A stretch of DNA of 64,000 bases from Pseudomonas sp. J452 (GTDB lineage: Bacteria > Pseudomonadota > Gammaproteobacteria > Pseudomonadales > Pseudomonadaceae), in the NCBI RefSeq assembly GCF_024666525.1, contig NZ_CP088294.1:4340001-4404000 (forward strand), given 5' to 3'. The translations under genes were made by a program, and so were the position numbers. Of this stretch, positions 1 through 64,000 are shown in pieces; position 1 is the first letter of the stretch, and the number at the start of each line of letters is the position of its first letter. The notes beneath the pieces are model-generated. The model did no database searches and was not told where the DNA came from. It saw only the letters and a list, made by a program, of their open reading frames with translations.

Positions 1-1136
1 CGGATTTGCATGTAGGAATGAATGCACAGCAATGGATGTGGCCTTCGTTCAAGAGAGCATTCCTTGAAGATCTTGAGAGGATGTGCTTTAAGCTAGGCGC
101 TTTGGACTTCGTTATATTCTCCGGTGATCTGACACAAAAATCCAGCAAGACCGAATACGCCAAGCTAACAGAGGTATTGGGTGAAATATGGGGCGTATTT
201 AGCAAATTTGGAAAATCTCCCGCATTGATTCCCGTACCGGGAAATCATGATCTAGCACGCCCACCAGCTCTAAACCCTACTGCGAAAGTATTATCTCAAT
301 GATGGGAAATACCAGAACTTCCGCACGCTTTCTGGAAGTCCGAACCTGCCGACTATAGAGCCCTTATAAAGAGCTCTTTCGCAGAATATATGGAATGGCT
401 AGAAACTTTGAGAGAAACCTCCATCCCCCTTCCGAGCCTCACCCACGGGGAGATTCCAGGAGATATTTCTACAGAGATTAATTTTCAAGGAAGGTCAGTA
501 GGGATTGTCGGATTAAACTCTGCATGGCTACAGCTTTGTGATGGGGACTATAAGGAGCGACTCCATGTAGACCCTAGACAACTAATGGCGGTCACTTCGG
601 GAGCTCCTGATGAATGGTGCTCGAACCATGACTTCAACCTACTTGTAACTCATCACCCGCAAGAATGGCTCCACCCATCAAGCCTCTCTTCATGGCGTAG
701 TGAAATATATATACCCTCTCGCTTTGACAGCCACCTCTTTGGCCACATGCATGAGTCAAACAGTACATCTATTTCTGAGGGAGGAGCAGTAAGAAGAAGG
801 CATATGCAGGGAGCATCGCTATTCGGTCTTGAGTTTATCGAGAGAAAGGGGCTAGAAAGAATTCACGGATATTCAATATATGAACTTGAAAACCTAGGCC
901 CTTCTAGAAAAATCAAACATTGGCCTCGAAAATCCCACAGAACAAATGCAGGACACTTTAAATTAATCCAAAACCCTGAATTTGATTGCAATGATGACGG
1001 CTACGCAGAGGAGGAATACAAACCATGTTCGGAAACAACGCCTTCACGAACCAAAGCACCAGAGGGATCGACAATTCTGCTCAAACCAGAACTTCAAAAA
1101 GAAGCATTGCGCCCCCCTACGAAAAACCCTGCCTAA
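1..1136 (+). pseudogene. Calcineurin-like metallophosphoesterase module, truncated by window edge and interrupted by an in-frame stop
   Basis: The reading frame enters from outside the window. It shows the two-metal phosphoesterase motifs in order: D-L-H at 3-11, G-D at 123-128, G-N-H-D at 240-251, a His pair at about 651-656 and G-H-M-H at 741-752. A TGA at 300-302 interrupts the frame, which then continues in the same register through the remaining motifs to a TAA at 1134-1136. The domain is therefore complete only if the TGA is read through or is an error. Members of this superfamily hydrolyse phosphomono- or diesters, including nucleic acids; the substrate here is unknown. The gene is visibly AT-rich compared with the rest of the window, suggesting transfer. 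It probably formed one polypeptide with the downstream STAND module, the frames being separated by a C6 tract at 1112-1117. Confidence 0.75.
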
Positions 1137-3258
1137 AGGCATTAATTTCTCCGAAACACGGAATATAGATCGAGCGGAAAGCATTGAAGCACTCAAGGAA
1201 AATAGAGCGCTATGGATTGTTTCCGACTGGGGCCTGGGAACGCACGAATTCATTGGAGCGCTACATGAAACCTTGGATACCGGAACGGATCATGTATATC
1301 AAATCGACTGCCAAAATTATTTCTCCAAATCAGAGATATGCAATGGCATAGAAGCACAACTGGGAGTTAGCTTTGAACAGCTACTAGATACTTTAGCTTC
1401 AGAATCAGCTTGCACTTTAATTTTTGAGGACGCCCCAATATTTGAAGGCAAGGATAAATCTGCACGAGTGCTTCAACAAGAAATTGAGACACTAATCAGT
1501 ATCGCACTAGATTTTTGTGACAACGCCAGAATAGTTGTTATCTCTAGACTCCCCCCTACTTCTGGAGCCATAAAGTCTGTTGAACTCAAGCCGCTCGACG
1601 AGCTTGACACTAAAACTTACGTATCCAACCACGAAAAGGGAGGTGCTGACCTTGCAACTGCGCAGTTCATTTCACGACTACATCGTCATACAGATGGCAT
1701 TCCATCTCGAATTGACATGGTGCTTCGAGATATACAAATTGTAGGCGCTGCCCAGCTACATAGCCTTAATGCGGACGTGGCCGGGAAGCATGCAGCTACA
1801 GAAACAGCTCCCTCGGGTCTAGCTTCGACACTAGATGAGATCAAGAACTCCTCAAATCCCAACATATCAAGGGCCTTCAAGCTCCTAAAGGCTTTAGCAA
1901 TGTTCCCCAGAGGAGAGCAGCTTGAAACAGTAAAGCGATTCAATCAAACAAATTTGTTCTACCCGCAAGATGCAAGCTATCTGAAAGACTTTGCACTCAT
2001 TGATTTTGTTGAAATCCCAAGCATTAGCTCTACAAATAGTGAATCAGCAAGAGCAATTGTTGTACGAAGAGCGGTTAGAGAATACCTATACGCAACCCTA
2101 TCTACTTCAGAGCTTGATAGCTTAGGACGACGCGCGCTCGAAATTTATTTCGGCACAAACTGGGACACAAGAGGAATCAAACTACCCAAAGGAATAAAGT
2201 TTAATGATAGAGACTGCAGAGCGTGGAAAATTGGAAATGCTAGCTTACTTATTCTGCGCGCGATTCGAGACTCGGTAGAACACTACACCGCACAAAAATG
2301 TCAATCTTCAATTTCTTTGACAACGTCATTTGCCAAGAAACTTTATGAAGGCAATCATTTCCGAGCAGTGATATCTCTTTGCGACGACATACTTCCACTA
2401 GTCAAGCTACTAGACACGCCACCAAACACCTCTCAACTGACCCTTGAACTCGCCGAATCTCTACGCATGACAGGAGAGTATGAAAAATCTATAACTCTCT
2501 GCTCGGGCTTGATCACACTGTCATGTGATAAAAATTTCTTGCAACGCATTTATCTCTGTTTAACCAAGTCTTACGAGGCACTAAAAAAATCCGACCTCGT
2601 AATAGAAGCAGCAAATGAATGCATTAAAATTGACAACAGAAATCACCGTGCATTATCCGCACGCTCTGTGCTAGTTCGGATTGGAAGCAAAACCCCCAGT
2701 AAATTTGAAAAGCTTGCACAATTAGAAAAACAAGCCCGGCGGAAAAAATTATTTATTACAGCGAACAACATAAAACTATCCATGGCTGATCGCTGCAATG
2801 ATCCAGAGCAGAGAGAGTCACTAATTTTACAGGTATCAAAGCATGCCAATTTAGAAGGTGATCTTTACAATGCCATGAGAGCAAACATATCGCTCGCCGA
2901 AATATACATAGAAGAGTCAAGAAACATTGAAAGAAATCATCTATTAAAACTCATTGAAATATATCACTACCTATATGGCGAAGGATTAAACTCTTTATTC
3001 AACACATGCCACAAGGTTCTTTGGCACGCGTTTACCACAAATAATGATAGCGCCAACTTGCTTCGCCTCTTCAGATGCAGCTCGCTCAGGTGGCGACTAA
3101 GTGGGGCGGAGCGTCTAGAGATTGCGCACATCAAGAAACTGAACAGTCACTTAACAACACGCACAGTCACTCAGCCTTTAGAGTCAAGTCGAGAGTTGAT
3201 TTACCTCATATCAAGAAGCAATCAAACCAATAAATTACTGGCAGACAAAAGCAGCTAG
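982..3258 (+). CDS. STAND-type NTPase with C-terminal helical/TPR-like repeats (probably the 3' half of a broken MPE-STAND gene)
   Basis: The first 45 or so codons of this frame overlap the phosphoesterase module and read as low-quality sequence; convincing protein starts near 1118. An NTPase core follows: a degenerate P-loop at about 1222-1251 (DWGLGTHEF, lacking the usual GK[ST]), a Walker B-like LIFEDAP at about 1414-1434, a sensor-like VVISR near 1534-1548, and a DGIPSR segment near 1699 that resembles the GxP motif of STAND/NB-ARC ATPases. After a winged-helix-like stretch, about 2330-2720 has TPR-like helical pairs. N-terminal effector, STAND switch and C-terminal repeat sensor is the layout of many anti-phage proteins. 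Codon use is AT-rich, with many AAA, AAT and ATA codons. The product may be non-functional because of the upstream frameshift and the weak Walker A. Confidence 0.6.
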   Translation: MIAMMTATQRRNTNHVRKQRLHEPKHQRDRQFCSNQNFKKKHCAPLRKTLPKGINFSETRNIDRAESIEALKENRALWIVSDWGLGTHEFIGALHETLDTGTDHVYQIDCQNYFSKSEICNGIEAQLGVSFEQLLDTLASESACTLIFEDAPIFEGKDKSARVLQQEIETLISIALDFCDNARIVVISRLPPTSGAIKSVELKPLDELDTKTYVSNHEKGGADLATAQFISRLHRHTDGIPSRIDMVLRDIQIVGAAQLHSLNADVAGKHAATETAPSGLASTLDEIKNSSNPNISRAFKLLKALAMFPRGEQLETVKRFNQTNLFYPQDASYLKDFALIDFVEIPSISSTNSESARAIVVRRAVREYLYATLSTSELDSLGRRALEIYFGTNWDTRGIKLPKGIKFNDRDCRAWKIGNASLLILRAIRDSVEHYTAQKCQSSISLTTSFAKKLYEGNHFRAVISLCDDILPLVKLLDTPPNTSQLTLELAESLRMTGEYEKSITLCSGLITLSCDKNFLQRIYLCLTKSYEALKKSDLVIEAANECIKIDNRNHRALSARSVLVRIGSKTPSKFEKLAQLEKQARRKKLFITANNIKLSMADRCNDPEQRESLILQVSKHANLEGDLYNAMRANISLAEIYIEESRNIERNHLLKLIEIYHYLYGEGLNSLFNTCHKVLWHAFTTNNDSANLLRLFRCSSLRWRLSGAERLEIAHIKKLNSHLTTRTVTQPLESSRELIYLISRSNQTNKLLADKSS

Positions 3259-3784
3259 TGATCACCTGAAGAGACCATTATCATAATTAAGCAGGCCTGC
3301 AATCGTGCAGCTGTAGGCCTGCAGCTTCGCAAGAGTGATAGCCGAAAAAACCCTCGATAATCTTCCTGTGCTATTTGCAAAAAAATAAACCTTCATCGCG
3401 CACCTAGACCTTCAAAGATCACCCAAAATTACCTCTTCAGGTATCCGAGAAAAAGACTCAAATCAGGTTCCTATTTGAGCCAGAAAATTCTCCATTCCCG
3501 TAAAGCGGCTAATAGAAAAAAGAAACCACTCTGCATCAATACCAGCGTTCGCGACATCAACGTCGTTAGATAAAATTTACTGGGTAGTCAAAGACACAGA
3601 GCCTTGCAGGACTTTGTTGACCAACAATTGATTCAGCTTCAAATTTTACGATACTCGATGACCGCTTCGGGTCGATATATACCCCACACACAGCGCCGCG
3701 CTCTTCAGCAACTACGAAGCACTAGCCAGAGCTTCGCGGCCAAAGTCACGCCCACAGAAGTGCCGACGGCAAGCACCGCCACCC
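3259..3784. other. AT-rich intergenic stretch, right flank of the transferred island
   Basis: No convincing gene is seen. The first 350 bases keep the AT-rich character of the preceding locus; composition returns to the GC-rich level of the chromosome at about 3690-3720. A weak hairpin with 8-bp arms (GCAGGCCT at 3291-3298 against AGGCCTGC at 3315-3322) lies 33 bases after the STAND stop but has no T-run. A short open frame ending inside bkdR on the opposite strand is judged spurious. Confidence 0.5.
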
Positions 3785-4246
3785 TCAGATCGGCGGCGCC
3801 GAGCGCAGCATCACCGACTTCAGGGCGAAGGCCGATTTGATCCCGGCGACGCCGGGGATGCAGGTCAGGGTGTGGGTGAGGAAGGCCTGGTAGGCGGCCA
3901 GGTCCTTGACCACCACGCGCAGCATGTAATCGGCGTCGCCGGTCATCTGGAAGCAGCTCATCACCTGCGGCGCCTCGACGATGCGCTCCTCGAAACGGGC
4001 GAGGTAGTCGCCGGTCTGCTTTTCTAAGGAGACCGAGACGAACACGCTCATCGCCCCGGACAGGCGCTCCTCGTCGAGGCGCGCAAAATAGCCCTGGATG
4101 TAGTGTTCGTCTTCCAGACGCCTCACCCGGCGCAGGGTCGGGGTCATCGACAGGCCGACTTTCAGGGCCAGGTCGCGCCAGCTCATGCGGCCATCTTCGG
4201 CCAGGGCGCGGAGGATTTTCAGGTCGATGCGGTCAAGTTCGGACAT
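3785..4246 (-). CDS. bkdR: Lrp/AsnC-family activator of the bkd operon
   Basis: The product is 153 residues. An N-terminal helix-turn-helix (about residues 3-60) is followed by an AsnC/RAM ligand-sensing domain (about 65-145). It is transcribed divergently from bkdAA, the known arrangement of BkdR in P. putida and P. aeruginosa. There this Lrp-like octameric protein activates the branched-chain keto-acid dehydrogenase operon in response to branched-chain amino acids. The overall sequence matches remembered BkdR, though the last residues differ and the protein is slightly shorter than the roughly 160 residues of P. putida BkdR. Other Lrp-family regulators look similar; the position next to bkdAA makes the assignment. 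Confidence 0.93.
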   Translation of the reverse strand: MSELDRIDLKILRALAEDGRMSWRDLALKVGLSMTPTLRRVRRLEDEHYIQGYFARLDEERLSGAMSVFVSVSLEKQTGDYLARFEERIVEAPQVMSCFQMTGDADYMLRVVVKDLAAYQAFLTHTLTCIPGVAGIKSAFALKSVMLRSAPPI

Positions 4247-6828
<2,582 letters not shown>

Positions 6829-8109
6829 ATGGGTACGCATGTGATCAAGATGCCGGACATCGGTGAAGGCATCGCCGAAGTCGAGCTGGTGAAGTGGTAT
6901 GTGCAGGTCGGTGAGACCGTCGCCGAGGATCAGACCCTGGCCGACGTGATGACCGACAAGGCCATGGTGGAGATCCCCTCGCCGGTGGCCGGCACCGTGC
7001 TGGCCCTGGGCGGCACGCCGGGCCAGGTGCTGGCCGTCGGCAGCGAACTGATCCGCCTGGAAGTGGCCGGTGCCGGCAATGCCAAGGCCAGCGAGCCGGC
7101 ACCCAGCGTGGCGCCGCGAGTAGAGCAGCCGGCAGTTACTGAGACGCCCAAGGCCGTGGCCCCGCCGCCAGCCCCCGCTGCCCCGACGCGCCCCGCCGCC
7201 AGCCCTGCGCCCGTTCCGAGCGTGCGCCGCGAGCCGGGTGAGAAGCCGCTAGCCTCGCCGGCCGTGCGCCAGCGCGCCCGCGAGCTGGGCATCGAATTGC
7301 AGTTCGTCAGCGGCAGCGGGCCAATCGGGCAAATCCGCCATGAAGACCTCGACGCCTATCTGACTCGCGGTCAGAGCAGCGCGCCCCACACCAGCGGCTA
7401 TGCCGCGCGCCACGACGAGCAGGCCATCCCGGTGATCGGCCTGCGCCGCAAGATCGCGCAGAAGATGGCCGAGGCCAAGCGACGCATCCCGCACTTCAGC
7501 TACGTCGAGGAAATCGACGTGACCGATCTGGAGGCCCTGCGCGTGCACCTGAATGGCAAACACGCGCAGCAGCGCGGCAAGCTGACCCTGCTGCCGTTGC
7601 TGATCCGTGCCCTGGTGGTGGCGCTGCGCGAGCATCCGCAGCTCAACGCCCGCTATGACGACGAGGCCGAGGTGGTCACCCGTTACGGTGCGGTGCATGT
7701 GGGCGTCGCCACCCAGAGCGACAATGGCCTGATGGTGCCAGTGCTGCGCCATGCAGAGTCCCGCGACCTGTGGGGCAACGCCGCGGAGATCGCGCGCCTG
7801 GCCGACGCCGCGCGCAGCGGCAAGGCACAGCGCGACGAGCTGTCCGGCTCGACCATCACCCTGAGCAGCCTCGGCGCCCTTGGCGGTATCGTCAGCACGC
7901 CGGTGATCAACGCCCCGGAAGTGGCCATAGTCGGGGTCAACCGCATGGTCGAACGTCCGGTGGTGATCAACGGCCAGATCGTCGTGCGCAAGATGATGAA
8001 CCTGTCCTCCTCCTTCGATCACCGGGTGGTCGACGGCATGGACGCGGCCGCCTTTATCCAGTCGGTGCGCGGCCTGCTCGAACACCCCGCCAGCCTGTTC
8101 CTGGAGTGA
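6829..8109 (+). CDS. bkdB: Branched-chain 2-oxoacid dehydrogenase E2, dihydrolipoyl transacylase
   Basis: The product is 426 residues and forms the core of the complex, moving the branched acyl group from lipoyl-lysine to CoA. It has one N-terminal lipoyl domain (residues 1-78, with Lys44 in the DKA motif as lipoylation site), an Ala/Pro-rich linker (about 80-137), a peripheral subunit-binding domain (about 140-178, [14 protein letters not shown]) and a C-terminal catalytic domain with [12 protein letters not shown] near residues 396-407 supplying His and Asp. It follows bkdAB without a gap; the lipoamide dehydrogenase gene starts 4 bases after its stop. Confidence 0.97.
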
Positions 8110-8113
8110 GCCT

Positions 8114-9520
<1,407 letters not shown>

Positions 9521-9566
9521 CCGCCGCGGGGCGCAATTCGTAGAAACTGTTATTCAGCACAAACTT

Positions 9567-9651
9567 TTGTAGGAGCCAGGGGGACGCCTAGTCCTTGCTG
9601 GCGATACGCAGACAGTGTCCCGCTGATCGCCAGCAAGCTGGCTCCTACAGA
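9567..9651. repeat. Pseudomonas REP pair (inverted), left arm interrupted
   Basis: The right arm (9628-9651) reads as the inverse of TGTAGGAGCCAG...TTGCTGGCGAT. The left arm (9568-9612) carries the same two halves separated by about 16 extra bases. A second pair with the same core, intact on both arms, is at 18052-18116. This is the Pseudomonas TGTAGGA...CTTGCTGGCGAT palindromic family that sits between genes and is thought to be mobilised by RAYT enzymes. It lies just after lpdV and could fold as a transcript-end hairpin. Confidence 0.8.
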
Positions 9652-9729
9652 ATCAGACCGTGGATGACGCTGTTCTCATCCGCCACGGCCACACTCGGTG
9701 GATCGATGAAGCGCGATCCACCCTACGAC

Positions 9730-10611
9730 TCAATCAATCGAGAGCCCTACCAGTCGAGATACGGCTTCTACCTCGACTACCCCTTCATCCGCTCCCTCGG
9801 CAAACACCGCGCAGCTTGCCGTGTTACGACCCCGCACACAGTGATAGACCGCGACCACACTGCCCGGCCCAGCGCCACTGTGTCCCGACAACAGCTGGCC
9901 GCCCTGCACCGTGCCCTGCATCAGGCCGAGCGCATAACCAGGAGCAATCCAGGGTCGTCCGCCAATCGGTCCGCCGAGAGCTCGCGCAGTGCGCATCTCC
10001 CGCAGCAGCCAATCCGGCAGCAGACCCCCGCTCAGCAGGCGATCCAGGCACAACGCCGCCTCGCCAAGCGGCCCAACCAGCAGGCCGTGATAGACCCAGC
10101 CCGGGTCATAGGCAGAAGCGGCGCCCATGTGCACGTCATGCAGATCGGCACGCGTACGGGCCAGGCGCACGCGTGACAAACCGAGCGGGGCAAACACCCG
10201 CTGCTGCAGCGCCTGTTCCAATGCCAAGCCGGTCACCCGTTCGATAAGCCTGCTGACGAACAGGTAGCCGACATTCGAATAGCGCCAGCCAGCCCCCGGT
10301 GCGTAGCGCAGCCGCTGGGCATCGAGGCGCTGCAGCATCTCCTCTACCGACCAGGGCGCGGCATGGGCGGCAACGGCGGTGTGGTAGTCAGCGAGCTCGC
10401 CGTAATCGGCCAGCCCGGCCTCATGGCGTAGCAACTGACGCAGGGTGAACGGCCCTTCGAGTAGCTGATCGTCGAGCCCGAGCAGGCCATCGCGCACCAA
10501 GGTCAGGGCTGCGGCAGCCAGCACCGTTTTGCTGAAACTCCACCAGGGCACCAACCCCGCGGCCTGTTCGGACGGGCTTGGGGCACCGTTCACGACAAGA
10601 GAGAAATGCAT
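9730..10611 (-). CDS. Serine hydrolase of the class C beta-lactamase / penicillin-binding fold
   Basis: The product is 293 residues and contains SFSK (SxxK nucleophile motif), a YSN (YxN) motif, and HSGAG near the C-terminus in the KTG position. This is the catalytic triad layout of the AmpC/PBP-like esterase family (Pfam Beta-lactamase). No clear signal peptide is present, so cytoplasmic esterase or peptidase activity is more likely than beta-lactam resistance; the substrate cannot be told. The ATG at 10611 (MHFSLVVNG) gives the expected N-terminus. A GTG at 10668 would add 19 residues and overlap the stop of the upstream DUF3087 gene, so coupling is possible. Confidence 0.8.
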   Translation of the reverse strand: MHFSLVVNGAPSPSEQAAGLVPWWSFSKTVLAAAALTLVRDGLLGLDDQLLEGPFTLRQLLRHEAGLADYGELADYHTAVAAHAAPWSVEEMLQRLDAQRLRYAPGAGWRYSNVGYLFVSRLIERVTGLALEQALQQRVFAPLGLSRVRLARTRADLHDVHMGAASAYDPGWVYHGLLVGPLGEAALCLDRLLSGGLLPDWLLREMRTARALGGPIGGRPWIAPGYALGLMQGTVQGGQLLSGHSGAGPGSVVAVYHCVRGRNTASCAVFAEGADEGVVEVEAVSRLVGLSID

Positions 10612-10660
10612 GGTCGAAGGCTCTGCGTGAATGGAAGATATGAACGGAGCGGCCGGCCGT

Positions 10661-11188
10661 TCAGGCACCCGCCTTTTTCACAGCCTCCAGCCACTGAAGA
10701 TCGAGCCGGTTCTGCTCAGTCTCCAGACCCTGCGCCTGCATCGCCTCGCGATGGACGTCGATCTCGCGCGTCATCTGGCTGATCTCGCTGGTGTTGCCGT
10801 CCAGCTGGTGCATCTGGGTGACGCCCAGGTGGTAGAAGCGCAGCAGCTTCATCGCCGCCGGGTCGCCGGCCGCCACTCCAGTTTTTACGTGGTGCATGAC
10901 GTTGGTCACGCGCATCAGATTGCGCTTGAGCTGCCAGCCATACACCGCCGGCGCCATCCACGGCAGCGCCCACAGCTTGAAGCGCACCAGGGCGATGGTC
11001 AGCCCCAGCCCGAGCAGCACACCGATCAGGTTCCAGCGGAAATTGTCGCCGCCTGCGGTGCCGAACACCTGCACCAGCACGGTGGACAGCAGCAGGGCCA
11101 GCACGACGAAAGTGGCCGCAATCACCAGGGTGATGCGCCGGGTTTGCCGACGGTAGTCTTCGGGGTTGTGCGGTTTGATCTCGAACAT
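10661..11188 (-). CDS. DUF3087 membrane protein
   Basis: The product is 175 residues, starting MFEIKPHNPEDYRRQTRRI. It has two hydrophobic segments (about residues 18-41 and 52-73) followed by a cytoplasmic-looking, partly coiled C-terminal region rich in Glu and Gln. It resembles the uncharacterised DUF3087 family found in pseudomonads. ATG 11188 is preferred over an upstream start at 11233 because the conserved N-terminus begins there. It precedes the serine hydrolase on the same strand, with stop and possible GTG start overlapping. Function unknown. Confidence 0.75.
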   Translation of the reverse strand: MFEIKPHNPEDYRRQTRRITLVIAATFVVLALLLSTVLVQVFGTAGGDNFRWNLIGVLLGLGLTIALVRFKLWALPWMAPAVYGWQLKRNLMRVTNVMHHVKTGVAAGDPAAMKLLRFYHLGVTQMHQLDGNTSEISQMTREIDVHREAMQAQGLETEQNRLDLQWLEAVKKAGA

Positions 11189-11335
11189 GGGGACTGCGCG
11201 ACTCCGGGATTGAATGGATGGCGATGCGTGCATTATCAGGTTCTTGCTAGCGGTTGCCGAGCCATTTGCACGGCGCAGTGCGCAACTGGGCTAGTCTAGG
11301 ACGGACATTGAGCTCCCCCGGAGTAACCCTCTGCA

Positions 11336-12019
11336 ATGAAACGCATCCTGGTCGCCAATGCCAAGGGCGGTTGTGGCAAGACCACGCTGGCCACGCAGAT
11401 AGCCGGCCACTTTGCCAGCCAGGGCCGGTCTGTGCTGCTGGCCGACTATGACCGGCAGCGTTCGGCCAGCGACTGGCTGGGTTGCCGGCCAGCCAGTTGC
11501 GCGCCGCTGACCCTGCATGCGGCCTGGCGCGATCCGTTACCGGAGCAGGGCTACGAGATACTGGTCTGCGATATGCCGGCGGCCATTACCGCGCAGGCGC
11601 TGTGGCAGGTGCTGCGCGCCGGCGACAAGTTGCTGATTCCGGTCATGCCCTCGCCCAGCGATATGCTCGCCAGCCTGCGCTTCATGATGGCACTGAACAT
11701 GGCCGACCTGGCCAAAGCGGGGGTCGAGGTCGGCCTGGTGGCCAACCGTGTGCGCAGCAACACCGAATACACCCGCTCGCTCTACGAGCTGCTGGCCAGG
11801 ATGGAGCTGCCGTTGGTGGCCAGTATCCGCGACACGCAGAACTACGTGCGCGCGCTGGATCATGGCATCAGCCTGTTCGACCTGCCTCTGCAGCGGGTGC
11901 GCAATGACCTTGAACAGTGGCAGGTGCTGCTGCAGTGGCTGGATGGGGACGCCAAGCCGGGGCACAGCATCAACAGCCCTGCCGGTGCAGAAAAGCAGTC
12001 CGCCGATAGCGTTTTCTAA
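11336..12019 (+). CDS. Orphan ParA/MinD-type P-loop ATPase
   Basis: The product is 227 residues. The deviant Walker A KGGCGKTT occupies residues 10-17, with the signature lysine Lys10 and Lys15. A Walker B-like VCDMPA follows, and the NRVRSNTEYTRSLYELL segment is typical of short ParA-family proteins. Such ATPases dimerise on ATP and position DNA or protein cargo. No parB or other partner adjoins it; neighbours are a divergent DUF3087 gene and convergent hrpA, so its cargo is unknown. The small size fits the cargo-positioning ParA group rather than plasmid partition proteins with N-terminal HTH. Confidence 0.85.
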   Translation: MKRILVANAKGGCGKTTLATQIAGHFASQGRSVLLADYDRQRSASDWLGCRPASCAPLTLHAAWRDPLPEQGYEILVCDMPAAITAQALWQVLRAGDKLLIPVMPSPSDMLASLRFMMALNMADLAKAGVEVGLVANRVRSNTEYTRSLYELLARMELPLVASIRDTQNYVRALDHGISLFDLPLQRVRNDLEQWQVLLQWLDGDAKPGHSINSPAGAEKQSADSVF

Positions 12020-12043
12020 GAGCCTCTTCCGGATCACGGAAAC

Positions 12044-12185
12044 TCCCCTCTCCCACTTGTGGGAGAGGGGCTGGGGGAGAGGGGCTTGGTTAAAACGCCC
12101 CTCTCCCCAACCCTCGGCTTTAGCTTCCTGCGTCGCTCTACCTCCTGCATCCATGCAGTCGTCTCCCGTGAACGGGAGAGGGGGC
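12044..12185. repeat. Dispersed CTCTCCC-rich inverted-repeat element, copy 1
   Basis: Left end CCCCTCTCCCACTTGTGGGA is self-complementary, and the right end CTCCCGTGAACGGGAG forms a second hairpin. G/C-rich polypurine (GGGGCTGGGGGAGAGGGG) lies between. Related copies lie at 21116-21209 and 36111-36187, each directly after the 3' end of a gene. It could act as a transcription end for parA. Confidence 0.7.
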
Positions 12186-12250
12186 AAAAGCGATCCGCAT
12201 CTATCTCTACGCACCGTTAAATCGATGCAAAGAAGATCGTAAAGAGGTTC

Positions 12251-15200
12251 TCAAGCTTCGACAGCCGCCCACTGCTTGCTCAAGCGTTTGTCCGACACCG
12301 CCATCTTGGTCCCGAGTTGCTGGGCGAACAGCGACACGCGGTATTCCTCCAGCATCCAGCGATACAGCAGCAGGTTGGCGTCATGCTTGCCTTCCTGGCC
12401 GTGTTTGCCCAGGCGCGCCTGGTACTGTTCCCAGTAGCCAGCCAGCTCGCCGGCCCAGACGCGGTCGCGCTGCACCTGGCTGCCGATCTTGTCCAGGCGC
12501 TGTTCGATGGCCTTGAGGTAGCGCGGTACTTCCTTGAGCCACTCGGCCGGGGTTTCGCGGACGAAGCCCGGGTACACCAGGTTGCTCAGTTGCAGCTTGA
12601 TGTCGTTGAGGGCCATGGCCTGGGCCAGGTCGATCTTGCCCTTGAAGCGCTTCTGCAGGCCGTGCCACAGCTTGAGGATGTCCAGGGTCAGCTTGGCCAG
12701 GCGTTCGGCGTGGTCGGCCCAGGCACCTCGTTTCTTCTCGGCCAGGGCAGCCAGCGCCGCACCATCGCGTGGCAGGGTGGCTTCGCCGTCGAGGATGCAG
12801 CTGTCCAGGCTGGCCAGGAGGATGTCCTCGACCAGTGCCTCGACGCGGCCCATGTCGCGATAGAGCAGGCCCAGGTCGGTCAGGCCCGGCAGCTTGTTAC
12901 GGAGGAACTTGGCGGGCTCGTTGAGCTGTTGCAGCAGCAGGCGTTGCAGGGCGCGACGATGTTGGTACTCGGCCTCGGCCTGGGTCGGGAAGCGTCCTTC
13001 CTTGACCACCCCGCCCTCTTCCACCAGCGCCGGGAATACGGTCATGGAGAGCCCGGCGATCTTCTGTTGGGTCTTCTCGGCGACTTCGGCGAAGGCCTTG
13101 GCCTGCACCGGCTGCTGCGCCTTGTCGCTCTGCGGAATGGCCAGGGCGGCCTGGCTGGCTTCGGCAAAGCGCGCGCACAGTTCGGCCAGGTCGCGGCCTT
13201 CGCCGAGGAACTTGCCCTTGGCGTCGACCACTTCCAGGTTCATCTTCAGGTGGCTGTCGAGCTGCGCTGCAGCCTCGATCCAGGCGTCCTCGGCAACCCG
13301 CGCGCCGGTCATGCGCGTCAGTTCGCGACCGAGGTTTTCCGCCAGGCTGCCCTGAGCGAAACTCAGCTTGCTCAGCGCCGCGCCGACGAAGTCCGGCACC
13401 GGCACGAAGTTCTTGCGCAGCGCCTTGGGCAGATTGCGCACCAGGGCGATGGCCTTGGCTTCCAGCAGGCCCGGCACCAGCCATTCCAGGCGCTCGGGCG
13501 GCAGTTGCGGCAGCAGCGGCGCCGGTACGCGCAGGGTCACCCCGTCGCGCGGGTGATTGGGTTCGAAGTGGTAGGTCAGCGGCAGTTGCAGCTCGCCGAT
13601 GTGCAGGATGTCCGGGTACTGCTGGGCGGTGACTTCCTTGGCCTCGCGCGCCAGCACGTCTTCCTCGCGCATGATCAGCAGCTGCGGGTGCTTCGCGCTC
13701 TCGCTCTTATACCAGTGCTCGAAGGTGGCGGCCTGGTTGATCTCCGCCGGGATGCGCGCCTCGTAGTAGGCGAACAGGGTTTCCTCGTCGGCGAGAATGT
13801 CGCGGCGGCGCGCTTTGGCTTCCAGCTCGTCGAGTTTTTCCAGCAGCAGGCGGTTGGCATTCAGGCACTTGGCGCGGCTATTGATCTCGCCGCGCACCAG
13901 GCCTTCGCGGATGAACAGCTCGCGCGAAGCCACCGGATCGACCGGGCCGTAGTGCACCGGGCGGCGGCCGACGACAATCAGGCCGTACAGGGTGACCTGC
14001 TCGAAGGCCACCACCTGGCCGCGCTTCTTCTCCCAGTGCGGCTCGAAGTGGTTCTTCTTGATCAGGTGGCCGGCCAGCGGCTCGATCCAGTCCGGCTCGA
14101 TCTTGGCGACCTGGCGGGCGAACAGCTTGGTGGTTTCCACCAGCTCGGCGGCCATCACCCAGGTCGGCTTCTTGCGTCCGATCACTGACGACGGGTGAAT
14201 CCAGAAACGCCGCTGGCGCGCGCCGAGGTAGTCGCCGTCCTCGGTCTTTTGGCCAATCTGGCTGAGCAGGCCGCTGAGGATCGCCTTGTGCACGGCGGCG
14301 TAGCCCTTGGCGCGCTGCGCCGCTTCGCTGGCTTCGGCCTGCTCACGGGCGATGACGTTGACCTTGGTGTCCTTGGTCGGTTGCGGACGGGCGGCTTTGC
14401 CGGCATCGCCCTTCTGCCCAGCGTCCGCTGCGGCGCGGGGATTGCCGGCCAGTTGCAGCTCGCGGGCGATCAGCACCAGCTGGCGATGCGAGTCACGCCA
14501 CTCGCGCAGGCGCATGTAGTTGAGGAAGTTCTTCTTGCACCAGTTGCGCAGCGGACTGCTGCCCAGTTCTTGGCGCTTCTCCTCGAAGCCGCGCCACAGG
14601 TTGATCAGCGCGGCGAAGTCGGAATCGACATCCTTCCACTGCGCGTGGGCCTGGTCGGCGGCCTGCTGGCGGTCCATCGGCCGCTCGCGCGGGTCCTGCA
14701 CGGACAGCGCACTGGCGACTATCAGGATCTCGTCCAGGCTGCCGAGCTTGGCCGCTTCCAGCACCATGCGGCCCAGGCGCGGGTCGATGGGCAGACGCGC
14801 CAGCTGGCGGCCAAGCGGCGTCAGCTGGCCCTCGCGGTTGACCGCCGAGAGCTCCTGCAACAGGTTGAAGCCGTCGCTGATGGCCTTGCCATCCGGCGGC
14901 TCGATAAAGGGGAAATCCTCGATGGTGCCCAGGCGCAGATGGAGCATCTGCAGGATCACCGCGGCCAGATTGGTACGCAGGATTTCCGGATCGGTGAAGG
15001 CCGGGCGGCCGAGGAAATCTTCCTCGCTGTACAGGCGCACGCAGATGCCCGGCTCTACCCGCCCGCAACGGCCCTTGCGCTGGTTGGCACTGGCCTGGGA
15101 AATGGCTTCGATAGGCAGGCGCTGAACCTTGGCGCGGTAGCTGTAGCGACTGATACGCGCCGTGCCGCTGTCGATCACGTAGCGGATGCCCGGCACGGTC

Positions 15201-16285
15201 AGCGAGGTCTCGGCGACGTTGGTGGCGAGGACGATCTTGCGCCCGCTCATGGGCGCGAAGATCTTCTGCTGCTCGGCCGGAGTCAGCCGCGCGTACAGCG
15301 GCAGCACTTCGGTGAAACGCAGGTTGGCCTTGCGCAGCACATCGGCTGCGTCGCGGATTTCGCGCTCGCCAGGGAGGAAGATCAGCACGTCGCCGGGGCG
15401 CTTGCCCTCGGCCTTTTCATGGGCGGCGATCTCGTCCAGCGCGGCGAGGATGCCCTGGTCAACGGTAAGGTCGTCGAGCAGGCTCTCACCCTCCTCGTCC
15501 ACCTCAGCCGCCAGCGGGCGGTACCAGGTGTCCACCGGGTAGGTGCGCCCGGAGACCTCGACGATCGGCGCGTCGTTGAAGTGCTTGGAGAAGCGCTCCA
15601 GGTCGATGGTCGCCGAGGTGATGATCACCTTGAGATCCGGGCGGCGCGGCAGCAGGGTTTTCAGGTAGCCGAGGAGGAAGTCGATGTTGAGGCTTCGTTC
15701 ATGCGCCTCGTCGACAATGATGGTGTCGTACTTTTCCAGGTAGCGGTCGTGCTGGGTCTCGGCCAGCAGGATGCCGTCGGTCATCAGCTTGATCAGGCTG
15801 CTGTCCTTGCTCTGGTCCTCGAAGCGCACCTGGTAGCCGACCAGCTCGCCGAGCGGCGTACCGATTTCCTCGGCCACGCGGGTGGCGACACTGCGCGCGG
15901 CCAGACGGCGCGGCTGGGTGTGGCCAATCAGGCCGTGCACGCCACGGCCGATCTCCAGGCAGATCTTCGGCAGCTGGGTGGTCTTGCCCGAGCCGGTTTC
16001 GCCGGCGATCACCAGCACCTGGTGCTTCTCCAGCGCGGCCTTGATCTCGTCGCGCTTGGCGGCGATCGGCAGATTGTCGTCGTAGCGCATCGCCGGCACG
16101 CTGCGTTTGCGTGCCTCGACCTTGGCCACCGAGGCCTGGAAGCGCTCCAGCCACTGCGCCTGCTTGGCCTCGTCCGGGTGCTTCTGCAGCTCGTGCAGCT
16201 GACGGCGCAGGCGATGACGGTCGGCCAGCAGGGCCTGGTCGAGGTTGTTCAGCAGCGGATCACGGGCGGGAATGGCGTCGGTCAT
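12251..16285 (-). CDS. hrpA: ATP-dependent RNA helicase HrpA (DEAH-box)
   Basis: The product is 1344 residues, close to the roughly 1300 of enterobacterial HrpA. It is a DEAH-box helicase that unwinds RNA; the E. coli protein rescues stalled ribosomes and processes mRNA. Walker A GETGSGKT lies at residues 95-102, DEAH at 192-195, followed by SAT (motif III), the motif V/VI region TNVAETSLTVPGI and QRKGRCGR, then HA2, OB-fold and the DUF3418 C-terminal region characteristic of HrpA. The ATG at 16285 gives the normal N-terminus. It is monocistronic and converges on parA. A 45-bp near-copy of its coding sequence sits at 26469-26513. Confidence 0.96.
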   Translation of the reverse strand: MTDAIPARDPLLNNLDQALLADRHRLRRQLHELQKHPDEAKQAQWLERFQASVAKVEARKRSVPAMRYDDNLPIAAKRDEIKAALEKHQVLVIAGETGSGKTTQLPKICLEIGRGVHGLIGHTQPRRLAARSVATRVAEEIGTPLGELVGYQVRFEDQSKDSSLIKLMTDGILLAETQHDRYLEKYDTIIVDEAHERSLNIDFLLGYLKTLLPRRPDLKVIITSATIDLERFSKHFNDAPIVEVSGRTYPVDTWYRPLAAEVDEEGESLLDDLTVDQGILAALDEIAAHEKAEGKRPGDVLIFLPGEREIRDAADVLRKANLRFTEVLPLYARLTPAEQQKIFAPMSGRKIVLATNVAETSLTVPGIRYVIDSGTARISRYSYRAKVQRLPIEAISQASANQRKGRCGRVEPGICVRLYSEEDFLGRPAFTDPEILRTNLAAVILQMLHLRLGTIEDFPFIEPPDGKAISDGFNLLQELSAVNREGQLTPLGRQLARLPIDPRLGRMVLEAAKLGSLDEILIVASALSVQDPRERPMDRQQAADQAHAQWKDVDSDFAALINLWRGFEEKRQELGSSPLRNWCKKNFLNYMRLREWRDSHRQLVLIARELQLAGNPRAAADAGQKGDAGKAARPQPTKDTKVNVIAREQAEASEAAQRAKGYAAVHKAILSGLLSQIGQKTEDGDYLGARQRRFWIHPSSVIGRKKPTWVMAAELVETTKLFARQVAKIEPDWIEPLAGHLIKKNHFEPHWEKKRGQVVAFEQVTLYGLIVVGRRPVHYGPVDPVASRELFIREGLVRGEINSRAKCLNANRLLLEKLDELEAKARRRDILADEETLFAYYEARIPAEINQAATFEHWYKSESAKHPQLLIMREEDVLAREAKEVTAQQYPDILHIGELQLPLTYHFEPNHPRDGVTLRVPAPLLPQLPPERLEWLVPGLLEAKAIALVRNLPKALRKNFVPVPDFVGAALSKLSFAQGSLAENLGRELTRMTGARVAEDAWIEAAAQLDSHLKMNLEVVDAKGKFLGEGRDLAELCARFAEASQAALAIPQSDKAQQPVQAKAFAEVAEKTQQKIAGLSMTVFPALVEEGGVVKEGRFPTQAEAEYQHRRALQRLLLQQLNEPAKFLRNKLPGLTDLGLLYRDMGRVEALVEDILLASLDSCILDGEATLPRDGAALAALAEKKRGAWADHAERLAKLTLDILKLWHGLQKRFKGKIDLAQAMALNDIKLQLSNLVYPGFVRETPAEWLKEVPRYLKAIEQRLDKIGSQVQRDRVWAGELAGYWEQYQARLGKHGQEGKHDANLLLYRWMLEEYRVSLFAQQLGTKMAVSDKRLSKQWAAVEA

Positions 16286-16487
16286 AGAAAACTTTCAGAG
16301 GCAAGCAGGGCTCGCGAAACGGCGTGGCTGCACGGATAGCAGACGGGAATCCAGGGACGGGATTGTCGCAGCCCACCGGGGGCTTGCCCAGCCCGCGCAA
16401 CAACCTTGACCGGGATCAACGGATGCCGGGCACGCCTGCGGCAAGCTGCATGGCCAAATGCCAGCCAAGCTGCAGTAGAAGGTCATC

Positions 16488-17969
16488 ATGGGCGCGCTGA
16501 TCCGCAATCTCTCGCTGAAATACAAATTCTGGGCGGTCAACCTGGTCGCCTTCGCCACCACCCTGCTGCTGGTGCTGTTCGCCCTGCATCAGGAACAGGC
16601 CGGGCGCATCGACGCTGCTCGCGAAGCCGCCCAGGCCCGCGCCGCGCTGTTGGCGCAATGGCCGGGCGCAGCGGCGCCAACCGCCAAGGATGCGCTGCAC
16701 TTCGCGGCCGGCAGCCGGCCGAGCCTGCCTGGCGTGGACAGCACCGCCCTGCTCGGCGCGCGGGGCTGGGTCGAGCTGGACGGCGACCGTCTGTGGGGCG
16801 AGCAGCCCCTGGTCGGCGCCTGGGTGGCGGATGTCGGCACCGGCCAGCGCCTGGCCGTGCTGGCCCAGGCACCGAGCCTGTGGCAACTGTTCGAGCTGCG
16901 CGCCGGCAGCTATGCCCTGGCAGTCGCCGGGCTGATGTTCCTGCTGCTCGGCGCCTCGCAACTGCTGATCCGCTTTATCCTCGGCCACCTCAACCAGTTG
17001 AAGGACGTGATGCTGCATGTCGAGCACAGCGGCGACCTGTCCGCACGGGCGCCGAGCGACAGCCTCGACGAGGTCGGGCAGATGGCCGGCGCCTTCAACG
17101 CCATGCAGAGCGGCTACCAACGCGTGGTCGGCACCGTGGCCCAGGCCGCCGCACGCCTGGACGAAGGCGCCAAGCGCCTGGCCGGGAGCATGGCCGAGGT
17201 ACGCCAGGGCATGCTCGGCCAACAGAGCGAGACCGACCAGGCGGCCACGGCGATCAACGAGATGTCCGCCACTGTGTTCCACATCGCCCAGCACGCCGCC
17301 GACACCCGCGACCAGGCCGCCGAGGCGGATCGCCTCAGTGGCGCCGGCCAGGCAGTGGTGGCCCGCGCCGGCACGGCCATCGCCAGCCTGTCGCAAGGCG
17401 TGCAGCAGACCGCCGAGATGGTCGAACGCCTGGCCGAGGACAGCCAGACCATCGGCGGCATGGTCAACGTGATCCACAGCATCGCCGAACAGACCAACCT
17501 GCTCGCGCTCAACGCGGCCATCGAGGCGGCACGCGCCGGCGACATGGGCCGTGGTTTCGCCGTGGTGGCCGACGAAGTACGCAACCTGGCCAAGCGCGTG
17601 CAGGACTCCACTGACGAGATCACCCGCATGATCGGCAACCTGCAGGCCGGCACCCGCGACGCCCTGGACTTCATGCGCGAGAGTTCGCTCAAGGCCGACC
17701 ACTGCGTGGAGGAAGCCGGTGCCACCGGCGAGGCCCTGGCCACCATCGCCCAGGCCGTGGCGCTAATGCGCCAGAGCAACACGCAGATCGCCGTGGCCGC
17801 CGAGCAGCAGAGCCAGGTGGCCGAGGAAATGACCCGCTCGGTGGTGGGCATCCGCGATGTCACCGAGCAGACCGTGCAGCAGACCATCGGCTCGGCCAGC
17901 ACCAGTGCCGAGCTGGTGGAGCTGGCGGGTGAGCTGAACCAGGCGATTGGCCGGCTCAAGCTGGGTTAG
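16488..17969 (+). CDS. Methyl-accepting chemotaxis protein
   Basis: The product is 493 residues. TM1 is at about 14-33, a short periplasmic region of about 107 residues follows, and TM2 is at about 141-163. A HAMP domain follows (about 165-215), then a long coiled-coil signalling domain with the conserved hairpin tip [19 protein letters not shown] and [13 protein letters not shown]. The periplasmic part is too short for a Cache or four-helix bundle of usual size and its ligand cannot be predicted. It has no CheB/R-binding pentapeptide at the C-terminus. It stands alone, divergent from hrpA. Confidence 0.93.
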
Positions 17970-18051
17970 GCGCTGGATACTCGCTGGGTACACGGGTTGC
18001 ACCCGCCCTACACCTGTAGTGGCTCAGACGACGGAGGGGGCCGTATGCTTT

Positions 18052-18116
18052 TGTAGGAACCAGCTTGCTGGCGATCAGGGGCCTGCAAGGGCATCGCCAG
18101 CAAGCTGGTTCCTACA
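18052..18116. repeat. Pseudomonas REP pair (inverted), intact
   Basis: Two 24-bp arms (18052-18075 and 18093-18116) are exact reverse complements sharing TGTAGGAACCAGCTTGCTGG. The spacer is 17 bp. It sits between the 3' ends of the chemoreceptor gene and the convergent amidohydrolase gene, where a REP hairpin may block transcription from both sides. Same family as 9567-9651. Confidence 0.88.
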
Positions 18117-18141
18117 GGGGGGGCTCGTGACCTGACGCGGT

Positions 18142-19800
18142 TTAGAAGCCCTTGCCCCGATAAACCTCTTCGCCGCCCAGCAATGTCCACAGCACCTTGG
18201 CCTGGCCAATCTGGTTGCTCGGCAGTTTGAAGATGTCGCGGTCCAGCACCAGCAGGTCGGCCTGCTTGCCCACTTCCAGCGAGCCGGTGTCCTGTTCCTG
18301 GCGCAGGGTGTAGGCCGCGCCCAGGGTGTAGGCGCGGATAGCCGCCTCCAGGTTGGGCAGGCCGCGCGCGCCCAGGCCCAGGGCGTTCTGCATGATGCCC
18401 AGCGGCGACAGCGGGTTCACGTCCCAGTCGGAACTCAGGGTGACCCGCGCGCCGCTGTCGTACAGCGCGCGCATGGGCAGCATCTGGTAGGCGCGCTGGC
18501 CGATCAGCGGCTGGTTGTCCTTGAGGAAGGACGGGGTGAAGTAGCGGCTGGGCTGGAAGTCGGCGATCACGTCCAGCTGGCGGAAGCGTGGCAGGTCGGC
18601 CGCATCGACCAGCTCGACATGGGTCAGGCGATGGCGCCCCGGTGTGGCCTGGGCGATGGCATCCAGGGCATCGCGCACCGCCTGGTCGCCGATAGTGTGG
18701 ATATGCAGGTCGAAGCCGGCCGCCGACAGCTCGCGGGCATAGCGCTGCAGGCGCTCGGGGCTGAAGTAGTAGAGGCCGCGCGGATCGACGCCGGCCAGGC
18801 TGTGCTGATAGGGCTGGCGCAGGCGCGCGGTGGTGTTGTGCACGATGCCGTCGACATACAGCTTGATCTGGCTGACGTGCAGCAGGCTGTCGGCGCCGCC
18901 GGGGGCGTACAGGGCCTTGAGGTCGGCCAGCTGCTCGTCGTCATCCAGCTGCGGGTAGGCCCACAGGCCGAGGGTGGTACGCGCTTTGAGCTGGTCCTCG
19001 CGAGCGGCGCGCTGCCAGGCTTCGAGATGGCCCCGGCGCCAGAACACCCGGGCGTCGGCCACCGAGGTGATGCCGTTGCGCGCCAGCTCGTCCTGGCCGT
19101 AGAGCACGGCCTGGTAATACACCTCCTGCAGCGCCTTGGAGGGCGGCAGGGCTTTGTCCATCACCAGGTCGCCGGCGTTGTCGAGCACGATGCCGGTTGG
19201 TTTGCCCTGCTGGTCGCGCAGGATCACCCCGCCCTCGGGGTTGCCCTTGGCCGCCTCGATGCCGGCCAGTTGCAGCGCCTTGCTGTTGAGCCAATAGGAA
19301 TGCGAGGTCTCCTCCATGATGGCGATGGGGCGATCCGCCGCCACCTCGTCGAGCAGCGCGCGCAGGCTGCCGCCGGCCTCCAGCAGGGTATGCAGGGCGA
19401 AGCCGCTGCCCAGCAGCCACTCGCCCGACGCCGCCTCGGCGCACTCGCCGATGGCGTCCAGCCACTGCGCCACCCCATCCTCGGTGTCCAGCGGGCAATC
19501 GCCCTGGGCCTCGGACGAGGCGTCCAGCACATGTGCGTGGCTGTCCTGGAAACCCGGCAGCACCAGGCGCCCTTCGAGGTCGACGAACTCGGTGTGGTCA
19601 TCGGCATATTCCTCGACCTGGGCCGCGCTGCCGACGGCGAGGATGGTGCCCTCCTCGTCGATGGCCAGGGCCTCGGCCCAGGGCTGGGCAGCGTTCACCG
19701 TGTAGATGCGGGCGTTGTGCAGCACCAGGCTGGCAACGGCTTCGTCAGCCTGGGCCAGGGGAGCCAGGAGTGCCGCGCAGAGCGGCAGACAGCGGAACAT
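18142..19800 (-). CDS. Exported YtcJ-like amidohydrolase
   Basis: The product is 552 residues. A short signal peptide (about 1-18, ending LAPLAQA) is followed by an amidohydrolase-3 fold: composite beta-sandwich, HAH metal motif at His88/His90 in GFQDSHAH, HIHTIGDQAVRDAL in the middle, and SDWDVNPLSP near the end with the catalytic Asp. Such enzymes hydrolyse amide or imine bonds and the substrate is unknown. Being last in a run of agmatine/polyamine genes transcribed the same way suggests a nitrogen-compound substrate, but that is inference. A strong terminator-like hairpin lies just upstream (19817-19851), so it may have its own promoter. The start is ATG 19800; longer frames upstream lack a signal peptide. 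Confidence 0.85.
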   Translation of the reverse strand: MFRCLPLCAALLAPLAQADEAVASLVLHNARIYTVNAAQPWAEALAIDEEGTILAVGSAAQVEEYADDHTEFVDLEGRLVLPGFQDSHAHVLDASSEAQGDCPLDTEDGVAQWLDAIGECAEAASGEWLLGSGFALHTLLEAGGSLRALLDEVAADRPIAIMEETSHSYWLNSKALQLAGIEAAKGNPEGGVILRDQQGKPTGIVLDNAGDLVMDKALPPSKALQEVYYQAVLYGQDELARNGITSVADARVFWRRGHLEAWQRAAREDQLKARTTLGLWAYPQLDDDEQLADLKALYAPGGADSLLHVSQIKLYVDGIVHNTTARLRQPYQHSLAGVDPRGLYYFSPERLQRYARELSAAGFDLHIHTIGDQAVRDALDAIAQATPGRHRLTHVELVDAADLPRFRQLDVIADFQPSRYFTPSFLKDNQPLIGQRAYQMLPMRALYDSGARVTLSSDWDVNPLSPLGIMQNALGLGARGLPNLEAAIRAYTLGAAYTLRQEQDTGSLEVGKQADLLVLDRDIFKLPSNQIGQAKVLWTLLGGEEVYRGKGF

Positions 19801-19816
19801 GGGTTGATCCTCAAGC

Positions 19817-19851
19817 AAAAAACCATGCCTGGCATGGGTAGCCAGGCATGG
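19817..19851 (-). terminator. Rho-independent terminator after the Tat-exported agmatine-deiminase homologue
   Basis: An 11-bp perfect stem (CCATGCCTGGC, 19823-19833, with GCCAGGCATGG, 19841-19851), a 7-base loop and, on the minus strand, six T's (A's at 19817-19822). It lies 48 bases past the stop at 19899 and directly before the amidohydrolase start. Confidence 0.88.
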
Positions 19852-19898
19852 CGTAAAGGAAGGAGGTTGGTCAGCTCCTTCAATGGAGTCCGTAAAGG

Positions 19899-21026
19899 CT
19901 AGACCAGCCGCGGCATGTTCTTGGTCACGCAATGGATACCCCCGCCGCCACCGGCGATCGGGTCGATATTCACCTGCACCACCACGCGCCCCGGATACAG
20001 CTTGGCCAGCAGGTCCTTGGCGAACTTGTCGGCAGCGGTGTCGCCGAACTGCGGCACGATCACCGCGCCGTTGATCGGCAGGTAGTTGATGTAGCCCGGG
20101 GCGAAGTCCGGATTGTTCTGGGTGTAGACGTTGCTGCGTTTCTTCAGGGGTGGCGGCAGGGTGTGCACCACCAGCTTGCGCCCGTCGGCGTCGGTGGCGG
20201 CCTTGAGGATGTTCAGGTGGGTGCGTGTCACCGCGTAGTCGTAGGACTTGGGGTCGTTGTCCAGGTTGGCGATGACCACGCCCGGTTTGACGAAGCGTGC
20301 GTAGAAATCCACGTGGGCGTCGGTGATGTCCTTGCCCTTGATGCCCGGCAGCCAGATGATCTTGCGCAGGCCGAGGTTGGCCTTCAGCTCTGCCTCGATC
20401 TGCGCCTTGCTCATGCCCGGGTTGCGGTTGCTGTTGATCCAGCAGCTCTCGGTGATGATCGCCGTGCCGTGGCCGTCGACCTCGATGCCACCGCCCTCGC
20501 CCACCAGTTGGCTGGAGATATAGCTGGCGTCCAGCTCGTAGCTCAGCGTATCGGCCACCATGGTGTCGTTACCGGCCTGCTGCTTGCCGCCCCAGCCATT
20601 GAAGTTGAAGTCGACCAGGCCACGCCCACCCTGCCCATCAACCACGAAGCAGCCGCCGTAGTCGCGCACCCAGATGTCGTCCAGCGGCATGCTGATGAAC
20701 TTGATATTAGTGGTGCCGCACTTGCTCTTGGCCTGGCTCAGCTGGTTGGCACGACATAACACGGTCACCGGCTGGTACTTGGCGATGGTCTTGGCCAGCA
20801 GGGCGATGCAATTGTTGACTGGCGTAGCCCAGTCTTCCCAGACCGAACTGGAGGCGGCGAAGGCGAGTATCACCCGCTCCTGCGGCGCGTGCTCGTCAGG
20901 CATGTACCAGCTGCCTGCAAGGGCCGCGCGCACCCGCGGCGCGCTGAGCCCCAGGCCCAGGGAAGCGACGGCACCGAGGCCGGCGGCCAGGCTCAGATGT
21001 TTGATGAAATCACGACGTGTAGACAT
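19899..21026 (-). CDS. Tat-exported agmatine deiminase / peptidyl-arginine deiminase-family protein
   Basis: The product is 375 residues. The N-terminus MSTRRDFIKHLSLAAGLGAV is a twin-arginine signal (Arg4-Arg5) with cleavage probably after VRA, so the enzyme should be periplasmic. The rest is the PAD_porph/AguA fold: WVRDYG, GEGGGIEVDG, a Cys366 nucleophile in GGGGGIHC, and the SNRNPGMSK segment. AguA-type enzymes convert agmatine to N-carbamoylputrescine and ammonia. It is a distant paralogue of the cytoplasmic AguA at 24056-25108, and catalytic positions appear kept. The start ATG 21026 has GAGGGA upstream. A porin gene and a polyamine-binding protein gene precede it on the same strand. 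Confidence 0.85.
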   Translation of the reverse strand: MSTRRDFIKHLSLAAGLGAVASLGLGLSAPRVRAALAGSWYMPDEHAPQERVILAFAASSSVWEDWATPVNNCIALLAKTIAKYQPVTVLCRANQLSQAKSKCGTTNIKFISMPLDDIWVRDYGGCFVVDGQGGRGLVDFNFNGWGGKQQAGNDTMVADTLSYELDASYISSQLVGEGGGIEVDGHGTAIITESCWINSNRNPGMSKAQIEAELKANLGLRKIIWLPGIKGKDITDAHVDFYARFVKPGVVIANLDNDPKSYDYAVTRTHLNILKAATDADGRKLVVHTLPPPLKKRSNVYTQNNPDFAPGYINYLPINGAVIVPQFGDTAADKFAKDLLAKLYPGRVVVQVNIDPIAGGGGGIHCVTKNMPRLV

Positions 21027-21115
21027 GCTGTGTCCCTCTGTTGTGGTGGATACGGCCTGGCGCAAGCGCCCGTGAAGCGGCTGCCAGCGCGCATGCAGTG
21101 CGTAGAACCTCAACG

Positions 21116-21209
21116 CCCCTCACCCACTTGTGGGAGAGGAGCCGGGGAAGAGGGAATTGGCCCAAGGCCCCTCTCCCCAGCCCTCTCCCGTGAACGGGAG
21201 AGGGAGCAA
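21116..21209. repeat. Dispersed CTCTCCC-rich inverted-repeat element, copy 2
   Basis: Same ends as the copy at 12044-12185: CACCCACTTGTGGGAGAGG at the left and CTCTCCCGTGAACGGGAGAG at the right. It lies three bases after the stop of the porin gene (minus strand) and may serve as its terminator. Confidence 0.7.
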
Positions 21210-21212
21210 AAC

Positions 21213-21944
21213 TTAAAAGCTGCGATTGACGCCCAACACCAGGGTCGCCGCGCAGACGTCGTCGAAGCCCATGTAGTTGCTGCACTCGCTGTCGCCGAGG
21301 TCGGTGTCGACGTAGCTGGCCGACCAGTTCAGGCCGAGCAGTTCCTTGCTCAGCTTGATCTGCCATTCGTCGTAGCTGTCGCGGGTGTCGCCGCTGCCGT
21401 CGAGCAGCAGTGGGTCCTTGAGGTCGACCTGGCCGTAGCGCAGGTCCAGCGTCACGTCCGCCGGCAGCTGGGTGCCGTAGCCGACGTAGCTGTACAGGTA
21501 GCTCTGGTCGCCGCCGAGGTTGTCCGAGTAGTAGGCGCCCAGCTTGGCGCCATAGGCGCTCAGCTGGCTGAAGTACTCGCCGTAGTTGAGGGCGCTCTGC
21601 CGTGGGTATTCGTACTGGAAGTAGGCCGTGTCGAGGCTGATGTCGTCGTTGATCTGCCAGTTGTAACCGGCGTAGTAATCGATCTCCTGGCGGGTCTTGC
21701 TGCCCAGGCCGAAGTCGACGTTGGAACTCCACACCCCGGCATACAGGCCGCTGCTGTGGCTGAGGGTGGCCGAGCCCTGCAGGGCCGGGTCGTTCTGTGT
21801 CTGCGAGATGCCACGGGTGCGGTAGTCGCTGTAGACGCCGGCATCCAGGTACAGGCTGAGGTCGCGGCTCAGTTCGATGGCCTGGCTCAGGCCCCAGGGG
21901 GCGAGCAGGACGGTGGCCAGGGCGGCCGTGGGCAAGTACTTCAT
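21213..21944 (-). CDS. TorF-family putative outer-membrane porin
   Basis: The product is 243 residues. A signal peptide (about 1-22, MKYLPTAALATVLLAPWGLSQA) is followed by alternating polar/aromatic beta-strand sequence (SDYRTRGISQTQNDPALQGS, YNWQINDDISLDTAYFQYEYP) and a C-terminal Phe, the usual outer-membrane assembly signal. It resembles the TIGR02001/TorF group of predicted porins. It is transcribed with the polyamine gene block, so a role in entry of agmatine or related compounds is a reasonable guess. Start ATG 21944 is preceded by AAAGGAA. Confidence 0.78.
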   Translation of the reverse strand: MKYLPTAALATVLLAPWGLSQAIELSRDLSLYLDAGVYSDYRTRGISQTQNDPALQGSATLSHSSGLYAGVWSSNVDFGLGSKTRQEIDYYAGYNWQINDDISLDTAYFQYEYPRQSALNYGEYFSQLSAYGAKLGAYYSDNLGGDQSYLYSYVGYGTQLPADVTLDLRYGQVDLKDPLLLDGSGDTRDSYDEWQIKLSKELLGLNWSASYVDTDLGDSECSNYMGFDDVCAATLVLGVNRSF

Positions 21945-22041
21945 CGGGGGTTCCTTTCTTGTTGTTTTCGGGTGAACGGGCATGGCTACGCCGCAACGCC
22001 CGGCCGCTCGACGCGGCCGGGACGCCAGTGGCGGGTGCGGC

Positions 22042-23145
22042 TCAGTTGTGGTTGGCGGTCTTGAAAGTGGTCCAGGCGCGCATGCGCGAGCGCATGTCGC
22101 GCTGGGGGATGTCCTTGCCGGGAATCAGCCGCGCGTAGGTGGCGTCATCCACGTAGATATCCGGGTTGTTGCGCATGTCGGCATCGACCATCGGTTTGGC
22201 CTTGGCGCTGGCCGTCGGGTAACCGGTGAAATTGCTGATCGCCGCCATGTTCTGCGCGCGCATGACGAAGTTGATGAAGGCGTAGGCGTACTCCGGGTGC
22301 TTGGCGTCCACCGGGATGGCCATGTTGTCCATCCACACCGTGGTGCCTTCACGCGGGATGCGGTACTGGAAGTCCACGGCCTTGCCCGCCTCGTCGGCCG
22401 CCCGCTGCGCCTGGGTCATGTCGCCGCTGTAGCCGAGCGACAGGCACAGGTCGCCATTCACCAATTGGGTGACCGGCTGCGACTGGAACTTGCGGATATA
22501 GGGTTTGATGCCCATCAGCAGCGCCACGGCGGCATCCAGGTCCTCCGGATTGCCGCTGCGCGGCGGACGGCCGAGGTAGTTGAGAACCACGGCCAGCACT
22601 TCGTCCGGCGAGTCGATCATGGAGATGCCGCAGTCGGCGAACTTGGCCGCGTTCTCCGGCTTGAACAGCAGGTCGAGGCTGTTCACCGGCGCACCCGGCA
22701 GGCGTTTGTTGATCGCTTCGGCGTTGTAGGTGATGCCGATGCTGCCCCAGGTGTAGGGCACAGTGGCATGCCGCGAGTAGGGATACTTGGTCTGCAGGCG
22801 CTGCAGGCCGGGCTCGATCTCGTCGAGATGCTCGAACCTGGACTTGTCCAGCTTCTGCAGCGCGCCGGCGCGCATCAGCCGCTCGGCCACGGTATCGCCG
22901 GGGAAGATCAGGTCGTAGCCACTATTGCCGGCCATCAACTTGGCTTCCAGGGTCTCGCTGCTGTCCATCACGTCGTAGATCACCTGGATGCCGGTTTCCT
23001 TGGTGAAACTGGCCAGGGTGTCTTCGGCGAAATAGTCGGCCCAGTTGAACAGGCGCAGGGTCTTGGTTTCGTCCTCGGCCAACGCCTGGGTGCAGCCCAG
23101 GGCGAGGCTCAGAGAAGCGATCAACAGCGGTTTGCCACGGTTCAT
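22042..23145 (-). CDS. Polyamine ABC-type periplasmic binding protein (PotF/SpuD-like)
   Basis: The product is 367 residues with a signal peptide ending ALA at about 23. LRLFNWADYFAEDTL and YDVMDSSETLEAKLMAGNSGYDLIFPG are hallmark segments of PotD/PotF/SpuD proteins, which bind putrescine or spermidine. No permease or ATPase gene lies next to it, so it must share a transporter encoded elsewhere or act as an orphan binding protein or sensor. Its start overlaps the aguB stop (ATGA), tying it to agmatine catabolism. Whether the ligand is agmatine, putrescine or spermidine cannot be read from sequence. Confidence 0.9.
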   Translation of the reverse strand: MNRGKPLLIASLSLALGCTQALAEDETKTLRLFNWADYFAEDTLASFTKETGIQVIYDVMDSSETLEAKLMAGNSGYDLIFPGDTVAERLMRAGALQKLDKSRFEHLDEIEPGLQRLQTKYPYSRHATVPYTWGSIGITYNAEAINKRLPGAPVNSLDLLFKPENAAKFADCGISMIDSPDEVLAVVLNYLGRPPRSGNPEDLDAAVALLMGIKPYIRKFQSQPVTQLVNGDLCLSLGYSGDMTQAQRAADEAGKAVDFQYRIPREGTTVWMDNMAIPVDAKHPEYAYAFINFVMRAQNMAAISNFTGYPTASAKAKPMVDADMRNNPDIYVDDATYARLIPGKDIPQRDMRSRMRAWTTFKTANHN

Positions 23146-24056
23146 AGCCGAACTCCTCGATCATTCCAGTGCAGATGGGTGTGCCGACCGTCCAGGCCCA
23201 GCAGCGGGCCGTACATTTCCGGACGGCGGTCGCGGTAGATGCCCCACGTCAGGCGTTCCTCACGCATGGTGGCCAGGTCCAGCTCGCGCACCAGCACGCC
23301 GCTGCTGTCACGGTCGGCCTCGGCGAGCAGCTTGCCCTTGTGGTCGGTGATGAAGGACGAGCCGTAGAAGCTCATCTGCAACTCCGGATCGCTGGTCGCC
23401 ATTTCGCGGCCGATACGGTTGGCGGCCACCACCGGGATGATGTTAGCGGCGGCGTGACCGCGCTGGGTGAGCTGCCAGTGGTCACGCGAGTCCAGCGCCG
23501 CGGCGCCCGGCTCGGAGCCGATGGCGGTGGGGAACAACAGCACCTCGGCGCCCTGCAGGGCCAGGCAGCGGGCGGTTTCCGGGAACCACTGGTCCCAGCA
23601 GATGGCCACGCCGATGCGGCCGAAGGCGGTATCCCAGACGCGGAAGCCCGTGTCGCCGGGGCTGAAGTATTCCTTCTCCTGGTAGCCGATTGCGTTGGGG
23701 ATATGGGTCTTGCGGTACACCCCAAGCAGGCGGCCATCGGCATCGGCCACGCTCAGCGAGTTGAAGTAGGCGTTGCCGGCCTTCTCGAACCAGCTCAGCG
23801 GCAGCACTACGCCCAATTCCTTGGCCAGGGCGGCGAAGCGCTTGAGTACGCGGCTCTGGCCGTACTCCTCGGCCAACGCCAGGTGTTTATGGTTCTGCTC
23901 GATGCAGAAATACGGGGTGGCGAACAGCTCCTGCAACAGAATCAGTTGGGCACCCTGGGCCGCAGCCTGGCGCACCAGACGCTCGGCCTGGTCGAGGTTG
24001 TCGTCGAGGTTCCAGCTACAGGCGAACTGGGTGGTGGCGACCTTGAGCATGCTCAT
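23142..24056 (-). CDS. aguB: N-carbamoylputrescine amidase
   Basis: The product is 304 residues of the nitrilase superfamily. It hydrolyses N-carbamoylputrescine to putrescine, CO2 and ammonia, the second step of the agmatine deiminase pathway. The catalytic triad is visible: Glu43 (LLQELFATPYF), Lys116 (YRKTHIPN) and Cys153 (AICWDQWFPE). The chosen start (MSMLKVATTQ, ATG 24056) overlaps the aguA stop by one base, so the two are translationally coupled; a GTG three codons upstream is also possible. The aguA-aguB order is reversed relative to the aguBA order I remember from P. aeruginosa. Confidence 0.95.
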   Translation of the reverse strand: MSMLKVATTQFACSWNLDDNLDQAERLVRQAAAQGAQLILLQELFATPYFCIEQNHKHLALAEEYGQSRVLKRFAALAKELGVVLPLSWFEKAGNAYFNSLSVADADGRLLGVYRKTHIPNAIGYQEKEYFSPGDTGFRVWDTAFGRIGVAICWDQWFPETARCLALQGAEVLLFPTAIGSEPGAAALDSRDHWQLTQRGHAAANIIPVVAANRIGREMATSDPELQMSFYGSSFITDHKGKLLAEADRDSSGVLVRELDLATMREERLTWGIYRDRRPEMYGPLLGLDGRHTHLHWNDRGVRL

Positions 24057-25108
24057 CAGCTCCACACCGGCCAGGCTGGCTGTTGCTGGGTAATGCAGTG
24101 CACCCCACCGCCGCCGTGAGCCAGGCTGTTGATCTGCACCGGCACCACTTCACGGCCGGGGAAGGCCATGCGCAGAGTCGCCGCCGCCTCCTGGTCGGCA
24201 GCAATGCCGTAGGCCGGCATGATGATTGCGCCATTGCAGATGTAGAAGTTGGTGTAGGAAGCGCAGAACACCTCGGCCTCGCTATCCACCGCGTCGGTCG
24301 CCTCGAACAGCTCGAGCATCTCGAACTGGCGGCCGCGGGCGTCGGTGGCCAGCTCCAGGGCGCGGCGGTTCTCGCGCACCACTTCGGCATACACCGAGGA
24401 CTGGTCGCGGGTGGCATCCACCAGCAACGCGCCAGGGTGGGCGAAGGCACACACACCATCGACGTGGCCGTCGGTCATGTCGCCGGTCACGTACTGCGGA
24501 TCACCCGGCAGCCAGATGGTCTTCTTCACCCCGAGCAGGCGAGCGAAGATTTCTTCCATCTCGGCCTTGTTCATCCCCGGATTGCGGTTGGGGTTGAGCA
24601 GCACCGATTCGGTGGTGATCAGCGTGCCGTCGCCATCCACATGGATCGCGCCACCCTCGTTGCTCAGCGGCGTGCCGAAGCACTCCAGACCCAGACCATT
24701 AAGGACGCGCCGGGCCAGACCCTCGTCGAGATCATGGGTCGACTTGCCGCCCCAAGCATTGAAGCGCCAGCTGACCCCGGCCACGCCCAGTTTCGGGTGG
24801 CAGACGAAGCTCGGTCCGGAGTCGCGGCACCAACTGTCGTTGACTGGCAGTTCGATCAGCTCGATGTTGGCCCCGCACAGTTCACGGGCGCGGAACACCG
24901 CCGAGGGATCGACCACCATCTTCACTGGCTCGAAGCGGGCGATGGCATTGGCCACGCGGGCGAAGTCGACCTGCACCTCGGCCAGGGTCACGCCCCAGCC
25001 GGCTTCCCACAACGGCTGATTGTGCGGCCAGACCATCCAGGTAGCGGCGTGCGGAGCCCATTCGGCGGGCATGAACCAAGCGTTTTCTGCGACTGCGTTA
25101 TGCTGCAT
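24056..25108 (-). CDS. aguA: Agmatine deiminase (cytoplasmic)
   Basis: The product is 350 residues. It converts agmatine to N-carbamoylputrescine and ammonia. Guanidino-group-modifying fold with NDSWCRDSGP, NEGGAIHVDGDGT, TDGHVDG and the nucleophile Cys338 in GGGGVHCIT. There is no signal peptide (starts MQHNAVAENAWFMPAEWAPH). First gene of a minus-strand run aguA-aguB-binding protein-porin-Tat AguA homologue-amidohydrolase. The divergent LysR gene 133 bp away is the likely local regulator; no aguR-type TetR gene is present here. Confidence 0.96.
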   Translation of the reverse strand: MQHNAVAENAWFMPAEWAPHAATWMVWPHNQPLWEAGWGVTLAEVQVDFARVANAIARFEPVKMVVDPSAVFRARELCGANIELIELPVNDSWCRDSGPSFVCHPKLGVAGVSWRFNAWGGKSTHDLDEGLARRVLNGLGLECFGTPLSNEGGAIHVDGDGTLITTESVLLNPNRNPGMNKAEMEEIFARLLGVKKTIWLPGDPQYVTGDMTDGHVDGVCAFAHPGALLVDATRDQSSVYAEVVRENRRALELATDARGRQFEMLELFEATDAVDSEAEVFCASYTNFYICNGAIIMPAYGIAADQEAAATLRMAFPGREVVPVQINSLAHGGGGVHCITQQQPAWPVWS

Positions 25109-25241
25109 ACAAGTGCCTTCAGTTAAGTCTTTGTTATCACTGAAAACCGCGAATGCGGTGATGACTTGCATGCTAGGCCTGTAAAAACGGCGCAACAAAC
25201 GATAGATTTTGTGTAATTTTGATTAGCAGGACTTATCAGCA
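25109..25241. promoter_or_regulatory. Divergent aguA-LysR control region
   Basis: A 133-bp AT-richer intergenic region (for example TAGATTTTGTGTAATTTTGATTAG at about 25202-25226) lies between two divergent starts, the usual position for a LysR-type operator. No specific T-N11-A site was singled out. Confidence 0.45.
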
Positions 25242-26147
25242 ATGCTTAAACACTGGCCACCCCTGAACGCCCTGCGCGGCTTCGAAGCCGCCGCCCGCCT
25301 GGGCAGCTTCCACAAGGCGGCCGAGGAACTGCACCTCACTCAGTCGGCGATCAGCCAGCAGATCCGCAGCCTGGAGGGCTTCCTCGAACAGCCGCTGTTC
25401 TTCCGCAGCGGGCGTAGCGTCAGCCTGACCGATGCCGGCCATGACCTGCTCAGCACCACCCAGTCGCTGCTGCAGCAACTGGCGGTTGGCATCCGCCGCC
25501 TGGAGCAGTACCGCAAGCCCAACCAGTTGGTGCTCAACACCACGCCAGCCTTCGCCCGCCACTGGCTGCTGCCGCGCCTGGGCGAATTCCATCACCTGCA
25601 CCCGGAGATCGACCTGTGGCTGTTCACCAGCGATGAAGTACCAGACATGGCCACCCAGACCATCGACATTGCCGTGCGCGACGACCTTACGGCGCAGGCC
25701 GAATGCAGCTTCCGCGTACTGCTGGAAGACCGCCTCTACCCGGCCTGCCACCCTCGCCTGCTGGACACAGCGGCGAGCGAGCGCACTACCCTGCATGGTG
25801 AGCGGGAAATGGACTGGAGCCACTGGCAGGTACAAGGCGGCGCGGCCATCGGTCAGCACAGCCACGGCCTGAACTTCTCCGACCCCGGCCTGTTGCTGGA
25901 TGCGGCCAGTCAGGGCCTGGGCATTGCCCTGGTCAGCCAGCTGCTGGCTGACCAGGCGCGGCGCAACGGCCTGTTGCAACCCCTGGTGGAACAGAGCGTG
26001 CGCGGCCCCAACTGGGCCTGGCTGATCCACCGCGACAGCGAGAACGACCCGCTGACCCGCAGCTTCAGCAGCTGGCTGGCACAGGCCCTGCAGGCCAGCA
26101 GCACGCCCGACAGGGTTGCCAGCACGTCTTCCAGCTCGTTCGGGTAG
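25242..26147 (+). CDS. LysR-family regulator (GcvA-like), divergent from the agmatine block
   Basis: The product is 301 residues. An N-terminal winged HTH (about 1-65, [24 protein letters not shown]) is followed by a periplasmic-binding-like effector domain (about 95-290). It is GcvA-like: the N-terminus [19 protein letters not shown] is typical. Divergent placement suggests control of aguA-aguB and followers. The last 14 residues (after about 26102) are encoded by sequence that, on the other strand, is the broken 3' end of a fadD fragment; the native C-terminus was probably replaced by a recombination joint. Confidence 0.88.
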
Positions 26148-26417
26148 ACGTTGAAGCCAGACAGCAGAATCATGTCCTTCTTGCGCTCGACGATACGCAT
26201 GAAGCCGTCTTCCTGGATGATCGCGATGTCGCCGGTCTTCAGCCAGCCGCCGGTATCGAGGATCTCGTCAGTGGTTTCCTGGCGCGGCCAGTAACCCTTC
26301 ATCACCTGCAGACCCTTGGCGCACAGTTCGCCACGCTCACCAAGCGGCAGGTCGTTGCCGGCGGCGTCGATGACCTTGCACAGGGTCGATGGCACCGGGA
26401 TGCCGATGGTGCCGATC
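26102..26417 (-). pseudogene. Fragment of a long-chain acyl-CoA synthetase gene (fadD remnant)
   Basis: Translated on the minus strand this encodes about 105 residues matching the adenylate-forming C-terminal half of Fad[85 protein letters not shown]. The match ends abruptly at about 26102 and begins just after an in-frame TAG at 26418-26420. Both ends of the gene are missing, so it is a relic. Confidence 0.8.
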
Positions 26418-26468
26418 TAGATGCTCAGGAATGGCTTGACTGATAACGCCGGGCTGGTGCGCCAGGAC

Positions 26469-26513
26469 ACCTCGACGATGGGCTCGTCGTTGAAGTGTTT
26501 GGGGAAGCGCGCC
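26469..26513. repeat. 45-bp near-copy of an internal hrpA segment
   Basis: Identical to hrpA at 15555-15599 in 40 of 45 positions by direct comparison. On the minus strand it reads ARFPKHFNDEPIVEVS against HrpA ERFSKHFNDAPIVEVS. It lies just upstream of the fadD fragment in the same gene-poor interval, which points to a rearrangement scar; a remnant of a second DEAH helicase gene is also possible. Confidence 0.55.
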
Positions 26514-26532
26514 TTGATTGTCCGGCAAAGTC

Positions 26533-26904
26533 TCAGTTGCTGACTGGCGTCTTGCGCACCAGGCGCAGCCCCGCCAGTACCACAGCGAACACCGCCAGGC
26601 TGGCGCTGTACAGCACCAGGGCCGGCAAACCCAGTAGCAGGGCCAGCACCGCCAGGGCTCGACCACTACGGGCCGGGATGACAAAGGCCAGCAGCGCCAC
26701 CGCCAGGGCCGACCAGGCGATGACCCGGAAATGGATCAGCCAGCCCAAGCCGGCACGGGCCTGGCATTCCCAGCGCGCCGCTTCGTCGACGCACAGGCCG
26801 ACCCACTGGCCGTCCTCCATCAGGGCGAAACGTACGCCGTAGCTGGCCGCCAGCCACAAGGGCAGAACCAGCAACAGGACGAGCAAGGACAGATGGCGGG
26901 ACAT
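26533..26904 (-). CDS. Small hypothetical inner-membrane protein
   Basis: The product is 123 residues, not recognised. Hydrophobic segments lie at about 6-25, 55-77 and 82-112. Two Cys (CVDEAARWEC) lie in the loop after the first segment and might form a periplasmic disulfide. GGAG is placed seven bases before ATG 26904, supporting a real gene. It stands between a fadD relic and a 317-bp inverted-repeat element. No function can be proposed. Confidence 0.6.
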   Translation of the reverse strand: MSRHLSLLVLLLVLPLWLAASYGVRFALMEDGQWVGLCVDEAARWECQARAGLGWLIHFRVIAWSALAVALLAFVIPARSGRALAVLALLLGLPALVLYSASLAVFAVVLAGLRLVRKTPVSN

Positions 26905-26977
26905 GGGCGAACTCCGGTGGTCGAAAAACGGCGCCCAGCTTAATCGGCCTGCTCATTTGTGCAACAACGGCGTTATA

Positions 26978-27294
26978 GGGTCTGTTCCCGTTTCGTTCAC
27001 GAACCGCGTTGCTGCGCAAAATCACGCCAGGCTAGGCGTGGGACGCAGGCAATGGTCATTCCCTTGCCAAGTCCCGCAACGACGCATGGCGCGATTTTGC
27101 GCGCAACCCGAAGGGACGGGCCTGTTTTTGCGCGGGACGTCGTTACTCGACGGCTCATTTGGACGACCAAACCTCGCGTCTCGCGCGATCCACATGGATG
27201 TGGTGAATGCAGCAAGCCCGCCGGGAGCGGGCGCTGCCTAGCCCCGCGCAAAAACAGGCTCCGTCGCGGCCGTGAACGAAACGGGAACAGACCC
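26978..27294. mobile_element. 317-bp MITE-like element with 24-bp terminal inverted repeats and TA duplication
   Basis: Termini 26978-27001 and 27271-27294 are exact reverse complements (GGGTCTGTTCCCGTTTCGTT then CACG). A direct TA lies at each side (26976-26977, 27295-27296). The interior holds no transposase and no convincing gene. TA duplication is typical of mariner/IS630-type and some IS5-type transposases. The right end lies 13 bases before the ATG of the next gene at 27308, so the insertion must have replaced or provided its upstream region. Confidence 0.8.
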
Positions 27295-27307
27295 TAGAAT
27301 GTTTGGC

Positions 27308-27874
27308 ATGAATAGCCGTCGCCTGGTCTATGCCCTCGCCATCCTGGCCGCGCTCTGGCTCGTCCGGAATTGGCTGCAACCGTCACCGCCGCCGGATTTC
27401 GGCCAGCCGAACGGGGCCAGCTATCGCCTGCCCGGCCACACCATCACCCCGCTCCAGCCCTTCCAGCTTGAGGCCCGCGTGCTGGCCCGCGAGGACTACC
27501 GCTTCGATCGCGGCGCCAAGGTCGCGCCCATCGACCTGGCGCTGGGCTGGGGCCCGATGGCCGACCCGCAGATCCTCGAACGGATCGAGATCAGCCAGGG
27601 CAACCGCTGGTATCGCTGGCATGTGGACGAGTTCCCCATCCCGCGCCGCGAGATCGAAACCCATAGCGCCAACATGCACATGATTCCGGCCAACGCGGAA
27701 ATCGCCGAGCAACTGGCCGAGATCGAACCCGGCCAGCGCATTGCCCTCAGCGGCCAGCTGGTCGAAGTGGTCGGCGACGATGGCTTCCGCTGGCTCAGCT
27801 CGCTGACCCGCGAGGACACCGGCGACGGTGCCTGTGAACTGATCTGGGTAGAGCAACTGACGCGCCTCGACTAG
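27308..27874 (+). CDS. Hypothetical membrane-anchored protein
   Basis: The product is 188 residues. One N-terminal hydrophobic segment (about 3-20, RLVYALAILAALWLVRNWL) is followed by a soluble, probably periplasmic domain with DLALGWGPMADP, RWYRWH and HMIPAN motifs. It looks like the conserved uncharacterised Pseudomonas proteins with an N-terminal anchor; no catalytic motif was recognised. The start is uncertain: ATG 27308 or ATG 27299, the latter only five bases from the 317-bp element. Neither has a clear ribosome-binding site, perhaps because the insertion removed it. Confidence 0.72.
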   Translation: MNSRRLVYALAILAALWLVRNWLQPSPPPDFGQPNGASYRLPGHTITPLQPFQLEARVLAREDYRFDRGAKVAPIDLALGWGPMADPQILERIEISQGNRWYRWHVDEFPIPRREIETHSANMHMIPANAEIAEQLAEIEPGQRIALSGQLVEVVGDDGFRWLSSLTREDTGDGACELIWVEQLTRLD

Positions 27875-27971
27875 GGCGTATGGCACTCTTTATCCTTGCG
27901 CTTGTCCCACCCCTACTATTCACTGCCTCTACTATCTACTGCCCCTACGCCTTCCACAAAGGGACTTGGCC

Positions 27972-29270
27972 ATGTTGCGCTTGCCCATCCTTGCCGTACT
28001 CCTCGGCAACCTGCTTTCCATTACTGCAGTGCAGGCTGCCGATATCGATGCCGCCAGCTACGGCTACCCCCTGAGCAACCCGTTCGAGGCGACCATCGCC
28101 AGCACGCCGCCGGCCCTGCGCCCCGAGCTGCCTCGCGATGAGGACATCGACCAGGCCGACTACGACCTCAAGCTGCGCCCCGAGCGCGAGTTCGAGTTGC
28201 CGGAAAACTTCTGGCCCGTGACCAAGCTGCGCTACCGCATGGCCCGCCAGGATGGTCGCGCCCCGCTGATCTTCATCATCGCCGGCACCGGCGCCAACTA
28301 TGCCAGTGGCAAGACCGAAGACCTCAAGCGCCTGTTCTATGGCGCCGGCTACCACGTGGTGCAGCTGTCCTCGCCGACCAGCTACGACTTCATGAGTTCT
28401 GCCTCACGCAGCGCTACACCGGGTATCTCCCGCGACGATGCGGAAGACCTGTACCGGGTGATGATGGCGGTGCGCGCCCAGCATCCCAAGCTCGAAGTCA
28501 GCGACTACCACCTCACCGGCTACAGCCTGGGCGGGCTGCAGGCGGCCTTCGTCAGCGAGCTGGACGAGCGCATGCGCAGCTTCAACTTCAAGCGCGTGCT
28601 GCTGCTCAACCCACCGGTCAACCTGTACACCTCGGTGAGCAATCTCGATCGCCTGGTCCAGACCCGTGTCGAGGGCATCGACAGCGGCACCACCTATTTC
28701 GAGCAGGTGCTGGAGAAACTTGCCCGCTACTTCGAGAAAGAAGGCCGTATCGACCTCAACGACGCCATGCTGCGCGATTTCCTGCAGTCGGACGAACAGT
28801 TGAGCAACGAGCAACTGGCCATGCTGATCGGCAGTTCGTTCCGTTTCTCCTCGGCCGATATCGCCTTCACCTCGGACCTGATCAATCGCCGTGGCCTGAT
28901 CACCCCGCCGCAGTATCCGATCAGCGACCGCACCAGCCTGACCCCCTTCTTCAAGCGCGCCCTGCAGTGCGACTTCGACTGCTACATGGCCGAACAGCTG
29001 ATTCCCTTCTGGCGCGCCAAAAACGAAGGCGGCAGCCTGCCGCAACTGATCGACCAGGTCAGCCTGTATGCCCTGGAGGACTACCTGAAAAGCAGCAGCA
29101 AGGTGGCGGTGATGCACAACGCCGACGACGTCATTCTCGGCCCCGGTGATCTCGGTTTCCTGCGCCGCACCTTCGGCGAACGCCTGACCCTCTACCCGCT
29201 CGGCGGGCACTGCGGCAACCTCAATTACCGCGTCAACAGCGACGCCATGCTGGAGTTCTTCCGTGGCTAA
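27972..29270 (+). CDS. Secreted alpha/beta-hydrolase-fold protein upstream of mlaA
   Basis: The product is 432 residues. A signal peptide (about 1-23, ending VQA) precedes an alpha/beta hydrolase core: oxyanion strand LIFIIAGTGANYASG, nucleophile elbow G-Y-S-L-G-G with Ser185, acid segment HNADDVILG and C-terminal GGHCGN supplying His. Homologues next to vacJ in pseudomonads have sometimes been labelled serine/threonine kinases, which the sequence does not support. It overlaps the mlaA-like gene by eight bases, so an envelope lipid role (lipase or thioesterase) is plausible but unproven. ATG 27972 is preferred over TTG 27966. Confidence 0.83.
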   Translation: MLRLPILAVLLGNLLSITAVQAADIDAASYGYPLSNPFEATIASTPPALRPELPRDEDIDQADYDLKLRPEREFELPENFWPVTKLRYRMARQDGRAPLIFIIAGTGANYASGKTEDLKRLFYGAGYHVVQLSSPTSYDFMSSASRSATPGISRDDAEDLYRVMMAVRAQHPKLEVSDYHLTGYSLGGLQAAFVSELDERMRSFNFKRVLLLNPPVNLYTSVSNLDRLVQTRVEGIDSGTTYFEQVLEKLARYFEKEGRIDLNDAMLRDFLQSDEQLSNEQLAMLIGSSFRFSSADIAFTSDLINRRGLITPPQYPISDRTSLTPFFKRALQCDFDCYMAEQLIPFWRAKNEGGSLPQLIDQVSLYALEDYLKSSSKVAVMHNADDVILGPGDLGFLRRTFGERLTLYPLGGHCGNLNYRVNSDAMLEFFRG

Positions 29271-30039
29271 GCACTCTTTCGTACAACCGGCCCTGCTGCT
29301 CACCCTGGCGCTGACTGGCGCTGCCGCCCAGGCTGAAACCGATGCCGACGGCTTCACCAACCCGCTGGACCAGCTGCAGTTCAACCCCAGCCTCGACCAG
29401 CGTGAGTTCGAACGTTCGACCCTCAGCGCGCTGAACGTCTACGACCCCTGGGAGTCGTGGAATCGCCGGGTCTACCACTTCAATTACCGCTTCGACGAAT
29501 GGGTATTCCTGCCCGTGGTGGACGGCTACCGCTACGTCACCCCACGGGTGGTGCGCAGCGGTGTGAGCAACTTCTTCAGCAACCTGGGCGATGTGCCCAA
29601 CCTGCTCAACAGCCTGCTGCAGCTCAAGGGCAAGCGCTCACTGCAGACCACCGGGCGCCTGCTGCTCAACACCACGGTCGGCGTGGCCGGGCTGTGGGAC
29701 CCGGCCAGCCATGTCGGCCTGCCCAAGCAGAGCGAGGACTTCGGCCAGACCCTGGGCTTCTACGGCGTGCCCGACGGCCCCTACGTGATGCTGCCGCTGC
29801 TCGGCCCCTCCAACTTGCGTGACACCGGCGGGCGCGTGGTCGACTTCGCCACGGAAAGCCAGATCAACTACCTGAATGTCAGCGAAGTCAGCAGCGACCA
29901 CCCGGAAATCACCGGCCTGCGGGTAGTCGACCTGCGCCACACCACCAACCTGCGCTACGGCCAGCTCAATACGCCGTTCGAGTACGAGAAGATCCGCTAC
30001 GTCTACCGCGAGGCGCGCAAGCTGCAGATCGCCGAGTAA
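29263..30039 (+). CDS. MlaA/VacJ-family outer-membrane lipid-asymmetry protein
   Basis: The product is 258 residues. The VacJ signature is clear: NVYDPWESWNRRVYHFNYRFDEWVFLPV, VSNFFSNLGDVPNLLNSLLQ, NTTVGVAGLWDPAS, EDFGQTLGFYGVPDGPYVMLPLLGPSNLRDTGG. MlaA removes misplaced phospholipids from the outer leaflet of the outer membrane and delivers them to MlaC. The signal peptide (MAKHSFVQPALLLTLALTGAAAQAE) has no lipobox cysteine, unlike E. coli MlaA, a lipoprotein. GTG start at 29263 overlaps the upstream hydrolase gene. Other mla genes are not nearby. Confidence 0.92.
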   Translation: MAKHSFVQPALLLTLALTGAAAQAETDADGFTNPLDQLQFNPSLDQREFERSTLSALNVYDPWESWNRRVYHFNYRFDEWVFLPVVDGYRYVTPRVVRSGVSNFFSNLGDVPNLLNSLLQLKGKRSLQTTGRLLLNTTVGVAGLWDPASHVGLPKQSEDFGQTLGFYGVPDGPYVMLPLLGPSNLRDTGGRVVDFATESQINYLNVSEVSSDHPEITGLRVVDLRHTTNLRYGQLNTPFEYEKIRYVYREARKLQIAE

Positions 30040-30069
30040 CCGCAACACATCAATAAAATCGATTTAATT

Positions 30070-30086
30070 GTCGCGAATTTCGCGAC
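30070..30086. promoter_or_regulatory. 17-bp palindrome upstream of the pirin gene
   Basis: GTCGCGAATTTCGCGAC is a perfect inverted repeat around one central base, in an AT-rich stretch 56 bases before the pirin ATG. It could be an operator for a dimeric regulator; no regulator gene adjoins it. Confidence 0.35.
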
Positions 30087-30141
30087 CATCCATTCAATCG
30101 ACAGGCATAGCATGGGCACATTCCCACTTCGGAGGTGCCCC

Positions 30142-30990
30142 ATGAGCCAGTTCCGCCAAGTCCTCTCCCAGCATATCGGCCAAGCCACCGCGGACGGCGC
30201 CGGCGTGCGCCTGACCCGCGTCTTCGGCGGGGCCGGCATCGAGCGTTTCGATCCGTTCCTGATGCTCGACGAGTTCGGCTCGGATAACCCCGACGACTAC
30301 ATCGCCGGCTTCCCGCCGCACCCGCACCGTGGCTTCGAAACCATCACCTACATGCTTGAAGGGCGCATGCGCCACGAAGACCATCTGGGCAATGTCGGCC
30401 TGCTGCAAAGCGGCGGCGTGCAGTGGATGACCGCCGCGCGCGGCATCATCCACAGCGAGATGCCCGAGCAGCAGGCCGGCGTGATGCGCGGCTTCCAGCT
30501 ATGGCTCAACCTGCCGGCCAAGGACAAGCTCGGCGACGCCGACTACCGCGACTATGCCCCCGAGGAAATCCCGCGCCTGGTCACCCAGGATGGCGTGGCC
30601 GTCACGGTGATTGCCGGACAGTTCGACGACGGCCAGGTGCAACAGACCGGCGCCGTGCAGCGCCCACACACCCTGCCGCAGCTGTTCGACCTGCAGCTGC
30701 CGCCGGGCGCGCGGATTGACCCGCGCCTGGCCGATGGCCAGCGGGTACTGCTGTATGTGTATGAGGGCGAGCTGGGCGTCAACTGCCATGCCATCGGCAA
30801 GAGCCGCCTGGTGCGCCTGTCCGAGCAGGGGGCGCTCGAGCTGGCCAGCGCGTCGGGGGCACGCGTACTGCTGATTGCCGGCACGCCGCTGGGCGAGCCG
30901 ATCGTGCAGTACGGGCCGTTCGTGATGAATAGCCGCGAGGAGATCGAGCAGGCCCTGCGGGATTTTCGTGACGATAAGCTGACAGCCTAA
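30142..30990 (+). CDS. Pirin-family protein
   Basis: The product is 282 residues with the bicupin pirin fold. The metal-binding segment reads FPPHPHRGFETITYMLEG and the second half of the site is GIIHSEMPEQ, giving the His/His/His/Glu set. Some bacterial pirins are quercetin 2,3-dioxygenases or redox-linked modulators; the substrate is not predictable. ATG 30142 has GGAGGT six bases upstream, so an in-frame ATG 30 bases earlier is rejected. A short hairpin (AGCCTGT/ACAGGCT, 30991-31007) follows the stop, then a MITE. Confidence 0.9.
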   Translation: MSQFRQVLSQHIGQATADGAGVRLTRVFGGAGIERFDPFLMLDEFGSDNPDDYIAGFPPHPHRGFETITYMLEGRMRHEDHLGNVGLLQSGGVQWMTAARGIIHSEMPEQQAGVMRGFQLWLNLPAKDKLGDADYRDYAPEEIPRLVTQDGVAVTVIAGQFDDGQVQQTGAVQRPHTLPQLFDLQLPPGARIDPRLADGQRVLLYVYEGELGVNCHAIGKSRLVRLSEQGALELASASGARVLLIAGTPLGEPIVQYGPFVMNSREEIEQALRDFRDDKLTA

Positions 30991-31009
30991 AGCCTGTCGG
31001 ACAGGCTCA

Positions 31010-31206
31010 GAGCCTGCCGCGGATCTTTTGAGCTAGAGCCAGGCAAGGCGCAACGACCAACGGGAGTAACAGCCATAGGCTGGCCCGAAGGGTAAGCGCC
31101 AGCGAATCAATTGGGCGAGGACGCGGAGTTTACGAGGTGTAAATGAGCAGTCCGAGCCCAATTTCAACGCAGCATGGCCGACGATCAAGAGATCCGCGGC
31201 AGGCTC
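31010..31206. mobile_element. TNA-target MITE, long form (197 bp), copy A
   Basis: Ends GAGCCTGCCGCGGATCTTTTGA and its near inverse TCAAGAGATCCGCGGCAGGCTC, flanked by TCA on both sides (31007-31009 and 31207-31209). Shares the interior GAGCCAG-CAAGGC and TTTACGAGxTGTAAATGAGC blocks with the 140-bp copies at 42723, 44784 and 60668 but has about 55 extra bases. The right-hand TCA is the complement of the patatin TGA stop codon. Confidence 0.82.
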
Positions 31207-32427
31207 TCAGCGCGGCGACGGCACCGGCAGCACATCGGCCATGCTTGCTGCCGGCACGGCCACGGCCAGGCCGAGGAAGCTGGCCAGGGCCTCCTTCTGC
31301 GCCATGGCGTCCTGGTAGCCCAGTTCGATCAGCTCGTTGCAGTAGCCGGGCTCGAACAGCAGGTAGCTAAGTACCCCGGCACCGCTGGCCTTGGTCGCCC
31401 CGGAACCGCGCAGGAAGAAGCGCATCGACTTGGCCAGCTCATGCCGGTGGCGGGCAGCAATCTGGTCCAGCGGCTGGCTCGGCGCGATCACCAGCACCTC
31501 CACCGGTTTCAGGCCCAGCCCGCGCGGATGCAGGCCGGAAGGCACCAGGCGACTCATGTGGTTGAGTCGTTCGAGCAGTTCGATATCGCCTTCCAGGCTG
31601 TCGATAAAGGTGCTGTTGAGCATATGCCCGCTGATCTGTGCCAGGGTCGGTGGCTTGCCAGTCTGCGGCCGCGGCACCAGCTGGTTGGCCCCACGCCCCA
31701 GCGGATTGCCGCTGACCCCGACCACCAGTACGCGCGTGGCCCCCAGGTGCAGGGCCGGACTGATCGGCGCCGACTGGCGCACCGCACCATCGCCGAAATA
31801 CTCGCGATTGACCTTCACCGGCGGGAAGATCAGCGGAATCGAGGCGCTGGCCAGCAGATGATCGAGGCTCAGGCGGGTCGGCACGCCCACCCGACGGTGG
31901 CGGAACCAGGGATCGATGGCGGCACGGCCCTGGTAGAAGGTCACCGCCTGGCCACTCTCGTAACCAAAGGCGGTCACCGCCACCGCACGCAGCTGACGCA
32001 TGCGCACCGCGGCGGCGATCCCGGAAAAATCCAGTTCACGTTCGAGCATGGCGCGCAGCGGCGAGCTGTCGAGCAGCGCCACCGGCACATCGCCGCCGAT
32101 GCCCAGCAGACTGTGGCCGATAAAGCGACTGGCCTGGCGCAACACGCCGGGCCAATCGGTACGGTAAACCTGATCGGAGTGGAAGTTCTGCCAGACCTGG
32201 GTCAGGCGGCGGATCGCCTCGGTGAAGTGCAGCGCCCCGCAGGCCAGGCCGACCGCGTTGATCGCCCCGGCCGAGGTGCCGACGATGACCGGGAAAGGAT
32301 TGTGCGCCGCATTCGGCAGCAGGTCGGCAATCGCGCTGAGCACGCCCACCTGATAAGCCGCCCGTGCCCCGCCACCGGAAAGAATCAGCCCTGTCAGCGG
32401 GGTGTCGGAATGTACGGCCTGATTCAT
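31207..32427 (-). CDS. Patatin-like phospholipase
   Basis: The product is 406 residues. The patatin Ser/Asp dyad is visible: oxyanion loop SGGGARAAYQVGVL at about 17-30, nucleophile Ser52 in GTSAG (50-54) and Asp213 in DGAVR. No signal peptide, so a cytoplasmic or type-V-independent enzyme acting on membrane lipids is likely. It is on the same strand as, and downstream of, the acyltransferase gene at 32469, hinting at a shared lipid-remodelling role. Its stop codon lies inside the target duplication of MITE copy A. ATG 32427 is chosen because homology begins there. Confidence 0.9.
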   Translation of the reverse strand: MNQAVHSDTPLTGLILSGGGARAAYQVGVLSAIADLLPNAAHNPFPVIVGTSAGAINAVGLACGALHFTEAIRRLTQVWQNFHSDQVYRTDWPGVLRQASRFIGHSLLGIGGDVPVALLDSSPLRAMLERELDFSGIAAAVRMRQLRAVAVTAFGYESGQAVTFYQGRAAIDPWFRHRRVGVPTRLSLDHLLASASIPLIFPPVKVNREYFGDGAVRQSAPISPALHLGATRVLVVGVSGNPLGRGANQLVPRPQTGKPPTLAQISGHMLNSTFIDSLEGDIELLERLNHMSRLVPSGLHPRGLGLKPVEVLVIAPSQPLDQIAARHRHELAKSMRFFLRGSGATKASGAGVLSYLLFEPGYCNELIELGYQDAMAQKEALASFLGLAVAVPAASMADVLPVPSPR

Positions 32428-32468
32428 GGACAATTCCCGTGGGTCTTTTTTGCCAGTATAGGGCGCCG

Positions 32469-33398
32469 CTATCGACGGCGCTTTTTGTACAGCTTGGGCT
32501 CGCCCGGCGGACGGGTCTTGAAGCGCCGGTGGGCCCACAGATACTGCTCCGGGTGCCGGCGAATGGCCTGCTCGATCCACTGGTTGATGCGCAGGCAGTC
32601 GGCCTCCTCGCTCTCACCGGGGAAATCGGCCAGCGGCGGATGCACGACCACCCGGTATCCAGAGCCATCGGCCAGGCGCTCCTGGGTAAAGGGGATCACC
32701 CGCGCCTTGCCCAGACGGGCGAACTTGCTGGTGGCCGTCACCGTGGCCGCCGGTACGCCAAACAGCGGTACGAAGATGCTGCGCTGGGCGCCGTAGTCCT
32801 GATCCGGCGCATACCAGACCACCCCGCCGGCGCGCAGCAGCTTGAGCATGCCACGCACATCGTCACGGCCGATGACCCCCAGCAGGCGCTGCTCGCGCCC
32901 GCTGCGCTGGACAAAGTCGAACAGCGGATTCTTGTGCGGACGGTACATGCCGTACATGCCCTGGGCCATGCCGAGCAGGCCGCCGCCCATTTCCAGGGTG
33001 GTGAAGTGCAGGGCCATGAGAATCACGCCCTGCCCTTCCGTCTCGGCCTGGCGGATGTGTTCGATGCCCTCGATAGTGCCCAACCGACGCAGGCGCGCCG
33101 CCGGCCACCACCAACTGATCGCCATCTCGAAGAAGGTCATGCCGGTGGAGGCAAAGTTCTCCCGCAACAGGTGCTCACGCTCGGCGGCGGACAGCTCGGG
33201 GAAGCACAATTCCAGGTTGCAAGCAGCAATCTTGCGCCGCGAGCCGGCCAGGCGGTACATCAGGGCGCCCAGACCACGGCCCAGCAGCATCAGCACCCGG
33301 TAAGGCAACAGCGAGACCAGCCAGAGCAGGCCCAGGCCCAGCCACAGCAGCCAAAAGCGCGGATGCAGAAAATAGGCACGAAAATGCGGGCGATCCAT
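32469..33398 (-). CDS. Lipid A (LpxL/HtrB-type) acyltransferase
   Basis: The product is 309 residues. An N-terminal membrane segment (about 14-38) is followed by the lysophospholipid/lipid A acyltransferase domain with the H-X4-E motif His131/Glu136 in ALHFTTLEM, then MYRPHKNP and VWYAPDQDYG, both typical of LpxL/LpxM. These enzymes add a secondary lauroyl (or similar) chain to lipid A at the inner membrane. The position directly upstream of and divergent from minC matches the acyltransferase gene I remember beside minC in P. aeruginosa. LpxL versus LpxM cannot be separated here. Confidence 0.92.
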   Translation of the reverse strand: MDRPHFRAYFLHPRFWLLWLGLGLLWLVSLLPYRVLMLLGRGLGALMYRLAGSRRKIAACNLELCFPELSAAEREHLLRENFASTGMTFFEMAISWWWPAARLRRLGTIEGIEHIRQAETEGQGVILMALHFTTLEMGGGLLGMAQGMYGMYRPHKNPLFDFVQRSGREQRLLGVIGRDDVRGMLKLLRAGGVVWYAPDQDYGAQRSIFVPLFGVPAATVTATSKFARLGKARVIPFTQERLADGSGYRVVVHPPLADFPGESEEADCLRINQWIEQAIRRHPEQYLWAHRRFKTRPPGEPKLYKKRRR

Positions 33399-33509
33399 GA
33401 ATCATTCCGGACAAACAACAGGGCCGCGCATTCTACAGGACTCGCCGCGGCTTGCGGCCATGCGGGCTAATCGCTATAAGTCGTGCCCATTCAGTGTGAT
33501 GGGTAGACC

Positions 33510-34241
33510 ATGAGCCAAGCCGACCTCCTCGACCAAGACCCCGTGTTCCAGCTCAAGGGCAGCATGCTCGCCATCACCATTCTGGAACTGGCGCACAACG
33601 ACCTGGAACGCCTGGACCGCCAGTTGGCCGACAAAGTCGCCCAGGCCCCCAATTTCTTCCAGAACATCCCCCTGGTGCTGGCCCTGGACAAGCTGCCGGA
33701 GGGCGAAGGCAGCCTCGATCTGGTCAAGCTGATGGAGCTGTGCCGCACCCACGGCCTGCGCACCCTGGCGATTCGCGCCAACCGCGAGGACGACATCGCC
33801 GCCGCCAATGCCCTGGATCTGCCGGTACTGCCGCCGTCCGGTGCACGCGAGAAGCTGGTCGAACCGGTGGAAACCCGCAAAAAGCCGGAAAAACCCGCCG
33901 AACCGCCGCTCAAACCGAGCAAGATCGTCACCACCCCGGTGCGTGGTGGCCAGCAGATCTATGCCCAGGGCGGTGACCTGGTCGTGCTGGCACCGGTCAG
34001 TGCCGGGGCGGAACTTCTCGCCGACGGCAATATCCATGTTTACGGTCCGATGCGCGGTCGTGCCCTGGCCGGGGTCAAAGGCAATGCCGAGGCACGGATT
34101 TTCTGCCAGCAGATGGGCGCCGAAATGCTCTCCGTGGCCGGCCAGTACAAGACGGCCGAGGATCTGCGCCGTGATCCGTTGTGGGGGCAGTCGGTACAGG
34201 TCAGCCTGTCGGGTGACGTGTTGAACATCACCCGCCTTTAA
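33510..34241 (+). CDS. minC: Septum-site inhibitor MinC
   Basis: The product is 243 residues. The N-terminal domain (about 1-105) inhibits FtsZ. A Lys/Pro-rich linker (about 108-128, [13 protein letters not shown]) leads to the beta-helical C-terminal domain (about 130-243) with [17 protein letters not shown] and [23 protein letters not shown], which binds MinD. First gene of minC-minD-minE; 102 bases separate it from minD, so minD may also have its own promoter. Confidence 0.97.
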
Positions 34242-34343
34242 CGGATACTGCGGCCACATTTCAGGGACCTAAAAAAGGCATCGGGAAGCCCGTTTTATCG
34301 GCTCTTGATTGCCTTATTTTTCATATATTTGGGGTAAATCACC

Positions 34344-35156
34344 GTGGCCAAGATCCTCGTAGTCACTTCCGGCAAGGGTGGCGTGGGTAAAACCACCACC
34401 AGCGCCGCCATCGGTACCGGCCTCGCCCTGCGCGGCCACAAAACCGTGATCGTCGACTTCGACGTCGGCCTGCGCAACCTCGACCTGATCATGGGTTGCG
34501 AGCGCCGTGTGGTGTACGACTTCGTCAACGTGATCAACGGCGAAGCGACCCTGACCCAGGCCCTGATCAAGGACAAACGCCTGGAAAACCTCTACGTACT
34601 GGCCGCTAGCCAGACCCGTGACAAGGACGCGCTGACCAAAGAAGGCGTCGGCAAGGTCATCGAGGAGCTGTCGAAGAACTTCGAATACGTCATCTGCGAC
34701 TCGCCGGCTGGTATCGAAACCGGTGCCCACCTGGCCATGTACTTCGCCGACGAAGCCATTGTCGTGACCAACCCGGAAGTCTCCTCGGTACGCGACTCCG
34801 ACCGCATGCTCGGCCTGCTGGCGAGCAAGTCGCGCCGCGCCGAACAGGGCCTGGAGCCGATCAAGGAGCGTCTGCTGCTGACCCGCTACAACCCGGAGCG
34901 CGTGACCAAGGGCGAAATGCTCGGCGTGGAAGACGTCGAGGAAATCCTCGCCATCAACCTGCTCGGCGTGATTCCGGAGTCCCAGGCCGTGCTGAAGGCC
35001 TCCAACCAGGGCGTACCGGTGATCCTCGACGAAGAGAGCGATGCCGGCCAGGCCTACGGCGATGCCGTCGACCGTCTGCTGGGCAAGGAAGTGCCCCATC
35101 GCTTCCTCGATGTGCAGAAGAAGGGAATCATGCAACGCCTGTTTGGAGCGCGCTAA
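34344..35156 (+). CDS. minD: Septum-site ATPase MinD
   Basis: The product is 270 residues, the normal length. Deviant Walker [10 protein letters not shown] with Lys11 and Lys16; [15 protein letters not shown] holds Walker B and the switch region. The C-terminal amphipathic helix (about 258-269, [12 protein letters not shown]) targets membrane. With ATP it dimerises on membrane and recruits MinC; MinE stimulates hydrolysis and pole-to-pole oscillation. The start is GTG 34344. Its stop overlaps the minE ATG by one base. Confidence 0.98.
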
Positions 35157-35410
35157 TGAACATTTTCGACTTCTTTCGTGAACGCAAGAAGGAAACCCCT
35201 GCGTCGATTGCGAAAGAGCGTCTGTCGATCATCGTCGCCCACGAGCGCGGCCAGCGCAGCCAGCCGGACTACCTGCCGGCCCTGCAGAAAGAACTGGTCG
35301 AGGTGATCCGCAAGTACGTCAACATCGAGCAGGATCAGGTGCAGGTTGCGCTGGAAAACCAGGGCAGCTGCTCCATTCTGGAACTCAATATCACGCTCCC
35401 CGATCGTTGA
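35156..35410 (+). CDS. minE: Topological specificity factor MinE
   Basis: The product is 84 residues. The N-terminal membrane-binding and MinD-binding part ([31 protein letters not shown]) precedes the beta-rich topological specificity domain. Translationally coupled to minD (TAATG). Followed by a GC-rich hairpin at 35426-35449. Confidence 0.98.
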
Positions 35411-35425
35411 TTGGTTGAGCGCATG

Positions 35426-35449
35426 CAACGGCGGCCCAGGCCGCCGTTG
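35426..35449 (+). terminator. Hairpin after minE
   Basis: CAACGGCGGCC and GGCCGCCGTTG are perfect inverse arms separated by CA. The strand after the stem (TCATTTGTGG) is only mildly T-rich, so this is a probable but weak terminator at the end of minCDE. Confidence 0.55.
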
Positions 35450-35466
35450 TCATTTGTGGAACGCCC

Positions 35467-36102
35467 ATGCCGCTGTCGAATGTCGAAATCCTCCACCAGG
35501 ACGCTGCCCTGCTGGTGATCAACAAGCCCACCCTGCTGCTCTCGGTGCCCGGCCGTGCCGAGGACAACCGCGACTGCCTGGTGACCCGCCTGCAGGAAAA
35601 CGGCTACCCGGAAGCGCGCATCGTCCACCGCCTGGACTGGGAAACCTCGGGCATCATCGTCCTGGCCCGCGACGCCGACAGCCACCGCGAGCTGTCCCGC
35701 CAGTTCCACGACCGCGAAACCGAGAAGGCCTATACCGCCCTGTGTTGGGGCCAGCCGGAACTGGACAGCGGCAGCATCGACCTGCCACTGCGCTACGACC
35801 CGCCAACCAAGCCGCGCCATGTGGTCGACCACGAACAGGGCAAACACGCGCTGACCTACTGGCGCATGCTGGAGCGCTGCGGTGACTGGACCCGCGTCGA
35901 GCTGACACCAATCACCGGCCGCTCGCACCAGCTGCGCGTGCATATGTTGTCGATCGGCCACCCGCTGCTGGGCGACGGCCTGTACGCCCACGAACAGGCC
36001 CTGGCCGCCTGGCCACGCCTGTGCCTGCACGCCAGCATGCTCAGCCTGACCCACCCGCAGACCGGCGAGCGTATGCGCTTCGAGTGCCCGGCACCGTTCT
36101 GA
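35467..36102 (+). CDS. rluA: RluA-family rRNA/tRNA pseudouridine synthase
   Basis: The product is 211 residues, a compact single-domain synthase without an S4 domain, as in RluA. Catalytic Asp57 sits in RIVHRLDWETSG; GRSHQLRVHMLSIGHPLLGDGLYA is the conserved C-terminal segment. RluA modifies 23S rRNA U746 and tRNA U32 in E. coli. Placement directly after minE matches the rluA gene after minCDE in Pseudomonas. Confidence 0.93.
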   Translation: MPLSNVEILHQDAALLVINKPTLLLSVPGRAEDNRDCLVTRLQENGYPEARIVHRLDWETSGIIVLARDADSHRELSRQFHDRETEKAYTALCWGQPELDSGSIDLPLRYDPPTKPRHVVDHEQGKHALTYWRMLERCGDWTRVELTPITGRSHQLRVHMLSIGHPLLGDGLYAHEQALAAWPRLCLHASMLSLTHPQTGERMRFECPAPF

Positions 36103-36110
36103 TGGCTTTC

Positions 36111-36187
36111 TCCCCTCTCCCACCTGTGGGAGAGGGGCCGGGGGAGAGGGACTAACCCGCAACCCCCTCCCTCAACCCTCCCCGCCC
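36111..36187. repeat. Dispersed CTCTCCC-rich element, copy 3 (shortened)
   Basis: CCCCTCTCCCACCTGTGGGA then GAGGGGCCGGGGGAGAGGG, the left half of the element seen at 12044 and 21116. The right-hand CTCCCGTGAACGGGAG hairpin is missing. It lies 8 bases after the rluA stop. Confidence 0.65.
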
Positions 36188-36194
36188 TTTAGTT

Positions 36195-36259
36195 GCGTAG
36201 CCCAGATGCAATCCGGGGCAATACCGCACAGCCCTTCCCGGATTGCATCCGGGCTACGC
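36195..36259. repeat. GTAGCCCGGA-type inverted repeat
   Basis: GCGTAGCCCAGATGCAATCC (36195-36214) is inverted, with one mismatch, at the right (GGATTGCATCCGGGCTACGC, 36240-36259). The same GTAGCCCGGA...TCCGGGCTAC ends occur at 63210-63267. It lies between rluA and apeB. Confidence 0.7.
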
Positions 36260-36344
36260 CGTACACGGCACACGAGACGCCACGCGCCTGCCAAACGCGC
36301 CACGGAATCCGATAAACTCGGGGCATTGCTGTCCGGAGCTGTGT

Positions 36345-37634
36345 ATGCGCAAAGAACTGAACCAGGGCCTGATCGACTTTCTCAAGGCCTCGCCCACCCC
36401 CTTCCATGCCACCCGTAGCTTGGCCCAGCGCCTGCAAGCCGCCGGTTACCGAGCCCTGGACGAGCGCGAGCCCTGGCACACCGAAGCCGGTGGACGCTAC
36501 TACGTGACCCGCAACGATTCCTCGCTCATCGCCTTCAAGCTGGGCAAGCGCAGCGCCCTGGAAGGCGGCCTGCGCCTGGTCGGCGCGCATACCGACAGCC
36601 CCTGCCTGCGCGTCAAGCCGCAGCCGGAACTGCAGCGCCAGGGCTTCTTCCAGCTCGGCGTGGAAGTCTACGGCGGCGCCCTGCTCGCCCCCTGGTTCGA
36701 CCGCGACCTGTCACTGGCCGGTCGGGTGACCTTCCGCGAAGGCGGCAAGGTGCAGAGCCAACTGATCGATTTCGAGTTGCCGATCGCCACCATTCCCAAC
36801 CTGGCCATCCACCTCAACCGCGAAGCCAACCAGGGCTGGCCGATCAACCAGCAGAACGAACTGCCGCCGATCCTGGCGCAGATCGCCGGCGAAGAGCCGG
36901 CCGACTTCCGTGCCCTGCTCGCCGATCGCCTGGCCAGCGAGCACGGCCTCAGCGCCGATGCGGTGCTCGACTACGAACTGAGCTTCTACGACACCCAGAG
37001 CGCCGCGGTAATCGGCCTCAACCAGGACTTCATCGCCGGCGCCCGCCTGGACAACCTGCTGTCCTGCTACGCCGGCCTGCAGGCCCTGCTCGCCGCCGAA
37101 GGCGACGAGACCTGCGTGCTGGTGTGCACCGACCACGAGGAGATCGGCTCCTGCTCGGCCTGCGGCGCCGACGGCCCGTTCCTTGAACAGGTGCTGCGCC
37201 GCGTGCTGCCGGAAGGCGATGGCTTCGTGCGCAGCATCCAGAAGTCCCTGCTGGTGTCGGCCGACAACGCCCACGGTGTGCACCCCAACTACGCCGACAA
37301 GCACGACGCCAACCACGGCCCCAAGCTCAACGCCGGCCCGGTGATCAAGGTCAACAGCAACCAGCGCTACGCCACCAACAGCGAGACCGCCGGTTTCTTC
37401 CGCCATCTGTGCCTGGCCGAGGAAGTACCGGTGCAAAGCTTCGTGGTGCGCAGCGACATGGGCTGCGGTTCGACCATCGGCCCGATCACCGCCAGCCAGC
37501 TGGGCGTGCGCACCGTGGATATCGGCCTGCCGACCTTCGCCATGCACTCGATCCGCGAACTGGCCGGCAGCCACGACCTGGCCCACCTGGTGAAAGTGCT
37601 GGCAGCCTTCTACGCCAGCCCTGAATTGGCCTGA
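36345..37634 (+). CDS. apeB: M18-family aspartyl aminopeptidase
   Basis: The product is 429 residues. A dinuclear zinc aminopeptidase removing N-terminal acidic residues, in the cytoplasm. Zinc ligands and catalytic residues are visible: His82/Asp84 in [13 protein letters not shown], Asp in [12 protein letters not shown], the Glu pair in DHEEIGS, Asp in [12 protein letters not shown], and a C-terminal MHSIRE His. The ATG at 36345 follows GGAG; a longer frame upstream has no homology. The stop overlaps a possible small downstream ORF (TGATG). Confidence 0.95.
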
Positions 37635-37764
37635 TGGACTCCCAGCAGCTCGCCAGCCCGCGCCAGCGCCATCCCGCCCTGCCTTGGTCGGAAAAGACCG
37701 GCGTTATTACTGCCGGCGCTGCAAGGCGACTTTGAGCTTTACCGGGGAACAGCGACTGGAGTAA
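37634..37764 (+). pseudogene. Possible small zinc-ribbon-like ORF, apparently frameshifted
   Basis: An ATG overlapping the apeB stop opens a 33-residue frame ([17 protein letters not shown]...). After a one-base change of frame near 37685, the sequence would instead read LVGKDRRYYCRRCKATLSFTG and end at TAA 37762-37764. The C-x2-C and basic residues look like a zinc knuckle, so a small coupled gene may have been broken by a single-base deletion. No homologue is recognised with confidence. Confidence 0.3.
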
Positions 37765-37776
37765 TCCAGCCGCTGT

Positions 37777-40299
37777 TTAGCGTTTTACCACCAACTGATA
37801 CTCGGTGCGCTCGCTGCCGTTGCCGTTGCCGTTGCCGTGGATTACCACATAGCCTTGGTTGCTTGGGGTCAAACCCTGGGCAGCAGCAGCGTCGGCCAAC
37901 AGGCGCCAGGTGCCTTCGACATCGTTACGCTGCTGATCGAAGTCGGTGCTCAACACCAGGCTCGGCTCGCTGCGAATCACTTTGTGGTTGCTCACCACCG
38001 CCGCACCGGCCGACACCGGCAAGCCCAGATCGAACGTCACGCGCTGTGGGCCGTTCGCGGCAAGGTCAGGGAACACCAGGGTCAAGGGGCCGGTGATTTT
38101 GACCTTGCCGCGGCGTACCGCCGTCAGACCCAGATTGAGGGCCATCTGGCGAATCTCCACGCCGAAGACCTGCGGCGACATATCGAAATGGCGGACAAAC
38201 AGGCTCATGGCCGGACGTTCTATTAGTTGTACGGACTGCTGCAACGCCTGCTTGGGCGCTGGGCTGTAAGTCCCGCATAGCGGCGCTCTGAGTTGCTCGC
38301 GCGCGCTGCCCTCGAGCCGCGGATTAGTGTCGAGGGCCGCGCAGACTTGTTGCGCATAACCCGGCCACTCCTCACGCAGGGCTCCGCCATCGCGCAAGGC
38401 ACCTAGCACTTGCGCATCCGCCTGCCTGGCCGCAACCAGCAAGGCGGTTTGCCGCGACTGCATGGCTTCGCTGCGCTCCACGCCGCCGACACCCGCACCG
38501 GGAAGCGAGCGGGTCTGACTGTGCACATCGGCGCCGTTGCCGAGCAACAGGCGCACGCTGCCCGCCTGATTGAGCTGCGCTGCGCTCATCAAGGCGGTTT
38601 TGCCCCAGGCATTGCTCTGATTGACGTCGAAATCGCTGCGCAACAACAGCTCGAGGCTCTGCGGATTCTGCACCGCTGCCATGGCCGCCGGGCTGCCGTC
38701 CAGACTAAGCCCGCGATCCTCGCCGAGGTTCTCGCTTTCGTAGGCGATGAAGTCATTCACCACATGGGCTGGCGCGTTATTCAGCAATACGCTGTGCAAG
38801 GTGGCGAAATTGCGTCCCTGCTCCAGCTCACCCGGCGTCGGCGCGACGGCATAGCGCGGGCGATAGTCGGCATGCGGCGGCAGCGGAAGGTCCGGGACTG
38901 GGGCCGGCATGACCAGGTACTCGCTGGCCCTGGCCAGACTCTCATACAGCAGCAGATCGGCGGCGCTGCTGGCCTGGGCTGGATCGAGGCCCTGGTCTCT
39001 GAATGACTGCTGCAGCTCGCTGTGAGCCGGTTGTAGCATCGGCAGCAAGCGGCGGTAGAAGAGCTTGTTGTCCAGGTTGCGCTCCGACCAGTCGAACAGC
39101 CGATTCAAGCTGTCGTCATGACGTTGACGGATCGCCCCTTCGCGCCCAAACGCCTGCAGTTCCTCAACGCCCACCAGCGGCATATTGAGCAGCGTCCATA
39201 GCCTTTCCTTCTGGCTCTGGGCTTTGTCGAGGCGCTCATGCTGGGCCACCTCGGCCGGCGGATCGCCGGCCAGGGTGGTCAGCTCGGCTTGCAACGCCGC
39301 GAACGCGGGCAAGCCGTCCACCGAACTGCTGCGCGACGGGGTCAGGTAGGCCTGGTACAGGCACAAGGGTTTCAGGCCCAAACCGTCCAGGGCATAGAGC
39401 CCTGCATAAGCCGATTCGCCGCGGGCCGCCGGCGAGTAGAAGCCCCAGGTTTCATTGACCAGCACCAGCTCCCGGCCACCCAGGCGGAAGATATCGATAG
39501 CGCCGTAGTCGCGGGTCTGCGACGAGGAGACATGGGCACGCCCTCCATAGTTGGGTAGCTCCGCCACCCAGCGCGGCAGAGTGCTGTCGTCGAGGATCCG
39601 CTGGCCGTTGCGGCTGAGCCCGCGCGCGCGCAGCTGATAGCTGGCGTAGGGGCCGGCGTCATACAGTTCGACACTGAAGCGCTGACCGGCAAGCTCGACG
39701 CTGGCGGCCGGGCCATGGCTGCCGGCTAGCGCCGTGGCGCCCGGCAGGCGCGCCGGCACGGGAAAGCCGTTGCGTTGCAAATCCTGATTCAGCGCCGTTT
39801 TCATCGACTCGCACAGGTTGGCATCGCGGCTCTCCGCCAACCTGAATTCGGCGTAGGCGGATAGGCCGTGGGCATCTTGAGGATTCGTCTGCCGGGCTTC
39901 GGGCCAGTTGGCCAGGTCGGCGGCGCGCTGGCGGTACAGGGCAGTCAGACAGTCCTGCGCCTGGGCGGCATCGGTCAGCGGGCATTGCCCCGCCCGGCTC
40001 AGCAGCCATTGGCGCTGATTGGCCTCCAGCAGCAAGGCGCCAGGCAGATCCAGGCCGCGCAGGCGGCTGCGGTACTGCTCAATCACCTGTTTGTCCAGGC
40101 GAGCCAACGCCTCGCTGGCGCAGATCTGCCGATGCAGCACAGGCAATCCGTCGACACAGTCGAAACTGGCCAGGCTCACCGCCTGCGGCTGAACCGGCTG
40201 CGCCACGGGCTTGGCGATTGGCTCCGGCGTGGTACAGGCCACAAGCGCGGCGCCCAGGGCAGCCAGCGCGGCCATTCGCGAATACAAGGAAACCGACAT
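37777..40299 (-). CDS. Large lipoprotein with LprI-like N-terminal domain and ankyrin repeats
   Basis: The product is 840 residues. Lipobox LVAC puts the lipidated Cys at about 22, followed by a Pro-rich linker. Residues about 47-135 resemble the LprI/DUF1311 domain (FDCVDGLPVLHRQICASEALARLD, LLEANQRQWLLSRAGQCP). Near residues 555-625 there are two or more ankyrin repeats (ALMSAAQLNQAGSVRLLLGNGADVHSQTR). The C-terminal 140 residues form a separate beta-rich domain. It follows tonB by 17 bases on the same strand, so it is probably in the exbB-exbD-tonB operon and sits in the periplasm or outer membrane. LprI inhibits lysozyme in mycobacteria; whether that applies here is unknown. Confidence 0.85.
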   Translation of the reverse strand: MSVSLYSRMAALAALGAALVACTTPEPIAKPVAQPVQPQAVSLASFDCVDGLPVLHRQICASEALARLDKQVIEQYRSRLRGLDLPGALLLEANQRQWLLSRAGQCPLTDAAQAQDCLTALYRQRAADLANWPEARQTNPQDAHGLSAYAEFRLAESRDANLCESMKTALNQDLQRNGFPVPARLPGATALAGSHGPAASVELAGQRFSVELYDAGPYASYQLRARGLSRNGQRILDDSTLPRWVAELPNYGGRAHVSSSQTRDYGAIDIFRLGGRELVLVNETWGFYSPAARGESAYAGLYALDGLGLKPLCLYQAYLTPSRSSSVDGLPAFAALQAELTTLAGDPPAEVAQHERLDKAQSQKERLWTLLNMPLVGVEELQAFGREGAIRQRHDDSLNRLFDWSERNLDNKLFYRRLLPMLQPAHSELQQSFRDQGLDPAQASSAADLLLYESLARASEYLVMPAPVPDLPLPPHADYRPRYAVAPTPGELEQGRNFATLHSVLLNNAPAHVVNDFIAYESENLGEDRGLSLDGSPAAMAAVQNPQSLELLLRSDFDVNQSNAWGKTALMSAAQLNQAGSVRLLLGNGADVHSQTRSLPGAGVGGVERSEAMQSRQTALLVAARQADAQVLGALRDGGALREEWPGYAQQVCAALDTNPRLEGSAREQLRAPLCGTYSPAPKQALQQSVQLIERPAMSLFVRHFDMSPQVFGVEIRQMALNLGLTAVRRGKVKITGPLTLVFPDLAANGPQRVTFDLGLPVSAGAAVVSNHKVIRSEPSLVLSTDFDQQRNDVEGTWRLLADAAAAQGLTPSNQGYVVIHGNGNGNGSERTEYQLVVKR

Positions 40300-40316
40300 G
40301 GATCACTGACTCCGGG

Positions 40317-41030
40317 TCATTTGATGAAGATTGCCGTGCCGTACACGGTGTAGCGCGCAGCACCCTGGTTGGGCGGCGGCGGAAATGGCCCCGCCTTGAG
40401 CACGGCCTGCTCGGCAGCTGCATCCAATAGGGGGTCGCCGCAGGGGTCGATCTCGTAGGAGAGCATCTTGCCGCTGCTATCCAGGGTGATCTCATAAGAG
40501 ATAAGACACTTCCTCTTGAGATCGGCGGGATCGCCCTTGTAGCCGGGTGGCGGCTTGTAAACCGCGCCTTCTGGACGTTTGAGATTGGCGATCACCCGAT
40601 TCTTCACCGTGTCGGCATAGTCCGACGGGACTTGCCGGCTACGGCTGGCGCTTGGCGCTGGAGTGGGTGGCGCGGCCCAATCGTTATTGGCACCAAACGC
40701 ATGCACCGGTGGGCCGGCGGACTTGCTTGGCGCGCGCGGTGGCGGTGCAGTTTTTTTCACCACGGGCGCTTTCACCGGGGGCGGCGGCGCAGGCTCCGGT
40801 TCAGGAATGGGTTCGGGTTCAGGCGGTTCTGGTTCGGGCTCCGGCTCTGGTTCCGGCACTGGCACAGGCAGCTCAACCATCTGCACGGCAATCGCTTGCG
40901 GCTGCTCAGGCAGCGGCTGACGCAGATCAGCGCTTAACAACCAGACCAGCAACGCGCCGTGCAGTGCCAGGGAAACCAGAATAACCAGCAGGCGGATCGG
41001 CCAGTGAACTTCGATCCTGGGGCCAGCCAT
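40317..41030 (-). CDS. tonB: Energy transducer TonB
   Basis: The product is 237 residues. N-terminal anchor (about 10-33) with His in the membrane segment; a long Pro/Glu run (PVPEPEPEPEPEPPEPEPIP) then Pro/Lys (about 50-100) spanning the periplasm; C-terminal TonB-like domain (about 140-237, AVLKAGPFPPPP, YTVYGTAIFIK). It couples the ExbB/ExbD proton motor to outer-membrane receptors. The start overlaps the exbD stop (TGATG). No TonB-dependent receptor gene is nearby. Confidence 0.9.
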   Translation of the reverse strand: MAGPRIEVHWPIRLLVILVSLALHGALLVWLLSADLRQPLPEQPQAIAVQMVELPVPVPEPEPEPEPEPPEPEPIPEPEPAPPPPVKAPVVKKTAPPPRAPSKSAGPPVHAFGANNDWAAPPTPAPSASRSRQVPSDYADTVKNRVIANLKRPEGAVYKPPPGYKGDPADLKRKCLISYEITLDSSGKMLSYEIDPCGDPLLDAAAEQAVLKAGPFPPPPNQGAARYTVYGTAIFIK

Positions 41031-41464
41031 CAGGGCGTCAGCTCTTGCGCTGCCACCAGGCTGATCTGGCTGTAACCGGCTTTTTGCAGGTTATTCATCA
41101 CCCGCATCAGGGTGCCGTAATCCACCGCCTGATCGCCGCGAAGAAACAGACGGGTATCCAGCCGATTGCCGGTGGCGCCGCGCACCACGCCAGCCAGTTC
41201 GGCCAGCGCCACGCCTTGTTCCTGGACGAACAACAGGCCATCGGCCTGCACGCTGATATACAGCGGATCGGTCGGCGGCGGGGTCGGCGCCGCGGCATTG
41301 CTCGGCAGATCCACCGGCACATCAACGGTGGCCAGCGGCGCGGCGACCATAAAGATGATCAACAGCACCAGCATCACATCGACGAAGGGCGTGATGTTCA
41401 TCTCGGCGTTCTGTTGATAGTTGTGGCGTTTGACCATGGGCCCGGAATTGAACTGGATGCTCAT
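41030..41464 (-). CDS. exbD: Biopolymer transport protein ExbD
   Basis: The product is 144 residues. A single TM (about 26-47) carries the proton-path Asp29 in NITPFVDVMLVLLIIFMVAAPL; the periplasmic domain follows. Forms the 5:2 ExbB:ExbD motor with the upstream gene product. Two bases separate it from exbB. Confidence 0.94.
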   Translation of the reverse strand: MSIQFNSGPMVKRHNYQQNAEMNITPFVDVMLVLLIIFMVAAPLATVDVPVDLPSNAAAPTPPPTDPLYISVQADGLLFVQEQGVALAELAGVVRGATGNRLDTRLFLRGDQAVDYGTLMRVMNNLQKAGYSQISLVAAQELTP

Positions 41465-41466
41465 GC

Positions 41467-42366
41467 TCAGTGCACCTCATCCAGCTTGCGCGACATGGCC
41501 GCGATCATCTCCGCCGAGAAGTTATCCAGGGCGCCGACGAAGCCGTTAATGTCCCTGGCGAACTTGTTGAAGATCATCACCGCGGGGATAGCCGCAAACA
41601 GCCCCAGCGCAGTGGCCAGCAAGGCCTCGGCGATACCCGGCGCGACAATCGCCAGACTGGAGGATTTCATCGTGGCGATATTGGCGAAGCTGTTGAGGAT
41701 GCCCCAAACGGTACCGAACAGGCCGATAAAGGGTGCCGTGGCGCCTATGGTCGCCAGCACCCCCATCAGGCTGCCCAAGCGCGCCAGATCGCGCTCCTGA
41801 ACGATGCTCGAAGTCAGCGAGATACGCTGCAACAGGCGGTTGATCTGATCGGCGCTGGCGTCCTTGTTGCACTTGCGGCCGAAGTGTTTGAGTTCGGCCT
41901 GGCCGACCTGCCACATACGCGCCATGGCGCTGTTGCTGGCCACGGGACTCAGGTGCTCCAGCTCACCCTTGCGGAAGGCCTCGAGAAAGCGATTGTTGGC
42001 GCGCCGGGCACGGGCGAAGACAAACAGCTTCTCGAACAGCACCGCCCAGGTCAGCAACGAGCAAAAGGCCAGGAAGATCATCACCGACTTAACCACCCAG
42101 TCGGCTTGCCCGAACATCTCGCGCACGCCGAAGGGTTGCGTCTCGGCAACGGCGCCAGCCAGGCTCGGCGTTGCTGCGGAGGTGGCCGGGGTAGTGGGTA
42201 CGGGAGTGGCAACGGCGCCAGGCTGCTGCATGCCTGCGGGCGCATCGGCCTGGGCCAATACAGCGTTGGCGGTTACCCCGCTCAGGCCAACAAGCACCAA
42301 GAGTGCCGCCAGACGCACTCGCGCCTGCCAGCGCGCCATCGAGAAACCAATAGAACCGAGTTGCAT
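41467..42366 (-). CDS. exbB: Biopolymer transport protein ExbB (with N-terminal periplasmic extension)
   Basis: The product is 299 residues. An N-terminal signal-like segment and an Ala/Pro/Thr-rich stretch (about 35-78) precede the MotA/TolQ/ExbB core with three TMs: about 90-112, a central pair region TIGATAPFIGLFGTVWGILNSF, and LLATALGLFAAIPAVMIFNKF. Long N-terminal extensions are usual in Pseudomonas ExbB. First gene of exbB-exbD-tonB-lipoprotein. The 5' region is crowded with MITE sequence (42473-42862). Confidence 0.93.
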   Translation of the reverse strand: MQLGSIGFSMARWQARVRLAALLVLVGLSGVTANAVLAQADAPAGMQQPGAVATPVPTTPATSAATPSLAGAVAETQPFGVREMFGQADWVVKSVMIFLAFCSLLTWAVLFEKLFVFARARRANNRFLEAFRKGELEHLSPVASNSAMARMWQVGQAELKHFGRKCNKDASADQINRLLQRISLTSSIVQERDLARLGSLMGVLATIGATAPFIGLFGTVWGILNSFANIATMKSSSLAIVAPGIAEALLATALGLFAAIPAVMIFNKFARDINGFVGALDNFSAEMIAAMSRKLDEVH

Positions 42367-42472
42367 ACAACCTCCCTGTCTTTTTATTAGAGCGACCTGC
42401 GTGGTTGATCAGGCCGTTGAAAAACCACCCACGCTGCCATAAAAACAGGCTCGGTAAGCCGCTTGCGGCTTA

Positions 42473-42545
42473 GAACCTGTTCACGATCTTTTGGACTAGA
42501 GCCAGACAAGGCGCCACGTCAGTAACAGCCACAGGCTGTTACTAA
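42473..42545. mobile_element. TNA-target MITE, left-end fragment
   Basis: Begins GAACCTGTTCACGATCTTTT followed by GGACTAGAGCCAGACAAGGC, then AGTAACAGCCACAGGCTGTTACT, matching the left part of the long form at 31010. No matching right end is found before unrelated sequence at about 42550. The rest of the interval (42546-42722) holds no recognisable gene. Confidence 0.65.
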
Positions 42546-42722
42546 CCTAGCCCCTTGCCTAGGCTGCCTCGCCTATGTTTCAACGGCCGGCTAACAGCGC
42601 GGCGACTCATAGTGCCTATGCCGGCAAGCTCAGAAAAGAGGCAAACTCCCTAACTTTCAGCAGATGCAGGCGGGAACATGCTGTCTTGTTAGGCGCAAGG
42701 AACGAGCCGCGCCCCCTTCTGA

Positions 42723-42862
42723 GAACCTGTCCACGATCTCCTGGCCGTCGGCCATACCGCGTTAAAAACAGGCTCGGAATGCTCATTTACAGCTCGTAAA
42801 CTCCGCTTCCTCGCCTGTTTTTGCCTTGTCTGGCTCTAGTCCAAAAGATCGTGAACAGGTTC
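42723..42862. mobile_element. TNA-target MITE, 140-bp copy B
   Basis: Ends GAACCTGTCCACGATCTCCT and AAAGATCGTGAACAGGTTC, flanked by TGA on both sides (42720-42722, 42863-42865). Interior in opposite orientation to the copies at 44784 and 60668. Exactly 140 bp like those two. Confidence 0.85.
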
Positions 42863-42932
42863 TGAGTAAACCATTGTTTGAACTCAGCGATCGGCTTGGG
42901 CTTGCACTAAAACGTCAAATTGCAGAGCGGTT

Positions 42933-43895
42933 CTAGACTTTGTACTGCTGCCGATAGGCGGCGGGGGTCAGCCCGGTGACGTGCTTGAAGGTGCGCCGAA
43001 AACTGGACTCATCGCCGTAGCCCAGGGCGGAGCTGATCCGGCTGATCGAATCAGCCGTGAGGATCAGCCGTTCGCTGGCCTGGTTGAGCTTGATCAGGCG
43101 CACCTGATCCGCCACTGCCAGCCCTGTCAGCGCCCGCACCTTGCGCGCCAGGGTGCGGGCGGAAACGGCCAGCTCATCGGCGAGCCGCTGCACACCGAGC
43201 TGCTGGGCCGGCAGGCGCTCCACCAACAGGTGCAAGCGGCGCAGCAGCGGATCCGTCTGCTGCATCAGGCCGACGGAGCGAAACACCGGCGTCGCCGGCT
43301 CCGGGCGCGGCAGCACCATCAGCGTGGCGATCTCGCGATAGACCAGCGCGCCCAGCTGCTCCTCGATCAACGCCCGGGCGATCGGCAGGTAACCGCTGAC
43401 GCCGGAGGCCGTGGCAGTCAGGCGATTGCTCACCTGGGTCTGCTCGAACTGCCACTCCACCTGGGGAAAGCTCTGCTGCAGGCTGGACGCCAGCCACCAG
43501 GTGGCCGTCGCGCGTTCCCCCTGCAAACGCCCGCTCTGCGCCAGCAGACACACACCGGTGCAGTAGCTCCACAGCCGCGTGCTGCGCGGCAACTGGCTCA
43601 GCGCCCGAATCAGGCCGCGATTGGCCTCCAGCGCCCGGGCGATCATCGCCTGCGAATCCGCCCACAGTCCGGGAATCAGTACGGCGCTGCACGCGGCCTG
43701 GGCCAGGCTGCTCTGCGGTTGCAAGCGCAAGCCCTGGGCACAGTCGACCGGATCCTTGTCCAGCCCCACCCAGCACAGCTCGAAACGCTGTTCACCCGCG
43801 CGCCGATTGGCCGCCGTCAGCAGGTCGGCGAAGGCGAACAGGCCCGCGGGCATGCAACCGGGGTACAGCAGCAGGCCGATCTTCTGCATAGGCAT
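42933..43895 (-). CDS. GlxA/FtrA-type AraC-family regulator with DJ-1/PfpI domain
   Basis: The product is 320 residues. The N-terminal domain (about 4-180) is a DJ-1/PfpI class I glutamine amidotransferase-like sensor with YCTGVCLLAQSGRL in the nucleophile-elbow position. The C-terminal AraC HTH pair (about 222-318) ends RISSALGYGDESSFRRTFKHVTGLTPAAYRQQY. Divergent from the MBL-fold gene 84 bp away, which it may regulate. Effector unknown. Confidence 0.88.
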   Translation of the reverse strand: MPMQKIGLLLYPGCMPAGLFAFADLLTAANRRAGEQRFELCWVGLDKDPVDCAQGLRLQPQSSLAQAACSAVLIPGLWADSQAMIARALEANRGLIRALSQLPRSTRLWSYCTGVCLLAQSGRLQGERATATWWLASSLQQSFPQVEWQFEQTQVSNRLTATASGVSGYLPIARALIEEQLGALVYREIATLMVLPRPEPATPVFRSVGLMQQTDPLLRRLHLLVERLPAQQLGVQRLADELAVSARTLARKVRALTGLAVADQVRLIKLNQASERLILTADSISRISSALGYGDESSFRRTFKHVTGLTPAAYRQQYKV

Positions 43896-43979
43896 GAAAT
43901 GTCCTATTTATGGCAATTCCTGCCATCTTTATCCCGCAGACGGATTTTTACAATGAGCCCTCCTATCCCGGAGGTCGCC

Positions 43980-44777
43980 ATGCAAATCACCCAACTGCGC
44001 AATGCCACCCTGATCGTCGAGTTCGGCGAAGTTCGCCTGCTGGTCGACCCCATGCTGGCCGCCCAGGGCCAGCTGCCCGCGCTCAAGTACCTCGCCCGGC
44101 GCCGGCGCAATCCGCTGGTCGAGCTGCCGGACAACTCCAGCGCACAGCTGCAGCGCGTCACCCATTGCCTGATCACCCATTGCCAGAAAGGCCATTTCGA
44201 CCATCTCGACCGCACCGCCATCCGCTGGCTGCGCGAACGCAATATCCCGGTGCTGTGCATGGCGGAGGACGCGGACTACCTGCGCAAACGCCGGCTCAAC
44301 GTGCAGGAACTGCCCAGCCAGGCAGGCGGGGCGTTCTTCAACGGCACGATCCAGGCGATCCCCTGCCTACACGGCGAGGGCTTTATCGGCAGCCTGATGG
44401 CCCACGGCTATGGCTACTTCATCCAGATCCCCCACGAACCCAGCCTCTATATCGCCGGTGACACCCTGCTCACTGCAGACGTGCGCCAGTGCCTGACACA
44501 ACTGGCGCCGGCGGTCAGCGTGCTGCCGGCCGGTGGCGCGCGCTTCGATCTGGGCGGCGATATCATCATGGGCCAGGCCGACATTCTCGCAGCGCTCCAG
44601 CTCAGCAGCGGCCTCATCGTCGCCAACCACCTGGAAGCCCTCGATCATTGCCCGGTGACCCGCGCCGGCTTGCTGCAGGAGGCCACGCGCCGGGGACTCG
44701 GCGAGCGCCTACGCGTACCGCTGGATGGCGAGACCCTGCAGTTCTCGACGGAGAAGCAAAAGCTGGTCGCCATCTAG
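43980..44777 (+). CDS. MBL-fold (UlaG-like) metal-dependent hydrolase
   Basis: The product is 265 residues. Starts MQITQLRNATLIVEFGEVRLLVDPML as in the UlaG/BcsA-like lactonase group. The metal motif reads TH-CQKG-HFDHLD (His67, His72, Asp74, His75), three residues longer than the common TH-x-HFDHLD. GDTLL supplies the later Asp and VANHLEALDH a distal His. Start ATG 43980 has GGAGG seven bases upstream. It adjoins the divergent AraC-like regulator and ends six bases before MITE copy C. Substrate unknown. Confidence 0.85.
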   Translation: MQITQLRNATLIVEFGEVRLLVDPMLAAQGQLPALKYLARRRRNPLVELPDNSSAQLQRVTHCLITHCQKGHFDHLDRTAIRWLRERNIPVLCMAEDADYLRKRRLNVQELPSQAGGAFFNGTIQAIPCLHGEGFIGSLMAHGYGYFIQIPHEPSLYIAGDTLLTADVRQCLTQLAPAVSVLPAGGARFDLGGDIIMGQADILAALQLSSGLIVANHLEALDHCPVTRAGLLQEATRRGLGERLRVPLDGETLQFSTEKQKLVAI

Positions 44778-44783
44778 CTCTCA

Positions 44784-44923
44784 GAACCTGTTTACGATCT
44801 TCTGAATTAGAGCCAGACAAGGCAAAAACAGCCGAGGAAGCGCAGTTTACGAGCTGTAAATGAGCATTCCGAGGCTGTTTTTAACGCGGTATGGCCGACA
44901 GTCAGGAGATCGTAAACAGGTTC
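44784..44923. mobile_element. TNA-target MITE, 140-bp copy C
   Basis: Ends GAACCTGTTTACGATCTTCT and GGAGATCGTAAACAGGTTC, flanked by TCA on both sides (44781-44783, 44924-44926). The right-hand TCA is the complement of the GntR gene's TGA stop. The element fills almost the whole gap between the convergent MBL and GntR genes. Confidence 0.87.
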
Positions 44924-45640
44924 TCACTCCGGCACTTCGACGCTGACGTGAATGGCGTCATGGCGCCAGAACTCCAGGTCGCAATCGATCAGCCGCCCGT
45001 GCTGGTCACGGTTCACCCGGGTGATGCGCAGTGCCGGGCTGCCCAGGGTGGTCTTCAGGCTGTTCGCCGCCTCGGCCGGCAAGGCGGTGGGCAGGATGTC
45101 GAAACGCACCCGCCCGTAGTGAATGGCGTACTCGCTGGCATACAGCTCAGTCAGCGAGCAGGTCAGGTCGAACTGCAGGATGCCGGGGAAGTAAGCCGGA
45201 TTCAGGTAGTGCTCGACGTACAGCACCAGGCGCCCGTCGATACGCCGCGCGCGGCGGATCTGCAATACCGCCGACAGCGCCGGCAACTCCAGCAGCGCGC
45301 AGATATCCACCGGCGCCGGGATCAGCCTGGCACTGAGCAGCTCGGTGGACGACTGCCGCCCCTGCTCGCGCACCATCGCATGGAAGTGGCTGCGCACCAG
45401 CGGGTTGTAGGCCAGGCGCGGTGGCGAAACGAACCAGCCGCGACGCTCCTCGCGGTAGATCAGGCCTTCGGCTTCCAGCTGCCCCAGCGCCTCGCGCAGG
45501 GTAATGCGGGTGGTCTCGAACAGCTCGCTGAGCTTGCGCTCGGCCGGCAGCTGGCTGCCCTGCGTCAGCAGGCCATGTTCGATCTGCTCCTGCAAGGCTC
45601 GGCAGATGGCGGTAACGGTACGGGGCGCTTCATCGCGCAT
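44924..45640 (-). CDS. GntR/HutC-family regulator with UTRA domain
   Basis: The product is 238 residues. Winged HTH (about 8-72, LPAERKLSELFETTRITLREALGQLEAEGLI) and UTRA effector domain (about 92-235, DICALLELPALSAVLQIRRARRIDGR, VEHYLNPAYF). Divergent from the ABC/phosphoesterase operon at 45954-51139, whose 5' region carries a TGATCTAGACCA palindrome; a similar site precedes its own gene. It is probably the local repressor responding to the imported ligand or a breakdown product, like PhnR beside phnSTUV in Salmonella. The stop codon is inside the target duplication of MITE copy C. Confidence 0.88.
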   Translation of the reverse strand: MRDEAPRTVTAICRALQEQIEHGLLTQGSQLPAERKLSELFETTRITLREALGQLEAEGLIYREERRGWFVSPPRLAYNPLVRSHFHAMVREQGRQSSTELLSARLIPAPVDICALLELPALSAVLQIRRARRIDGRLVLYVEHYLNPAYFPGILQFDLTCSLTELYASEYAIHYGRVRFDILPTALPAEAANSLKTTLGSPALRITRVNRDQHGRLIDCDLEFWRHDAIHVSVEVPE

Positions 45641-45655
45641 GCAAAAACTCCACTC

Positions 45656-45667
45656 TGGAATAGACCA
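45656..45667. promoter_or_regulatory. Candidate GntR operator upstream of the regulator gene
   Basis: TGGAATAGACCA shares the TAGACCA half-site with the site at 45914-45925 and is an imperfect palindrome. It lies 15 bases before the regulator's ATG, suggesting autorepression. Assigned by comparison of the two sites only. Confidence 0.4.
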
Positions 45668-45913
45668 GCACCAACAAGGGGCACAACCGGTCAAAGATGC
45701 GGCCATGCTAGGCAAGCTGGATGACTGCGGGATGACAGTCACAAGCCGCGCCTTTGTGCCTGCATGCGGCATGCCATCTGCCCCTGCAGTCTTTTGGTAA
45801 ATCAGTTACTTAGCCATGGTCTACGCTTCCAGGCGCAGCGCGCCCCTGGGGAGCAGGGCAATGCGTTGCCATAAAAACGTCATAGAAAGCCTCTAGATTG
45901 GCCTGGGTCTTGC

Positions 45914-45925
45914 TGATCTAGACCA
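45914..45925. promoter_or_regulatory. Candidate GntR operator upstream of the ABC operon
   Basis: TGATCTAGACCA matches its own reverse complement in 10 of 12 positions and resembles the TGGTCTAGACCA-type sites bound by HutC-subfamily GntR proteins. An outer inverted pair AGATTGG/CCAATCT surrounds it (45895-45929). It lies 28 bases before ATG 45954, between the likely promoter and the AAGGAG ribosome-binding site at 45941-45946. Confidence 0.5.
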
Positions 45926-45953
45926 ATCTTTCACCCTGCTAAGGAGCTTCACC

Positions 45954-47009
45954 ATGAAACGCCTGCTGCTGGCTTCACTGATGGGATCGGCCATTATTCT
46001 GGGTAACCAGGCCATGGCCAACGAGGATGTAAAGAGCCTGGAAAAAGCCGCCCGCGCAGAGGGCGAGGTCAACAGCGTCGGCATGCCGGACAGCTGGGCC
46101 AACTGGAAGGACACCTGGGTCGACCTGAACAAACTCTACGGCCTCAAGCACATGGATACCGACATGAGCTCGGCCCAGGAAATCGCCAAATTCGCCGCCG
46201 AGAAAGACAACGCCACCGCCGATATCGGCGACGTCGGTGCGGCCTTCGGCCCCATTGCCGTGCAGCAGGGTGTTACCCAAGCCTACAAACCGAGCACCTG
46301 GGAACAGATTCCGACCTGGGCCAAGGACGCGGACGGCCACTGGATGCTGGCCTACACCGGCTCCATCGCCTTTATCGTCAACAAGCAGCTGGTCAAGGAC
46401 GTACCCAAGTCCTGGGCCGACCTGAAACAGGGCAAGTACAAGGTCGCCATCGGTGACGTCAGCGCCGCCGCCCAAGCCGTCAACGGCGTACTGGCCGCGT
46501 CCATCGCCAACGGTGGCGACGAGAAGAACATCCAGCCGGGCCTGGACTTCTTCGCCGAGATCGCCAAACAGGGCCGCCTGGGCCTGTCCAACCCGACCAT
46601 CCAGACCCTGGAAAAAGGTGAAGTGGAAGTCGGCATCGTCTGGGACTTCAACGGCCTGTCCTACCGCGACCAGATCGACCCGAGCCGCTTCGAAGTGCTG
46701 ATTCCGTCCGATGGTTCGGTGATCTCCGGCTACACCACGGTGATCAACAAGTACGCCAAGCACCCCAACGCGGCCAAGCTGGCGCGTGAGTACATCCTGA
46801 GCGACGCCGGGCAGATCAACCTGGCCAAGGGCAACGCCCGGCCGATCCGCGCCGAGCACCTGACCCTGCCAGCAGAGGTACAGGCCAAGCTGCTGCCCAA
46901 CGAGCAGTACGCCAAGGTCCAGCCGATCAAGGACCCGGCAGCCTGGGAAGCCACTTCGAAAGCACTGCCGCAGCTGTGGCAGGAAAATGTGATCATCGAA
47001 ATGCAGTAA
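45954..47009 (+). CDS. ABC transporter periplasmic substrate-binding protein
   Basis: The product is 351 residues. Signal peptide about 1-22 (ending AMA). The remainder resembles the family of binding proteins for iron(III), thiamine, polyamines and aminoethylphosphonate (SBP_bac_6-like): DVGAAFGPIAVQQGV, AYTGSIAFIVNKQL, VPKSWADLKQGKYK, GIVWDFNGLSYRDQ. First gene of a six-gene operon; a terminator-like hairpin just after it should make it more abundant than the downstream products. The ligand is not evident; the neighbouring phosphohydrolases suggest a phosphorus compound. Confidence 0.88.
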   Translation: MKRLLLASLMGSAIILGNQAMANEDVKSLEKAARAEGEVNSVGMPDSWANWKDTWVDLNKLYGLKHMDTDMSSAQEIAKFAAEKDNATADIGDVGAAFGPIAVQQGVTQAYKPSTWEQIPTWAKDADGHWMLAYTGSIAFIVNKQLVKDVPKSWADLKQGKYKVAIGDVSAAAQAVNGVLAASIANGGDEKNIQPGLDFFAEIAKQGRLGLSNPTIQTLEKGEVEVGIVWDFNGLSYRDQIDPSRFEVLIPSDGSVISGYTTVINKYAKHPNAAKLAREYILSDAGQINLAKGNARPIRAEHLTLPAEVQAKLLPNEQYAKVQPIKDPAAWEATSKALPQLWQENVIIEMQ

Positions 47010-47018
47010 GCGTTCGCC

Positions 47019-47050
47019 CACGGCCCGGCACTCGCCGGGCCGTGCTTTTG
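47019..47050 (+). terminator. Attenuating terminator between binding-protein and hydrolase genes
   Basis: Perfect 11-bp stem CACGGCCCGGC/GCCGGGCCGTG, loop ACTC, followed by CTTTTG. Partial termination here would lower expression of the downstream membrane and enzyme genes, common in ABC operons. Confidence 0.8.
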
Positions 47051-47067
47051 CTCAAGGAAATCGCTCG

Positions 47068-47874
47068 ATGAAACACAACGTCATCCTGGTGGTACTGGAT
47101 GGCCTGAATTACGAGGTTGCCCGCCATGCGCTGGGCCATCTGCAGGCCTACTGCGGCGCTGGCCGCGCAGCGCTGTACAAGCTCGAGTGCGAGCTGCCCG
47201 CGCTGTCCCGCCCGCTCTACGAATGCCTGATGACCGGCGTGGCGCCGATCGACAGCGGCATCGTGCACAACGACGTGGTGCGCCTGTCCAACCAGCGCAG
47301 CATCTTCCACTACGCCCGTGACGCTGGCCTGTCCACCGCCGCCGCGGCCTATCACTGGATGAGCGAGCTGTATAACCGCGCGCCCTTCGATGCCGCCCGC
47401 GACCGCCACACCAGCGACACCAGCCTGCCGATCCAGCAGGGCCACTTCTATTACGCCGACCACTACCCGGACTCACACCTGTTCGCCGATGCCGAGCACC
47501 TGCGCGTGCAGCACCAGCCGAACTTCCTCCTGGTGCACCCGATGAACATCGACGACGCCGGCCACAAGCATGGCCTCGACTCGGCGCAATATCGCAACAG
47601 CGCGCGCCGCGCCGACCTGTTGCTGGCCGAATACCTGCAGCGCTGGCTGGATGCCGGTTATCAAGTGTTGGTCACCGCCGACCACGGCATGAACAACGAC
47701 CGCTCGCACAACGGCCTGCTGCCTGAGGAGCGCGAAGTGCCGTTGTTCGTCGCGGGCAGCGCCTTCAGCCTGGATGGCAACGCGCAGCCACGGCAAACCG
47801 AACTGTGCGGCACCATCTGCACCCTGCTCGGTGCCAGCCACGACAAACCGCTGTGCAAGGAATTGCTCAAGTGA
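47068..47874 (+). CDS. Cytoplasmic alkaline-phosphatase-superfamily phosphoesterase
   Basis: The product is 268 residues. Metal sites of the phosphodiesterase/nucleotide pyrophosphatase branch are visible: VVLDGLNYE (first Asp), SRPLYECLMTG in the nucleophile region (the usual Thr/Ser site), NIDDAGHKHG (Asp, His) and TADHGMN (Asp, His). There is no signal peptide, so it should act on a substrate already brought in by the ABC importer. It is shorter than phosphonoacetate hydrolase (about 400 residues). The encoded reaction could be cleavage of a phosphonate or phosphodiester; the sequence does not decide. Confidence 0.78.
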   Translation: MKHNVILVVLDGLNYEVARHALGHLQAYCGAGRAALYKLECELPALSRPLYECLMTGVAPIDSGIVHNDVVRLSNQRSIFHYARDAGLSTAAAAYHWMSELYNRAPFDAARDRHTSDTSLPIQQGHFYYADHYPDSHLFADAEHLRVQHQPNFLLVHPMNIDDAGHKHGLDSAQYRNSARRADLLLAEYLQRWLDAGYQVLVTADHGMNNDRSHNGLLPEEREVPLFVAGSAFSLDGNAQPRQTELCGTICTLLGASHDKPLCKELLK

Positions 47875-48716
47875 CAGCAAGCAAACCCCGCGGTAAATGG
47901 CTGGCCCTGCTGTGCCTACTGCCCTTCGCGATCTTCTTTATCGCCTTCCAGATCGCCCCACTGGCGTGGGTCGCGGTGCACAGCCTGAGCGTCGGCGACG
48001 CCTGGGGTCTGGGTAATTTCGAGAAGATCTTCAGCTCCAAGTTCTACCTGCAGGCGATCAAGCACAGCCTGCAGATCGCCTTCTGGTCCAGCCTGTTCGG
48101 CATCCTCATCGCAGTGCTCGGCAGCTACTCGCTGCGCCAGGTCGACTCCAAGCTGCGCGACTTCGTCATGGCCTTCTCCAACATGACCAGCAACTTCGCC
48201 GGGGTGCCGCTGGCTTTCGCCTTCATCATCATCCTCGGCTTCAACGGTGCGCTGACCCTACTGCTCAAGCAGGCCGGGATCATCGAAGACTTCAACCTGT
48301 ACTCGAAAACCGGGCTGATTGTGCTCTACACCTACTTCCAGATTCCCCTCGGCGTGCTGCTGCTCTACCCGGCCTTCGACGCCCTGCGTGAAGACTGGCG
48401 CGAATCCGCGGCGCTGCTCGGTGCCGGCACCTGGGACTTCTGGCGGCATATCGGCATTCCGGTACTGACCCCGGCGCTACTCGGCACCTTCGTCATCCTC
48501 CTGGCCAATGCCCTCGGCGCCTACGCCACGGTGTATGCGCTGACCACCGGCAACTTCAACGTCCTGCCAATCCGCATCGCCGCCATGGTCGCCGGCGATA
48601 TCAGCCTCAACCCGGACATGGCCAGCGCCCTGGCGATGGTACTGGTGGGCCTGATGGTGGTGATCACCGCCGCACACCAGTGGCTGCTGAAGAGGAGCTA
48701 CCATGTCGCACGCTGA
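47871..48716 (+). CDS. ABC transporter permease (first)
   Basis: The product is 281 residues. About six TM segments; the EAA-type loop reads LREDWRESAALLGAGTWDFWRHIGIPVLTPAL. Start GTG 47871 overlaps the preceding stop (GTGA). It overlaps the second permease gene by 14 bases. Binding-protein-dependent inner-membrane subunit of the importer. Confidence 0.9.
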   Translation: MTASKPRGKWLALLCLLPFAIFFIAFQIAPLAWVAVHSLSVGDAWGLGNFEKIFSSKFYLQAIKHSLQIAFWSSLFGILIAVLGSYSLRQVDSKLRDFVMAFSNMTSNFAGVPLAFAFIIILGFNGALTLLLKQAGIIEDFNLYSKTGLIVLYTYFQIPLGVLLLYPAFDALREDWRESAALLGAGTWDFWRHIGIPVLTPALLGTFVILLANALGAYATVYALTTGNFNVLPIRIAAMVAGDISLNPDMASALAMVLVGLMVVITAAHQWLLKRSYHVAR

Positions 48717-49500
48717 TGCCAAACCGGCCGCGCTGTACCACCGTGTGGTGGTCTGGCTGCTGTTCCTGACCCTGCTGTTGCCGCTGGCCGGCACCCTGCT
48801 CTACTCGCTATCCACCAGTTGGTCGGCGACCATCCTGCCGTCCGGCCTGACCTTCAAGTGGTATGTGGCGCTGTGGAGTGATCCGCGCTTCCTTGCCGCT
48901 TTCGGCCAGTCACTGCTGGTGTGCTTCGGCTCCCTGCTGCTGGCCACCGTATTGATACTGCCGCTGCTGTTTGTGGTGCACTACCACTTCCCCAAGCTCG
49001 ACGGCCTGATGAACATCCTGATTCTGCTGCCGTTCGCCGTGCCGCCAGTGGTGTCCTCGGTGGGCCTGCTGCAGGTTTACGGTTCCGGGCCACTGGCGAT
49101 GGTCGGCACGCCGTGGATTCTGATCGGCTGCTACTTCACCGTGGCCCTGCCGTTTATGTACCGGGCGATCACCAACAACCTGCAGGCGATCAACCTGCGC
49201 GACCTGATGGATGCCGCCCAGCTGCTCGGTGCCAGCACCTGGCAGGCCGCCTTTCTGGTGATCCTGCCCAACCTGCGCAAGGGCCTGATGGTCTCGCTGT
49301 TTCTCTCCTTCAGCTTCCTGTTCGGTGAGTTCGTGTTTGCCAACCTGCTGGTCGGCACGCGCTACGAAACCCTGCAGGTGTACCTGAACAACATGAAAAA
49401 CAGCAGCGGCCACTTCAACAGCGCGCTGGTGATTTCCTACTTCTTCTTCGTGCTGATCTTCACCTGGGCAGCCACTCGCCTGAACAAGGACAGACCATGA
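48703..49500 (+). CDS. ABC transporter permease (second)
   Basis: The product is 265 residues. About six TM segments; EAA loop LRDLMDAAQLLGASTWQAAFLVILPNLRKGL. GAGG lies just upstream of ATG 48703, inside the end of the first permease gene. Its stop overlaps the ATPase start (ATGA). Pairs with the first permease to form the membrane channel. Confidence 0.9.
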   Translation: MSHADAKPAALYHRVVVWLLFLTLLLPLAGTLLYSLSTSWSATILPSGLTFKWYVALWSDPRFLAAFGQSLLVCFGSLLLATVLILPLLFVVHYHFPKLDGLMNILILLPFAVPPVVSSVGLLQVYGSGPLAMVGTPWILIGCYFTVALPFMYRAITNNLQAINLRDLMDAAQLLGASTWQAAFLVILPNLRKGLMVSLFLSFSFLFGEFVFANLLVGTRYETLQVYLNNMKNSSGHFNSALVISYFFFVLIFTWAATRLNKDRP

Positions 49501-50486
49501 GTTACCTGAGCATCCGCGGCCTGCATAAAAGCTACGGCGCCACCTCGATCTTCAGTGACATCAACTGCGAAATCGCCCAGGGCGAGTTCGTCACCCTGCT
49601 CGGCCCGTCCGGTTGCGGCAAATCCACCCTGCTGCGCTGCATCGCCGGCCTCACCGAGGTGGGCGGTGGGCAGATCCTCCTCGCCGGCCAGGACCTGGTG
49701 CCACTGTCGCCGCAAAAGCGCGATATCGGCATGGTGTTCCAGAGCTACGCGCTGTTCCCCAACATGAGCGTGGCGCAGAACGTCGCCTTCGGTCTGCGCA
49801 TGCACAAGGTCGGCAAGGAAGAGAGCGCCCAGCGCGTGCAGGAAGCCCTGGCCATGGTCGAGCTGGGCGATTTCGCCAGCCGTTACCCGCACCAGCTGTC
49901 CGGCGGCCAGTGCCAACGGGTGGCCCTGGCCCGCTCGCTGGTCACCCGCCCGCGCCTGCTGCTGCTCGACGAGCCGCTGTCGGCGCTGGATGCGCGCATC
50001 CGCAAGCACCTGCGCGAGCAGATCCGCAGCATCCAGCAAGACCTCGGCCTGACCACCATCTTCGTCACCCACGACCAGGAGGAGGCGCTGACCATGAGCG
50101 ACCGCATCTTCCTGATGAACGCCGGCAAGATCGTCCAGAGCGGCGACGCCGAGACCCTCTACACCGCGCCGGTGGATGCCTTCGCCGCCGGTTTCATCGG
50201 CAACTACAACCTGCTCGACGCGCAAACCGCCAGTCGCTTGCTGCTGCGCCCGGTCAGCAGCCGCATCGCCATCCGCCCAGAGGCCATCCAACTGCACCAC
50301 AGCGGCGCCATCGCCGCGGAAATCCTTGGCCACAGCCTGCTCGGCAACGTCATCCGCTACCGCGTCGAAGCCAATGGCGTGCAACTGGTGGTGGATGTAC
50401 TCAACCGCCGTGAAGGCGACCTGATCGGCAAGGGCCAGTGCATCGGCCTGACCATCGACGAACAGGCAATCCGGGAGGTGGCATGA
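49497..50486 (+). CDS. ABC transporter ATP-binding protein
   Basis: The product is 329 residues. Walker A GPSGCGKST at about 36-44, signature LSGGQCQRVALARSL, Walker B LLLLDEPLSALD, switch His in VTHDQEEAL. A C-terminal TOBE-like extension (about 240-329) places it in the PotA/FbpC/CysA group. Drives the importer formed by the two upstream permeases. Stop overlaps the next start. Confidence 0.93.
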   Translation: MSYLSIRGLHKSYGATSIFSDINCEIAQGEFVTLLGPSGCGKSTLLRCIAGLTEVGGGQILLAGQDLVPLSPQKRDIGMVFQSYALFPNMSVAQNVAFGLRMHKVGKEESAQRVQEALAMVELGDFASRYPHQLSGGQCQRVALARSLVTRPRLLLLDEPLSALDARIRKHLREQIRSIQQDLGLTTIFVTHDQEEALTMSDRIFLMNAGKIVQSGDAETLYTAPVDAFAAGFIGNYNLLDAQTASRLLLRPVSSRIAIRPEAIQLHHSGAIAAEILGHSLLGNVIRYRVEANGVQLVVDVLNRREGDLIGKGQCIGLTIDEQAIREVA

Positions 50487-51139
50487 TGGCCCTGGCAATC
50501 TTTGATCTCGACGAAACCTTGATCGACGGCGACTGCGCCTCGCTGTGGGCCACCCATATGGCCGACATCCAGTGGGTCGACCGCGACAGCTTCCTGGCCC
50601 GCGAGCAGGAGCTGATGGCGCTCTACTCACAGGGCAAGCTGGCCATGGAGGACTACATGGCCTACACCCTGTCGCCGCTGGTGGGCCGCACCGAGGAGGA
50701 AGTCGAGTTCGTCGTCGGCCCCTTCGTCGAGGACGTCATCGAGCCGATCATTTACAGCGATGCCATGCGCTGCCTGGCCCAGCACCGCGCCGCCGGCGAC
50801 CGCCTGCTGGTGATCTCCGCTTCGGCGCATTTCCTGGTCAGCGCCATCGCCGAGCGCCTGGGCATCGAGGAAGTGCTGGCCATCGATCTGGAGCAGCAGC
50901 ACGGCCACTACAGTGGCAAGACCCAAGGCGTGCTGACCTACCGCGAAGGCAAGGTCGTCCGCCTGCAAGACTGGTTGGCCGAGCAAGACGAGAGCCTGGT
51001 CGACGCACACTTCTACTCCGACTCGCGCAACGACCTGCCACTGCTCTCGCTGGTGGAATACCCCCATGCGGTCAACCCGGACTCGACCCTGCGCGCACAT
51101 GCCGAGCAGGCGGGCTGGGAAATCCTCAGCTGGAAGTGA
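50483..51139 (+). CDS. HAD-IB family phosphatase (SerB/phosphoserine phosphatase-like)
   Basis: The product is 218 residues. HAD motif I FDLDETLIDGD with Asp8 (nucleophile) and Asp10; motif II VISASAH; motif III/IV region GKTQGVLTYREGK and YSDSRNDLPLL. HAD-IB enzymes remove phosphate from serine phosphate, choline/ethanolamine phosphate and similar small monoesters. Last gene of the ABC operon (overlaps the ATPase gene), so it could dephosphorylate the product of the upstream phosphoesterase. A second ATG at 50486 is an alternative start. Confidence 0.85.
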   Translation: MMALAIFDLDETLIDGDCASLWATHMADIQWVDRDSFLAREQELMALYSQGKLAMEDYMAYTLSPLVGRTEEEVEFVVGPFVEDVIEPIIYSDAMRCLAQHRAAGDRLLVISASAHFLVSAIAERLGIEEVLAIDLEQQHGHYSGKTQGVLTYREGKVVRLQDWLAEQDESLVDAHFYSDSRNDLPLLSLVEYPHAVNPDSTLRAHAEQAGWEILSWK

Positions 51140-51151
51140 GCACGGTATAAC

Positions 51152-51181
51152 GCACAAGGCCCGCTTTTGCGGGCCTTGTGC
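51152..51181. terminator. Shared hairpin between the convergent HAD and quinone oxidoreductase genes
   Basis: Perfect 13-bp stem GCACAAGGCCCGC/GCGGGCCTTGTGC with loop TTTT. It lies 12 bases after the HAD stop and 13 bases from the convergent gene's stop. No long T-run on either strand, but the stem is very strong. Confidence 0.75.
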
Positions 51182-51194
51182 ATGACAGCGCCGG

Positions 51195-52157
51195 CTACAC
51201 CAGGCTCTCATCGATCAGCAGCACCACCTTGCCGGCCACCTGATTGCTCGCCAGCGCGGCAAAGGCGGCCTGCACATCCTTGGCCGGGAAGCTCTGCTCC
51301 AGTTGTGGCTTCAAGCGGCCCTCGGCAAACAATGGCCAGACATGCTGACCCAGATCGCTGAGCAGCGCCGCCTTGAACTCATCATCGCGATTGCGCAGGG
51401 TCGAACCAGTCAGTTGAATGCGTTTGCCGAGCAACAGGGCCATATCCAGCTGCGCCTTACTTCCGCCCATCAGGCCGATATTCACCCAGCGCCCGTCACG
51501 CGCCAGCAGCTCGAGGTTGAGCTCGGCGTAGGTCGCACCCACCGGATCGAGAATCACGTCGAACGGCGCGAAGTCGCGCAGGCTGGCCAGGTTCTCGCCG
51601 CGTAGCGCGCCGCCCTGGGCACCGAGGCCGGTGCAATAGGCCAGGCGCTCGGTCGAGCCGACACTGACCCAGCACGGGCTGCCGAAGGCCTTGCACAGCT
51701 GGATCGCCGCCGAGCCGACGCCACTGGCCCCGGCATGCAGCAGCACCTTCTCACCCGGTTTCAGCCCGGCCAGCTGGAACAGGTTGAGCCAGGCAGTGGC
51801 ATACACCTCCGGCAGCGCCGCCGCTTCGGCCAGCGACAGGCCTGGCGGCACCGACAGTGCATGACGGGCATCGACCACCACCTCCTCGGCCATGCCGCCA
51901 CCGGCCAGCAGGCAGCAGACCCGGTCGCCGACTTGCCAGGCACTGCCGGCGCCGACCTCGCTGACCACCCCGGAACACTCCAGGCCGAGCACGTCGCTGC
52001 TACCCGCTGGCGGCGGGTACAGACCGGCGCGCTGCAGCAGATCGGCACGGTTGAGCCCGGCCGCCGCCACGCGCACGCGAATCTGCCCTACATCGCAGGC
52101 TGGAGCGGGCCGCTCGCACCATTCCACCTGCCCTTCGACGCCTTGCAATGCCTTCAT
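51195..52157 (-). CDS. NAD(P)H quinone oxidoreductase of the zinc-free MDR family (PIG3-like)
   Basis: The product is 320 residues. GroES-like N-terminal domain (NRADLLQRAGLYPPPAG, GLECSGVV) and Rossmann domain with HAGASGVGSAAIQLCKAFGS; no zinc-binding Cys/His pattern. It resembles the TP53I3/PIG3 group of quinone oxidoreductases using NADPH. ATG 52157 has GGAGGCAGC upstream. Divergent from prc. Substrate in vivo unknown. Confidence 0.88.
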   Translation of the reverse strand: MKALQGVEGQVEWCERPAPACDVGQIRVRVAAAGLNRADLLQRAGLYPPPAGSSDVLGLECSGVVSEVGAGSAWQVGDRVCCLLAGGGMAEEVVVDARHALSVPPGLSLAEAAALPEVYATAWLNLFQLAGLKPGEKVLLHAGASGVGSAAIQLCKAFGSPCWVSVGSTERLAYCTGLGAQGGALRGENLASLRDFAPFDVILDPVGATYAELNLELLARDGRWVNIGLMGGSKAQLDMALLLGKRIQLTGSTLRNRDDEFKAALLSDLGQHVWPLFAEGRLKPQLEQSFPAKDVQAAFAALASNQVAGKVVLLIDESLV

Positions 52158-52291
52158 GCTGCCTCCATAGTGAACAAGCCCCCCCGGCGTTGTGTGCCGG
52201 GCTTTCTGCATTCTGCCGCCCGGCTCAATGGAACCTGGCGCTCACATGACGGCCTAATATGCGTTATCAATTGCCCTCGCGTCGAATCACC

Positions 52292-54364
52292 ATGCTGCGC
52301 TTCTCTTCTACCGCCCTGGCTCTCGTGCTGGGCCTGCAAGCCTTGCCCGCAGCCGCCAAGACCGGCCCGGAGAACTGGGAATACCTGCAGCCCGACCGTG
52401 AGCAGGTGATTGCCAGCCTCAATGTAGTGGAGCTGCTCAAGCGCCATCACTACAACAAGCCGCCGCTCGACGATGCACGCTCGCAGAAGATCTACGACGG
52501 CTACCTGAAGACCCTCGATCCGGCGCGCAGCTACTTCACCGCCGCCGATATCGGCGAATTCGACCAGTGGCGCAACAAGTTCGACGACCTGCTGAAAAGC
52601 GGCGACCTAGAGCCCGGCTTCCTCATGTACAAGCGCCAGCTGGTGCGCGTGCAGGAGCGTCTGGACTACGCCATTCAGTTGCTGCAGGACACCTCCAAAC
52701 TCGATTTCAGCGTCGAGGAAAGCCTGCTGGTGGAGCGTGAGAACGCGCCCTGGGCCAAAGACCGCGCCGAACTCGATGACCTCTGGCGCAAACGCGTCAA
52801 GGATGAAGTGCTGCGCCTGAAACTGGCCGGCAAGGAACCCAAGGCCATCGAAGAACTGCTGAGCAAACGTTACAAGAGACAGCTCAAGCGCCTCGACCAG
52901 ACCAGCGGCGAGGACGTGTTCCAGACCTACATCAACGCTTTCGCGCAGACCTACGACCCGCACACCAACTACCTCTCCCCGGACAACGCGGAGAACTTCG
53001 ACATCAACATGAGCCTGTCGCTGGAAGGCATCGGCGCCGTGTTGCAGTCCGACAATGAGCACGTCAAGGTGGTACGCCTGGTGCCGGCCGGTCCGGCGGA
53101 GAAGAGCAAGCAGATCGTTCCGGCCGACAAGATCATCGGCGTGGCGCAGGGCGACAAGGACATGGTCGATGTGATCGGCTGGCGCCTGGACGAAGTGGTC
53201 AAGCTGATTCGCGGACCGAAAGGTTCCAAGGTGCGTCTGGAAGTGATCCCGGCCAGCAATGCGCCGAGCGACCAGACCAGCAAGGTCGTCAGCATCATCC
53301 GCGAAGCGGTCAAGCTGGAAGAGCAGGCCGCCCAGAAGTCGGTGCTCAAGCTCAACCATGACGGCCGCGACTACAAGCTCGGGGTGATCAAGGTGCCAGC
53401 CTTCTACCTGGACTTCAAAGCCTTCCGCGCCGGTGATCCGAACTACAAGAGCACCACCCGCGACGTCAAACGCCTGCTCACCGAGCTGGAAAAAGACAAG
53501 GTCGACGGTGTCGTCCTCGATCTGCGCGACAACGGCGGCGGCTCGCTGCAGGAAGCTACCGAGCTGACCGGCCTGTTCATCGACCAAGGCCCGACCGTGC
53601 TGGTGCGCAACAGCGACGGCCGCGTCGACGTACTGGCCGACGAGGAACCCGGGGTGTTCTACAGCGGCCCGCTGGCTGTGCTGGTCGACCGCCTCTCGGC
53701 CTCCGCCTCGGAAATCTTCGCCGGCGCCATGCAGGACTACCACCGCGGCCTGATTCTCGGCGGCCAGACCTTCGGCAAGGGCACGGTGCAGACCATCCAG
53801 GAGCTCAACCACGGCGAGCTGAAACTGACCCTGGCCAAGTTCTACCGGGTTTCCGGGCAGAGCACCCAGCACCAGGGCGTGCTGCCAGATATCGCCTACC
53901 CGGACATCGTCGACACCAAGGAAATCGGTGAAAGCGCCCTACCCGAAGCCATGCCCTGGGACAGCATCCGCCCGGCGATCAAGCCGGAAAGCGATCCGTT
54001 CAAGCCATTCCTGGCCGAACTGAAAGCCCGCCACGAAGCGCGCACGGCAGAAAACCCCGACTTCGTCTTCACCCGCGAGCGCCTGGCCCTGGCCCAGGAA
54101 CTGATGCAGCAGACCAGCATCAGCCTCAACGAGCAGACCCGCCGCAGCCAGCGTGCCGATATCGAAGCGCGTCAGCTGGCCCTGGAAAACGCCAAGCGCA
54201 AGGCCAAGGGCGAGGAGCTGCTCAAGGAAATCAAGGAAGAGGATGAAGACAGCCTTCCCGTCGAACCGGAAAAGACCAAACCGGAAGACGATGCCTACCT
54301 GAGCGAGAGCGGACGCATCCTGCTCGACTACCTCGGTATGGATACCCAGGTGGCCAAGCACTGA
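52292..54364 (+). CDS. prc: Tail-specific periplasmic protease Prc (AlgO-type)
   Basis: The product is 690 residues. Signal peptide (MLRFSSTALALVLGLQALPAAA), N-terminal DUF3340-like region, PDZ domain (about 225-330), S41 protease domain with the Ser/Lys dyad: Ser471 in RLSASASEIF and Lys496 in TFGKGTVQ (numbered from 52292), then a C-terminal DUF3340 domain. It degrades proteins with non-polar C-termini; in P. aeruginosa the homologue (AlgO) affects MucA and alginate. An in-frame start at 52259 would lengthen the signal region by 11 residues; neither start has a clear ribosome-binding site. The neighbouring EAL-CBS-GGDEF gene is as in P. aeruginosa. Confidence 0.93.
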   Translation: MLRFSSTALALVLGLQALPAAAKTGPENWEYLQPDREQVIASLNVVELLKRHHYNKPPLDDARSQKIYDGYLKTLDPARSYFTAADIGEFDQWRNKFDDLLKSGDLEPGFLMYKRQLVRVQERLDYAIQLLQDTSKLDFSVEESLLVERENAPWAKDRAELDDLWRKRVKDEVLRLKLAGKEPKAIEELLSKRYKRQLKRLDQTSGEDVFQTYINAFAQTYDPHTNYLSPDNAENFDINMSLSLEGIGAVLQSDNEHVKVVRLVPAGPAEKSKQIVPADKIIGVAQGDKDMVDVIGWRLDEVVKLIRGPKGSKVRLEVIPASNAPSDQTSKVVSIIREAVKLEEQAAQKSVLKLNHDGRDYKLGVIKVPAFYLDFKAFRAGDPNYKSTTRDVKRLLTELEKDKVDGVVLDLRDNGGGSLQEATELTGLFIDQGPTVLVRNSDGRVDVLADEEPGVFYSGPLAVLVDRLSASASEIFAGAMQDYHRGLILGGQTFGKGTVQTIQELNHGELKLTLAKFYRVSGQSTQHQGVLPDIAYPDIVDTKEIGESALPEAMPWDSIRPAIKPESDPFKPFLAELKARHEARTAENPDFVFTRERLALAQELMQQTSISLNEQTRRSQRADIEARQLALENAKRKAKGEELLKEIKEEDEDSLPVEPEKTKPEDDAYLSESGRILLDYLGMDTQVAKH

Positions 54365-54406
54365 AGCGGCGTCATCAAAGCGTCATCGTTCTGTCGTGAA
54401 ATAAAG

Positions 54407-54437
54407 GGGCCGGTAGCGATACCGGCCCTTTTCTTTT
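54407..54437 (+). terminator. Rho-independent terminator after prc
   Basis: GGGCCGGTA/TACCGGCCC 9-bp stem, loop GCGA, then TTTTCTTTT. Lies 43 bases after the prc stop and before the next gene's start. Confidence 0.9.
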
Positions 54438-54456
54438 CCGCCCTGCGAGACCCGCC

Positions 54457-56211
54457 ATGACCGTCACCGAGCAGTTGAGCGCGCTGGATCAGATCCTCGC
54501 TCACGGCGACCTGCACAGCCTGTTCCAGCCCATTATCGCCCTGGCCGACCGCCGTATCCTCGGCTACGAAGCCCTGACCCGCGGCCCGTCCAACAGCCCG
54601 CTGCACTCGCCCATCGCCCTGTTCAGCGTGGCCCGCAACTGCGGACGCCTGAGCGAACTGGAACTGGCCAGCCGGCGCAGCGCCTGCCGTCGTTTCCGTG
54701 ACCTGCAGCTGGACGGCAAGCTGTTCCTCAACGTCTCGCCAGAGTCCCTGCTGGAACCGACCCACCAGCCTGGGCGCACCCTCAAGCTGCTGCAGGAATT
54801 CGGCATAACCCCGGATCGAGTAGTGATCGAGCTGACCGAACAGGCGCCGATCGACGACTTCAGCCTGCTCGACACCGCCCTGCACCACTACCGTGCCATG
54901 GGCTTCTCCATCGCCCTCGACGACCTCGGCGCCGGCTATTCCAGCCTACGCCTGTGGTCCGAGCTGCGCCCCGATTACGTGAAGATCGACCGCCACTTCA
55001 TCGACGGCATCCACAAGGATGCGGTGAAGCGCGAATTCGTCGGTTCCATCCTGAAGATGGCCAAGGCCTCACGCGCCCAGGTGATCGCCGAAGGCATCGA
55101 ACTGGCAGAAGAACTGGCCGTGCTCAGCGAAATGGGCGTCGACCTGCTGCAGGGCTATCTGCTCGGCCGGCCACAGGAACAACCGCCGCGCGACGCCCGC
55201 AAGCTGCTGCCGCAACTGGACAGCAGCGTCACTAGCATTCACGAGGAGAGCACCGATCTTGGTGCCCTGCTCAATGAACAGCAGGCGGTCAGCCACAGCA
55301 CAGCCACCGCCGAGGTGCTGGAGGCCTTCCGCGCCCAGGCCAACCTCAACTCGCTGGCCGTGCTCGACGAACAACAGCAACCGGTCGGCATCATCCATCG
55401 CCACTCCTTGTCCGAGGCCCTACTCAAGCCCTTCGCCACCGACCTGTTCGCGCGCAAGCCGATCAGCCGCCTGATGAGCACGGACTTTCTCGCCGTCGAC
55501 CTCGGCCAGTCACTGCAACAAGTCAGCCGCCTGCTCACCAGCCGTGCCCGGCAACGCATCGAAGAGGATTTCATCATCACCCAGCAGGGCCGTTACCGTG
55601 GCCTGGGACGAGTGATCGACGTGCTCAAGCTGATCACCGAGGTGAAGATCCAGCAGGCCCGTCATGCCAATCCGCTGACCCTGTTACCGGGCAACGTGCC
55701 GATTCAGCAATGCCTGAGTCGCCTGCTACAGCAGGGCCGCGACGCGGCGGTATGCTACGTGGATATCGACAGTTTCAAGCCGTTCAACGACCTCTATGGC
55801 TATGCCAAGGGCGACGAGGTGCTGCTGTGCCTGGCGCAGTGCCTGAACGAGCGGGTCGACCCGAGCCGCGACTTCGTCGGCCATATCGGTGGCGATGACT
55901 TCATGCTGGTACTCGGCTCAGCCGACTGGCGCAAACGCATCCAGCTGCTGCTGGAAGATTTCCAGGGCCAGTGCCGGCGCTTCTACCGCGACGAACACCT
56001 ACAGGCTGGCTGCTTCGTCGCTCACAACCGCCAGGGCCAGCGCGAGGAGTTTCCGCTGTTGTCTTTGTCCGTGGGGGTCGTGCAACTGCAGTCCGCAGCC
56101 TGCGCCAAGCTGGACGCCGGACAATTGGCCAGCCTGGCGTCGGAAGCCAAGCGCCACGCCAAGGCGATTCCAGGCTACAGCCTGCATGTGCTGGACAGCC
56201 TATCCGCCTAG
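54457..56211 (+). CDS. EAL-CBS-GGDEF cyclic-di-GMP signalling protein
   Basis: The product is 584 residues, cytoplasmic. N-terminal EAL domain (about 15-250) keeps the phosphodiesterase residues: YEALTRG, LFLNVSPESL, VVIELTEQ, ALDDLGAGYSSL, VKIDRHFI, AEGIE, LLQGYLLGRP. Two CBS repeats occupy about 270-400. The C-terminal GGDEF-like domain (about 410-575) has GGDDF instead of GG[DE]EF, so cyclase activity is uncertain; such domains can bind GTP and stimulate the EAL. Same order (EAL first, CBS in the middle, GGDEF last) as the protein downstream of prc in P. aeruginosa. It ends 12 bases inside the convergent Sel1 gene. Confidence 0.92.
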   Translation: MTVTEQLSALDQILAHGDLHSLFQPIIALADRRILGYEALTRGPSNSPLHSPIALFSVARNCGRLSELELASRRSACRRFRDLQLDGKLFLNVSPESLLEPTHQPGRTLKLLQEFGITPDRVVIELTEQAPIDDFSLLDTALHHYRAMGFSIALDDLGAGYSSLRLWSELRPDYVKIDRHFIDGIHKDAVKREFVGSILKMAKASRAQVIAEGIELAEELAVLSEMGVDLLQGYLLGRPQEQPPRDARKLLPQLDSSVTSIHEESTDLGALLNEQQAVSHSTATAEVLEAFRAQANLNSLAVLDEQQQPVGIIHRHSLSEALLKPFATDLFARKPISRLMSTDFLAVDLGQSLQQVSRLLTSRARQRIEEDFIITQQGRYRGLGRVIDVLKLITEVKIQQARHANPLTLLPGNVPIQQCLSRLLQQGRDAAVCYVDIDSFKPFNDLYGYAKGDEVLLCLAQCLNERVDPSRDFVGHIGGDDFMLVLGSADWRKRIQLLLEDFQGQCRRFYRDEHLQAGCFVAHNRQGQREEFPLLSLSVGVVQLQSAACAKLDAGQLASLASEAKRHAKAIPGYSLHVLDSLSA

Positions 56212-56673
56212 GCCAAGTTCGCTGGCGCGCTGCTCGAACTGCTGTGCCAGCGTGGCATCCACTTCTAGGCCCGGCGCACCCTCGCGGTACAGCCGGGCCA
56301 GTCGATGGGCTGCCAGCGGGTGACCAGCCTGCGCCGCCTGGGTCCACCAGCGCGCCGCTGCGGCGCCATCCGGAGCCTGGCGAGTATTACCGCTGAGGCT
56401 GATCAAGCCCAATTGATAGGCAGCCTTGTCATCCCCGGCAGTCGCCGCCAGACGCAACAGGCGCAGGCCTTCCTCGCGCGCGCCAAAACCCTGGCCGCGA
56501 AACAGTAAAAGATGACCGTAGAAACTCTGCGCCGACACATCGCCTTGCGCCGCCATGCGGGCGAACTGGCCCTGCATCCAGGCCCAGGCTCGCGGCTGCT
56601 GCATCAGCCAGCGCCAATGGAACAGCTGGCGCGCCACCTGGTACCCCAGGCGGGCGCGCAGGCGCCAGAACAC
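56200..56673 (-). CDS. Sel1-like repeat protein
   Basis: The product is 157 residues. Two to three Sel1-type alpha-alpha repeats are visible: GDVSAQSFYGHLLLFRGQGFGAREEGLRLLRLAATAGDDKAAYQLGLISL and AARWWTQAAQAGHPLAAHRLARLY. No signal peptide; probably an adaptor or scaffold. Start GTG 56673 directly abuts the stop of the preceding 122-residue gene. Third gene of a small operon with an XRE regulator. Confidence 0.78.
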   Translation of the reverse strand: MFWRLRARLGYQVARQLFHWRWLMQQPRAWAWMQGQFARMAAQGDVSAQSFYGHLLLFRGQGFGAREEGLRLLRLAATAGDDKAAYQLGLISLSGNTRQAPDGAAAARWWTQAAQAGHPLAAHRLARLYREGAPGLEVDATLAQQFEQRASELGLGG

Positions 56674-57042
56674 TCAGGCGTCCTCGGCGGGATAACTGAA
56701 CTCGAAGACGCGGGCAACTTCAGCCGCATGCCAGGATGCCGCGGCGATGCCATCGGAAGGCCCGGAGAAACGCCCGAGGCGGTTCACGCACTCGAAGAAT
56801 CCGGTGCGCGGCAAACGGCTGGCACCCTGACTGATCACCAGGGCACTGCGCAACGGGCGCTCGGCACGGGCATCCATTGCCGCCAGATGTTCCAGCGCGG
56901 CGGTCAGGGTCTGCATCGCCGGGGTCGGCAGCTGCAGGCGCTCGACCAGTGCCCGGTAGGTCAGCAGATGCCGCTGGCGGCGGGCATCCTCAAGCTCGGT
57001 GAGCAGGGCCTGCCAATGCTGGCGGTGGATGCGTACGCTCAA
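56674..57042 (-). CDS. Hypothetical 122-residue protein
   Basis: Not recognised. Helical N-terminal half (MSVRIHRQHWQALLTELEDARRQRHLLTYRALVERLQLP) that looks like a short MGMT/HTH-like or DNA-associated helical domain, and a C-terminal half with LVISQGASRLPRTGFFECVNRLGRF. No signal peptide or TM. Overlaps the XRE gene by four bases (ATGA), so it is translated with it. Function cannot be assigned. Confidence 0.68.
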   Translation of the reverse strand: MSVRIHRQHWQALLTELEDARRQRHLLTYRALVERLQLPTPAMQTLTAALEHLAAMDARAERPLRSALVISQGASRLPRTGFFECVNRLGRFSGPSDGIAAASWHAAEVARVFEFSYPAEDA

Positions 57043-57359
57043 GAACCCTGCTCCCAGGCGCTCACACCGAGCACACGGCCCAGCGCACGGAGGATCGCAC
57101 CATCGGGCTGGCGCTCACCGCTCTCGAACAGATTCAGGTAGTGCGGGCTGATACCCACCGCGCGGGCCAGATCGGCCTGCGACAGGCCTTGCGCCTCACG
57201 CAGGGCAACCAGCTCACTTAAGGCTACGGCATTCCCCTGCGGCTCTTGCGGCGCGGCTGCCGCAGTGCGTCCGGCAGCCTGCAGCAACGCCTGGTACTCG
57301 GCCCAGGGCAGCACCGCATATTCGGCCTCACCGTCACGCGTGATCACTTGCACACTCAT
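57039..57359 (-). CDS. XRE-family HTH protein with Phd-like N-terminus
   Basis: The product is 106 residues. Residues 1-30 (SVQVITRDGEAEYAVLPWAEYQALL) resemble the Phd/YefM antitoxin N-terminus; residues about 48-103 form an XRE helix-turn-helix (LVALREAQGLSQADLARAVGISPHYLNLFESGERQPDG). First gene of a three-gene operon with the 122-residue and Sel1 genes. No recognisable toxin partner, so an autorepressor role is more likely than a toxin-antitoxin pair. Start ATG 57359 chosen over GTG 57365. Confidence 0.78.
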   Translation of the reverse strand: MSVQVITRDGEAEYAVLPWAEYQALLQAAGRTAAAAPQEPQGNAVALSELVALREAQGLSQADLARAVGISPHYLNLFESGERQPDGAILRALGRVLGVSAWEQGS

Positions 57360-57516
57360 CAACACTCTCCGTGGACTGCAGCGCCGACTGACCCGGCGCC
57401 CTCCTTGCAGGCCGCTATCTTAACAACTGGGCCATGGGCAGAGGGTGACCCATAGCGCCCCGCCGTTACAAGTGTTTCGCAACACGCCAGGCAAAAAGCT
57501 GTTCAACCGCCCAGGA

Positions 57517-57951
57517 TCATTCCGGCAGACGCTCCTGCGCCGGCACTTGTTCGATCAGCAACAGCTGCGCGGGCGCCTGCACCTCACGCCAAGCGCGATA
57601 GGCGTCCAGCTCGCCGCGCCAGGTGCGCAGCACCCAGGCCAGCACTGCCAGATCGTCCAGCAGACCGATGCCCAGCAACCAGTCCGGCAGCGCATCCAGG
57701 GGGGTGAGGAAATACAGCAAGGCAGCCACCACACTCAGGAACGCCTGGGTGCCGATAGCCCGGTACTCACCCCGCCACCAGGCCATGCACAAGCCGACCA
57801 GGAGTTGCAGGTCTTCGCGCACAGCCCCCAGGCGACCACCCTTGCTGGCACTCTTTTGCAGCACCGCAGCCAACATGCCGGGCAGCTTGCCGCGAGCAAG
57901 AAGCGCCTGTGCCGCCTGCAAGTAACGCTTCAAATGAGCGGGAACATTCAT
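57517..57951 (-). CDS. YkvA/DUF1232 membrane-associated protein
   Basis: The product is 144 residues. DUF1232 core LLYFLTPLDALPDWLLGIGLLDDLAVLAWVL near residues 80-112, with the conserved P-x-D-x-x-PD and G-x-x-DD spacing. One or two hydrophobic segments. Function of the family is unknown. Monocistronic, upstream of the DnaA-box-like hairpin at 57992-58018. Confidence 0.78.
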   Translation of the reverse strand: MNVPAHLKRYLQAAQALLARGKLPGMLAAVLQKSASKGGRLGAVREDLQLLVGLCMAWWRGEYRAIGTQAFLSVVAALLYFLTPLDALPDWLLGIGLLDDLAVLAWVLRTWRGELDAYRAWREVQAPAQLLLIEQVPAQERLPE

Positions 57952-57991
57952 CGTCTTTCTCCACAACCCGCATGCCTGCTGGGCTTGTCAG

Positions 57992-58018
57992 GGTTATCCA
58001 CCAAAGCTGTGGATAACC
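57992..58018. promoter_or_regulatory. Hairpin containing two opposed DnaA-box-like sequences
   Basis: GGTTATCCAC (57992-58001) and GTGGATAACC (58009-58018) are perfect inverse arms. The right arm contains a perfect DnaA box in reverse (TGTGGATAA, 58008-58016) and the left arm a one-mismatch box (TTATCCACC, 57994-58002). This is not an origin (no cluster, no AT-rich unwinding element), but could be a DnaA-titration or DnaA-control site near the ykvA promoter. The rest of 57952-58275 shows no gene. Confidence 0.4.
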
Positions 58019-58275
58019 TTGTGCACAATTATCCGATAGACCAGGCAAACGCCCGCGCCATGCGGCCTACGTACAGATCGGGCACTTTTTGTTCAGAGCA
58101 TAAAGTCATTAAAAATCATATAGTTAGCAGCCGAGCAATGCTCAGGAAAAACGTAACAGTCAGCGCCGCACGGGTAACTCGGCGAATGTGCATAACCGTA
58201 ACACCCGCACCTCGCATCCCCTCCTTTCAGACCAGCAAGTCAGCCCACCGTTCTTCTGTAACCTACAGAAACAAC

Positions 58276-58299
58276 AACGCCCCGACTAGGCGGGGCGTT
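58276..58299 (-). terminator. Terminator after the FKBP isomerase gene
   Basis: AACGCCCCG/CGGGGCGTT 9-bp stem with a 6-base loop; on the minus strand it is followed by GTTGTTTCTG. It lies 18 bases past the stop at 58317. Confidence 0.82.
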
Positions 58300-58316
58300 G
58301 GGTGTACCAGCAGGTA

Positions 58317-59024
58317 TTACTGCTGAGCAGCGGGATCCTTGATCGCCAGCAGCTCCAGCTCGAATACCAGCACCGAGTTGGCCGGAATGGCCGGGCTCGG
58401 GCTCTGCTCGCCATAGGCCAGCGCGCTCGGGATGTACAGTTTGTACTTCTCGCCGACGTGCATCAGTTGCAGGCCTTCGACCCAACCCGGGATCACGCCG
58501 TTGACCGGCAGATCAATCGGGCTGCCGCGCTCGACGGAGCTGTCGAACACGCTGCCATCGGTCAGTTTGCCTTCGTAGTGAACGGTCACCACGTCGGTGG
58601 CCTTCGGCTGAGCGCCATCGGCTTTCTTCAGCACTTCGTACTGCAGGCCGGAAGCGGTGGTGACCACGCCTTCTTTCTTGGCATTTTCTTCGAGGAACTT
58701 CTTGCCGGCCTTGGCCGACTCTTCGTTCAGCGCCAGCATGCGCTGTTCGGCACGCTGCTGCAGGAAGGTGAAGGCCTCAACCAGCTCTTCGTCCTTCAGC
58801 TGCTGCTCTTTCTTGCCCAGGGCGTCGGCGATGCCGGCGGAGATGGCTTTCTGGTCCAGGTCGTCGATACCTTGCTGGGCCAGGCTCTTGCCCATGTTCA
58901 GGCCGATGCCGTAAGAAGCCTTCTGCGCCGGAGTTTTCAGTTCGACTTCGCTGGTCTGCGAATCGCAACCGGCCAGTACCAGGCCTACCAGGGCAACTGC
59001 CGCGGCTAAACGATGTTGTTTCAT
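58317..59024 (-). CDS. FKBP-type peptidyl-prolyl isomerase, Mip/FkpA-like lipoprotein
   Basis: The product is 235 residues. Lipobox VLAGC puts the lipidated Cys at about 20. An N-terminal helical dimerisation domain (about 30-110, ASYGIGLNMGKSLAQQGIDDLD) leads to a C-terminal FKBP domain (about 120-228) with VTVHYEGKLTDGSVFDSS, VIPGWVEGLQLMHVGEKYKLYIPSALAYGEQ and NSVLVFELELLAI. Periplasmic folding catalyst for proline-containing outer-membrane or secreted proteins. Downstream of the tRNA genes on the same strand, matching P. aeruginosa order. Confidence 0.93.
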   Translation of the reverse strand: MKQHRLAAAVALVGLVLAGCDSQTSEVELKTPAQKASYGIGLNMGKSLAQQGIDDLDQKAISAGIADALGKKEQQLKDEELVEAFTFLQQRAEQRMLALNEESAKAGKKFLEENAKKEGVVTTASGLQYEVLKKADGAQPKATDVVTVHYEGKLTDGSVFDSSVERGSPIDLPVNGVIPGWVEGLQLMHVGEKYKLYIPSALAYGEQSPSPAIPANSVLVFELELLAIKDPAAQQ

Positions 59025-59196
59025 GCTTGATCCTTGTTGGAGCGCCCTGAAGCAGGCTATCGGTGAGTGCGCGAGCTTAGCAGCCTGCGCCAATTACTGG
59101 CTACGGCAGTAGGAACCGCAGCGCCTGGAATAGTTCAGCCTGTGCGAAAAACCGCACTATCTGTGGCTGCCATATCCGCTGCAGTAAATCGCAGGC

Positions 59197-59222
59197 AAAA
59201 AAAAACGACCTTTCGGTCGTTT
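59197..59222 (-). terminator. Terminator after the tRNA-Val/tRNA-Asp operon
   Basis: ACGACC/GGTCGT stem with loop TTTC, followed on the minus strand by nine T's (A's at 59197-59205). Ends the two-tRNA transcript. Confidence 0.9.
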
Positions 59223-59261
59223 CTTCCAGTCTTGGTCTTCAGTCTAACCAAGGCTTATGTA

Positions 59262-59338
59262 TGGCGCAGCGGACGGGACTCGAACCCGCGACCCCCGGCG
59301 TGACAGGCCGGTATTCTAACCGACTGAACTACCGCTGC
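59262..59338 (-). tRNA. tRNA-Asp (GTC)
   Basis: 77 bases with encoded CCA. Acceptor stem GCAGCGG/CCGCTGC, discriminator G, anticodon loop CCTGTCACG (GTC), T arm GCGGGTTCGAGTCCCGT. Second gene of a tRNA-Val-tRNA-Asp transcript. Confidence 0.97.
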
Positions 59339-59358
59339 GCGTAACCTCGTGAGCGAGA

Positions 59359-59434
59359 TGGTGGGTGATGACGGGATCGAACCGCCGACCCTCTGCTTGT
59401 AAGGCAGATGCTCTCCCGGCTGAGCTAATCACCC
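59359..59434 (-). tRNA. tRNA-Val (TAC)
   Basis: 76 bases with encoded CCA. Acceptor GGGTGAT/ATCACCC, D arm AGCTCAGCCGGGAGAGC, anticodon loop CCTTACAAG (TAC), T arm GGCGGTTCGATCCCGTC. 20 bases upstream of tRNA-Asp. Confidence 0.97.
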
Positions 59435-59593
59435 TTCACTCTCGAAGTGGGCCGCATTCTAGACAGCGCCCCGAACCTTGGCAAGCTCTTTTTTTAAAAA
59501 ATTTTGCAGGCGTTCCAAAGGCTTAGCGACAGCTTGGCCAATCGGTCCCGGCAGAGAATAATGCGCGCTTTGCGCAATTGGAGTGTCACCCCC

Positions 59594-60514
59594 ATGTGGT
59601 TCCGCAACCTGCTTGTCTATCGCCTGACCCAGGATCTGCCTTTCGATGCCGAGGCACTGGAGGCTGCACTGGCCACCAAGCTGGCACGTTCCTGCGCCAG
59701 CCAGGAGCTGACCACCTACGGTTTCATCGCGCCCTTCGGCAAAGGCGAAGACGCCCCACTGGTGCACGTCAGCGGTGACTTCCTGCTGGTCGCCGCGCGC
59801 AAGGAAGAACGCATCCTGCCGGGCAGCGTGGTGCGCGACGCCCTGAAGGAAAAGGTCGACCAGATCGAAGCCGAACAGATGCGCAAGGTCTACAAGAAGG
59901 AGCGCGACCAGCTCAAGGACGAGATCATCCTGTCCTTCCTGCCGCGCGCCTTCGTCCGTCGCTCGGCCACCTTCGCCGCCATCGCGCCCAAGCTCGGCCT
60001 GATCCTGGTCGACTCGGCCAGCGCCAAGCGTGCCGAGGATCTGCTCTCGACCCTGCGTGAAGTGCTGGGTTCGCTGCCGGTGCGCCCGCTGTCGGTGAAG
60101 ATGGCGCCAACCGCGACCATGACCGACTGGGTCAAGTCGCAACAAGCCGCGCCGGACTTCTTCGTCCTCGACGAGTGCGAACTGCGCGACACCGCCGAAG
60201 ATGGCGGCGTGGTGCGCTGCAAGCGCCAGGACCTGACCAGCGAGGAAATCCAGCTGCACCTGTCCACCGGTAAGCTGGTTACCCAGCTGTCCCTGGCCTG
60301 GCAGGACAAGCTGTCGTTCATGCTCGACGACAAGCTGGTGGTCAAGCGCCTGCGCTTCGAAGACCTGCTGCAGGACCAGGCTGCACAGGATGGCGGCGAC
60401 GACAATCTCGGCCAGCTGGATGCCAGCTTCACCCTGATGATGCTGACCTTCTGCAACTTCCTGCCAGCACTGTTCGAAGCCCTCGGCGGCGAAGAGGTGC
60501 CCGAGGGAATCTGA
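59594..60514 (+). CDS. rdgC: Recombination-associated protein RdgC
   Basis: The product is 306 residues, the usual length. Begins [26 protein letters not shown] as in known RdgC. Ring-shaped non-specific DNA-binding dimer that limits RecA access; nucleoid associated. Key family segments [35 protein letters not shown] and [18 protein letters not shown] 59594 fits the family N-terminus; upstream in-frame codons run into the tRNA leader. Located after tRNA-Val as in P. aeruginosa. Confidence 0.96.
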
Positions 60515-60604
60515 CCTACCTGACAACTTCTGCAACACCTGCCAGGGCTCGTTCGTCCCCGCGAGCTTGCCCTGCGCAGGGCGATGTGCAAAATAACGCA
60601 CAGC

Positions 60605-60652
60605 GCAAGGACGACCTTGCCACTCCTCGCGAGTGATCACCTGGGACGGCCC
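60605..60652 (+). promoter_or_regulatory. Guanidine-II (mini-ykkC) riboswitch aptamer
   Basis: Two hairpins with ACGR tetraloops closed by GG-CC: P1 GCAAGG-ACGA-CCTTGC (60605-60620) and P2 GGG-ACGG-CCC (60643-60652). The linker contains ACTCC (60622-60626), complementary to GGAGT (60815-60819), which overlaps the ribosome-binding site of the Gdx/SugE gene. This is the expected ON-switch: guanidine joins the two loops and frees the ribosome-binding site. A 140-bp MITE lies between P2 and the ribosome-binding site. Upstream, 60515-60604 contains only short hairpins and the likely promoter. Confidence 0.78.
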
Positions 60653-60667
60653 GCACTTATAGTTTTA

Positions 60668-60807
60668 GAACCTGTTCACGATCTTCTGGACTAGAGCCAG
60701 ACAAGGCAAAAGCAGGCGAGGAAGCGGAGTTTACGAGCTGTAAATGAGCATTCCGAGCCTGCTTTTAACGCAGTATGGCCGACGGCCAGGAGATCGTGGA
60801 CAGGTTC
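60668..60807. mobile_element. TNA-target MITE, 140-bp copy D, inside the riboswitch leader
   Basis: Ends GAACCTGTTCACGATCTTCT and GGAGATCGTGGACAGGTTC, flanked by TTA on both sides (60665-60667, 60808-60810). Interior blocks match copies B and C. The left end is 15 bases after riboswitch stem P2; the right end is 7 bases before the GGAGT ribosome-binding site. Confidence 0.88.
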
Positions 60808-60824
60808 TTAATGCGGAGTAATCC

Positions 60825-61139
60825 ATGTCCTGGCTCATCCTGTTGCTCGCCGGTCTGTTCGAAGTAGGCTGGGCCGTCGGCCTGAAATATACCGACGGCT
60901 TCACCCGCCCCCTCCCTACCCTGCTTACCGTTGGCGCGATGATCGCCAGCCTGGCCCTGCTCGGTCTGGCGATGAAAGAGTTGCCGCTGGGCACCGCCTA
61001 CGCCATCTGGACCGGAGTCGGTGCAGTCGGCACGGTGATCGCCGGGGTCATCCTGTTCGGCGAGTCGATGGCCCTGCTGCGCCTGCTCAGCGTCGGGCTG
61101 ATCGTCGCCGGCTTGCTGGGGCTGAAGCTCAGTCATTGA
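60825..61139 (+). CDS. gdx: SMR-family guanidinium exporter (Gdx/SugE)
   Basis: The product is 104 residues, four TM helices, dual-topology small multidrug resistance fold. Central Glu13 in [15 protein letters not shown] and the [15 protein letters not shown] helix-3 segment are typical of the SugE/Gdx branch that exports guanidinium, rather than the EmrE branch. The upstream guanidine-II aptamer supports this function. ATG 60825 with GGAG at 60815-60818 upstream. Followed by a bidirectional terminator. Confidence 0.92.
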
Positions 61140-61146
61140 GACACAG

Positions 61147-61175
61147 AAAAAAGCCCGCCAATTGGCGGGCTTTTT
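61147..61175. terminator. Bidirectional terminator
   Basis: GCCCGCC/GGCGGGC stem with loop AATT, flanked by six A's (61147-61152) and five T's (61171-61175). Serves the exporter gene on the plus strand and the convergent MFS-acyltransferase gene on the minus strand. Confidence 0.92.
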
Positions 61176-61189
61176 CATGGCGCTGAAAC

Positions 61190-63064
61190 CTAGCGCACGT
61201 CACCCCGCAACTGCGCCACCTGCTCTTGCAGCACCAGGCGCCCGGTATCGGCCGGCATCGGCTGCCCGGCGACCAGAGTGATGCGCGACCAGAAGCGCCT
61301 GAACAGGCCCTTGTGCGGCGCGCGACTGAAGAAGCTGCCCCACAGGCCCTGCAGCGCCATGGGGATCACCGGCACCGGGTTGGCGGCCAGGATGCGCTCC
61401 ACCCCGGCCTTGAACTCGTCGATCTCGCCGCTGGTGGTCAGCTTGCCCTCGGGGAAGATACACACCACCTCGCCATCCGCCAGGTACTGGGCGATGCGCT
61501 GGAAAGCCTGCTCGTAGGTTTTCTCGTCTTCGCTGCGCCCGGCGATCGGCACGGTGCCGGCGGTGCGGAAGATGAAGTTGAGCACCGGCAACTGGTAGAT
61601 CTTGTAGTACATGACGAAGCGCACCGGCCGGCGCACCGCGCCGCCGATCAGCAGCGCATCGACGAAGGACACGTGGTTGCACACCAGCACCGCCGCGCCC
61701 TCGTCCGGAATCGCCTCCAGCCCCTGGTGCTTGACCCGGTACATCGAGTGGCTGAGCAGCCAGATAAGGAAGCGCATGGTGAATTCGGGAACGATCTTGA
61801 AGATGTAGGCGTTGACCGCGATGTTCATCAGCGACACCACCAGGAACAGCTGCGGGATCGACAACCCGGCGACGTTCAGCAACAGCATCGCCACCAGCGC
61901 CGAAACCACCATGAACAGGGCGTTGAGGATGTTGTTGGCGGCGATCACCCGCGCCCGCTCGTTTTCCACGGTGCGCGACTGGATCAGCGCATACAGCGGC
62001 ACGATGTAGAAGCCGCCGAAGATGCCGATGCCAAGGATATCCGCCAGCAGCCACCAGGCCTGGCCTTGCCCCAGCAGGGTCAGCCAGGTGTAGGGCTCGG
62101 CCGCCGTCGGGAAGCCTGCCGAGTGCCACCACAGGAGGATGCCGAAGATCGTCATGCCCATCGAGCCGAACGGCACCAGACCGATCTCCACCTTGCGCCC
62201 GGACAGGCGCTCGCAGAGCACCGAACCCAGCGCGATGCCCACCGAGAACACGGTGAGAATCAGGGTGATGACGGTCTTGTCACCATGCAGCAGGTCCTTG
62301 GCGAAGGCCGGAATCTGCGCCAGGTAGATCGAGCCGATAAACCAGAACCAGGAGTTGCCGAGCAGCGAGCGTGATACCGCCGGCCGCTGGCCGAGGCCTA
62401 GACGCACGGTGGCCCAGGTCTGGCGGAAGATATTCCAGTCCAGCACCAGCTCCGGCAGCGCCGCATGGGAGCGTGGGATGTTGCGGCTGGCCAGGTAGCC
62501 GAGACAGGCGACCAGCACGATGGCAGTCGACACCAGCCCGGCGGAATGACTACCGGACATGATCACCCCGGCGCCGATGGTGCCGGCGAGGATGGCCAGG
62601 AAAGTGCCCATCTCCACCAGGGCGTTGCCGCCGACCAGCTCCTCCTCGCGCAGGGTGGCCGGCAGGATCGAATACTTCACCGGGCCGAACAGCGCCGAGT
62701 GGGTGCCCATGCCAAACAGCGCGAGCAACAGCAACGGCAGGCTGTTGAGAAAGAAACCGGCGGCACCGACCAGCATGATGACGATCTCGGCCAGCTTGAT
62801 CACCCGGATCAGCGCGTCCTTGGCGAACTTCTCGCCAAACTGTCCGCCGAGGGCGGAGAACAGGAAGAACGGCAGAATGAACAGCATGTGGCAGAAGTTG
62901 ACCAGCAGGTTGCCGGTCTTGTCCGAGAACGCCATGTTGAACAGGATGACGAAGATCAGCCCCTGCTTGAACACGTTGTCGTTGAAGGCGCCAAGCAGCT
63001 GCGTGATGAAGAACGGCAGGAAGCGCCGGGTGCCGAGCAGGGCGAATTGCGAGTGTTGGGTCAT
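61190..63064 (-). CDS. MFS transporter fused to a PlsC-type 1-acyl-glycerophosphate acyltransferase
   Basis: The product is 624 residues. About 12 TM helices (residues 10-410, FLPFFITQLLGAFNDNVFKQGL like LplT) followed by a PlsC acyltransferase domain (about 425-620) with NHVSFVD (H-x4-D motif) and FPEGKLT. In enterobacteria LplT flips lysophospholipids inward and Aas re-acylates them; here flippase-like and acyltransferase parts are one polypeptide without the acyl-ACP synthetase part of Aas. A likely role is lysophospholipid repair. ATG 63064 begins the family N-terminus (MTQHSQFALLGTRRFLPFF). Confidence 0.9.
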   Translation of the reverse strand: MTQHSQFALLGTRRFLPFFITQLLGAFNDNVFKQGLIFVILFNMAFSDKTGNLLVNFCHMLFILPFFLFSALGGQFGEKFAKDALIRVIKLAEIVIMLVGAAGFFLNSLPLLLLALFGMGTHSALFGPVKYSILPATLREEELVGGNALVEMGTFLAILAGTIGAGVIMSGSHSAGLVSTAIVLVACLGYLASRNIPRSHAALPELVLDWNIFRQTWATVRLGLGQRPAVSRSLLGNSWFWFIGSIYLAQIPAFAKDLLHGDKTVITLILTVFSVGIALGSVLCERLSGRKVEIGLVPFGSMGMTIFGILLWWHSAGFPTAAEPYTWLTLLGQGQAWWLLADILGIGIFGGFYIVPLYALIQSRTVENERARVIAANNILNALFMVVSALVAMLLLNVAGLSIPQLFLVVSLMNIAVNAYIFKIVPEFTMRFLIWLLSHSMYRVKHQGLEAIPDEGAAVLVCNHVSFVDALLIGGAVRRPVRFVMYYKIYQLPVLNFIFRTAGTVPIAGRSEDEKTYEQAFQRIAQYLADGEVVCIFPEGKLTTSGEIDEFKAGVERILAANPVPVIPMALQGLWGSFFSRAPHKGLFRRFWSRITLVAGQPMPADTGRLVLQEQVAQLRGDVR

Positions 63065-63209
63065 CGTCCATGTACCTGGCGGCGGGCCGCCTGCGAGTAG
63101 TAATCCAAGAGCTGGCGAGGAATGTGACCTCTCTCCTATTGGATTGCAAGACTGGCCGGGGAGCCACATCCATGCGACTCCACCAAGGCATAACCCAGGC
63201 CTCAGTACC

Positions 63210-63267
63210 GTAGCCCGGACTTCAGTCCGGGGCTGGCTGAGGCGCCCCGGACTGAAGTCCGGGCTAC
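63210..63267. repeat. GTAGCCCGGA-type inverted repeat
   Basis: 23-bp arms at 63210-63232 and 63245-63267 are exact reverse complements (GTAGCCCGGACTTCAGTCCG then GGG), 12-bp spacer. Each arm is itself palindromic (CCCGGACTTCAGTCCGGG). Related by its ends to 36195-36259. Sits after azlD (minus strand). Confidence 0.75.
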
Positions 63268-63292
63268 CGGCAGATAGCAAGCCTCGCAGCGA

Positions 63293-63622
63293 CTAGATAG
63301 GCAATTGCCCCAACGCCCAACGCAGCAGGAAGAACACCAGCAACCCGCCACCGATAGTCGCCAGCAGATTGCGCGTCAGTGCGGCGACGCCGATGGTCAC
63401 CAGCCCGGCCAACAGATAGGCGTTGTCCAGGCTCAGGGCCAGATGCTGGCCATCGGGCAACAGCATGCCGGGCACGACGATGGCAGTGAGCACCGCCGTC
63501 GGCACGTAATGCAGACCCTGGCGCACCAGCGGTGGGAAGCGCAAGTCGGGGAAGGCGAACAGGCTGTAGCGGGTGGTGAAGGTGATCGCCAGCATGCCGA
63601 GAATCAGTAGCCAGTTATCCAT
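63293..63622 (-). CDS. azlD: AzlD-family branched-chain amino acid exporter subunit
   Basis: The product is 109 residues, four hydrophobic segments. TRYSLFAFPDLRFPPLVRQGLHYVPTAVLTAIVVPGMLLP is the AzlD signature. Forms the small subunit of the AzlCD (YgaZH-like) exporter. Start overlaps the azlC stop by one base. Confidence 0.88.
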   Translation of the reverse strand: MDNWLLILGMLAITFTTRYSLFAFPDLRFPPLVRQGLHYVPTAVLTAIVVPGMLLPDGQHLALSLDNAYLLAGLVTIGVAALTRNLLATIGGGLLVFFLLRWALGQLPI

Positions 63623-64000
63623 CAGAACACCTCATCCTGCAGCAGGCGGTAACGCCGTTCGAGCAACACGCCGACCACAATCCCGGCGCCGGCCGCGGCC
63701 ATCAGGCCGAGCTGGTAGGGCAACCCGTGGCCGACCAGGGCCACGGCGCCGGCGACCAATGCCGCCGCCACCTGCGGGCGATTGCGCAGCACCGGCACGA
63801 CGATGCCGATGAAGGTGGCGAGCATGGCGAAGTCCAGCCCCCAGGCGGCGATGTTCGGCACGGCCTGGCCGAACACCAGGCCGATCAGGGTGCACAGCTG
63901 CCAGTTCAGGTACATCGCCAGCGCCGCACCGAGGAAATACCAGTGCTTGTACGGCGAGCTATCCGTCTCGGCATAGCGATGCTGGACCACGGCGAAGGCC
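63622..64000 (-). CDS. azlC: AzlC-family branched-chain amino acid exporter subunit (C-terminal part)
   Basis: About 125 residues are in the window; the 5' end lies beyond position 64000. Segments WYFLGAALAMYLNWQLCTLIGLVFG and FAMLATFIGIVVPVLRNRPQVAAALVAG match AzlC C-terminal membrane helices. Coupled to azlD. Confidence 0.88.
   Translation of the reverse strand, partial: AFAVVQHRYAETDSSPYKHWYFLGAALAMYLNWQLCTLIGLVFGQAVPNIAAWGLDFAMLATFIGIVVPVLRNRPQVAAALVAGAVALVGHGLPYQLGLMAAAGAGIVVGVLLERRYRLLQDEVF

Follow-up and report, generated by a model that had tools for sequence, protein, structure and literature searches.

The sugE/gdx leader and its likely aptamer

The window analyzed here is a stretch of 64,000 nucleotides from the genome of Pseudomonas sp. 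J452, which comprises 4.86 Mb on one contig. Downstream of rdgC, it carries the leader and the coding sequence of sugE/gdx (Table 1). The closest named relatives of the product stem from Pseudomonas, with 98% over 104 aa for P. guryensis. A preliminary description of this DNA had listed two ACGR-capped hairpins, an ACTCC motif, an inserted element, and a GGAGT in front of a Gdx gene. Its coordinates proved to be exact to the base. The displacement of GGAGT by about 143 bases is accounted for precisely by the 140-bp element plus a duplicated TTA, the position of the element between the aptamer and the SD sequence is evident from the letters, and the gene assignment agrees with the SugE match given in Table 1. 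The upstream TTGCCC and CAAAAT boxes, which we take to be the likely native promoter as judged against the consensus, are matched by similar letters at the corresponding position of relatives L039, L040, L044, L045, L046, and L053.

Table 1. Features of the sugE/gdx leader, with positions in the window
Feature	Position	Strand	Evidence
Likely native promoter (TTGCCC, 16 nt, CAAAAT), 5' of aptamer	60567..60594	+	
P1 hairpin GCAAGG-ACGA-CCTTGC, loop ACGA 60611-60614	60605..60620	+	sequence; inside RF01068 match
Linker hairpin CACTC/GAGTG, includes ACTCC 60622-60626	60621..60635	+	sequence; linker alone folds, -5.3 kcal/mol
P2 hairpin GGG-ACGG-CCC, loop ACGG 60646-60649	60643..60652	+	sequence; inside RF01068 match
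P2 3' side and next bases (GCCCGCA), predicted anti-SD strand	60649..60655	+	folds, comparative tests
TTA, left copy of target duplication	60665..60667	+	sequence; TTA single in L039, L040
MITE, 140 bp, inverted ends	60668..60807	+	sequence, genome copies, fold
GCGGAGT within MITE, same letters as SD context 60813-60819	60724..60730	+	sequence
TTA, right copy of target duplication	60808..60810	+	sequence; relatives
SD strand TGCGGAGT; GGAGT at 60815-60819	60812..60819	+	sequence, folds
sugE/gdx, 104 aa, likely SMR-family guanidinium/QAC exporter	60825..61139	+	NCBIfam SugE equivalog NF008512, 145 bits, cut-off 126

The covariance model of Guanidine-II (mini-ykkC, RF01068) matched positions 60603-60654 over its full length (model 1-48). 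The presence of such a match had been anticipated in the preliminary description; its score of 27.2 bits stays under the gathering score of 32 bits. The E value was 0.00087 for the 271-base stretch and 0.0037 genome-wide, where the window leader ranked second of six matches (E ≤ 10). The best of these, with 36.1 bits, lies directly 5' of a gene passing the NCBIfam model for urea carboxylase, and the urea carboxylase of such operons is now described as a guanidine carboxylase (PMC12186494). Relatives L044, L045, and L053 reach the gathering score, which L046 misses with 30.7 bits; the two closest relatives, L039 (P. guryensis) and L040 (Pseudomonas sp. 8AS), were not among the matches at E ≤ 0.01. 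Because the covariance score is below the cut-off, the family call draws in addition on the loops of the ACGR type, on the downstream gene, and on the relatives. As in Guanidine-II switches before sugE/gdx, both hairpins carry ACGR loops (ACGA and ACGG) and a guanidine-related gene, SugE/Gdx, follows. The 22 nt between 60620 and 60643 correspond to the usual linker of about 22 nt and lie within the range of 7-40 nt given in PMC7544219. The leader departs from the class in its low score and in the distance between P2 and the ribosome-binding site, which amounts to 165 nt in the window owing to the insertion. The window leader is thus likely a Guanidine-II riboswitch, for which guanidinium binding and a translational platform, the latter assigned by class, are putative.

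The 140-bp element and its insertion

Inverted ends, 40 places in the genome, a TTA duplication, and empty sites in relatives bear out the MITE-type nature proposed for the 140-bp element in the preliminary description. No gene is present; the only ORFs that touch the element are overlapping minus-strand frames. In the predicted RNA fold, the two ends form 22 pairs without interruption, partly via G-U, and the MITE RNA alone reaches -78.3 kcal/mol (z = -10.3). In P. guryensis and Pseudomonas sp. 8AS, the leader is the same except that it has a single TTA and lacks the element, which directly demonstrates the insertion.

A search at E ≤ 1 gave 46 rows, six of which were second-strand or partial rows, leaving 40 distinct places; 39 of them are 81-100% identical and one is 77% identical. 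Thirty of the 40 copies were fetched, and the counts of end repeats and stop codons rest on these 30. Perfect 3-bp end repeats flank 19 of the 30, and all 19 have the form TNA. Such duplications are, as we presume, reminiscent of IS5-family elements. Matches to the element, often to its core only, were found in 20 of the 38 genomes searched, the own genome counted. The P. fluorescens repeats R0 and R2 are likewise described as short, MITE-like, and bounded by inverted ends (PMC2718517); they measure 89 and 110 bp versus 140 bp, and the likeness is one of description, not of sequence. An end-pattern search for longer relatives counted 112 places, part of which were listed; the one 3.2-kb end-pair inspected held ordinary genes by eye, and a parent transposase was not found there. 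The same inverted ends also occur 224-253 bp apart (e.g. G000:C1:3280870-3281093 and 2978868-2979120), which suggests longer variants of the element.

Two further copies reside in the window, at 42723-42862 on the minus strand (97%) and at 44784-44923 on the plus strand (91%). In 17 of the 30 fetched copies, the element begins immediately behind a stop codon that ends a neighboring ORF on one or the other strand. By the same crude ORF calling, this held for 30 of 529 TNA sites in the window that lie outside ORFs and for 6 of 24 such CTNAG sites. TNA covers TAA and TGA as well as their reverse complements, a C-TNA-G context surrounds 12 of the 19 perfect repeats, and stop codons seem to be preferred targets of the family. 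One minus-strand copy (G000:C1:2819258-2819397, 81%) follows right after the TAA of a substrate-binding-protein gene and precedes a permease gene in an operon for urea/guanidine-type import. Downstream on the same strand as this copy are UAAP genes, the second Guanidine-II element, and the urea/guanidine-type carboxylase gene. The occurrence of two MITE copies in guanidine-linked units may be a coincidence.

GGGACGRCCC with an end of this element 4-30 nt behind it was found in one of 398 Pseudomonas genomes, that of the window, with a pattern that takes in this element family and P2 stems of at least GGG/CCC only; a second case of this MITE behind such a P2 was not present among the 398. The surroundings of 29 copies (± about 1.5 kb) and other fetched stretches, the longer end-pairs L156, L157, and L159-L164 among them, contained no case of the MITE in another structured RNA at the Rfam gathering score. 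The sole match at that score in these stretches was the second Guanidine-II element, 3.3 kb from the nearest copy. A sub-threshold match to Bcj11 at 62288-62397 on the minus strand (43.2 bits, cut-off 49) falls inside a coding region and is found again in relatives, with a passing score of 57.9 bits in L045; it probably reflects conserved coding sequence. The plasmid collection yielded core fragments covering at most 54% of the query, and the phage collection four records that matched the gdx-like part only.

The strand predicted to pair with the SD sequence

Published models disagree on the location of the anti-SD strand in Guanidine-II leaders. For E. coli, it is usually drawn in the linker (PMC9094411, PMC9300104). 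In P. aeruginosa, the P0 helix has mutational support, and mutations in the 5'-flank and at C32/C34, which by our reading of their position belong to the linker, broke the switch ON (PMC9561414). For Gloeobacter violaceus, Huang et al. 2017 suggested that P2 and the ribosome-binding site are overlapped by a stem loop (PMC5486947). The preliminary description had followed the linker version and proposed that the folded element brings ACTCC to GGAGT. These views were compared on the gdx leaders of 80 relative loci. Pairing was scored for 78 of them (L114 and L115 are without two ACGR loops), and the pairing and spacing scores also covered the window leader and that of E. coli, giving 80 leaders. 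The permutation set contained 76 of the 80 relatives (L113, L114, L115, and L117 were dropped), corresponding to 56 leaders after merging identical strings.

The distance from the end of the P2 loop to the SD was 11-25 nt in 77 of 78 relatives (22 nt in both L039 and L040) and 52 nt in one alphaproteobacterium, as compared with 165 nt in the window. Relatives lacking the element thus place P2 close to the SD, as the preliminary description had expected. In the folds of L039 and L040, GGAG of the SD and the preceding bases paired with the P2 3' arm and the bases following it and not with the linker. In the folds of 60 of 78 relatives, the P2 3' side engaged more than half of the SD; the linker did so in 2. 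The corresponding helix predicted for the window joins 60649-60655 with 60812-60819 and leaves A60817 bulged.

Permutation tests on the 56 leaders pointed in the same direction. The mean energy of the P2-arm:SD duplex was -8.13, whereas permuted pairs gave -6.10 (sd 0.22), and none of 5000 permutations was as good. The linker:SD duplex, with a mean of -6.59 versus -6.46, was no better than permuted, 1488 of 5000 being as good. When P2 arm and SD were tested letter by letter in 54 of the 56 leaders, 144 of 216 pairs were formed as compared with 114.6 after shuffling (0/5000). The three pairs beside the SD were formed in 123 of 162 cells; after sliding toward the loop, the number was 52 of 162 at most. 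All three were formed in 34 of the 56 leaders. Different pair types occur at each of these positions (AT, GT, GC, and TA at the first; TA, CG, AT, GC, and GT at the second; CG, AT, and TA at the third). In a thinned set of nine strongly different leaders the excess was weak (14/27 versus 10.5; 313/5000 as good). Because this excess is small, common descent explains part of the P2-arm:SD signal.

In this clade, a role of the linker is consistent with CTCC in the linkers of L039, L040, L044, and L053 and with one constrained ON-state fold of L039, in which the linker pairs with the SD. These four relatives belong to the 6 of 56 distinct leaders that have an exact complement of the SD tetramer in the linker. 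In 49 of the 56, the linker forms a fold of its own. The predicted probability of ACTCC:GGAGT pairing was 0.0 in the window, where ACTC sits in the linker hairpin, and the same stretch gave 0.0 in L039 and L040. ACTCC was therefore not supported as the main anti-SD, nor was its joining to GGAGT by the folded element.

A natural rearrangement in a gdx Guanidine-II leader is also described for E. coli ZX-1 (PMC13064478). There, a 20-bp deletion (-30 to -11), in contrast to the insertion in the window, accompanies constitutive gdx expression, the cause of which the authors only presume. When mapped on the K-12 leader, the deletion takes out P2 together with the CTCC in front of the SD and leaves the linker in place. 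This fits an anti-SD on the P2 side, though the ligand site is deleted too. Judging from the folds and the comparative tests, the main partner of the SD is probably the P2 3' arm together with the bases after P2, rather than the linker ACTCC. Such an arrangement resembles the G. violaceus switch in that P2 and the hairpin hiding the ribosome-binding site are mutually exclusive (PMC5486947). The window leader differs in that the loop of its predicted hairpin holds a transposon, and the comparison of 56 leaders adds support to the pairing.

Possible consequences of the insertion for the switch

A60655-T60812 is the closing pair of the main helix predicted for the OFF state, and the MITE interrupts the 13 bases that separate its strands. 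With the P2 arm as the probable SD partner, the place of the MITE is thus the loop of the hairpin predicted to form from P2 arm and SD. In folds predicted throughout without proteins, the OFF helix had a probability of 0.82 in the window with the MITE, 0.996 in L039, and 1.0 in L040. It was kept (>0.5) when 28 of 29 other natural MITE copies were swapped in and, with the copies reversed, in all 29 cases. Random 140-nt pieces of the window allowed it in 13 of 150 trials and shuffled inserts, which preserved single-base composition only, in 4 of 150. Because the copy swaps kept the helix and random or shuffled inserts rarely did, what matters in the prediction is that the element is self-complementary, rather than which letters it has. 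The earlier idea that the folded element keeps the distant parts together is supported by the predicted OFF helix. Since the MITE is predicted to fold on itself, the OFF hairpin would still form, and the switch is likely stretched rather than broken. The aptamer is intact: from the P1 hairpin onward, 60 of the 63 positions up to the insertion are equal to L039. The GCGGAGT within the MITE was considered as a decoy SD and rejected, since none of the transcript lengths tried gave it any predicted pairing to the P2 arm (0.00).

In the mechanism that we propose, the SD would be hidden by the P2 3' arm and the bases following it, which could not pair inside P2 simultaneously. The MITE stem would close in the loop and let the OFF helix form across 143 extra nt. 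Guanidinium at the P1 and P2 loops would stabilize P2 and free the SD, as in the class mechanism. We consider the chances about even that the hairpin with the MITE in its loop still forms and that the switch works with a weaker OFF state. With 15 or 40 coding bases included, the preference for OFF over ON was 4.4-4.5 kcal/mol in the window and 7.9-10.7 kcal/mol in the two relatives. With folding stopped at the ATG, it was 2.3 kcal/mol in the window, 1.9 in L039, and 8.2 in L040; a weaker OFF state is not seen in comparison with L039 at this point because 2.3 is not lower than 1.9 kcal/mol. The lower predicted OFF bias might render the gene leakier or more sensitive.

The insertion may also act on the timing. 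In equilibrium folds of the growing transcript, P2 of the window stayed at 0.59-0.98 up to 60822, apart from a single low value of 0.22 at 60786; at 60834 it was down to 0.00. P2 of L039 stood at 0.88 with 66 nt transcribed and at 0.03 with 72 nt. As L040 has already lost P2 at 60 nt (0.21), the longer sensing window is clear in comparison with L039 only. Because P2 is favored until the SD is transcribed, the ligand-competent state would be prolonged by the transcription time of 143 nt. It is conceivable, if doubtful, that the MITE has thereby become a working part of the riboswitch, a delay line over 143 nt that afterwards delivers the SD strand to the P2 arm and makes the switch more sensitive.

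A consensus scan of 60500-61200 revealed no promoter inside the MITE; the scan also misses the likely native promoter. No plus-strand terminator was listed by a scan of the same region, which is weak because it missed a visible GC hairpin with a T-run 3' of gdx at about 61149-61178. A T-run after the right end of the MITE was absent by eye.

The strongest rival to a tolerated insertion, unlikely as we judge it, is that the MITE uncouples the gene. RNase III would cut the stem and separate aptamer and SD, and gdx would thus be freed from control and expressed constitutively from a shortened message. The 22 uninterrupted pairs and the stability of the MITE stem speak for this possibility, as do the Correia elements (CREE/nemis) of Neisseria. 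These are MITEs in transcribed leaders that form long RNA stems, some of which, mtrCDE messages included, are cut by RNase III (PMC2649163, PMC10969869). They are unrelated to the window element in sequence and host and involve no riboswitch. Their cleavage is reported to depend on end symmetry, some elements being bound and protected (PMC2649163), and the ends of the window MITE pair partly through G-U.

It is improbable that the switch is dead or the insertion a bystander, with communication between aptamer and SD lost and the gdx level set by the MITE hairpin. The spacing of 165 nt is unique among the 80 leaders scored, the arrangement is confined to one of the 398 genomes, and a hairpin of -78 kcal/mol ending 17 nt 5' of the ATG could hinder or reshape initiation. 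The predicted OFF helix and the two states lying within a few kcal/mol of each other argue against it, and so does the undecayed state of aptamer and SD strand, although a young insertion would look alike. Least probable, and very unlikely in view of the pairing data, is control by the linker ACTCC as the anti-SD with the MITE folded between it and GGAGT.

MITE and Guanidine-II switch are each of a known kind. Among the literature matches listed, which are mostly open-access, we recognized neither their combination nor any report of a MITE or IS lying within the platform of a riboswitch. PMC10969869 goes no further than calling riboswitch formation by MITEs conceivable; it also names BOX elements as carrying potential T-box motifs. 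For most of the Pseudomonas leaders examined, the comparative evidence favors the P2 3' side over the linker as the anti-SD of Guanidine-II. In the usual picture, a riboswitch platform is compact and sensitive to distance. The case of the window leader suggests a rule, according to which a self-folding insertion is tolerated in a hairpin loop and an ordinary one of the same length is not. If the MITE does serve as a delay line, self-complementary elements would be a class of insertions that hairpin-based RNA switches can absorb unbroken.
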